From positions 85,497-117,540 of the forward strand of contig JAEOTX010000039.1 in the NCBI GenBank assembly GCA_016839605.1: a stretch of 32,044 nucleotides of DNA, written 5' to 3'. The stretch is from Candidatus Thorarchaeota archaeon. GTDB lineage: Archaea; Asgardarchaeota; Thorarchaeia; Thorarchaeales; Thorarchaeaceae. This document shows positions 1-32,044 of the stretch, piece after piece. The position numbers and the translations under genes were made by a program. Each line of letters starts with the position of its first letter. Position 1 is the first letter of the stretch. The notes beneath the pieces are model-generated. The model had not been told where the DNA came from, made no database searches, and worked only from the letters and a program-made list of their open reading frames with translations.

Positions 1-188
1 GGTTTGTAGATCTTTTTGCAGTTAGGCCACTCTTAGGTGTGGGAGAAACGAAACTGCCTCTCGACCAGCGTAAGAACAACATCATTCGCACAGAGAACTG
101 GAGTGTCACACCACCCTTCAGCTCAAGGCTATATCGACTTCAGGATATGAGATATGGGAGTCGAGCTCGGAAAGGGTGGGGCGCTGTA

Positions 189-2381
189 ATGAGTGCATTG
201 GATCTTAAAGAGACTTTGAGAAACGATAATCGACCAGATCTCTTGAGGTATTTTAAATCTCAATTGCCGCTGCTAATCGAGATGGAGCAGAAAGAAGATC
301 TTGACTTATTGATGGAATGGCTGGTTTTTCTAAAAGATGCGGGACTTGAGGCGCCTCCCACACTTTTCTCTGTCCGGAATCATAAGTCTTGGAACTCGGA
401 GATTATGCGGCTTCTACAAATTCCCAACTCCAGATTGCTACTTGCTGGTGCTACAATCACATCATTATCAGCATTAGTGAAGCACTTTCGAAACTCATCG
501 GGCGGTCCTGAGTGGTCCAAGAAGTTTGTCTTTGGAAGTGCATATCCTGAAACCCAAAAAGGAGATAGCATATCGGAGATTCTCAGCTATCTTTTGAGTA
601 ATAACCTTGGAGCAACTCCTGAAGAAGTGCAAAGGATTCTTGGAGGTAATCTTCTCAACATGTTTCCTCCTAGACCGCCATACTACGAGTATGTGGACAA
701 CACCTCCAGCGTAATTGCAGAAGGACTGATTGGAAAGGCAGCACTAAGTGAGCTGTCAAGAATCTTCAGAATCCTGGCAGCACGAAAACTCCAGATAATT
801 GAGTCCTTTGATTATATGATAACCAACGAAGGTGGTGAAGTTCACCTTAATGATTCGATTTTGACTGTCCGAAATCCAATATCAACGACTGCTAACACTA
901 TCGTGCTGCTAAACGATCCGGATGAATCACTTGTTGTTACCGGTTGGAGAAAATCTCTCACTAAGAAATCAATGGGGAGAAGAGCAGATCCGCTCACATC
1001 TCTAGCTCAAGCCGCCGCTAGATCAGATGGCTCGATACTGGACTCGCCATCAGACATAAACCGATTCAACTACGCCCTCTTAGACTGTCTCAAAGTAAAG
1101 AACATCCAGGAGATTCTTTCAGCTCTTCATTTCAAGCTTAATATGTCGGGCACAAAGAACGGAGTCCTGTTGATGTCAGAAGATGACATGAAAGCTGTGG
1201 GTGTAGCAAATGGCGATTTAGTATTGGGTATGGATGCTAAGGAGGGGCAATGGTGGGCAGGGCATTCAGAACTAGATGCCGATTGCCCTCAACGAACAGT
1301 CTGCGTTTCACAGGATGATGCCCACTTTCTTGGACTCTCTGAAGAATCAGTAGTGGACATTGTCAAGAGTGAAGGCAAAATCAAGAATTTGGATAGAGCG
1401 GTCTTTGCACTGGAATCAACAGGGGGATTCTCAAGGGCGGAACTTCTATCATATGCATACCTGCATGCGGACAGACTGCAAGAAACTCTAGATGGTCAAA
1501 TCCTAGGCAAGGGAACCTCTATCTGGATCAATGGCCGGGATGCAGGCGCTTGCATGACACTCACACATTCAGTCCCATCCCTAGAATCGGGTGAACTAGC
1601 GAGGCTCCCAGGCGACTCATTGGAGTTCAGACCCTCTCAGATGTTCAGACCATTTAACATGATTTTAGCCATATCAACAGATAGTGGGATGCGTGTGCAA
1701 GACATTGAACTCAAGACTATCCAGTCTTTGAAGCGCAGGCTAAGTACACTTGTTTCAGTAGTTCCGGAGATTGATGAGCTGCTATCTGGTCTGGGAACTT
1801 CGATAACTAGAATGGATATGGCAACGCTTGCCGCTTTGCTATTGATTCAGAGTCTGTCTGGAAATCGGTCTGAGGGATCACTAGGCATTGTCACAGTTTC
1901 CGAGTCGCCCACTAAGTTTTCAATTCAAAAAGGAGAGATTATTCAGACTAGCATGCGGTTCTCTAATGACTTTGCGTCTGAAGATGTGCTAGTGTCAATC
2001 CTCTATTCATTGTTGGATAGCTCTCGTGATTTTGGAGGTTCAGCTAGACTATCTGGGGCATTCAGGGTCATAGCTGAATTCCTAGAAGACTTTGGATCCG
2101 AAATGCCAACTCTAGTTGTGTTGATGGCCAATCTAGGCAACGAAACCTTTGAAGATGTGAAACCTTTCCTCCAAGCAATAGGGCCCAGAGATAGATACCA
2201 AATAGAAATCCTCAACCTTGGACAAGAAGCTCATAAGCTTGGTCCTGAATTTAAAGACATCAATGTCAAAGTTCACCAAATGACTAGTTTTGCGGCCGAT
2301 GTTTTTGAGGGATACTTGGCTAATGTCATTGAAAATCTAGTACCCGGAAATCTTGACCGTTCTACTTCTGACGAATTCTGA
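189..2381 (+). CDS. TIM-barrel-remnant / CDC48-N-like / degenerate vWA protein
   Basis: Large multidomain protein of 730 residues from the ATG at 189, which follows a GGGTGGGG ribosome site. The frame stays open to the window edge (a GTG lies at 39), so a longer N-terminus is possible. Residues ~80-160 resemble the C-terminal half of a TIM-barrel amidohydrolase, with a penultimate strand, FGSAYP where such enzymes have FGSDYP, and a final ILGGNLLNMF helix. The metal-binding Asp is therefore Ala. Residues ~325-395 look like a double-psi beta barrel (MKAVGVANGDLV) and ~400-485 like the second lobe of a CDC48 N-domain. Residues ~490-720 fit a vWA fold, but the MIDAS is broken: ISTDSG replaces DxSxS and the loop Thr and Asp are absent. 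It overlaps the convergent vWA operon by 20 bases and shares its domain types. Probably a non-catalytic scaffold. Fold calls are by eye; function unknown. Confidence 0.7.
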   Translation: MSALDLKETLRNDNRPDLLRYFKSQLPLLIEMEQKEDLDLLMEWLVFLKDAGLEAPPTLFSVRNHKSWNSEIMRLLQIPNSRLLLAGATITSLSALVKHFRNSSGGPEWSKKFVFGSAYPETQKGDSISEILSYLLSNNLGATPEEVQRILGGNLLNMFPPRPPYYEYVDNTSSVIAEGLIGKAALSELSRIFRILAARKLQIIESFDYMITNEGGEVHLNDSILTVRNPISTTANTIVLLNDPDESLVVTGWRKSLTKKSMGRRADPLTSLAQAAARSDGSILDSPSDINRFNYALLDCLKVKNIQEILSALHFKLNMSGTKNGVLLMSEDDMKAVGVANGDLVLGMDAKEGQWWAGHSELDADCPQRTVCVSQDDAHFLGLSEESVVDIVKSEGKIKNLDRAVFALESTGGFSRAELLSYAYLHADRLQETLDGQILGKGTSIWINGRDAGACMTLTHSVPSLESGELARLPGDSLEFRPSQMFRPFNMILAISTDSGMRVQDIELKTIQSLKRRLSTLVSVVPEIDELLSGLGTSITRMDMATLAALLLIQSLSGNRSEGSLGIVTVSESPTKFSIQKGEIIQTSMRFSNDFASEDVLVSILYSLLDSSRDFGGSARLSGAFRVIAEFLEDFGSEMPTLVVLMANLGNETFEDVKPFLQAIGPRDRYQIEILNLGQEAHKLGPEFKDINVKVHQMTSFAADVFEGYLANVIENLVPGNLDRSTSDEF

Positions 2382-2652
2382 TAGACTCTATTGTGGAGAT
2401 TCGTGTTTCTAAGACATCAACCTCCACTTCAGCTGCGTCTATCACATGGCCGATTTCTTCTATCGCATTAAAGAGATCACGAATACTTGAGCCGTCTATC
2501 CGTTCTGCCTCAGCAGCTGCAATAGACAGAGCCTCTTTAACTCCCCGTAGCCGTGTATCAATCTCCTCGATGATACACAGTGCTTCCTCCAATCTACCTA
2601 TTGCAGGGGGAGTTTTTAGACCCTCTGACATTAACCCCACATCCAAATTCAT
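2362..2652 (-). CDS. small coiled-coil protein of the vWA operon
   Basis: A 96-residue, strongly helical protein of unknown function. Most of it (~20-90) follows a heptad-like pattern rich in Glu, Ile, Leu and Ala, consistent with one long coiled coil. There is no signal peptide, membrane segment or cysteine motif. The ATG overlaps the stop of the preceding gene as ATGA, which is typical of translational coupling and supports this strand over the overlapping open frame on the other strand. Its 3' end runs 20 bases into the convergent multidomain vWA gene. The upstream partner also ends in a coiled coil, so the two may assemble together (inference). Confidence 0.7.
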   Translation of the reverse strand: MNLDVGLMSEGLKTPPAIGRLEEALCIIEEIDTRLRGVKEALSIAAAEAERIDGSSIRDLFNAIEEIGHVIDAAEVEVDVLETRISTIESIRIRQK

Positions 2653-3893
2653 TCAAGTAGCTGAGTAGCACGTTCCTCAATCTTTCCGAGTCGCGAAGAT
2701 AGTTCTTCAAGTCTGTCAAGCATATGACCAAGCTTGTTGCGCAGCATCCCAACAGCTGCGCCCTCATCTCCACCAAAATCACCTGTCATCATTTCTGACT
2801 TCTGCTGTTCTGCTAGAATTTGAGCTTGGTTCTCAACCAACTCAAGTCTCTCGATAATATCCTCAACTGGAAATTTCTCCATACGAATTCTAAGATCATC
2901 AACCAATTTAGTAAGAGCCTCGGCCGCTATTCGCTCTTCCTCGCTCACAATCGGTCTGACTGGTTCTGTGAGAGAGAAGGATTGCTTCACTCCCTCCATT
3001 ATGCCTCCACGGGGTTTGCTCACAATTACCTCGCGCGTTCTTGCTGGAGGGTGAATTCTATCACCTCTCTCGAACCAAGCTGGCACTATGAACTTCCGAG
3101 TGATATCTTCTAGGTCTGTGTCCAAGAGTATCGCGAAAGTAGCTAATTCTCGCGAATTATCCCATATTGCTAGTTCAACCAAATCTTCTTTCCTGAAAAT
3201 CGCTGTGGCTACTCCTAGATTCAAATCCTCGAACACAGGTAGGTCAATCAACCAACGACTGAATAAAAGAGCAAAAGCTGGAATCTGCCTTAGCTTGCCA
3301 CAGCGAAGGGCAATTTGGTATTCATCTTCCGGCTGCTGAACAGCCTGCTTTATCCATATCGATGTGTTGAATTTTCTACCTGGAATGCTCAGACTGAGAA
3401 CCTCCGCGGCCTCCCATTCAATGGCATCAATTCTCAGTTGCTCAATGTAATCCAGATTGGGCTCCTCGAATTCGGGAGAGAGTTTCTCTCCAAGGAGATA
3501 CTTCAGCACAAGACGAATGATATCCTGTGGAGTGTAGTCACGCAGCCAAATCGTTGTTGCAAGCTTAGCTCGGCCCGGAGCACGTGCATCATCTGAGAGT
3601 ACAACAACTAGCTTCGATGATTCCAAGCCCGGCTCTCCAAGAATGAAAATGCCTGTTCTCCCAGGAGCATCCATGGCACGGTCAGCCATCAAATGTACAG
3701 CTTCATGGGTGGGTTCAATGTAATTCTCCTGATTGAATTTCGAACTTGATGACTCTTGGAGCCCCTTAACCAATAGCCCCTCCTCAACCCAGCCTGATTT
3801 CAGGCCCTTCTCTGGCAGCTGAGAAATTAGATATCCTAGGACCTCGCTGCTGCTATACATTGCCTGAAGTCTGGTTATTGCTTCTTCGTTCAC
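2649..3893 (-). CDS. unrecognised protein with C-terminal coiled coil, vWA operon
   Basis: A 414-residue protein that I do not recognise. Residues 1-300 look globular and mixed alpha/beta, with a strand-like hydrophobic stretch TGIFILGEPG near 80-89 and another near 95-100. There is no Walker motif, so it should not be called an ATPase. Residues ~315-365 and ~380-414 are charged heptad-type helices, split by a Gly/Asp-rich linker (GDFGGDEG). Translation starts at a GTG overlapping the stop of the upstream vWA gene (GTGA), and its own stop overlaps the next start (ATGA), so it is the middle of a tightly coupled operon. Its conserved position between vWA proteins and a coiled-coil protein suggests a structural subunit or adaptor (inference). 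Confidence 0.75.
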   Translation of the reverse strand: MNEEAITRLQAMYSSSEVLGYLISQLPEKGLKSGWVEEGLLVKGLQESSSSKFNQENYIEPTHEAVHLMADRAMDAPGRTGIFILGEPGLESSKLVVVLSDDARAPGRAKLATTIWLRDYTPQDIIRLVLKYLLGEKLSPEFEEPNLDYIEQLRIDAIEWEAAEVLSLSIPGRKFNTSIWIKQAVQQPEDEYQIALRCGKLRQIPAFALLFSRWLIDLPVFEDLNLGVATAIFRKEDLVELAIWDNSRELATFAILLDTDLEDITRKFIVPAWFERGDRIHPPARTREVIVSKPRGGIMEGVKQSFSLTEPVRPIVSEEERIAAEALTKLVDDLRIRMEKFPVEDIIERLELVENQAQILAEQQKSEMMTGDFGGDEGAAVGMLRNKLGHMLDRLEELSSRLGKIEERATQLLE

Positions 3894-5017
3894 TTGCCAA
3901 CAGCCTCGCTACGAATCCTTTCGAAAATACGCTCAATCACTAGTTTAACATCTTTGTATTGGCCTATATGAATCAGACTCCCAGACCCTGCATCGGCTGT
4001 TGCCTGCATCAAAACCAAATCTGATTCGGTCCCCAATGCCACGCATGAAACTGAAACTCCATCAGTTGCACCAATTGTCCGTGCCACACTCACTGGATTG
4101 CGACCTGATGTAAAAGCCCCTCCAGATATGAGCAAAACAACAGTGGGAAGATGATTCTGCGATCTTAATTCGTTTGCAATTTGAAGAGACATCTCCAAGG
4201 CTTTTCCGGGATTTGATGGTTCATCTTTTCGGTCATCATTTTGTGCGGAGAGCCATTCATGGATCTGGTTAAATGATTTTGAATTAAGCTCCAGTGCCAT
4301 GTCCTCAACACTCTCTATTTGCTGGGGAGACTCACCAAAAGCGATGGCTGAAACCAAGGCGTTTGGACACGCACGAGCTGAGGATAATGTGGATTGAATT
4401 ACGCTTAAGCCAGCTTCTAATCGAGTCTTTCTATGAGATTCATCATCCACTTCAACATCATCAATCTCAGATGACGCTCCGACATCGATTGCATAGCATA
4501 TATTGAAGCAACTGGGCACATCTGCAAGAGCGGTGAGATTGACCTTCAGCAGCTGGTTCCATATGATTCTCGAAGCCTGCAATCCCTTAGCGACAGGGTT
4601 TGATTTGTCAACTACCAGTCTTAGGCCAAGGCCAGCAATATCAATCCGTTGCCCAAGTTTAACAATCAGACCGTCAAGATGTTCCTTGAGATCTTCAACT
4701 TTCTTAGACACTTCATCTACAACTTTCTTGTTATCCAATCCTTTCAATGAATCCACAAGAAGAGCAAGTTCATTGCAATCGGGAATCTCCTCTGGAACTG
4801 CAGCCAAAGAAATCTCACAGTGTTCTTCGCATGCTAATTCATCGAATATTCGAGAATCGATTATTAAGGAGCCAGAATCTACTTGTTCTGATGTACGAAT
4901 ATCCGTATAGACTTCTACTCCTTGATAACTTAATAGTGCCGTTCTTACAGCAGTCACAGATGGATGCACAAATGATATGCCTCTCTGGTTTCGTCCTTTG
5001 ACAGCTTCAAGCTCCAA
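3890..5017 (-). CDS. CDC48-N-like domain plus degenerate vWA domain protein
   Basis: 375 residues from a TTG start, 14 bases after the stop of the upstream vWA gene. Residues ~1-85 resemble the double-psi barrel of CDC48/p97 N-domains (GRNQRGISFVHPS, then a GSLIID strand), and ~110-160 the second lobe. A charged helix lies at ~95-115. A vWA-like fold spans ~168-372, but its metal site is degraded: DVGASS replaces DxSxS, the threonine loop reads SNPGKAL, and LLISGGAF replaces the usual strand-Asp-Gly. Divalent metal binding is therefore doubtful. In p97 the N-domain binds adaptors or substrates, and in vWA proteins the MIDAS loop binds partner acidic groups. Here both are probably used for protein assembly with the intact vWA protein encoded just upstream (inference). 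Confidence 0.75.
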   Translation of the reverse strand: MELEAVKGRNQRGISFVHPSVTAVRTALLSYQGVEVYTDIRTSEQVDSGSLIIDSRIFDELACEEHCEISLAAVPEEIPDCNELALLVDSLKGLDNKKVVDEVSKKVEDLKEHLDGLIVKLGQRIDIAGLGLRLVVDKSNPVAKGLQASRIIWNQLLKVNLTALADVPSCFNICYAIDVGASSEIDDVEVDDESHRKTRLEAGLSVIQSTLSSARACPNALVSAIAFGESPQQIESVEDMALELNSKSFNQIHEWLSAQNDDRKDEPSNPGKALEMSLQIANELRSQNHLPTVVLLISGGAFTSGRNPVSVARTIGATDGVSVSCVALGTESDLVLMQATADAGSGSLIHIGQYKDVKLVIERIFERIRSEAVGK

Positions 5018-5031
5018 AGCCTGCCACTCAC

Positions 5032-6174
5032 CTAATATAGACGCGTATTGTATATCGCAGTTGCGAGGGATTTGGAACCGTACATGACCTCAACACGCAT
5101 GCTCGCTTTGCCCTTTTCATCTGACATTGGTGTGAGCTGCGATTCAATGTGTCGTTCAGAGTTGGGTCCAATTTCATGCTTCTCATTAGTAACCTCTGAT
5201 ACTCCTTCAGGAGTAATCAAGGTAACAACAAGCCTGATTCCAATAACGGCACGACTTGGATTCTTCACCCTCAAGTCAAACATGAATGGCCTTCCTGCAA
5301 TTAGAGCATCAGGAACGTCTCCAAGTTCAACACTCATACCCATTTTTGATGCTGCAAGTGGACGTCCCTTTGGCCATCTAGCAATCTTACTAAGCTCAAG
5401 AAGCCGCGAGAGTGATGTCTTCACATCCCTGAGTTCCAATTCAAGCTGCACAGCTGCTTCCCCAATATCAAATGTCCCATCATTTGCCTCATAATATGCG
5501 AGGACTCTGCGATCTGATTCAATTAGATCACTCACTCCCTCGAGGATTTGAAGAATAGCCTCTGGCAATTCGTGTGCCTCCTGAAGGGAATAGTATCGCC
5601 CTCCATCAACTGAATCAGCGATGCCCTTGAATGACTCCCGAACAAGGGGGTTGCATCCGCAGATGAATATGAAGACGGTCTCTCCGTAGCGGCTCTTGAG
5701 GGCTTGCACTTCTCTACGAGGATCGTGTCCCTTTGGACACCCATCAGGGAAATAGTCATCGCCCAAGGTATTGTACGCTCTGCCATGAGGCGGCGCATCA
5801 CCTACAAGAAGCAGTGCTTTGTAGGCCTGCTCATCCCAGGAGAGCTTGGTCCGTGCATCATATAATCCATCAGCGACAGCCTCAGGTGTGTCACCACCCT
5901 GAGAAGGATTAAGATTTGATATCTCTCTGTGTACGTTCTTGAGACGATCCGAGAAATCGAATATGCGTGTCACATAGGAATGGTCCTGAGGCGGATGATC
6001 ACGATATGACACTATTGCGAAACGTATACTGAGACTCTTTGTTCGTGTAGTGATTTTGTCTACGATATCAAATAGACTATCTTTCACTGCACGAATGTCA
6101 TCTTTCATTGAACCAGTCGTATCTACAACAAAGGCAACGTCAAGTTTGGCTCTATGCAGCCCAATCCTCTCCAT
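5032..6174 (-). CDS. vWA-domain protein with intact MIDAS (VwkA-type vWA), winged helix and beta-sandwich tail
   Basis: First gene of the vWA operon, 380 residues, ATG start after AGGTTCAT. Residues ~10-215 are a vWA domain of the subtype seen in von Willebrand alpha-kinases. It has DTTGSM (18-23), YRDHP, GGDTPEAV (93-100) with the MIDAS Thr, and VGDAPPHG (124-131) followed by a GDDYFPDGCPKGHD loop. All metal-site residues are present, unlike in its two neighbours. Residues ~215-265 look like a winged-helix-type helical segment, and ~275-380 like an Ig/CARDB-type beta-sandwich (FDLRVKNPSRAVIGIRLVV). No kinase domain and no signal peptide are seen, so it is probably cytosolic. It is likely the metal-dependent recognition subunit of the complex (inference). 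Confidence 0.85.
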   Translation of the reverse strand: MERIGLHRAKLDVAFVVDTTGSMKDDIRAVKDSLFDIVDKITTRTKSLSIRFAIVSYRDHPPQDHSYVTRIFDFSDRLKNVHREISNLNPSQGGDTPEAVADGLYDARTKLSWDEQAYKALLLVGDAPPHGRAYNTLGDDYFPDGCPKGHDPRREVQALKSRYGETVFIFICGCNPLVRESFKGIADSVDGGRYYSLQEAHELPEAILQILEGVSDLIESDRRVLAYYEANDGTFDIGEAAVQLELELRDVKTSLSRLLELSKIARWPKGRPLAASKMGMSVELGDVPDALIAGRPFMFDLRVKNPSRAVIGIRLVVTLITPEGVSEVTNEKHEIGPNSERHIESQLTPMSDEKGKASMRVEVMYGSKSLATAIYNTRLY

Positions 6175-6248
6175 ATGAACCTAGAATATGCCACAATTAA
6201 GCCTTTGCTGACAGAGCAGACGTAGGAGATTTTAGTTGGTAAGGTTGG

Positions 6249-6647
6249 ATGAATGACAGTGTGTTTCGCATGAGTGAGAGCAACCTACTATTGGATTTGG
6301 AATTCGAAGGAGAACTCGTTCTGAATGTGGTTCTAGAGAGGATCAAGGCGCCCCTCATTGTCGAGGACATCAAATCAATGCTCCCTCTTGAAGGAAGAGC
6401 CGCGTTAATGCGAGATGAGATGCAAATAACTCTCGGCATCAGAAGAGGAAATATTAAACCAACCAAGGAAGTCAAGCGCGGAGACATAGCATACATGCCT
6501 TTAGGAGGAAACCTTTGCATCTACGTCACTGACAAAACCACGTTTAGCCCAGTTACAATCATTGGACATGTAGAATCCAAAGGTGATGAGCTGGATGGAT
6601 TGAAGAACATCAGACGAGGAAGCAAAGCGGTACTCAAGACTAATTGA
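6249..6647 (+). CDS. cyclophilin-like domain protein (PF04126-type)
   Basis: A 132-residue single-domain protein resembling the cyclophilin-like fold family widespread in archaea and bacteria. Signature features are the N-terminal strand, ERIKAPLIVEDIKSMLPLEGRA near 31-52, DEMQITLGI, and a C-terminal VKRGDIAYMPLGGNLCIYV near 75-93. The family has a peptidyl-prolyl isomerase-like barrel but no proven isomerase activity, so no reaction is assigned. It starts divergently from the vWA operon with 74 bases between them, which leaves room for back-to-back promoters. An alternative ATG lies at 6270 (125 residues). AAGG sits four bases before the ATG at 6249, so the longer form is preferred. Confidence 0.75.
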   Translation: MNDSVFRMSESNLLLDLEFEGELVLNVVLERIKAPLIVEDIKSMLPLEGRAALMRDEMQITLGIRRGNIKPTKEVKRGDIAYMPLGGNLCIYVTDKTTFSPVTIIGHVESKGDELDGLKNIRRGSKAVLKTN

Positions 6648-6653
6648 CTTGCT

Positions 6654-7208
6654 CTAAAGACCCTGCTGCAAGTTGCGAAGAAGAAGCTCATTTTCATCAG
6701 GCTCTATCACGGTGGGATCTACGACTATACCTGGCTCATTAGCCTCAATGACTACATCAATACCAGATTGACTGACTTTCTTTATTCCTGAGTGCGATAG
6801 TGCTCTTACGCGTAGTTGTGTGGTGTCAAACTCGGTTCTATCTGCCGCTTCAACCGCCTTTACATCTCTGCGCAGTTTCGTCTTTGTTATTCTGAGCTGT
6901 TCCTTTAATTGAACCAGTTGGAGCTGAAGATCGATTCGCTCCCGATCTGCCTCTTCGAATTTTGCTACCACATCATCATACTGGGTCTTTGAAACCAATT
7001 TCTGACTCTGATCAATCCAAGTTATGGTGGTGCCATCAAACCGACGTTTTGTCGACACTTGTCCTAAAGCTTTGAGTACAGCAATCACATCATAGATTCG
7101 ACGCTTAGGAGTGGCGAGCTGTTCAGCTAAAACATCGCTTCTAACGCCTTCCTCCCCACATTCCTGAATTATTCTAACCGCAGTCTTCGCCAAATCTACA
7201 AGTTTCAA
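6654..7208 (-). CDS. E2F/DP-like winged-helix protein with coiled coil
   Basis: A 184-residue putative transcription regulator. Residues ~5-66 form a winged helix whose recognition helix reads KRRIYDVIAVLKALG (35-49), closely matching the RRIYDI-N-VLE signature of eukaryotic E2F and DP factors. It is followed by a basic wing ending in TITWID. Residues ~75-122 are a leucine-rich charged coiled coil (LQLQLVQLKEQL), placed like the E2F/DP dimerisation helix. The tail is acidic and contains no recognisable retinoblastoma-binding motif. The TTG start is chosen because GGGGTG sits six bases upstream. The promoter region is shared with the divergent cDPG synthetase-type gene and holds several palindromes, so autoregulation is plausible. 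Homology with E2F versus convergence on the motif cannot be settled by eye. Confidence 0.75.
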   Translation of the reverse strand: MKLVDLAKTAVRIIQECGEEGVRSDVLAEQLATPKRRIYDVIAVLKALGQVSTKRRFDGTTITWIDQSQKLVSKTQYDDVVAKFEEADRERIDLQLQLVQLKEQLRITKTKLRRDVKAVEAADRTEFDTTQLRVRALSHSGIKKVSQSGIDVVIEANEPGIVVDPTVIEPDENELLLRNLQQGL

Positions 7209-7276
7209 AGTCGCACCCCACTGACAAGCCGGCGAGAGTCTCCACAGAGCACTCTTCCTCTATAGGATTCATCTAC

Positions 7277-7288
7277 TCTATTTAAAGG
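7277..7288 (-). promoter_or_regulatory. candidate BRE/TATA promoter of the E2F-like gene
   Basis: Read on the minus strand this is CCTTTAAATAG, a good archaeal BRE/TATA-like sequence. It lies about 70 bases upstream of the TTG start at 7208, which would give a leader of roughly 45 bases. Pattern match only. Confidence 0.45.
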
Positions 7289-7407
7289 TAGGTGTTATCT
7301 CTGCGATTTTCCGAACTAATTAACTGATAACCTTAATTATAATTATCGGACGGGTTCGTCGAAAAATCGACGGTTTCGTATTACTTACACCTACCGCTAA
7401 TTACTTA
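7287..7407. promoter_or_regulatory. palindrome-rich divergent regulatory region
   Basis: The intergenic stretch between the E2F-like and cDPG synthetase-type genes holds four ordered motifs. GGTAGGTGT at 7287-7295 is matched by its reverse complement ACACCTACC at 7387-7395. The palindrome TAATTATAATTA lies at 7334-7345. The inverted repeat CGTCGA-AAAA-TCGACG lies at 7357-7372. The direct repeat ATTACTTA occurs at 7380-7387 and 7400-7407, 20 bases apart, about two helical turns. The AT-rich palindrome and the TAATTACTTAA stretch are both possible TATA elements for the plus-strand gene. The rest resembles operators for one or two dimeric regulators. Confidence 0.55.
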
Positions 7408-7465
7408 ACTCGCGTCTTTGGCAAAAGAACGCAGGTTTCATACAAGTTTCTGCGGAGAGATTGCT

Positions 7466-8800
7466 ATGACCAGAAAAAAAGTTATCATCATGGGTGCAGC
7501 AGGCCGGGACTTCCACAACTTCAATGTGTTCTTTCGAAACAACGAAGACTATGAGGTTGTTGCGTTCACTGCTGAGCAAATACCGGGTATTGGGGATAGA
7601 TTGTATCCTCCAGAGCTATCTGGAGATCTCTATCCTGACGGCATCAAAATCTACCCAGAAGAGAAGCTACCAGAACTAGTCGAGAAATTTGAAGCTGAAC
7701 AGTGCATTCTGGCATATTCTGACCTGTCCTATGATACGGTGGGTCACAAGATTGCTTGGGTGAATAGTATTGGTGCAGACATTAGACTCATGGGCACTAA
7801 CACTACGATGTTGAAAAGCAAGAAGCCACTTGTAGCAATCTGTGCCGTAAGAACTGGATGCGGAAAGAGCCAGACCTCTCGACGAGTGAATCAGATTCTT
7901 GTTGATATGGGACTTAAGCCTGTTAACATACGCCATCCGATGCCATACGACCCCGACCTTACGACCCAGATAGCACAGCGCTACGAGGTTCTGGGAGACT
8001 TGGACAAGTATAATTGCACGATTGAAGAACGTGAAGAGTACGAACCCATGATCAACATGGGCGTGATCCTCTATGCTGGGGTTGACTACGGTGAAATTCT
8101 GAGCCAAGCTGAGGAGGAAGCAGATGTAATAACTTGGGATGGAGGGAACAATGACTTTTCCTTCTATCGCCCAGACCTGTTCATCGTAATCGCAGATCCA
8201 CACAGACCAGGGCATGAAGTGTCCTACTATCCAGGAGAAACCAACCTCATAATGGCGGATGTTGTCATCATCAATAAGGTTGAAACTGCGGACTATGATT
8301 TCGTGGAAGAAGTTAGGGATAACATCATGCGTGTCAATCCAGGTGCGGTCATCATAGAAGCTGCCTCACCTGTCACTGTAGAAGACATGAGTGTGATTCG
8401 TGGAAAGAGAGTGCTTATTGTGGAGGATGGACCCACAGTCACACATGGAGATATGCCATATGGAGCGGGATACATCGCAGCAAGAAAGGCAGGGGCTGAA
8501 ATTGTAGACCCAAGGCCATTCGCGGTAGGCTCTATTAAGGACACTTTTGAGAAGTACTATCATCTTGAGGATGTCCTACCAGCAATGGGATACGGTAAGA
8601 CGCAGATGAAAGAGCTTGAAGATACAATCAACAAAGCAGACGTGGATGCTGTAGTAATTGGCACTCCGATTGATCTGGGGCGACTCATCAAGATCAATAA
8701 ACCAAGTGTTAGAATCAGATATGACCTACAGGAGATTGGTAGGCCTAATCTCGAAGACATTCTTGCTGAGTTTGTTGAGAAAAAGGGCTTGAAGAAATAG
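7466..8800 (+). CDS. cpgS: cyclic 2,3-diphosphoglycerate synthetase-type GTPase/ATPase
   Basis: 444 residues from the ATG at 7466, chosen because GCGGAGAGA lies just upstream and the family begins MxxKKVIIMGAAGRDFHNFN. The protein then has a P-loop-like AVRTGCGKSQTSRR (~127-140), WDGGNNDFSFYRPDL, VINKVETAD, VEDGPTVTHGDMPYGAGY and a C-terminal VIGTPIDLGRLI segment, all typical of the archaeal cyclic 2,3-diphosphoglycerate synthetase family. Those enzymes use ATP to close 2,3-diphosphoglycerate into the cyclic compound, an intracellular solute and phosphate/energy store in some methanogens. Many archaea carry homologues without known accumulation of the compound, so the exact substrate here is inferred. 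It is a stand-alone gene with a perfect palindrome directly after the stop. Confidence 0.8.
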   Translation: MTRKKVIIMGAAGRDFHNFNVFFRNNEDYEVVAFTAEQIPGIGDRLYPPELSGDLYPDGIKIYPEEKLPELVEKFEAEQCILAYSDLSYDTVGHKIAWVNSIGADIRLMGTNTTMLKSKKPLVAICAVRTGCGKSQTSRRVNQILVDMGLKPVNIRHPMPYDPDLTTQIAQRYEVLGDLDKYNCTIEEREEYEPMINMGVILYAGVDYGEILSQAEEEADVITWDGGNNDFSFYRPDLFIVIADPHRPGHEVSYYPGETNLIMADVVIINKVETADYDFVEEVRDNIMRVNPGAVIIEAASPVTVEDMSVIRGKRVLIVEDGPTVTHGDMPYGAGYIAARKAGAEIVDPRPFAVGSIKDTFEKYYHLEDVLPAMGYGKTQMKELEDTINKADVDAVVIGTPIDLGRLIKINKPSVRIRYDLQEIGRPNLEDILAEFVEKKGLKK

Positions 8801-8807
8801 AGAATTA

Positions 8808-8829
8808 CACCCGGGAAGCTTCCCGGGTG
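8808..8829. terminator. 22-base perfect palindrome between convergent genes
   Basis: The sequence between the stops of the cpgS-type gene and the convergent membrane-protein gene is an uninterrupted 22-base palindrome, CACCCGGGAAG followed by its reverse complement. In RNA it would fold as a nine-pair GC-rich stem with an AGCU loop, identically on both strands. It could act as a bidirectional terminator or 3'-end stabiliser. No clear U-tract follows, so this is not a standard archaeal oligo-T terminator. Confidence 0.6.
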
Positions 8830-8838
8830 AGAAGCTCT

Positions 8839-9765
8839 TTACCAATACTCCTGCTCTGTCTGAACAGTTCTTGCCGCTAGGTCCTTGTACAAAACAGCTT
8901 GGTAAATGTAAGTCAGGGGAGTTATTAGCAACGTAGCTGTAAAAGGAGTAATGAGCAAAGTAAGATCGCTTCCTAGGAACATTATAAGCCCAAACTCAAT
9001 TGCCAGTGTGATAACCATCAAGATGATGTGGAAAAGAACGATTCCTCCTAGAGTATGCATGAAGTTGCTCTTTGTTAGACTCACTGTTCTACTGATCGAC
9101 CCACCGACACTCTTGTCTTCTTCCATTACTACAGCTGCATTCGGATAGAATATTGTCACGACAAGGATGTACACAATTGCCATTACCAGAAGCATTCCAG
9201 ATGCTTGCGTCATCGCATCAAGGTCCATGATCAGCATTGCATCCAGCATCGCAAGAAGCGATTGCTGAATCGGTATCATAATCACGGCATATATCGAGCC
9301 AATAATCAGAATGACAGATAGGAGAGTTGGGAATCGTTCCAGTGCAGAGGAAACTCCGGATCCCATAGCGGAATCCTGGCCAGTATATGTTCTCAGCGCA
9401 ATGTTGATTGCCGCACCGAGTATGAGTATATTCAGGACGAAACCAATCAGCATCAAGACGCCGCCTACACCCACAAAAGGACCATAGACTCCAGGAGGAA
9501 TTGGTTCATCTAGGAGTAAGAATGTGCCCCAAATGAAAGAAACCGGTTCTGAGCCTAGATATCCAATGTATAGAAGCATCGTAGGGAAAATAAAGTACAT
9601 AATTGAGCTGAACACGAAGCTATAGATTACAGGTATTATCATGAGGCCTACGTAAGCAGAGATTCTCTTTCCATACAGGCTTAAGACTGTTGAAATCTGA
9701 GTGCTCACTCCAATTGCATATTGGTCCTCGGTAGAAATCGGTTTCTGATCATCCTCGATTGCCAA
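8839..9765 (-). CDS. six-helix membrane protein (DUF975/GPDPase-membrane-domain-like)
   Basis: A 308-residue polytopic membrane protein starting at TTG behind a strong AAAGGTGG. Hydrophobic segments lie near 38-58, 98-122, 147-167, 190-207, 236-262 and 268-290. The pattern AAVVMEEDKSVGGSISRTVSLTKSNF between helices four and five resembles the amphipathic signature of membrane families related to the glycerophosphodiester phosphodiesterase membrane domain and DUF975. In these, a long helix precedes each hydrophobic hairpin. No catalytic motif or signal peptide is seen. It lies 59 bases downstream of the PaaK-like ligase gene on the same strand and may share its transcript. Function unknown. 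Confidence 0.75.
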   Translation of the reverse strand: MAIEDDQKPISTEDQYAIGVSTQISTVLSLYGKRISAYVGLMIIPVIYSFVFSSIMYFIFPTMLLYIGYLGSEPVSFIWGTFLLLDEPIPPGVYGPFVGVGGVLMLIGFVLNILILGAAINIALRTYTGQDSAMGSGVSSALERFPTLLSVILIIGSIYAVIMIPIQQSLLAMLDAMLIMDLDAMTQASGMLLVMAIVYILVVTIFYPNAAVVMEEDKSVGGSISRTVSLTKSNFMHTLGGIVLFHIILMVITLAIEFGLIMFLGSDLTLLITPFTATLLITPLTYIYQAVLYKDLAARTVQTEQEYW

Positions 9766-9824
9766 TTAATCCACCTTTACGGCGGAGCACTTCCTGTCTC
9801 TTATAATATCTCCGGACATGACAT

Positions 9825-11420
9825 CTATGCTGGCTTCGGACGAGCATCAAAAATCTCCATGAACTTCATCCCGCCTGCTCTCTCAAGTAATTCCTCAAAT
9901 GACACAATGAATACAGTTGGTGTTACTTCCGTGCTAGTTTTCGTAACCTTCTGAATCTCAAGGATGAGCGATTCATAGTTACCTTTTGGTCCTGATTTTG
10001 GAGCCACATAGAGGTTCAGTACGTCCATACTGTATGGGTCACTCATATCTTCCTTAGCAACTTCAATCTGCATCTCCTCAATCTCTGCAAGCTTGAGCAG
10101 ATCTGTCCTCAACGCAGTGAGATTAACTGTAGCACCCTTAATCTTCTTCTCAGCTAGACCCATTACTTCAATCTGAGCCTGCGCATCATTTGTGCGTCCA
10201 ATGTCCCAGAAGAAGGGACCATCTATTCCGCAGCATGGGCATTTTCCACGTTCATGCTTTGAAGCCACATCTCCCAATAGAAAGCCTTCAAAGACAGTGC
10301 CAGTACTGTCCAGATGAAAGAGCAATGTATGACCTGGCTCATCCTCTCCTACAAACTCGTAACTACCATCGTCATTCAGTCTGACAAATTCCCAAGACAT
10401 CATGAGAGGTGATAGGTTGTGATAAGGCCCATTGTATTCACACTGAACTGCAAACGAAATCTTGCTCTCTGAGGATGCATACCCGCCTACAATTCGTACT
10501 TCTTTCGCTCCTTTCTCAATGAGGGTCTGAGTAATGTCATCTGCAACACGCGGGTAGATTTTTTCTCCTGCAAGCAAGACAACAACCTTCTCAGGCGCTT
10601 CATATTCAGAATCTTCAGCCATTGCTCGGAAGAACCTGTTTCGTAGGTAACTGGGCATTCCCGCAAAGGCATTTGATTTGAAAGACTTAGCAAGCTCGAC
10701 CAGCTTCTCACTAGGTATTGCTCCGCCCGCACTTGTAGCGTTGTAGAATTTGCTTATCTGCTTCAGACCAACATTTACCGCATGCCAGCCTAAATGTGGT
10801 GCATACGGAAAGAGATTCATACTGGAGACCTCCCACCCGCTTTCGATGAAAGGATCAATGGCAAGCTGACCGCACTTCGCGCTATTGCTTGAAAGCAGTT
10901 CATTGTCATATCGCGTAAGAAATACTGGCGAGGGCAAACCAGATGCTCTGCCGGAACTCAACCAGTATTGAAGTGGAGAATAGTTGTAAGTCAAACGTTC
11001 CTTGAGCCTATCCATGGCTGCTGAAGCCCCGAGTTTTAGCTTCACACGTGCCCCGTTATTACGTAAGAACTTGTATTGTTCGCTGTTACCTGCTTCCTTT
11101 GAGTAATTCATCATGTTCCCAATGATTTCTGCTGGGGCTCTTTCCTTTCCATCCACCTCAGAAGGATTGAGTACAAATTGCCGGAGGCTTTCTTTGTAGT
11201 CTGTTTTTCTAACAAGAGGAATTTGGTACTTTTCCCAATCCTCAATGCAAGTTATGTTGAAAGGATCCACGTTATTCTCTTTGAACAGTCGTCTATAGTA
11301 AGGATGATTGGGCCATATTTGATAGCGGATGAAAGCTCGGAATTTCTGGTCCTGCATCCGTTTGATTTCGCGATGGTTAGTTCTCTTCAATTCTTGGAAC
11401 GTAAAAGTGGTCTTTGTCAT
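9825..11420 (-). CDS. PaaK-like adenylate-forming enzyme (phenylacetate-CoA ligase family)
   Basis: 531 residues, ATG behind GGAGACTGAATC. The N-terminus (NHPYYRRLFKENNVDP, then WEKYQIPLVRKTDY) is the hallmark of the phenylacetate-CoA ligase branch of ANL adenylate-forming enzymes. The nucleotide loop reads SSGRASGLPSPVFLT (155-169), a variant of the Gly/Ser/Thr-rich P-loop in which Arg-Ala replaces the usual Thr-Thr. GGYASSES (312-319), a DVASKHE region and a CPCCG zinc-type motif (394-398) follow, with a C-terminal subdomain starting near IKGATVNL (427-434). The family activates a carboxylate as an acyl-AMP for transfer to CoA or another acceptor. The acid here is unknown. The altered P-loop suggests a divergent member, possibly not a CoA ligase. 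Confidence 0.8.
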   Translation of the reverse strand: MTKTTFTFQELKRTNHREIKRMQDQKFRAFIRYQIWPNHPYYRRLFKENNVDPFNITCIEDWEKYQIPLVRKTDYKESLRQFVLNPSEVDGKERAPAEIIGNMMNYSKEAGNSEQYKFLRNNGARVKLKLGASAAMDRLKERLTYNYSPLQYWLSSGRASGLPSPVFLTRYDNELLSSNSAKCGQLAIDPFIESGWEVSSMNLFPYAPHLGWHAVNVGLKQISKFYNATSAGGAIPSEKLVELAKSFKSNAFAGMPSYLRNRFFRAMAEDSEYEAPEKVVVLLAGEKIYPRVADDITQTLIEKGAKEVRIVGGYASSESKISFAVQCEYNGPYHNLSPLMMSWEFVRLNDDGSYEFVGEDEPGHTLLFHLDSTGTVFEGFLLGDVASKHERGKCPCCGIDGPFFWDIGRTNDAQAQIEVMGLAEKKIKGATVNLTALRTDLLKLAEIEEMQIEVAKEDMSDPYSMDVLNLYVAPKSGPKGNYESLILEIQKVTKTSTEVTPTVFIVSFEELLERAGGMKFMEIFDARPKPA

Positions 11421-11492
11421 GATTCAGTCTCCGCTGGGATCACGCTCAAGAAGCGGAGCATTTCGTCCATAAGATAAAAGTTCCGAGTTGCA

Positions 11493-11501
11493 GTTTTAAA
11501 G
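11493..11501 (-). promoter_or_regulatory. possible TATA element for the PaaK-like gene
   Basis: Read on the minus strand the sequence is CTTTAAAAC, a TATA-like box about 75 bases upstream of the ATG at 11420. No other convincing AT-rich element lies at a suitable distance, but the match is weak evidence by itself. Confidence 0.3.
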
Positions 11502-11533
11502 AGTAATACACTAACTGAATAAGGGAACAAAGG

Positions 11534-11559
11534 AGAAACCCATAATAGTGCGGGTTTCT
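11534..11559. repeat. stem-loop in the divergent intergenic region
   Basis: AGAAACCC at 11534-11541 is complementary to GGGTTTCT at 11552-11559, giving an eight-pair stem with a ten-base loop. It lies 45 bases upstream of the TTG at 11604, so it could be a leader hairpin of that gene or an operator. No known riboswitch pattern is recognisable. Confidence 0.4.
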
Positions 11560-11603
11560 TCAAGCAATCGGCCAAAACCCTATGGCAACGGAGTGTTCAA
11601 GCA

Positions 11604-12035
11604 TTGTCTGAGTCTGATGAGAAACTTCAGAGAGGAATCATAGAACTGGAGAAGGGGAACCACAAGAAGGCTTTCAGTGTATTCAAGGATGTCTTCGAAG
11701 AACGAAAAGAAAGATTTCTGCAGAGAGTTCAAGACAACCCGAAGTCACCTACTCTAATGCTTGAGTCTTTGCACATGATTCATGCTCTTGTGTGGCTCAG
11801 AGTTGCAGAGGCTGGAATGGATAAGCAAAACGCCTTGGAGCTCTACGGCAAAGCTGTGGGAACAGTCGAAGCTGCTAGAACGGCACTCGGACCGCTAGTC
11901 GGAGGACTGGCTCAATGGGCAAAAGAGCAAAACATCAAAGTCGTCTACAACAAAGCGCGTGGCCTCTTGGCTGCAACAACAGATCTCGAAGAAATGGCGA
12001 AGAAAGAGCTTGAAGCACATCGTAGGATGAAATAG
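11604..12035 (+). CDS. helical-repeat (TPR-like) hypothetical protein
   Basis: 143 residues from a TTG with GGAG ten bases upstream. No in-frame ATG exists before residue ~50. The whole protein looks alpha-helical. Residues 1-30 (KLQRGIIELEKGNHKKAFSVF) resemble a tetratricopeptide-type helix pair, and ~50-85 contain another amphipathic pair ending in ALELYGKAVGTVEAA. No enzyme motif, cysteine pair or membrane segment is seen. It is followed after 95 bases by a stand-alone Lrp/AsnC effector domain gene on the same strand, but that gap is long enough for independent transcription. Probably a protein-interaction factor; family not recognised. Confidence 0.65.
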   Translation: MSESDEKLQRGIIELEKGNHKKAFSVFKDVFEERKERFLQRVQDNPKSPTLMLESLHMIHALVWLRVAEAGMDKQNALELYGKAVGTVEAARTALGPLVGGLAQWAKEQNIKVVYNKARGLLAATTDLEEMAKKELEAHRRMK

Positions 12036-12130
12036 AAGGCTAGGAAAGAGTGTTCCATTCCACACGATACAGAGAATGGGTCTTGGGCAATTGAAAGAAA
12101 GGTCAATCGAAAAATAGGAGGGAGAGTGCA

Positions 12131-12379
12131 TTGATTACTGCTTTTGTCAGTATGTCAGTTACACCTGGCGAGGATGAGAAAATCGTCAAGGAACTGGTAA
12201 GAGACAAGATTATCCAAGAAGCGTGGCTGACAACTGGCGAGTACGATGTGCTCCTAGTAATGAAGGGCAAAGATACTGAGGAGATCAATCACTACGTCAA
12301 TGACAAGATTCGCGGCATGGAAGGGGTGGTACGAGCTGTTGTCACCTTTGGTATTCAATCAATCACACATGATGCATGA
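12131..12379 (+). CDS. stand-alone Lrp/AsnC ligand-binding (RAM) domain protein
   Basis: An 82-residue protein consisting only of the alpha/beta effector domain of Lrp/AsnC regulators. The pattern ITAFVSMSVTPGEDEKIVKEL, then EAWLTTGEYDVLLVMKGKDTEEINHYV, then IRGMEGVVRAVVTFGI is typical of this ferredoxin-like fold, which forms dimers and octamers and binds amino acids. There is no helix-turn-helix, so it cannot bind DNA alone. Stand-alone versions are common in archaea and may co-assemble with full Lrp proteins. The start is a TTG nine bases after a strong GGAGGGAGA. Its stop directly abuts the stop of the convergent MazG-like gene with no base between. Confidence 0.85.
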   Translation: MITAFVSMSVTPGEDEKIVKELVRDKIIQEAWLTTGEYDVLLVMKGKDTEEINHYVNDKIRGMEGVVRAVVTFGIQSITHDA

Positions 12380-12718
12380 CTAGCGATCCTTCATATGCTC
12401 TGACCATTTATCAGCTGGAAACCTATCTTTCATGATTTCAAGTTCAGAAAGGATGCTTTTCTCGAGGTCTACTTCAAAGAAATTTGCGAGCTGAATAAGA
12501 AGTGCCATAACTTGGGCGAATTCTCGGGCCAGTTCAGCACGTGACGGAGCATCATGACCCAGTCCGATGACCTTGTACCCCTCTTCGACAGTGATATGGC
12601 GGGATATCTCTCCAAGCTCTTCGATGAGATGAGCAAATACTAGAGACGGATTGAATTTATCCCACCCTCGCTCTTTCTCAAATGCCGCTGTGATTTTCTG
12701 AATCTCGCTAAGGTCCAT
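12380..12718 (-). CDS. MazG-like NTP pyrophosphohydrolase
   Basis: 112 residues of the compact all-alpha MazG/dUTPase-like fold: FEKERGWDKFNPSLVFAHLIEELGEISRH (13-41), then EFAQVMALLIQLANFFEVDLE and a final KDRFP. The first metal-binding pair EExxE (33-37) is intact. In the second motif the usual ExxD reads ExxQ (66-69), which could weaken magnesium binding. Such enzymes hydrolyse nucleoside triphosphates, often non-canonical ones, to the monophosphate and pyrophosphate. The ATG immediately follows the TAA stop of the upstream OB-fold protein gene, and GAGGATG at the end of that gene serves as ribosome site, so the two are translationally coupled. Confidence 0.75.
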   Translation of the reverse strand: MDLSEIQKITAAFEKERGWDKFNPSLVFAHLIEELGEISRHITVEEGYKVIGLGHDAPSRAELAREFAQVMALLIQLANFFEVDLEKSILSELEIMKDRFPADKWSEHMKDR

Positions 12719-13417
12719 TTATGTCATCCTCTTTGTGATTTGTAATACTTGAGCTCGTGCTTGATCCAAAGCATGACTTGGTGGATTATTGAGGGGCCCA
12801 AGCTCAGTGTTCTCAGAGAGAGGTGCTCCACTCAGGAACATAGCCTCACTGACTTTGCCCATCATTTCAGCTGGGGGAAGGACAGCACAAGGCAGTTTTA
12901 CTCCAGCTTCAACATCAGCAATATTTGTCACTATAGTCCAGATGCGACTACCATCAGTACATCTGCACTCTGTAAGTTTAGCGGAGCCCTCTACAGCTTT
13001 TGTCTGACTGATTTCAACAGCTAGAATGTCGATAGCTTGTGCAGGATCATCATCCGCACGCAGAAGTCGCCTCTCAAATCCCTTCACTATGGCAAGAGAA
13101 TATTGGGCTTCTGTGAATGCCATCTCTTCATTGACAGATTGTGGTTTGTATGCTTGCGATTCGACTGCATCACTAAGCAAATCTGCAAACTCAACAATGG
13201 CACCGACAAGATTCCTTGTCGCTTCAAGTTCAACTAATGCCTTGGCATCAACATAGGAATACTTCACTTCGTACAGTAGCGTGCCTGCAATCTTCAATGC
13301 GTCTGCCAATTTTGAATACTCTATGTGCATGCGAAGCTTCCGATTACCGACAATTTCATTGAGACGCCTTAATGCATCTTCGAGGACAAGAACTCTAGCG
13401 TCCTTTGCTGTATCCAA
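12719..13417 (-). CDS. helical domain plus OB-fold tRNA-binding-like domain protein
   Basis: 232 residues from a TTG preceded by GGTGA. Residues 1-120 look helical. Residues ~128-205 resemble the OB-fold of EMAP-II, CsaA and methionyl-tRNA synthetase tails: a first strand IDILAVEISQTK, then SRIWTIVTNIADVEAGV, then LPPAEMMGKVSEAMFLSG. This final LPP...G..SEAM block is the most diagnostic part, since these domains carry (L/F)PP...G..S(E/Q)GM. It suggests binding of tRNA or another structured RNA. Coupling with the MazG-like gene hints at nucleotide or tRNA quality control (inference). No catalytic motif is seen. Confidence 0.6.
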   Translation of the reverse strand: MDTAKDARVLVLEDALRRLNEIVGNRKLRMHIEYSKLADALKIAGTLLYEVKYSYVDAKALVELEATRNLVGAIVEFADLLSDAVESQAYKPQSVNEEMAFTEAQYSLAIVKGFERRLLRADDDPAQAIDILAVEISQTKAVEGSAKLTECRCTDGSRIWTIVTNIADVEAGVKLPCAVLPPAEMMGKVSEAMFLSGAPLSENTELGPLNNPPSHALDQARAQVLQITKRMT

Positions 13418-13434
13418 GGCGGTTCACCAGGAAA

Positions 13435-13502
13435 ATTCGTGGAGGTGGCCTTGATAAAGGCCGCGCCTTACTAGATTAGGAGACCACGAATAGTGATATA
13501 AG
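13435..13502. promoter_or_regulatory. nested inverted repeats next to a TATA element
   Basis: ATTCGTGG at 13435-13442 pairs with CCACGAAT at 13484-13491. Inside lies a perfect hairpin GGCCTT-GATA-AAGGCC at 13447-13462 and a weaker one, CCTTA/TTAGG, at 13466-13480. GATATAAG at 13495-13502, just downstream, is a fair TATA box for the plus-strand longin-like gene. The arrangement could be an operator overlapping the promoter or a short structured RNA between divergent genes. Confidence 0.5.
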
Positions 13503-13555
13503 ACTAGGTGGGTATCGCGTTCACGCTAAACACATACGCCACACGAGGTGCTTTC

Positions 13556-14173
13556 ATGATCCAAGCGTTATTCATAATCGCTGAGAGCGGGCTTTGCCTA
13601 ATCAGTAAGACATACGGTGCTGCTGAGGAAGGAGGCATAGATGACAACTTGGTGGGAGGATTTCTTCAGGCAGTTGGATCATTTGGAGAGGAGCTACGTG
13701 GTGGCGGAGTTCTTGAGGACATGAGTTTCAAGGGTTTCAAGATAGTTCTCTCAAGGCACACAGGTTTCATGGTAGCCGGAATGATAGACCAGATTGATGA
13801 TAGAATATCGGCAAAGGCAGTCCTATCAGATATAGGTAATGAATTCCTTGACGGCTATCAGGGCATTATTGATGATTTCGACGGTAGCTTAGACCACTTC
13901 ACAGGCTTTTACCCGAGGATTGACGAAATCACAAAGCATGGCAAAGCAGCCGAGAAACGGGTGATTGTGCCTGTTCTAAAAGGAAAGGTCTCTCCGATGC
14001 TAGTCAGGCTTGGTCAGATGTCCCAGACAGTCTTTGATGTCGCCAAGAAATGTCAGGGCAAATTGACTACCAATGATATCGCCTATGAACTCAAAATGTC
14101 GCTTAAAGAAGTTGTAAAATCCTTACATACTCTAGAGGACATGGACATGCTTGAGTGGAAAGAGGTTGGGTAA
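13556..14173 (+). CDS. longin-like domain plus winged-helix protein
   Basis: 205 residues from the ATG at 13556, chosen over a GTG at 13508 because GAGGTG lies six bases upstream and the domain naturally begins MIQALFIIAESGLCLIS. Residues ~1-120 have the strand-strand-helix pattern of longin-like domains: a first strand with SG turn, a long helix LVGGFLQAVGSFGEEL, strands MSFKGFKIVLSRHTGFMVAGMI, and a helix with FLDGYQGIIDDFDG. Residues ~150-205 look like a winged helix (TTNDIAYELKMSLKEVVKSLHTLEDMDML). Longin folds regulate small GTPases or vesicle components in eukaryotes and are abundant in Asgard archaea. The winged helix may bind DNA or act as an interaction module as in ESCRT-II. Function unknown. 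Confidence 0.7.
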   Translation: MIQALFIIAESGLCLISKTYGAAEEGGIDDNLVGGFLQAVGSFGEELRGGGVLEDMSFKGFKIVLSRHTGFMVAGMIDQIDDRISAKAVLSDIGNEFLDGYQGIIDDFDGSLDHFTGFYPRIDEITKHGKAAEKRVIVPVLKGKVSPMLVRLGQMSQTVFDVAKKCQGKLTTNDIAYELKMSLKEVVKSLHTLEDMDMLEWKEVG

Positions 14174-14214
14174 TACCTCTGGGCTGTTTCTAGAACAACT
14201 TCTTAGCGTTCTAT

Positions 14215-14934
14215 CTATTGCGTCTGCCCCCATTCATTCCCTGTTGCAATCAATATGAGACCAATTATGATTAGTCCCGGAGCCAAGATGCCTGGAATAG
14301 TGTAGGATCCCAAGAAGACCATATCAGCCAAAACATGACGAGCTGCATGAATCACTCTGCCTGCAAACAAGACAAAGAAGCCTAAGCCTAGCATTAAGTT
14401 AGACCGTCTTAGGATACCACCTGATTGCCATGCCAAATACCAGAATAGAAGGGGAATGAATAATGCATATAGAGCACCTGCACCACCTGATAGAATCTGA
14501 CGATCTAGTTCAGCAAGTGGGACTAGTGCCAGTACAATGCCGATTAAAACGGCAGGGATAGCAAAGAGAATTTCAGCCCACCGCTTCCCAAATATCATGA
14601 AAGCAGCTGTAGCAGAGAGAATGGCAAGTGCCATCCATTGGAAGAAAGCTCCTGCACTAAGCCAAACAGCTGGGTCGGATAGCAAAACTGAGAATTGCGT
14701 TTCTAATCCGCCATAGAGAGAGGATATGTCCGCATAGAAGTCGCCAACGAAATAGAAACATCTTCCAATAGCAAGCAAGAGGAAGAAGAGAGCCATAGCA
14801 AGCTGGAAAGGATTCCTTGTCTTCTTGTATCTAAAGAAGAGGAAGAATATGAAGATGAAGAAATAATACCCAACCACAAGGAACCATAGCCCTATGTGTG
14901 CTTCTCTAATTGCCATATCGATGGTCTGTAACAT
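14215..14934 (-). CDS. seven-helix membrane protein, unknown
   Basis: 239 residues, ATG with GGAG nine bases upstream. About seven hydrophobic helices are visible (near 14-36, 43-66, 88-112, 118-140, 145-170, 175-197 and 208-232), with a short charged loop RYKKTRN after the first. There is no signal peptide, transport motif or metal site. A retinal-type lysine in the last helix is not seen, so it is not a rhodopsin. Two cytoplasmic-type Arg/His clusters (RVIHAARH) lie between helices six and seven. It is convergent with the longin-winged-helix gene and divergent from the next pair, so it is probably a single-gene transcription unit. No family recognised. Confidence 0.7.
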   Translation of the reverse strand: MLQTIDMAIREAHIGLWFLVVGYYFFIFIFFLFFRYKKTRNPFQLAMALFFLLLAIGRCFYFVGDFYADISSLYGGLETQFSVLLSDPAVWLSAGAFFQWMALAILSATAAFMIFGKRWAEILFAIPAVLIGIVLALVPLAELDRQILSGGAGALYALFIPLLFWYLAWQSGGILRRSNLMLGLGFFVLFAGRVIHAARHVLADMVFLGSYTIPGILAPGLIIIGLILIATGNEWGQTQ

Positions 14935-15085
14935 CTTGCTAGCTCCTTTGGCTTCTGGTTTACACTAGTACGGTTCTGTTCGCTTCCTGACAAATAAGTG
15001 TATTCTGCTCCATAAATGAGCTAATGAGGACAATACGTCTGCAATATGCCAAAAACACACTCTACACATACACAAAGACAACCTC

Positions 15086-15092
15086 TATATTT
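15086..15092 (+). promoter_or_regulatory. possible TATA element
   Basis: TATATTT lies 30 bases upstream of the TTG start at 15122. If used, the transcript would have almost no leader and would lose part of the GGTGG ribosome site, so an upstream promoter is also possible. Confidence 0.3.
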
Positions 15093-15121
15093 GGCGCGTG
15101 TGAACTCTTGTTGGTGGTCCT

Positions 15122-15535
15122 TTGAGTTCCGGGCGAACGTGGAAGCTGAAAACTGCAGACGGCACGCTCACAGAGTTCAAAGACATCCGTCGAAAAGTGG
15201 GTAACCAGATCATCCGTGCGTATCTGCTTGAGAATGCTTTGTCTGCGAACCGTCTTGAGCGAATTAAGGCAACTCTCAGGGGACCCAAGAACGAGTTCAA
15301 GGATTTCGATGACTTTTTTGTATTGAGTGCATCAGTTAACGGCAAACTTAGGATTCTCGTTGAAGCCAATGTCTATGATAATCTGAGAATTGTTGGAACT
15401 GATAGTGAGAAAATAACAAGCATGAATCCAAAACAAATCTTATCATTGTTCACTAAGATCCTTGATGAGCTCGAAAATCATGCAACAACATTGATTCTAA
15501 GCGAAAACTCAAAGGTGAGTGCAAAACAAGGATGA
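15122..15535 (+). CDS. hypothetical protein, coupled to a small zinc-motif protein
   Basis: 137 residues from a TTG behind GGTGG. Not recognised. The N-terminus looks beta-rich (WKLKTADGTLTEFKDI), followed by helices (QIIRAYLLENALSANRLERIKATL), two strands (FFVLSASVNGKLRILVEANVY) and a C-terminal helix (QILSLFTKILDELENH). This could be a small longin- or profilin-like alpha/beta fold, but that is only a guess from spacing. Its stop overlaps the next start as ATGA, so it is made together with the small zinc-motif protein and the two probably interact. Confidence 0.6.
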   Translation: MSSGRTWKLKTADGTLTEFKDIRRKVGNQIIRAYLLENALSANRLERIKATLRGPKNEFKDFDDFFVLSASVNGKLRILVEANVYDNLRIVGTDSEKITSMNPKQILSLFTKILDELENHATTLILSENSKVSAKQG

Positions 15536-15729
15536 GCGAATTCAAGCGATATGCAAAGTGTCCTGTCTGTGGTGAGAGAACCGTGCTCTCCGTACCTCAA
15601 GACATAGTGAAGAAAGCAAAGAGATTCCCCTTCACACTCAAAGTTGTCCACGAGGATCATCATTTCTACATCAATATTGATTCTCGGGCATCTATTACAG
15701 ATATCCTGAAACCAGAGCTCGTGGAGTGA
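15532..15729 (+). CDS. small zinc-motif protein
   Basis: 65 residues. A KCPVCGE knuckle near residues 9-15 is followed by VPQDIVKKAKRFPFTLKVVHEDHHFYINIDSRASITDI. The pattern of a Cys knuckle, then fP-x-x-hxVxHxDHxhxxxID, looks like a conserved small domain, with His-rich HEDHH (40-44) possibly completing a metal site. It is translationally coupled to the preceding gene through ATGA. Its TGA stop is immediately followed by the convergent PAC2-family gene's stop, the two forming the palindrome TGATCA. Function unknown. Such Cys-plus-beta-hairpin domains are often fused or adjacent to interaction modules. Confidence 0.65.
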   Translation: MSEFKRYAKCPVCGERTVLSVPQDIVKKAKRFPFTLKVVHEDHHFYINIDSRASITDILKPELVE

Positions 15730-16521
15730 TCATCCGATATAGCGGTCACTTGGCCGGTCGCCTTCATCTTCAGGTGTACCACGCTGAGAGATCTCATTTT
15801 TAGCCCATTCGATGAAATCAATCACCTTTGTAACATCATCTTCTAGAATGTCGAAAGATGCTTTGATCTTGAGGAAAGAACTAATCTTCTCAAGCACAGT
15901 TCTTGCTGCACGATAGTCCATTTTGATCATGCCAAGTGTTTCTCCAAGTAGGCAAGCTCCTTTCATATCATACATTGAAGCAGCCCACGCAGGAATGAAT
16001 CCATTTGCTCCATTCACAACGCCCTCTTCAGTTGCCACAGTACCCCCCACAGTGGATATTTCACCTAGCAATTCCGATGAGCTTGCAGAAATAAAGACGC
16101 GAGGCGGCATTGGATATGACTCGAAGAACTCCTGATAGCTAGTTTCATAGGCAGCTAACGCGTAGACCTCTTTCACTCCGAGCCCAGTGAACTCCTGAAC
16201 TACAAAATCAGCGTACTCGAAAACACCACGTCCAGATGCAGGCTGGAAGTCAGCCGATAGCAGAATGATGTCGTGCGGTTCATCGGGGGCTGCACGATAC
16301 AGCATTATCGAGCTCTTGGGGAAGTTGGCGATACCATCTTTTACAAATACGCGAGGCGGAAAGTCATCTGAGAAGAAATCCATAACAGGCTGCGCATTAA
16401 GAACAGCTGCTAGTGTGTCAACAGCTATACGTCCTACGTTGGCTATACCTGGAAGTCCTAGAACTGCTACAGGACTCTTGAGGGCAGTTTCATCAAGGTC
16501 AATAAAGCGCCTTGTATACAT
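15730..16521 (-). CDS. PAC2-family protein (proteasome assembly chaperone-like)
   Basis: 263 residues from the ATG at 16521, preferred over one at 16551 because GGAAGG lies six bases before it. The domain begins with SPVAVLGLPGIANVGRIAVDTLAAVL, the PAC2 signature (GxPGxGNVG in most members). It continues with DIILLSADFQP, a helix-strand unit VKEVYALAAYETS and a VNGANGFIPAWAASMYDMKGACLLGETLG segment. A C-terminal helical region (~205-250) and an acidic tail follow. Eukaryotic PAC2 helps to assemble the 20S alpha ring. Archaeal homologues have been linked to proteasome assembly but are not always required for it. It sits 62 bases downstream of tatD on the same strand and probably shares its transcript. 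Confidence 0.85.
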   Translation of the reverse strand: MYTRRFIDLDETALKSPVAVLGLPGIANVGRIAVDTLAAVLNAQPVMDFFSDDFPPRVFVKDGIANFPKSSIMLYRAAPDEPHDIILLSADFQPASGRGVFEYADFVVQEFTGLGVKEVYALAAYETSYQEFFESYPMPPRVFISASSSELLGEISTVGGTVATEEGVVNGANGFIPAWAASMYDMKGACLLGETLGMIKMDYRAARTVLEKISSFLKIKASFDILEDDVTKVIDFIEWAKNEISQRGTPEDEGDRPSDRYIG

Positions 16522-16583
16522 GTTCATCCTTCCTATGGTGTATTGCTTCATGTCAAACGCATTAAGTCCTATCGGTATTGGAA

Positions 16584-17336
16584 TTACAGCCTATAGAAAG
16601 CCAAAGCATTCTTCGTTGTTGCTTCAGCAACATCTTCCATGGGCAATTCCAGCAAATCAGCTAATGACTTGCAGCCCAATGCTAGATTTGCTGGTTCGTT
16701 CCTCTTCTCTGTGGGTGAGAGATATGGACCATCCGTTTCCAGGAGGATTTGATCCAATGGCATAATTTTCGCCGCTTCAGACCTACTCCTATATCTTGCA
16801 AAGTTGGCTGGGAGAGTTATGCTCCAACCGTTGTCAGCTATTCTTTTCGTAGTTTCTCTAGGACCATCATAGCAATGCATTAACACTCCATTCACTGCGT
16901 TCTTCTCCAGGATCTCGGTTGCCCGAGGTTCAGCTTTCCGCGAATGAATGACCAGTGGTAATTCGAGTTCATTTGCGAGATTTATGAAGAGTCTAAATAG
17001 CGGTTCCTGAGCCTTCCTTTGATTCGCATCCGTCACCCAATGATAGTCAAGACCCACTTCGCCAACAGCAACTATGCCCTCAGAATACTTACGGATTAGT
17101 GAGATTATCTTCTGCGCCTCATCTTCTGTCAGTCTTGATGCTTGACATCCAGCAGTATGGTGAATGAATCCTTGATGTTTTTCTACAATGCCGAGTGTCC
17201 TTCTGAATGATCCGGGTCCTATGGAGGAAGTCACCATTCCAATAAGGCCGGCTTTCTTCGCTCTTTCTATGACTTGCTCACGGTCATTCTTGAAGTGTTT
17301 CATGTCAATGTGAGTATGTGCATCGAATAGGCGCAT
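16584..17336 (-). CDS. tatD: TatD-family metal-dependent hydrolase/DNase
   Basis: 250 residues, the usual TatD length. All metal ligands are visible: FDAHTHID with His7 and His9, GEVGLDYHW with the bridging Glu near 92, VIHSRKAEPRA with the His near 130, LMHCYDG with the His near 153, and LLETDGPYLSP with the catalytic Asp near 200. TatD enzymes are TIM-barrel 3'-5' exonucleases or deoxyribonucleases implicated in DNA repair and nucleic acid turnover, and some act on other phosphoesters. The position with a PAC2 gene downstream suggests a two-gene housekeeping operon. The ATG is preceded by GGGA only, so initiation signals are modest. Confidence 0.88.
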   Translation of the reverse strand: MRLFDAHTHIDMKHFKNDREQVIERAKKAGLIGMVTSSIGPGSFRRTLGIVEKHQGFIHHTAGCQASRLTEDEAQKIISLIRKYSEGIVAVGEVGLDYHWVTDANQRKAQEPLFRLFINLANELELPLVIHSRKAEPRATEILEKNAVNGVLMHCYDGPRETTKRIADNGWSITLPANFARYRSRSEAAKIMPLDQILLETDGPYLSPTEKRNEPANLALGCKSLADLLELPMEDVAEATTKNALAFYRL

Positions 17337-17376
17337 TTTCCCAAGTTTGCTCCTTTCTTTCAGGCCTGTACTAGAT

Positions 17377-17387
17377 TCTTTTTAATC
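17377..17387 (+). promoter_or_regulatory. TATA-like element
   Basis: TCTTTTTAATC sits about 33-43 bases upstream of the ATG at 17420, a distance consistent with a short leader carrying the GGGGAC ribosome site. Pattern match only. Confidence 0.35.
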
Positions 17388-17419
17388 GTAGCCATAAGTC
17401 CTGGCATTGGGGACAACCG

Positions 17420-18322
17420 ATGTCTGATGATGTCCACAAGCGACTAAAGGAGAAAACTCTACAGATTGCACAGCTCCAGCACCAACTAGGAGTTTTGCAA
17501 GCTCAGCTTGAAGGAACACAGCGTCGAGCTGGAGAAACAGGCACGAAGATTATCGCTCTGGAGAGTCTAATTGCTGAGAAGGACTCCGAAAACCACATGC
17601 TTCGCTCTGAACTGGGTCGCACAAAGGGTGCCTTGGATACCATGGGGAAGGAAATCCAAGGAATTCGAGCTGAACAGACTCAGCAATTGGCTCGGGCGAA
17701 GCCGATGAGTGATGACTATTCTCTTAAACAACAGCTATCTGACGCATTGAAGCAGAATGAACTGCTTAAGGAAGACATCAAGTCACTATCAGAGGCCGCT
17801 TCTGCCGTGCTCAAAGATGAGCCTGGTGCGCGAGACCACCTTCGAGATGCAATAATGCATGTTGGAGACCCCAGATTCAAGATACTCAACACTGTACTGG
17901 AGAAGAGATCAATAAGGATAGAAGAAATTGCTTCCAGTCTGCTCATAGATATGAATGAGGCTCTAGCCCTGGTTGACGAACTCCAGGCAGCAGGAGAAAT
18001 TGAGCTTGGAGATGGTATCACTGTTATTCCTGGTGAAAAGTATCGAGTTGCTAAGATTCCAGTAGAAGAATGGAAGACTTGGAACCCTCCAGACATCTTC
18101 GATTCACTTGAGGATATTGTTGGACGAACAGAGGGACATGAGTCTATTTCAAAGGCGATTGAGGCGGCAGTAGACATACTAGAGCAAAAAATCGCTCGTG
18201 GTGGTGCGTTAGTCTTTCAAATGAGGAAGACTGCAGACCAATGGAAAAAGGGTGATGCCAACGTTCAGGAACTTCAGTATACAATACGAGAATGGAAAGC
18301 ACGTGCACTGTCTCTCAGCTAG
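17420..18322 (+). CDS. coiled-coil plus winged-helix protein
   Basis: 300 residues. Residues ~5-92 and ~98-132 form long heptad-rich helices (LQIAQLQHQLGVLQAQLEGT), a likely dimeric coiled coil. Residues ~150-208 look like a winged helix: PRFKILNTVLEKRSIRIEEIASSL, a recognition-type helix NEALALVDELQAAGEI, and a wing GDGITVIPGEKY. The rest is helical with a short W-rich linker (EEWKTWNPPD). It could be a dimeric DNA-binding protein or an ESCRT-like interaction protein. No family is recognised. Its TAG stop overlaps that of the convergent PDCD5 gene within the palindrome CTAG. Confidence 0.75.
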   Translation: MSDDVHKRLKEKTLQIAQLQHQLGVLQAQLEGTQRRAGETGTKIIALESLIAEKDSENHMLRSELGRTKGALDTMGKEIQGIRAEQTQQLARAKPMSDDYSLKQQLSDALKQNELLKEDIKSLSEAASAVLKDEPGARDHLRDAIMHVGDPRFKILNTVLEKRSIRIEEIASSLLIDMNEALALVDELQAAGEIELGDGITVIPGEKYRVAKIPVEEWKTWNPPDIFDSLEDIVGRTEGHESISKAIEAAVDILEQKIARGGALVFQMRKTADQWKKGDANVQELQYTIREWKARALSLS

Positions 18323-18714
18323 TCCTCAGAGCCCTTCTTAATAGCCTCCTTGACATAAGCTCCAAAATCAGATGTTTCGCCGTCACGTTGAATTCTGATT
18401 TTCGTTTCCTCTCCTTTGACTTGACGCTCAATGTACCTTACATCCAACTGGCTCATAAGTTGGCGATATCCTCTGTAGACAATTAGATACAGGATGACTT
18501 CTTCCACTTGTCTACCAACGCCTTGATTGCTTGTCTTCAGTTCGCTAAGATATGATAATGCATCCGGTGCAAGAAACCTCTGAAGGAGCTTTGCACGTTC
18601 AGCGCCAACCTTCTCTTCCTGTTCACGCGCAGCTTGCATTTGCTTCTCGCGTTTAATCATCCTAGCCATCTTCTTTCGTCGGATGATTGCTAGGTCGGGG
18701 TCGTCGTCAGTCAG
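18319..18714 (-). CDS. PDCD5/TFAR19-family DNA-binding protein, CTG start
   Basis: Archaeal PDCD5 homologue. The core shows AERAKLLQRFLAPDALSYLSEL (corresponding to the LLxxxLTPEAxxRL block), GRQVEEVILYLIVYRGYRQLM, and a basic C-terminus with ERQVKGEETKIRIQRDGE. The first ATG, at 18669, would truncate the conserved N-terminal helix. Fifteen codons upstream the frame reads TDDDPDLAIIRRKKMARM, matching the acidic-then-IRRKK start usual for the family. The only sensible initiator is a CTG at 18712-18714, six bases after GAGGTT. The resulting 131 residues fit the family. Eukaryotic PDCD5 binds the chaperonin CCT and affects apoptosis, and archaeal members bind DNA weakly in vitro. It is a monocistronic unit. 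Confidence 0.85.
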   Translation of the reverse strand: MTDDDPDLAIIRRKKMARMIKREKQMQAAREQEEKVGAERAKLLQRFLAPDALSYLSELKTSNQGVGRQVEEVILYLIVYRGYRQLMSQLDVRYIERQVKGEETKIRIQRDGETSDFGAYVKEAIKKGSED

Positions 18715-18845
18715 AGTATAAACCTCAACTCCAGAGCCGTAATGAAGAGCAGTTAAGCCTAACGATACAACTAGAAGTGCTTTTTAGGCTTGATTCTGAA
18801 TAGACGGTAGGCTAGAAGCATATGAAATTGCGAGGTTTGCACTAA

Positions 18846-19793
18846 TTGACAGCACAAGAAGTATGCAAATGGCTTGCTGATTCAAAGACAGGCAACACGT
18901 GTAGATTGAGGAATGTGTCACTTCCCAGGGGGGAAGTGGCTGCCAAATGCACAAAATCAGATCTAGCAGTGATATGTGTTGACGCCTATTCTGCCCTGTC
19001 TAAGGGTCTTGAAACATTGAAGGCCAGCAGTACTGATTCATTCCTTTGGCTGATAGAATCAGCAAATCAATTCGAGAACCTCGGAGAAACTGACAATGCA
19101 ATTATGGCAACGGTCAAAGCTATTGACTTTGCGACAAAGATGAATCTGTTTGAGAGAGGATACGAGATCTTTAGGTATGCAAGAAATATGCTCGAAAATG
19201 GCCTAGCTAAGCAAGATCCATCTCTTGCAAGTCCAATGATTAAGCAAACCCTTGTAAAGAGTGGCGAGAAGCTTATTGAGGAATTAAGGAAAATTGCCAT
19301 AGGCTCTCCAGTGGCGGATGTACAGGCTGAACTGAAAGCCAGCATACTTAGTGGTGTGAGTCTGAAAAAGACCGAGGAAGCTATGCAGGAGGAAGAGAAA
19401 GACAAGCTTGTGATCAGCCATGGCAGGTCTCTCTATGAGAAGAAGGCTTCAGAATATAGGGAAGGAGCTGACACCTATTTGGCCTCTGGAATGACACAGA
19501 ATGCTATCACATTCTCGTGTTTGGGAGCTCTTTCGGATCTAATGCTAGGCAAACCCAAGGACGGCTTATTGTACCTAACAGAGTTCACTGAGCAATCGGG
19601 GATAAAGGACGAGTTCAACAACCACCCCTGTTTTCAGTGGACTAGATTGGTCTTCAAGGGGCTGATTAGCAGAGACGCTGACGCGCTTTTGGAGGCTACC
19701 AAAGTATTCCTTAGCATTCCTTGGAGCTTCAAGGATGACCACGAGTTCGCTCGAAGGGCAATGGAATCTGTCGAACGAAGAATTACTCAGTGA
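18846..19793 (+). CDS. TPR/alpha-solenoid protein with N-terminal Cys motif
   Basis: 315 residues from a TTG nine bases after GAGGT. The first 45 residues carry four cysteines (7, 19, 35, 44) in CKWLADSKTGNTCRLR and KCTKSDLAVICVDAYSAL, a spacing that could hold a metal, though no known knuckle matches. Residues ~58-130 and ~195-290 are helical repeat units. SANQFENLGETDNAIMATVKA and ADTYLASGMTQNAITFSCLGAL resemble tetratricopeptide or SNAP-type helix pairs. A charged helix with EEAMQEEEKDK lies between. Likely a protein-interaction factor. Its 3' end overlaps the convergent RNA methyltransferase gene by 11 bases. Function unknown. Confidence 0.7.
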   Translation: MTAQEVCKWLADSKTGNTCRLRNVSLPRGEVAAKCTKSDLAVICVDAYSALSKGLETLKASSTDSFLWLIESANQFENLGETDNAIMATVKAIDFATKMNLFERGYEIFRYARNMLENGLAKQDPSLASPMIKQTLVKSGEKLIEELRKIAIGSPVADVQAELKASILSGVSLKKTEEAMQEEEKDKLVISHGRSLYEKKASEYREGADTYLASGMTQNAITFSCLGALSDLMLGKPKDGLLYLTEFTEQSGIKDEFNNHPCFQWTRLVFKGLISRDADALLEATKVFLSIPWSFKDDHEFARRAMESVERRITQ

Positions 19794-21159
19794 TCCGCAT
19801 TCTGGCAATGAAGAATCCGTTTGAGTTTTGTCTGTGAGGAAAGAGTCGAATCACTTCGTCAGAGCATTCAAATCCAGAATAGCCTGGAGACCCCTTGTAT
19901 GGAATCTCCAGTAGCTCGAATTGATGACGAGTCATTGCAGAGTCAATTTGTGATTCGCCTTCATGAGGCAGAAGAGAACACGTCGCAAAAACCACTTCCG
20001 TACCTGGCTTATCAGAGTAGGCACATAGGATCCCATCAAGAATCTTATTCTGAATGGACATATTACTCATGAGCGTGTCCTTATTGAGCCGCCATTTGAA
20101 GGATGGATGACTGCGAAGAATCCCTGTAGATGTGCATGGAGCGTCGATGAGAATCTTATCTGCATCAGACACAGGTGCAGTCATGGCATCAGCCTCTACA
20201 AATGATACACCATCACAACCCAAAGATGACCAACGTTGTTTTGTCTGTTCTAGTCGATCTGCATTGATATCGGTGGCTATGAGCTGTCCTTCTGTATTCA
20301 TGAGCTCCCAGATGAGATGAGTCTTCATCCCTGGAGCAGCACACGCATCCCATATCTTCAATCCAGGCCGGGGTGTCAGAGCATGTCCAACAGCAACACT
20401 ACCCTTATCCTGAATGATCACTCTACCTTCATTGAATTCATCGGAACTGAAGAGAGAAGGAATACCTCCAACGACTCTGAAGAGGTCAAGGTATTTGCCC
20501 TCCTCCTCTAATACAACACCGCGTTTCTTCAGGTGAGGAATGACCTCATCATGCCTATCTAGTAGCCTGTTCACTCTCAGAAAGTAGTCTCTGGGCCCAT
20601 TGTTTCGTCGCATCAGTTCTATTGCTTCATCCCGTCCAAGATGTTCAGAAAGAGTTTCAACCAAGAATGTAGGGTGCGACTCCTTGATTCCTATTGCATT
20701 GGAATATTCTAGATTCCTAGTCCTCTTATCCAAGTCAAGTTTCATAGCTTGGTTTACATTGTCTGAAAGACCAGATGAATCGAGACTATTGACAATTGAA
20801 CTACTCAGGGGAGTCTTTGCCCAGCGCAGCTCATAGATAGCAAGTCGGAGAAGACTCTGGTCAGGGACACTAAGATCAGATAGGCTCCTCTTGCCTAAGG
20901 CACGAACAGCAATGTAGTTGATGGTGTTCAGATATCGGATAACTCCAAGAACGCGGGATTGAATATAGCCTCGGACCTCCACATCCAATGAATTATCCAA
21001 ATCATTCAATCGCAGCAGCTCTCGCATTGTTTTGGATGTGGTACCGTATTGTGTCAATAGAGCGAGAATCTGTTTTGCTGCGACTGCACTTACCGACTCT
21101 GTGTTGATTTCTAAGCACATCTCCTTCTTAGGGATAATATCAAGGCGGCTTCTATCCAA
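19783..21159 (-). CDS. NusB-domain/RsmB-type RNA m5C methyltransferase (NOP2/Sun family)
   Basis: 458 residues. Residues ~20-150 fit a NusB-like helical domain and ~160-250 the RNA-binding region (RVNRL) before the Rossmann methyltransferase. Key residues are DACAAPGMKT (271-280) for S-adenosylmethionine, ATDIN (295-299), DAPCTSTG with Cys342, and ATCSLLPHEGE with the catalytic Cys394. This two-cysteine arrangement defines the 5-methylcytosine RNA methyltransferases. Bacterial RsmB with the same NusB fusion modifies 16S rRNA C967. In archaea the substrate may be rRNA or tRNA. The start is a TTG. An internal ATG at 21120 has GGAG directly adjacent and is less likely. Probably a monocistronic unit, divergent from the aldehyde dehydrogenase gene. 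Confidence 0.88.
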   Translation of the reverse strand: MDRSRLDIIPKKEMCLEINTESVSAVAAKQILALLTQYGTTSKTMRELLRLNDLDNSLDVEVRGYIQSRVLGVIRYLNTINYIAVRALGKRSLSDLSVPDQSLLRLAIYELRWAKTPLSSSIVNSLDSSGLSDNVNQAMKLDLDKRTRNLEYSNAIGIKESHPTFLVETLSEHLGRDEAIELMRRNNGPRDYFLRVNRLLDRHDEVIPHLKKRGVVLEEEGKYLDLFRVVGGIPSLFSSDEFNEGRVIIQDKGSVAVGHALTPRPGLKIWDACAAPGMKTHLIWELMNTEGQLIATDINADRLEQTKQRWSSLGCDGVSFVEADAMTAPVSDADKILIDAPCTSTGILRSHPSFKWRLNKDTLMSNMSIQNKILDGILCAYSDKPGTEVVFATCSLLPHEGESQIDSAMTRHQFELLEIPYKGSPGYSGFECSDEVIRLFPHRQNSNGFFIARMRITE

Positions 21160-21293
21160 AAGATGGAGATTAGGATTCCTATAGCCCTAGAAACAGAGCA
21201 CGCTCAGAGGAGAAGCGCTTAAATCTGCCTAGTCTTGGCCAGAACAATAACTGGGACCTATGTGCTCCATTTAGATATAGGACGGCAATCGAC

Positions 21294-22952
21294 ATGCAGA
21301 TGTTTGGTCATCTTATCAAGGGTGAGATTGTACAATCAGACAACGGAAGGACTGCAATCTTTCCGGATATGAACCGAGTTATAGCAGACCCACGGATTCT
21401 CTATGCAATGGCCATGAAGGAACAAGGGTCTCTAGGACGCTTTGCAGCTCGATACTTCAGTGGAGTACTTCCAGAAAAGACACCAGAGATAAGACTCCTA
21501 AAAGACTACATCCGAACGCATGGGCATCCTTCTGCAACAAAGGATGAGATAGAAGAGATACAGTTTGCAAAATATACTATTGGAGGGGAGCGTGAGACTG
21601 CTAGAGCATGTGATGAGGCGCATAGGATTCGAAGATTGATGCATAGAGAAGTCGACAGCCAAGGAGAGGGGATTTCTCTACAGGAAAGAGCAGAGAGCCT
21701 CATCCATATAGGTGAAGCGCTCTGGAAGAACTATGATTCATTCAAAAGGATCGGAATCGCAGAGGGAACTCCTGTCACACTATTTGATTGGCAGACAAAA
21801 GGCGTGTTCAACACCCTGAATAAGGAGCACATCGATTACGCAACAAGCAGGATTTCTCCTGAAGAGATCCCATGTGCAACTAAGGGAGAAAGGACTATTC
21901 TGAGTAGGTTCCCCTATGGTGCTGTAGGAGTCTTTCCACCCTACAATGCCGCAATCGGGCTCGGAGGAATGTCCATCATCTCAAGTTTCTGGGCAGGAAA
22001 CGCCACTGTCACAAGAACACCATCAAAGATGCCTCTCACGAATATGCAGCTTGCCTATGTTCTTGCAGATGCGATGAGAGACTTAGACTTCCCTGTAAGC
22101 GCATTCCAGTCAGTGATTGGACCAGCCCGTGAGATTGCGAACTATATGATCAATAAGTCGCCACTCAATGCCATGGTCTATTATGGAGACTCAGATGTGG
22201 GACTAGGACTCATGGCTAAAGCAGTAAAACGTGGACTGCATTTTGTACCCGAGCTTGCAGGTAGTGGTGCAAGTCTAGTCTGGAAAGACGTCGACATCGA
22301 TAAGGTCTCAAGCTATGTGACTAATGCAAGATTCTTCGGATCTGGACAAACGTGTTTTGCAGCAAAACGCTTGTTCCTGCATGAATCCATCTTTGACGAT
22401 TTCATTGCGGCACTGGTAGAGAAGAGTGAACAGCTGAGAGTAGGATTGCCAGAGGATTCAAAGACTGATTTACCGATTGTTGGAACTCGTGCACTCTATC
22501 AAGTCATCGACATGGTTGACGAAGCATTAAAGAGGGGGGCTAAATTAGAAACAGGAGGGTATCGGCTAAACGCTCAAGGGGAGCCAGATGAAGCAGGACT
22601 ATTCTATAAACCGACCATTCTGAGCAACGTCCCGCTTGATTGCAAGATGTGGTATCGAGAAACATTCGGCCCAGTCTTCCCAGTAATGAAGGTCAGCTCA
22701 TTCCAGCAGGCAATCACTCAGGCTAACAACTCACAATATGGACTCCGCACATCTGTGTATAGCGATGATCCCAGAATCTGGGCTCGCTTCTTCGATGAGA
22801 TAGATGCGCCAGGTATCGCAGTCAACACCAGCCATATCCACTTTGACAATTACTATCCTCATCTGGGTGGACTAAAGGCGAGTGGAATCAATGGTGGGAA
22901 GTATTTCTATGAGATTCTAACCTATATGAAATATCGACACTTTCCTGCATAG
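21294..22952 (+). CDS. aldehyde dehydrogenase superfamily protein
   Basis: 552 residues with a ~120-residue N-terminal extension before the usual ~430-residue ALDH core, closest in layout to 1-pyrroline-5-carboxylate dehydrogenase-type enzymes. Visible active-site features are FPPYNAA (214-220, containing the conserved Asn), FVPELAGSGAS with the general-base Glu320, GSGQTCFAAKR with the nucleophile Cys354, and ETFGPVFPV. The enzyme would oxidise an aldehyde with NAD(P). The substrate is not evident: ELAGSG replaces the common ELGGK, and there is no neighbouring proline or glutamate gene. It is flanked by genes on the other strand, so it is monocistronic. A weak TATA-like TTTAGATATAG lies at 21270-21280, unusually close to the start. 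Confidence 0.85.
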   Translation: MQMFGHLIKGEIVQSDNGRTAIFPDMNRVIADPRILYAMAMKEQGSLGRFAARYFSGVLPEKTPEIRLLKDYIRTHGHPSATKDEIEEIQFAKYTIGGERETARACDEAHRIRRLMHREVDSQGEGISLQERAESLIHIGEALWKNYDSFKRIGIAEGTPVTLFDWQTKGVFNTLNKEHIDYATSRISPEEIPCATKGERTILSRFPYGAVGVFPPYNAAIGLGGMSIISSFWAGNATVTRTPSKMPLTNMQLAYVLADAMRDLDFPVSAFQSVIGPAREIANYMINKSPLNAMVYYGDSDVGLGLMAKAVKRGLHFVPELAGSGASLVWKDVDIDKVSSYVTNARFFGSGQTCFAAKRLFLHESIFDDFIAALVEKSEQLRVGLPEDSKTDLPIVGTRALYQVIDMVDEALKRGAKLETGGYRLNAQGEPDEAGLFYKPTILSNVPLDCKMWYRETFGPVFPVMKVSSFQQAITQANNSQYGLRTSVYSDDPRIWARFFDEIDAPGIAVNTSHIHFDNYYPHLGGLKASGINGGKYFYEILTYMKYRHFPA

Positions 22953-22957
22953 TGGAT

Positions 22958-23443
22958 CTAGAGAGGCCTCTCGTACATCTGAACCAACATGCCCTCAATT
23001 TGCTCGTACGGCTCACCCCATGGTCGAAACCCGAATCGCTCCATAAGCCGCTCGCTTGCTTCTTGGCCTACCAGAATATTGCAGTAATTACGCTCACATC
23101 CATGAGCTCTACCATACTCGGCGAATTGAATGTACATTGCAGAAGCTAGTCCACTGGTCCGACATGCAGGCACAACGGTTTGATGCTCACCGAAGAGACC
23201 CTTGTCAGTGATTTTCGCCTTGTAGAGGCCAACTATCTGACCTTGGAGTCTGCTGCCGAAGTAATGATATCCATTTTTCATGTCCTCGAGAACCTGCTCC
23301 CGATTATACATTCGCGTCTTTCGCCAAATTTCGGGATAGTCCTCTGCCATGGGCCATACATGCCTGAAGAGAGTTGAGATCTCTTCAGCATCCTCCTCTG
23401 TTAGTTCAACAATACGTATCTCTTCTTCAGGTATCTCTGTCAT
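22958..23443 (-). CDS. GNAT-family N-acetyltransferase
   Basis: 161 residues with a complete GNAT fold: the N-terminal IRIVELTEEDAEEISTLFRHV, strands YFGSRLQGQIVGLYKAKI, and motif A QTVVPACRTSGLASAMYIQFAEYGRAHG with the acetyl-CoA pyrophosphate loop RTSGLA. A final NILVGQEASERLMERFGF unit is typical of GNATs (neighbour-residue swap and GF). It would transfer acetyl from acetyl-CoA to an unknown amine. It is the last visible gene of the glycerol operon, 60 bases after the radical SAM gene. A GNAT beside an MSMEG_0568-like radical SAM recalls the bacterial Nit1 cluster, but whether the two families match is not established here. Confidence 0.82.
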   Translation of the reverse strand: MTEIPEEEIRIVELTEEDAEEISTLFRHVWPMAEDYPEIWRKTRMYNREQVLEDMKNGYHYFGSRLQGQIVGLYKAKITDKGLFGEHQTVVPACRTSGLASAMYIQFAEYGRAHGCERNYCNILVGQEASERLMERFGFRPWGEPYEQIEGMLVQMYERPL

Positions 23444-23503
23444 GAATAGCCATCTTCAGGATGGTTCTGTCCGAAATAAATCTCTGCGTATGTAGTCATT
23501 GAA

Positions 23504-24619
23504 TCAAGCTCTACTCGCAGTCCAATCATAAGCTTCTTGAATTGGTGAACATCCTCCGCAGCGGTGGCAACCAGCTAGTGTTTCACTTGGATTAATGTTC
23601 CACTTATGGAGGGCGTTGCCTACTTCCTGATAGAGTTTCAGTGATTCTTCGAGCTTGCCCACATATGTAGGTGTGAAGTCAGATAGCTGACTTCCCGGAG
23701 CTGGACGAAAAGGAGCCACAATCGGAACTACACCAGCTTCTGCAAGTTCTTGAGCCAAACTGATTGTCTTGCGCACCTTTTCCCCAAGACCATGCAGGAT
23801 GAAAGTACTCACGTTCCCCCGGTCAAAGTAGTCCAAAGCATATAACCAGCTCTTGCGATAGAGGTCTAGTGAACCATATTCATACTTGCCGGGACACATT
23901 TCTTTTCGAATTGCGCCATCAGCACTTTCAATGTGCATGCCAATCGCATTCGCTCCAGCTCTGGAAAGCTCTCTGATTATCTCCCTATTCATGGGAGGTT
24001 CAATTTGAACACCGATTGGCAAGTCACTAACTTCACGAATCTCCTTGATTATCGCCACCAGTCGTTCCCCGCCCATGTCTGGAGTATCAGGAGTTCCTGT
24101 TGTGAGAAGAATATCCGTGATGATACCATCCTTTTCTGCCGCCTGCACAACTTCTGCCATTTGATCTGGCGACTTATCAAGCACAGTATCGCCTCGTAGA
24201 TGCGATGTAGGTACAGTGCAGAATTTACATTGAGTCCCACATTCCCAGTATTTGCATGCCTGGTAGGCTGTTGTGGCTAGTGTACTATGACAGTGAAGTA
24301 ATGCAATCTGTTGATACGGAATACCATCAGCTGTCATTCCATTCAGAAATTTGGGACGAGCGACAGCTTTGATCTCTATTCCACCGTCGTATATCCATTT
24401 TGCAGGATCTTCTGTTGGCTCGAGCAATGCAGAACCGAATCGTTTAGCAATCTCACCCCTGCGGATAGGAATTCCACAATGACGGCCATTTGGCAAGACA
24501 AAGTATCTTCCACCCACAGGACCAGCGCCTCCTTTCCTTCCAGAGTATTCACTCTCAGGAAGTGTAGCACCCTCTGTAAGAAGGCGAACTTTGAGGCGTA
24601 GGATGTCTTTGGCGTCCAT
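23504..24619 (-). CDS. radical SAM protein (MSMEG_0568-like)
   Basis: 371 residues from the ATG at 24619, which has GGAGA nine bases upstream. A GTG at 24634 would add five residues. The [4Fe-4S]-S-adenosylmethionine motif CGTQCKFC is visible at ~127-134, followed by VLDKSPDQMAEVVQAA, DILLTTGTPDTPD, GVQIEPP, IGMHIESAD and FILHGLGE, a regular radical SAM TIM barrel. The N-terminal GRKGGAGPVGG block and C-terminal AGCHRCGGCSPIQEAYDW cysteines resemble the MSMEG_0568 family, known from the bacterial Nit1 nitrilase cluster but without an assigned reaction. The three extra C-terminal cysteines could bind an auxiliary cluster. It lies 51 bases downstream of the CCG iron-sulfur gene in the glycerol operon. 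Confidence 0.8.
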   Translation of the reverse strand: MDAKDILRLKVRLLTEGATLPESEYSGRKGGAGPVGGRYFVLPNGRHCGIPIRRGEIAKRFGSALLEPTEDPAKWIYDGGIEIKAVARPKFLNGMTADGIPYQQIALLHCHSTLATTAYQACKYWECGTQCKFCTVPTSHLRGDTVLDKSPDQMAEVVQAAEKDGIITDILLTTGTPDTPDMGGERLVAIIKEIREVSDLPIGVQIEPPMNREIIRELSRAGANAIGMHIESADGAIRKEMCPGKYEYGSLDLYRKSWLYALDYFDRGNVSTFILHGLGEKVRKTISLAQELAEAGVVPIVAPFRPAPGSQLSDFTPTYVGKLEESLKLYQEVGNALHKWNINPSETLAGCHRCGGCSPIQEAYDWTASRA

Positions 24620-24670
24620 TGTGCTCTTCTCCACGGTAACTCGCGCCTTAATCTGTCTTCACCTGTGTAC

Positions 24671-25777
24671 CTACTCATCCTCTAAAGTCAGCGAAACAAG
24701 CTCTGGTAAGTCTAGGACTCTTATCTCATCTCCAGACTGAGAAGCCAGCATATTCCTGCAAAATGGACATGCTGTTACAACCATATCTGCACCCACATCC
24801 ATAGCTTGGCGAATTCGCTCATTCCCTATGGCCTTAGCCTTTTCCGGGAATAAGAGACGCATTCCAGCACCATTGCCACAGCACATGGCATTATCCGCAT
24901 GACGCTCCATTTCGACGACTTTCCTACCCGTGACTTTTTGAATCACATTGCGGGGAGCATCGTAGACGTCCATATGTCTGCCCAAATGACATGGGTCATG
25001 GTATGTAACCTTTCCTTCAATCCTCGCTGTTTTCAGGTCCTTGATTTTCGTTTCTAGAAACTCACTGAGGTGGCTCACCTGTGAGTTCAGTTTTAATCCA
25101 TGCGACGCATAGTCCTGCTTCAACACTCTATAACAGCCGGGGCAGGTTGTGACTATCTCTTCAACGTCAAGTGAGTTTAGGACTTCTACATTATGACGAG
25201 CTTGCTCAAGAGCCTCGTCAATAAATCCCGTTCTTAGTAAGGGGGATCCACAACACCACTCATCAGGGATGACTATATCGAAACCTAAGGAATCTAGAAG
25301 TTTGACAGTGCTCTCCACAATCTCCTTTTCTCGATAAGCAGAGGTGCAACCAGTGAAGTAGGCAATTCTTTTACCCTTTTTCGGAGAAACCTCAATCCAA
25401 TCGCTCCTCGCGTTATGAGCTTCGCCAAAGGGATTGTGATGTTCAACAACGTTGGCAACAAGAGAAGTCAGGCCAGCAGGGTGTCTACCCTCCTTAACAA
25501 GCTCAGTTCTGCGGTGTTCCACTATCTCAGCGATATCAATCTCAGGCAGACACCAAGTCAAACAATGTGCGCATTCAAGACACTGATAGAGGACCTCAAT
25601 TCCTCTTTCATCCAATTGCCTTGTTCCCTTGATTTCCTGATGGATGAGGAGTGCTCTCCCATGAGGTGTGGGAGAGTCAGACCGCCAGGCAAAGAATGTT
25701 GGACAAACGTGTCTGCACATTTTGGGGCAGGCACTGCACATCCGAACTTGACTTGGAATCTTTTCCGGGTCGATCAA
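24671..25777 (-). CDS. GlcF/HdrD-like CCG-domain iron-sulfur protein
   Basis: 368 residues. The N-terminus carries two cubane-type motifs, CSACPKMCRHVCP (14-26) and CLECAHCLTWCLP (~66-78). Two CCG domains follow. The first has YFTGC, EWCCGSPLLRTGF and TTCPGCYRVLK. The second has YHDPCHLGRH, MCCGNGAGMRLL and TACPFCRNML. Such proteins pass electrons from a flavoprotein to quinone or another acceptor, as in GlcF, GlpC, HdrD and LutA-type subunits. The TTG start overlaps the stop of the AGPS-like flavin oxidase gene (TTGA), which strongly pairs the two as one flavin/iron-sulfur complex. It differs from the GlpC encoded further upstream, giving two CCG proteins in one operon. Confidence 0.85.
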   Translation of the reverse strand: MIDPEKIPSQVRMCSACPKMCRHVCPTFFAWRSDSPTPHGRALLIHQEIKGTRQLDERGIEVLYQCLECAHCLTWCLPEIDIAEIVEHRRTELVKEGRHPAGLTSLVANVVEHHNPFGEAHNARSDWIEVSPKKGKRIAYFTGCTSAYREKEIVESTVKLLDSLGFDIVIPDEWCCGSPLLRTGFIDEALEQARHNVEVLNSLDVEEIVTTCPGCYRVLKQDYASHGLKLNSQVSHLSEFLETKIKDLKTARIEGKVTYHDPCHLGRHMDVYDAPRNVIQKVTGRKVVEMERHADNAMCCGNGAGMRLLFPEKAKAIGNERIRQAMDVGADMVVTACPFCRNMLASQSGDEIRVLDLPELVSLTLEDE

Positions 25778-27195
25778 TCTCGCACCCCCAATCCAAGCTT
25801 TCCCGGATTCATTATTCCTTTTGGATCTAACACCTTCTTAATTCGCCTGAGTACATCAAAGGCTGAACCCATATCGCCTTCAGTATATGTTGTACGCGAA
25901 AGCCCGACACCATGCTGATGGCTCATGGTACCACCTTCTCTAAGACACGCAGCCACTCCATCATCCCAAATCCTACGATATGTAGCCCAAGCGGTTTCTG
26001 CATCAGGTTGGTTTGTGAAGAAAATCATGTAGATGCTTCCGCCATTTTGGTACATGTGAGAGAAATGGGACATGACAATCGCATCATGTTCCTCCATTGC
26101 TTTTTTCATCGCATAGTAGACATTCTCAAGCTTGTCATATGTTGCAACTATGTCAATTGTGTCCCCTATCGCATAGCCTGATGTCGTTAGGCGATTTGGA
26201 TAGTACATATCATAGCGATGTTCCCACCATCTCTTTGAAGGACCCTCCCCGAAATCTTTGCCCCCTTTAGAGAGACAGACTTCCACAGACTTTGACTCTG
26301 AGAGGTCATTCTCAGCAGGAGTGCCATCAAATCCCAGCATCAACATGCAATCGCCTTCGTCAACATCGAAATGATTAGCAACGAACATGGCCGTATCTTC
26401 AGGATCGTAGAGGCGAACTAGCGATGGAGTCACGTGTCGGAAAATCTCTCTGATTGCGGTTAGACCGCTATGTACATCCGGAAAAGCCATACTTCGAAAC
26501 CGGCGCTCATCTGGAATCGGAAACATTCGAAGTGTAGCTTCAGTAATGACGCCTAGAGTGCCCTCGGAACCGATGAAGAGTTGCTTCAAATCAGGACCAA
26601 CTGAGTGTCTAGGAACAGCTTTGGTCCGAATCACGCTGCCATCAGCCAGAACAGTCTCGAGTCCCAGCGTCAAGTCCTCTATTTTTCCGTAAAGGGAGGA
26701 AAGAGACCCTCCAGACCGTGTTGCTATGAAGCCTCCAACATTTGAGGCTCTGAGAGATGTGGGAGTATGGCCCATTGTATAGCCATGCCGGTTTACAGCC
26801 TCTTCCAGGTCAATCCCAACAATGCCAGACTGGACTGTGATTAGCATTGACTCATGGTCAATATTGAGTATCTTATCCATCCGCTTCAAGTCGAGCTGTA
26901 TCCCGCCATAAATCGGGAGAGTTCCACCGCATGTACCTGCTCCGCCTCCCACTGGAGTGACTGGAATCTCCATCTCATTTGCTACCTTTAGGACTTCAGC
27001 AACTTCTCCTGTGGATGCGGGAAAGACGACTAGGTCTGCAAGTGGAAGAGATTCACCAGCCCTAATCTTGGCTTCACTAAGGGGCCATGCGTCATGTGCA
27101 TTTAGCACTGTGTCGGTCTCGTGAACTGTAACATTCTCAGGTCCGACAATGGATTCTATCCGCTTCATAAGCCTAGTCTTTATCTTAGAGTCCAA
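25774..27195 (-). CDS. FAD-linked oxidase, AGPS/GlcD-like
   Basis: 473 residues of the vanillyl-alcohol-oxidase flavoprotein superfamily, without a signal peptide. The FAD-binding loop PVGGGAGTCGG (81-91), ASNVGGFIATRSGG (150-163), the SVGPDLKQLFIGSEGTLGVITEA block and C-terminal GGTMSHQHGVG (421-431) match alkyldihydroxyacetonephosphate synthase (AGPS). There the last motif reads SHHHGVG and helps hold the substrate; here one His is Gln. AGPS exchanges the acyl chain of acyl-DHAP for an alkyl ether. Bacterial relatives oxidise 2-hydroxyacids (GlcD, D-lactate dehydrogenase). The tight pairing with a CCG protein favours an electron-donating dehydrogenase, but the glycerol-phosphate context leaves a lipid role open. 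The TTG start follows GAGGGGTGA. Confidence 0.82.
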   Translation of the reverse strand: MDSKIKTRLMKRIESIVGPENVTVHETDTVLNAHDAWPLSEAKIRAGESLPLADLVVFPASTGEVAEVLKVANEMEIPVTPVGGGAGTCGGTLPIYGGIQLDLKRMDKILNIDHESMLITVQSGIVGIDLEEAVNRHGYTMGHTPTSLRASNVGGFIATRSGGSLSSLYGKIEDLTLGLETVLADGSVIRTKAVPRHSVGPDLKQLFIGSEGTLGVITEATLRMFPIPDERRFRSMAFPDVHSGLTAIREIFRHVTPSLVRLYDPEDTAMFVANHFDVDEGDCMLMLGFDGTPAENDLSESKSVEVCLSKGGKDFGEGPSKRWWEHRYDMYYPNRLTTSGYAIGDTIDIVATYDKLENVYYAMKKAMEEHDAIVMSHFSHMYQNGGSIYMIFFTNQPDAETAWATYRRIWDDGVAACLREGGTMSHQHGVGLSRTTYTEGDMGSAFDVLRRIKKVLDPKGIMNPGKLGLGVRD

Positions 27196-27205
27196 TATTC
27201 ACCCC

Positions 27206-28441
27206 TCACTTCTTAGGTAGTCGCTGAGCAATGAAGACCATGAGGTCATCCACCTCAACTGAACTGCCACTCTTGAACAGATTAGCCTCAATCTGTGCAG
27301 TACAGAGAGGGCAAGGTGCTACCAATCGCTCTGCTCCAGTCTTGTCAATAGATATCAGGTTCTCTTGGACGACTGAATCTGCAACGTCCTTTGAATGATA
27401 TGCAACTAGACCCCCACCTCCACAGCAGGAGTCTTCAGCTTCGGATATGGCAACCTTGACTCCGCTAATCACTTTCAGAATTTCGATTGCATCCTGCATA
27501 GTTCGCCGAGAAGTGTGCCTTATGAGATGACATGGATCATGTACAGTCACCGTGACTTCACTGAATTCCTTAGAAGAACCAAGAGCTTGTTTCAGTCTGT
27601 CCAGACCAACCTCTTCAGCGAGATACTCCACCATGTGGTAGACAGGGATGCTCCATTGGTCTTGCAGGCTGATATCGGAAATATTGGATGTGCAGCCAGC
27701 ACACGTTGTAACAACCTTCTTGACTCCTAGTCCTGCGACCTTTTCCTTTAGCAATCCAGCCAATCGCTGAGAGGTCTCATCATCACCCATAAGCGCTGAG
27801 GGTAGCCCGCAACAGCTCATATCATCAAGTAGAGTGTAGTCTACATCAAAGTAGTTGAGAACTACTTTCGCTGCCTCTCGGACCTCTTGAGCTCGTTCCT
27901 CAGCTTGGCAACCGGGATAGAACAGGACTTCGGCGTTTTTCTTGATGATGTCTTCAGTATAGGGAATATCTAGGCGTTCAAGCCGCACGTCGCGACTCTC
28001 GACCTTCTCTTCAGGATCTTCCCAAGGCTCGAACGCTAGATTGTGTTCCACGATGATTTCTCTAACCATATGAAGGCCTTTTGGAACCAAATCGGGACGA
28101 TGTTCGAAGATTCGCGCCCGTACAAGGTTGACAACTTCTGGAACATTGACATTCTTTGGACATACTTCTCTGCAAGTTCCACACCCCGTGCAGAGGTAGA
28201 TCTTGTCAGCGGTGGACCAAAACTCAGGAGGAGAACGGCTGAGTTCCACAGCTATGCTTCTTGGACCTGTAAATCGGTCCACTCCAACCGCTGCGACAAC
28301 AGGACAATGGTTGATGCAAAGACCGCAGTTGATACAACCTTCGACTGAATGAACAATCTCAATCTCATTCTTGTGGTAAGGTGTGATTCGTTCTTCCTTC
28401 AGGGTGTTCTTCACAAACTCGAAGGCTTCCTCTTCGGTCAC
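27206..28441 (-). CDS. glpC: glycerol-3-phosphate dehydrogenase subunit C (iron-sulfur)
   Basis: 411 residues. Two [4Fe-4S] ferredoxin motifs lie near the N-terminus: CINCGLCINHCPV (36-48) and CTGCGTCREVCPKNVNVPE (~84-102). Two CCG domains follow: FYPGCQAEERA, SCCGLPSALMG and TTCAGCTSN, then VHDPCHLIRH, SCCGGGGLVA and APCPLC. In bacterial anaerobic glycerol-3-phosphate dehydrogenase, GlpC carries electrons from the GlpAB flavoproteins to the membrane quinone or menaquinone pool. The GTG start follows directly after the glpB TAG and uses GGAGGTG lying in the last glpB codons. The order glpA-glpB-glpC matches bacteria and haloarchaea. It is longer than GlpC of Escherichia coli but has the same cysteine layout. 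Confidence 0.88.
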   Translation of the reverse strand: MTEEEAFEFVKNTLKEERITPYHKNEIEIVHSVEGCINCGLCINHCPVVAAVGVDRFTGPRSIAVELSRSPPEFWSTADKIYLCTGCGTCREVCPKNVNVPEVVNLVRARIFEHRPDLVPKGLHMVREIIVEHNLAFEPWEDPEEKVESRDVRLERLDIPYTEDIIKKNAEVLFYPGCQAEERAQEVREAAKVVLNYFDVDYTLLDDMSCCGLPSALMGDDETSQRLAGLLKEKVAGLGVKKVVTTCAGCTSNISDISLQDQWSIPVYHMVEYLAEEVGLDRLKQALGSSKEFSEVTVTVHDPCHLIRHTSRRTMQDAIEILKVISGVKVAISEAEDSCCGGGGLVAYHSKDVADSVVQENLISIDKTGAERLVAPCPLCTAQIEANLFKSGSSVEVDDLMVFIAQRLPKK

Positions 28442-29839
28442 CTAGCTCACCTCCTTCGCCATTCTAGCCGCATTGCGCCCTGCAGCAAGTCCTGTACTCA
28501 AGGCGACACCTAGCCCACTCTTTTCCAAAGAGTAGTTGTACTTTGCCAGAATCGATCCTGCGCAGAAGAGATTCTTGGCTCTTTCAACACCATCTGCATC
28601 AATTGGTCGAAAGTCCATGTCAACTGCTAGACCAGCACCAAGTACAGCATGACCATCGGGACTGAGCGAGAAAACGTTGGTATGATACACTGGACGGACT
28701 TCCTCAGCTGGATGTAGATTTGTAGTCACAGGCATAAGATCAAGCACGGTCTCTCTGATACCATTCTCGTCGGCCTCTAGTCCGCCTCCTATGAATTTCC
28801 CAGATGCAAGAATAACGGTTTTGGGAGAAATAGTCACCTCTCGGCGTGGGCTCTGAGCGACGACACTCTCAATCATGTCGTTCTTGAAAATTGCTGATCT
28901 CGCTTGATGTCCGATGAGAAGTGTTCCTCCAGCATTCTTGAACGTTCGATCCATTGCTCTCTGGAGCCTGAAACCTGGTACAGAAGGAGGAAGTGCTACC
29001 AGCTCAAACACCTCTACGCCTAATTCCTTCTGAAGCTCAGCTTTATTCTGTAATGCCTGTTCAATTCCAAGAACTGGCGGAATTGCAACATGAGTGGCTC
29101 CCAGTTGGTCCACATGCTTCTTGATTGCCGCAGCAAGGTCAACCATAGACCCGTCATGGTCGAAATGTCTGGCAAGCTCAATCGAGGAGATATTGTAGGG
29201 TTTGCCAAATGGGGAAATTTCTAGTACACAGTGCCCTACTTTGTGGGGGGGCTTACCAGTGCGAAGTTGATTCTCAAGGTATGCTCTCGTGGTAGATAGT
29301 GCGTTAAATTCCGCGTGCCCACGAAAACCAGCAAAGATAAGCACATTGTCAGGATTAGCGTTTAGGGTCTCAGACCACATAGTCTCCTGAATCAGGCATG
29401 TTGGCTTAGTAGTTCCAAGGACAGTTATTGGATAGATGTTCCTCTCAAATCCACCAATGAGAGCAGCGCAGGATCCAGCCAATCGCTCCTTCAGCCAAGA
29501 AATCGATTCCTTCACATGTGCTATCACGGATTCCACTACTTTGTCGTCATCCGCCCCAAATCCGATTATTCCATACGGGTGAAACGGAAACAGAGTTAGG
29601 ATTGCCCGTAGTCCATCAGAGGGGGTCTTGAATGGCACTTCCGTATCTGGTAGGTACTCCTTTAGAGCCAGACCTTCAGGAGGATATCCTATGATGTCTA
29701 TGGCACCAGATGAATACGCAGTGGCGCTCTGACCAGTTCTCAGCATTAAGGTCTCTAAGCCGTTCTCTGCTGCAATGGTACCAGCCGCCAAACCAGCCAT
29801 GCCACCGCCAATAACTAGGACATCTGGTGTAGTGTTCAG
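28442..29839 (-). CDS. glpB: glycerol-3-phosphate dehydrogenase subunit B, CTG start
   Basis: 465 residues counted from a CTG at 29837-29839. The first ATG, at 29800, would cut the FAD-binding strand: upstream the frame reads NTTPDVLVIGGGMAGLAAG, an intact GxGxxG. The CTG directly follows the glpA TAG and is served by GGAGGTG six bases before it. The rest matches GlpB: TGQSATAYSSGAIDIIGYPP, LPPSVPGFRLQRAMDRTFK, VILASGKFIGGGLEADENGIRE and NLFCAGSILAKYNYSLEKSGLG. GlpB is the flavin subunit linking GlpA to GlpC. Because glpA, glpB and glpC share one frame, TAG readthrough would yield a fusion, but TAG is a normal stop in many neighbouring genes, so reinitiation is preferred. Confidence 0.88.
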   Translation of the reverse strand: MNTTPDVLVIGGGMAGLAAGTIAAENGLETLMLRTGQSATAYSSGAIDIIGYPPEGLALKEYLPDTEVPFKTPSDGLRAILTLFPFHPYGIIGFGADDDKVVESVIAHVKESISWLKERLAGSCAALIGGFERNIYPITVLGTTKPTCLIQETMWSETLNANPDNVLIFAGFRGHAEFNALSTTRAYLENQLRTGKPPHKVGHCVLEISPFGKPYNISSIELARHFDHDGSMVDLAAAIKKHVDQLGATHVAIPPVLGIEQALQNKAELQKELGVEVFELVALPPSVPGFRLQRAMDRTFKNAGGTLLIGHQARSAIFKNDMIESVVAQSPRREVTISPKTVILASGKFIGGGLEADENGIRETVLDLMPVTTNLHPAEEVRPVYHTNVFSLSPDGHAVLGAGLAVDMDFRPIDADGVERAKNLFCAGSILAKYNYSLEKSGLGVALSTGLAAGRNAARMAKEVS

Positions 29840-31498
29840 CTAGCCCACCTCCTCCCAAGGCTTTGGATCATATTCTGTTTCTATCTGGTCAAGATTTCCA
29901 ACGCATGCGTAGAGGCCTTGCGCCACTTCCTCCTGTGCCAGCTGGGGACCTCTCATTGGAGGTCTGATTCCTTTCCAACGCTCAGCTCGGAAGTCAAGAA
30001 TATCCACTAGATAGTCTTCCCCAGTTAAATCGAGTTCATCAGCTAGGATTGCTGCAGCTTTGTAAGTGCAAAAAGTGCCCTGACACGGCCCAGTTCCGAG
30101 CCGAACACGTCGTCGCAAATCATTCAAAGTTTGAGGAAACTCGTTCCTTATCGAGTACCGAATCTCAGCCTCAATCACAGGCTCGCATGTGCATATTGTA
30201 GTTCTCCAATTGGAGTGCTCCTTAACAAGGTCAAGAATCTCCATGATCTGGGTTCCCCGACGAGCCCTCAGACGCTCCAAAGCGTGTTGGGAAATATCAT
30301 ATTCCTTTGCTATAGAAAGGACATCTACATCTGATTCCATGCCTGGGAGAGGCAGCTCATGAGTGGTACATTTGGATTCAACACCCAGTTTCTGACTGAT
30401 TAGATCTGTAGCTGCTTCAGCCATATGTCGGCACGTGACTAGCTTGCCGCCTGTGAAACTTACTAGACCAGAAACGCCTTCAGACTCATGATCAATCACT
30501 TCATAGCCTCTTGTCACTTCGCCCTCAGGCACCTTCCAAGTAGGTACAAGGGGCCTAACTCCCTCCATTGTTCTGATTATTCGAGCCTCACGTATTGAGG
30601 GAATGATCCATTCTATGCTTTTCAGGAGGTACTCGATTTCATCGTGTGTCGCAACAAGTGTGTCTGGATCTTCCCAGGTATCGAGAGCAGTTGTTCCAAG
30701 GAGTGTGGTGTTCTCATGTGGGAACAGGTAAATCATGCGACCATCCACAGCCTTCGTGATAACTCCCACATTCACAACTCGTCTGTCTAAGATTACGTGA
30801 GCCCCCTTGTTTAGACGTAGGTCAAGGGTAGCTCCGGCTTGAGCTGCGATTTTGTGGGCCCAAGGGCCTCCAGCGTTAATTATTGTCTTGGTGGTCGCGC
30901 TTTCAATCTCACCCGTGACTCGATTGTAGAATGTGACACTCTCAACTGTACTATCACGCACGACAATATCTATGACTTCACAGTAAGTCTTGACGACAGC
31001 ACCATTCTCTTGTGCATCGAGTGCCTGAAGAAGACACAATCTGAAGGGGTCGATGAAGTACTCCTCGAAGTACAGGCTTGATATCAAATCTGGATTCAGC
31101 AGCGGTTCTATCTCGAGGGCAGCTTCAGGCTCAAGGAACATGACCGGTGGTACATCCCTAGATTCAGCTCGTTTGGAATATTCAGCTGCGAAATTGCCAC
31201 CTGTTGATAGATCGCTCAGTTCGAGGATAGGAGTCAGAATTGGATTCTTCATGATGATGTGTCGTGCGATGCGATTGAGATGGACAACTTCTTCCGAACA
31301 CATGTCCACGATTTCTGGCTCATCCATATACTTGAGACCTGAAGATATCATTCCTGCACAGGTTCCTACTGTCGCAGAAGCGATGTCATCACGTTCGAGG
31401 AGTAGGGTCTTGAAACCTCTCAGAGCACAATCTCTGGCCACTGCTGTACCAGTGCTACCTCCGCCAATCACGACCACATCAAAGTCTGATTCACTCAT
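29840..31498 (-). CDS. glpA: glycerol-3-phosphate dehydrogenase subunit A (FAD, BFD-type Fe-S)
   Basis: 552 residues from the ATG at 31498; a GTG at 31513 would add five. The N-terminal FAD site FDVVVIGGGSTGTAVARDCALRG is followed by LLERDDIASATVGTCAGMISSGL, YLFPHENTTLLGTTALDTWEDPD and VSGLVSFTGGKLVTCRHMAEAATDLI, all typical of glycerol-3-phosphate dehydrogenases. The C-terminus carries a BFD-like [2Fe-2S] domain with CTCEPVIEAEI and GTGPCQGTFC, as in anaerobic GlpA. The enzyme oxidises sn-glycerol 3-phosphate to dihydroxyacetone phosphate. It ends with EEVG, whose codons supply the GGAGGTG used by glpB. It is preceded by the FGGY kinase gene with about 55 bases between, so kinase and dehydrogenase are probably co-transcribed. 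Confidence 0.9.
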   Translation of the reverse strand: MSESDFDVVVIGGGSTGTAVARDCALRGFKTLLLERDDIASATVGTCAGMISSGLKYMDEPEIVDMCSEEVVHLNRIARHIIMKNPILTPILELSDLSTGGNFAAEYSKRAESRDVPPVMFLEPEAALEIEPLLNPDLISSLYFEEYFIDPFRLCLLQALDAQENGAVVKTYCEVIDIVVRDSTVESVTFYNRVTGEIESATTKTIINAGGPWAHKIAAQAGATLDLRLNKGAHVILDRRVVNVGVITKAVDGRMIYLFPHENTTLLGTTALDTWEDPDTLVATHDEIEYLLKSIEWIIPSIREARIIRTMEGVRPLVPTWKVPEGEVTRGYEVIDHESEGVSGLVSFTGGKLVTCRHMAEAATDLISQKLGVESKCTTHELPLPGMESDVDVLSIAKEYDISQHALERLRARRGTQIMEILDLVKEHSNWRTTICTCEPVIEAEIRYSIRNEFPQTLNDLRRRVRLGTGPCQGTFCTYKAAAILADELDLTGEDYLVDILDFRAERWKGIRPPMRGPQLAQEEVAQGLYACVGNLDQIETEYDPKPWEEVG

Positions 31499-31552
31499 CG
31501 TACTCACGACCACTGTGAACTATTCCTGGTTTGACCATTGAAATCTCAGCCT

Positions 31553-32044
31553 TCAATAGTGCGCGAGTAGCGTAGAGAGCTCTGCCAGAATAAGCTTGTT
31601 GAACACCTCAAATCGCTCTGCATAGACCTTTACGTTCTCAGGAATTGGTTTCCTTTTCTCCTCGATATGATACATATTATCAAACGCTTCACCAAATGCG
31701 CCATACACACCAGAACCTACTGCTGCAATCATAGCGGCACCAATTACCGTGGAGTCACGAGCCCGAGGTAGGATTACCGTTTTGTTGGTACAATCAGCCA
31801 TAATCTGTCGCCAGAGAGGAGAGTTTGATCCACCTCCATCGATTCTGAGCTCGTTGAAATTCTGATCGAGCATGACCTCCATTGTCTGTGCATAGAACTG
31901 GATTCCATATCCATTGCCCTCCATTATTGCTCGAGCAAAATGAGCCTTAGTGTGGTCAAAGCCCAGATTATAGAAAATCCCTTTTGTAAATGCCATGAAT
32001 GGAAAGAACACAAGCCCATCACTGCCAGCAGACACATCCTTTGC
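31553..32044 (-). CDS. FGGY-family kinase, likely glycerol kinase (partial, 5' end outside window)
   Basis: C-terminal ~163 residues of an FGGY carbohydrate kinase; the frame runs off the window edge. Diagnostic segments are SAGSDGLVFFPFMAF, then AHFARAIMEGNGYGIQFYAQTMEVML, then LRIDGGGSNSPLWRQIMADCTNKTVI (the adenosine-binding GGG-S region) and GAAMIAAVGSGVYGAFGEAF. The C-terminal lobe alone cannot separate glycerol kinase from xylulokinase-type members, and the sequence around SGSDGL resembles the XylB branch. The operon context with GlpABC favours glycerol, giving sn-glycerol 3-phosphate for the next enzyme. The usual GER motif after the SDGL block reads TKG here, a deviation that also argues for caution on the substrate. 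Confidence 0.75.
   Translation of the reverse strand, partial: AKDVSAGSDGLVFFPFMAFTKGIFYNLGFDHTKAHFARAIMEGNGYGIQFYAQTMEVMLDQNFNELRIDGGGSNSPLWRQIMADCTNKTVILPRARDSTVIGAAMIAAVGSGVYGAFGEAFDNMYHIEEKRKPIPENVKVYAERFEVFNKLILAELSTLLAHY

Follow-up and report, generated by a model that had tools for sequence, protein, structure and literature searches.

An apparently undescribed cluster of scaffold-type vWA and CDC48-N genes in Asgard archaea

Asgard archaea are the microbes closest to eukaryotes, and a stretch of 32,044 nucleotides from a Candidatus Thorarchaeota archaeon (hereafter, the window) raises the question of what is built by five adjacent genes whose products combine vWA domains, CDC48-N-like barrels and coiled coils. 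All five genes listed in the initial annotation are present, and their order recurs across Thorarchaeia, the arrangement being kept in about 30 genomes; therefore, it is not a chance reading. The coupling of the four minus-strand genes was also confirmed at every junction, with a 14-base gap (5032/5017), a GTGA overlap (3890-3893) and an ATGA overlap (2649-2652). The first gene, FUS, had been placed from position 189, but its frame crosses window base 1 and its start lies 280 bases further upstream, at contig position 85217, so that the gene is cut by the window edge and the first ~94 aa of its amidohydrolase-like barrel fall outside. FUS and the minus-strand operon converge: the 3' end of FUS shares 20 bases with the gene of the 96-aa protein CC96 (Table 1).

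Just outside the window and divergent from FUS lies a further pair of genes, encoding an amidohydrolase (AMH) and a CDC48-N-vWA protein (C48vWA). The five annotated genes are real, but the unit proved to be larger, because it includes this pair, which is lost together with them. The cluster of Asgard scaffold-type genes appears to be undescribed so far.

Table 1. Genes and domains of the five-gene set, in window coordinates
Feature	Position	Strand	Basis
FUS, 886 aa in full	1..2381	+	open frame 893 aa
FUS amidohydrolase-like barrel	1..696	+	BLASTP to the intact 502-aa amidohydrolase (AMH)
FUS CDC48-N-like double-psi barrel	1125..1407	+	profile alignment, AF2 model, fold match
FUS CDC48_2 (clam)-like domain	1413..1638	+	position in model and alignment
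FUS vWA domain, MIDAS lost	1644..2328	+	MIDAS columns of orthologues
CC96, 96-aa coiled-coil protein	2362..2652	-	coiled coil by prediction
CCtail, 414 aa, two predicted roadblock/longin-type domains and coiled-coil tail	2649..3893	-	AF2, Foldseek
CCtail domain 1 (predicted)	3495..3887	-	AF2: helix-strand-strand-helix-3 strands-helix
CCtail domain 2 (predicted)	3075..3449	-	AF2: main elements in the order of domain 1
CCtail coiled coil (predicted)	2655..2942	-	AF2 model
dvWA375, CDC48-N/CDC48_2-like region and vWA without MIDAS	3890..5017	-	hhalign to C48vWA
vWA380, intact MIDAS (DxTxS...T...D) and C-terminal Ig-like domain (weak)	5032..6174	-	Pfam, MIDAS conservation

Active and inactive paralogues

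Single-sequence Pfam scans left three of the five proteins unassigned, and it took profiles and consensus sequences to place them. As single sequences, FUS and dvWA375 gave no Pfam match over cut-off. When compared by hhalign with the C48vWA family, which carries CDC48_N and VWA, both aligned along the barrel, the clam and the vWA domain, with E values of 6e-35 (FUS) and 5e-31 (dvWA375, 375 aa), which bears out the earlier assignment of two proteins joining CDC48-N to degenerate vWA domains. The dvWA375 family consensus passed the Pfam cut-offs for CDC48_2 (2.3e-5) and VWA (2.5e-6), and dvWA375 matched PDB vWA structures at 1e-5. FUS is composed, in order, of a pseudo-amidohydrolase, a linker domain, a CDC48-N barrel, a CDC48_2-like domain and a vWA domain without MIDAS; an 81%-identical orthologue was modeled by AF2 with a pLDDT of 84.5, and the barrel gave a weak Pfam match to Molydop_binding (E=0.003), which has the same barrel fold. 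The predicted folds agree with vWA and CDC48-N rather than with unrelated folds.

It is the metal sites that separate the paralogues. AMH (502 aa) matches Amidohydro_2 (PF04909, 4e-13) and keeps all its metal ligands in 47/47 sequences. FUS retains the fold of this family, but differs in that the metal-site residues of an active enzyme (HxH, K, H, H, D) were not found, the His (AHC) and Asp (GSD) ligand columns holding other residues in at least 37/38 FUS sequences, and in that its C terminus carries CDC48-N and vWA. The TIM-barrel "remnant" described earlier is thus indeed degenerate, with its metal site gone, but it is a whole amidohydrolase-like domain. C48vWA, FUS and dvWA375 all end with a vWA domain, and here too the split is clean: MIDAS is kept in C48vWA (intact in 20/20) and vWA380, and lost in FUS and dvWA375. 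In most of 25 orthologues, the FUS MIDAS columns show S/A/V for D, G/D for S and N/S for the distal D. As had been claimed for the one intact vWA protein, vWA380 (380 aa) passes the Pfam cut-off (VWA_4 1.5e-13, VWA 1e-9) with D-x-S/T-x-S...T...D present; almost all of the 18 orthologues, which are 61-94% identical, retain these residues. FUS and dvWA375 are paralogues of the active-type AMH/C48vWA gene pair.

Encoding vWA proteins with active and degenerate MIDAS together is a trait shared with MoxR-type AAA ATPase and vWA systems; however, CDC48-N barrels are present here, and Pfam scans of the neighbours recognised no AAA ATPase, in line with the annotated absence of MoxR or any other ATPase. 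The N domains of CDC48/p97/VAT and Ufd1 share the CDC48_N and CDC48_2 modules, but in the Asgard proteins a vWA domain follows, and the AAA domains of a CDC48/p97 ATPase were not found in the cassette proteins. This similarity, the appearance of p97 N-D1 chains near the top of the fold matches and the CDC48 genes in the genome would fit an adaptor complex whose CDC48-N domains dock it on CDC48 or on a different unfoldase ATPase. However, CDC48 occurs in all genomes tested, with or without the cassette, so its presence gives docking no support; no linked ATPase was recognised among the neighbours scanned; and DEPDC5, the top structural match to the CDC48-N-vWA layout, is no ATPase adaptor. Proteins with a CDC48-N-type barrel of their own, Ufd1 for example, contact p97 through other motifs, and the barrel alone therefore does not predict docking, which we consider quite improbable.

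A predicted roadblock/longin-type subunit and a possible likeness to GATOR1

CCtail had been described as an unrecognised protein with a coiled-coil tail; the tail is supported by prediction, and two roadblock/longin-type domains are predicted in front of it. In the AF2 model (pLDDT 79) the two predicted repeats follow the roadblock order, helix-strand-strand-helix-three strands-helix, the two halves align to each other (P=0.003), and Foldseek matched the model to TagF, Fuzzy-Inturned and KICSTOR. The order is shared with roadblock/LC7 and longin proteins (MglB, LAMTOR, NPRL2/3, Fuzzy-Inturned), the fold matches being to longin proteins. CCtail differs from them by its tandem in a single chain, its long coiled coil and the lack of a match to Pfam Robl_LC7 and of a conserved arginine finger. 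Profile comparison found no similarity to the Loki roadblock family or to NPRL2, whose sequence, like that of VCP-N, was a provisional comparison target. Among 22 orthologues, no invariant or nearly invariant Arg was found in residues 1-285, so the folded part would carry no NPRL2-like arginine finger of the kind seen in the longin subunit of the GATOR1 GAP. For the small coiled-coil protein, CC96, prediction agrees with the annotation, and a CC96-like sequence is fused to the CCtail C terminus in three relatives.

A fold search with FUS returned DEPDC5 of GATOR1 as the top PDB match (E=5.6e-12), with p97 chains nearly equal (4e-11). In DEPDC5/Iml1 (GATOR1/SEACIT), the NTD and SABA come in what appears to be the same order, a CDC48-N/NSF-N-like barrel and then a vWA/Sec23-like domain, and the partners have roadblock/longin-type domains, as is predicted for the Asgard set; the layout resembles a eukaryotic small-GTPase regulator. 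The DEPDC5 NTD has been likened to Sec18/NSF and SABA to Sec23 (PMC8534245). The DEPDC5 query (N-terminal 385 aa, which agreed with the PDB chains) aligned collinearly with C48vWA in hhalign, scoring 27.8 against a maximum of 23.1 among 190 decoys with one profile, and the others gave no signal. The merged profile of the 86-sequence family likewise had no sequence signal to DEPDC5, and homology to it is therefore not claimed. Pfam IML1 and IML1_N matched neither the C48vWA genes nor the consensus sequences, and a scan for PF12257 (IML1) over 226 Asgard genomes returned noise, with none over cut-off. DEPDC5/Iml1 also differs in having SHEN, DEP and CTD after SABA, which C48vWA, FUS and dvWA375 lack, while the Asgard proteins are fused or linked to an amidohydrolase. 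It seems improbable to us that the CDC48-N-vWA proteins of Asgard archaea are related to the N-terminal module of DEPDC5/Iml1 and that, joined by the tandem roadblock/longin-type protein, they form a GATOR1-like small-GTPase regulator predating eukaryotes.

Neighbours, shared loss and the proposed scaffold

C48vWA homologues were found in 130/228 Asgard genomes. In Lokiarchaeota, the homologue is co-directional and stands behind gelsolin-like and roadblock/LC7 genes in 25 loci, and the third gene downstream belongs to the actin family; this gene has diverged, scoring about 135 bits against the best-matching solved actin, and is hence probably not lokiactin proper. Gelsolin-like genes also occur near AMH-C48vWA in Jord/Freya/Sigynarchaeia. 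Pfam scans of the neighbours picked out no gene for a small GTPase, which counts against a role in GTPase regulation. A gene for a GCS2-like protein of 1146-1190 aa (Pfam GCS2 2e-4 in Thor, 7.5e-10 in Jord), together with a 233/248-aa partner, neighbours AMH-C48vWA in Thor, Jord/Freya and Hel loci. Combined with the complete metal ligands of AMH, this would fit protein or metabolite modification, in which the GCS2-like amidoligase makes an amide bond, AMH breaks it, and substrates or partners are held by the CDC48-N-vWA proteins together with their inactive copies. However, neither AMH nor a GCS2-like gene was seen near the Lokiarchaeota homologue, and the roadblock-type subunit of the window would be left unexplained, and we regard modification as rather unlikely.

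We prefer, at roughly four chances in ten, a scaffold in which active and inactive paralogues hold a roadblock-type subunit and which probably regulates a small GTPase or the cytoskeleton. That the vWA and CDC48-N proteins form a scaffold-type set, as first annotated, is supported, as are the conserved gene order and the predicted folds. The cassette would make up half of a scaffold system specific to Asgard archaea, with the active-type pair AMH and C48vWA as its core; in Thorarchaeia, FUS and dvWA375 are the inactive paralogues of this pair. These two, vWA380, CCtail and CC96 would most likely form a hetero-oligomer with the pair. MIDAS vWA domains may bind partners via metal, the frame may consist of the barrels and pseudo-copies, and a docking surface for a small GTPase or the actin system may be provided by the roadblock-type subunit. 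If true, roadblock-type domains, CDC48-N barrels and scaffolds of vWA type come together in a conserved Asgard system, which in other classes lies near actin, gelsolin-like and roadblock genes; since the domain set of DEPDC5 has been described as unique (PMC8534245), archaea would then offer a test of how nutrient-sensing GTPase regulators originated. It would also be a clear case in which a single locus retains paired active and inactive paralogues, of an enzyme and of a vWA protein alike.

The scaffold reading supposes joint function, and the order might instead reflect slow rearrangement in Thorarchaeia among unrelated neighbours. Conservation indeed extends well past the cassette, over ~20 kb (SPFH, NfeD, CAAX protease, E2F-like, cobW-like), so that in Thorarchaeia adjacency by itself carries little weight. 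However, AMH, C48vWA and full-length vWA380 are all absent from G006, G012, G013, G015 and G023 (95-99% complete), where CCtail gave no match beyond its coiled coil, and since G006, G012 and G015 fall in separate clades of the tree, these are three independent losses. The pair and the window operon were lost together at least three times, with the flanking genes staying; moreover, the two halves are paralogous, and the relatives in which CC96 and CCtail are fused also speak against unrelated neighbours, an idea to which we give little credence.

For the most part, the genes have been inherited, and have disappeared, as one unit. Some observations count against the scaffold reading: one genome (G002) keeps the window operon with only a 74-aa remnant of AMH and with C48vWA absent, and dvWA375 and CCtail are absent or shortened in several lineages. 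The FUS branch showed a slight acceleration where partners were lost (p=0.03, n=3), an observation that is not relied on. FUS itself is retained in three genomes that lost the remaining genes, and so has some independent role.

Active-type pair and its derivatives

The window covers C179:85497-117540, and close relatives that carry names are almost all Thorarchaeota. The initial annotation described the five genes and their coupling correctly, except for the extent of gene 1: the window edge cuts this gene, whose real start lies 280 bases upstream, giving a protein of 886 aa (FUS). About 145 bases further upstream of that start, in this 3.1-Mb genome, a 502-aa amidohydrolase (AMH) and a 426-aa CDC48-N-vWA protein (C48vWA) are encoded divergently from FUS, followed by a HEAT-repeat gene; all three lie beyond the window and hence were invisible to that annotation.

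AMH matches Pfam Amidohydro_2 (4e-13), while in a set of 20 C48vWA homologues all match VWA_2 and 8 match CDC48_N (best, 1.2e-9). By profile comparison, FUS (E=6e-35) and the 375-aa protein dvWA375 (E=5e-31) each align over the full C48vWA length and are classed on these alignments as its paralogues; no paralogy to C48vWA was found for the coiled-coil-tailed protein, CCtail. Against Pfam, the dvWA375 family consensus scores above the cut-offs of both CDC48_2 and VWA. The N-terminal half of FUS is also AMH-like, and the AlphaFold2 model of a FUS orthologue (81% identical) is confident (pLDDT 84.5).

All 47 AMH sequences retain the expected metal-site residues (HxH, K, H, H, D). In at least 37 of 38 FUS sequences, other residues replace the AHC ligand His and the GSD Asp; the HxH pair is not retained either, and the KLHP segment is absent. 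Judged from these residues, the FUS metal site is destroyed. Every C48vWA sequence with data retains the MIDAS residues, and the vWA protein vWA380 has them in a DxTxS variant; they are gone from FUS and dvWA375. Because AMH and C48vWA keep these residues and FUS and dvWA375 have lost them, the locus reads as an active-type pair plus two inactive derivatives, one of which (FUS) fuses both partners.

Gene order and joint loss in Thorarchaeia

The order HEAT, C48vWA, AMH, FUS, the four remaining cassette genes (CC96, encoding a small coiled-coil protein, CCtail, dvWA375, vWA380), cyclophilin-like and E2F-like is kept in about 30 Thorarchaeial loci. However, the flanking genes are likewise conserved, so gene order alone is weak evidence, and joint loss is the stronger evidence of linkage. 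Five near-complete genomes (G006, G012, G013, G015, G023) lack C48vWA, full-length vWA380 and AMH, and also CCtail, save for a coiled-coil match in G015; FUS and HEAT are retained in G006, G012 and G015. In a tree built from flanking genes and FUS, G006 groups with G030/G017, G012 with G022 and G015 with G008/G014 (support near G015 moderate, 73), which separates the three and implies at least three independent losses. The exception is G002, a single-contig assembly estimated to be 77% complete, where the window operon is present, C48vWA is absent and AMH is reduced to 74 residues.

In several lineages, dvWA375 and CCtail are shortened or absent; in one genus (L081, L083, L087, L104), CCtail is cut to about 100 aa of coiled coil and dvWA375 is absent. 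SPFH and NfeD genes lie about 5-6 kb off in Thorarchaeia, and in L061, L063 and L064 an SPFH (stomatin-type) gene adjoins the FUS homologue divergently.

Coordinates of individual features
Feature	Position	Strand	Observation
184-aa E2F/DP winged-helix protein	6654-7208 (window)	-	35.1 bits vs Pfam cut-off of 25.7; position beside cassette kept in Thorarchaeia
AMH remnant	G002:C1:556555-556776		First 74 residues, 69% identity; truncated gene or assembly fault
GCS2-like protein	L003:1293-4733		Very long, C-terminal extension
GCS2-like protein	L061:6747-10289		Very long, C-terminal extension

Predicted CCtail fold and possible likeness to GATOR1

No Pfam match covers the folded part of CCtail. 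Its model (pLDDT 79) has two units, each helix-strand-strand-helix-three strands-helix, followed by the coiled coil, and its two halves can be aligned to one another across 93 columns (P=0.003). With its N-terminal helix, this order matches roadblock rather than longin domains as PMC10933270 describes them; the assignment is a prediction from the model, not a sequence finding. TagF headed the Foldseek matches (7e-5), and those that followed included Fuzzy-Inturned and KICSTOR chains, all at low TM-scores. CC96-like sequence is fused at the CCtail C terminus in L086, L089 and L090.

For the FUS model, DEPDC5 was the top PDB match (E=5.6e-12), by a small margin, as p97 N-D1 chains followed from 4e-11; TM-scores of these multi-domain chain matches were low. 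DEPDC5 has an NSF-like NTD, a Sec23-like SABA domain and the longin partners NPRL2/NPRL3 (PMC8534245), and its NTD-then-SABA order is the same as CDC48-N-then-vWA here. Profile A1 aligned collinearly with DEPDC5 (27.8 vs 23.1 for the best of 190 decoys), whereas other profiles, the largest included, did not, and no match to the Pfam IML1 models was found. Missing here are the SHEN, DEP and CTD regions of DEPDC5, as is a conserved arginine finger in CCtail. Given the small fold margin, the mixed profile results and these absences, the cassette may work like GATOR1, with no claim of identity. We rate it as a variant of a vWA scaffold system that appears undescribed, no description of family or cassette having been found in the literature searched (most subscription journals lay outside the search).

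Relatives in other Asgard archaea

Of 228 Asgard genomes, 130 encode a C48vWA homologue. Scanning 84,980 species yielded 105 relatives, of which the best 80 all bear Asgard names, except one named just "archaeon". AMH is adjacent to or near a C48vWA homologue in Jord/Freyarchaeia and one Helarchaeon, and these loci share with the Thorarchaeial region a GCS2-like protein and its small partner. In Thor, Jord/Freya and Hel loci alike, the GCS2-like proteins linked to AMH-C48vWA are very long and extended at the C terminus. Four Jord/Freya/Sigyn loci (L111-L114) also have gelsolin-like genes close to AMH-C48vWA.

In Lokiarchaeota, a longer C48vWA version stands co-directionally behind gelsolin-like and roadblock/LC7 genes (25 loci). 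Downstream of it come ACT-domain, uncharacterised, actin-family (Pfam Actin, 1e-48) and CHAT-like genes. A GTPase/cytoskeleton role is favoured for the system, mainly because roadblock-type proteins recur beside CDC48-N-vWA proteins in two classes.

Across L117-L154 (Lokiarchaeota), this gene set is conserved together with YjeF ahead of it and PLD-like at its end. In L065 and L066 (Lokiarchaeia), the C48vWA homologues have an additional barrel-like segment at the N terminus, as well as a linker rich in proline.
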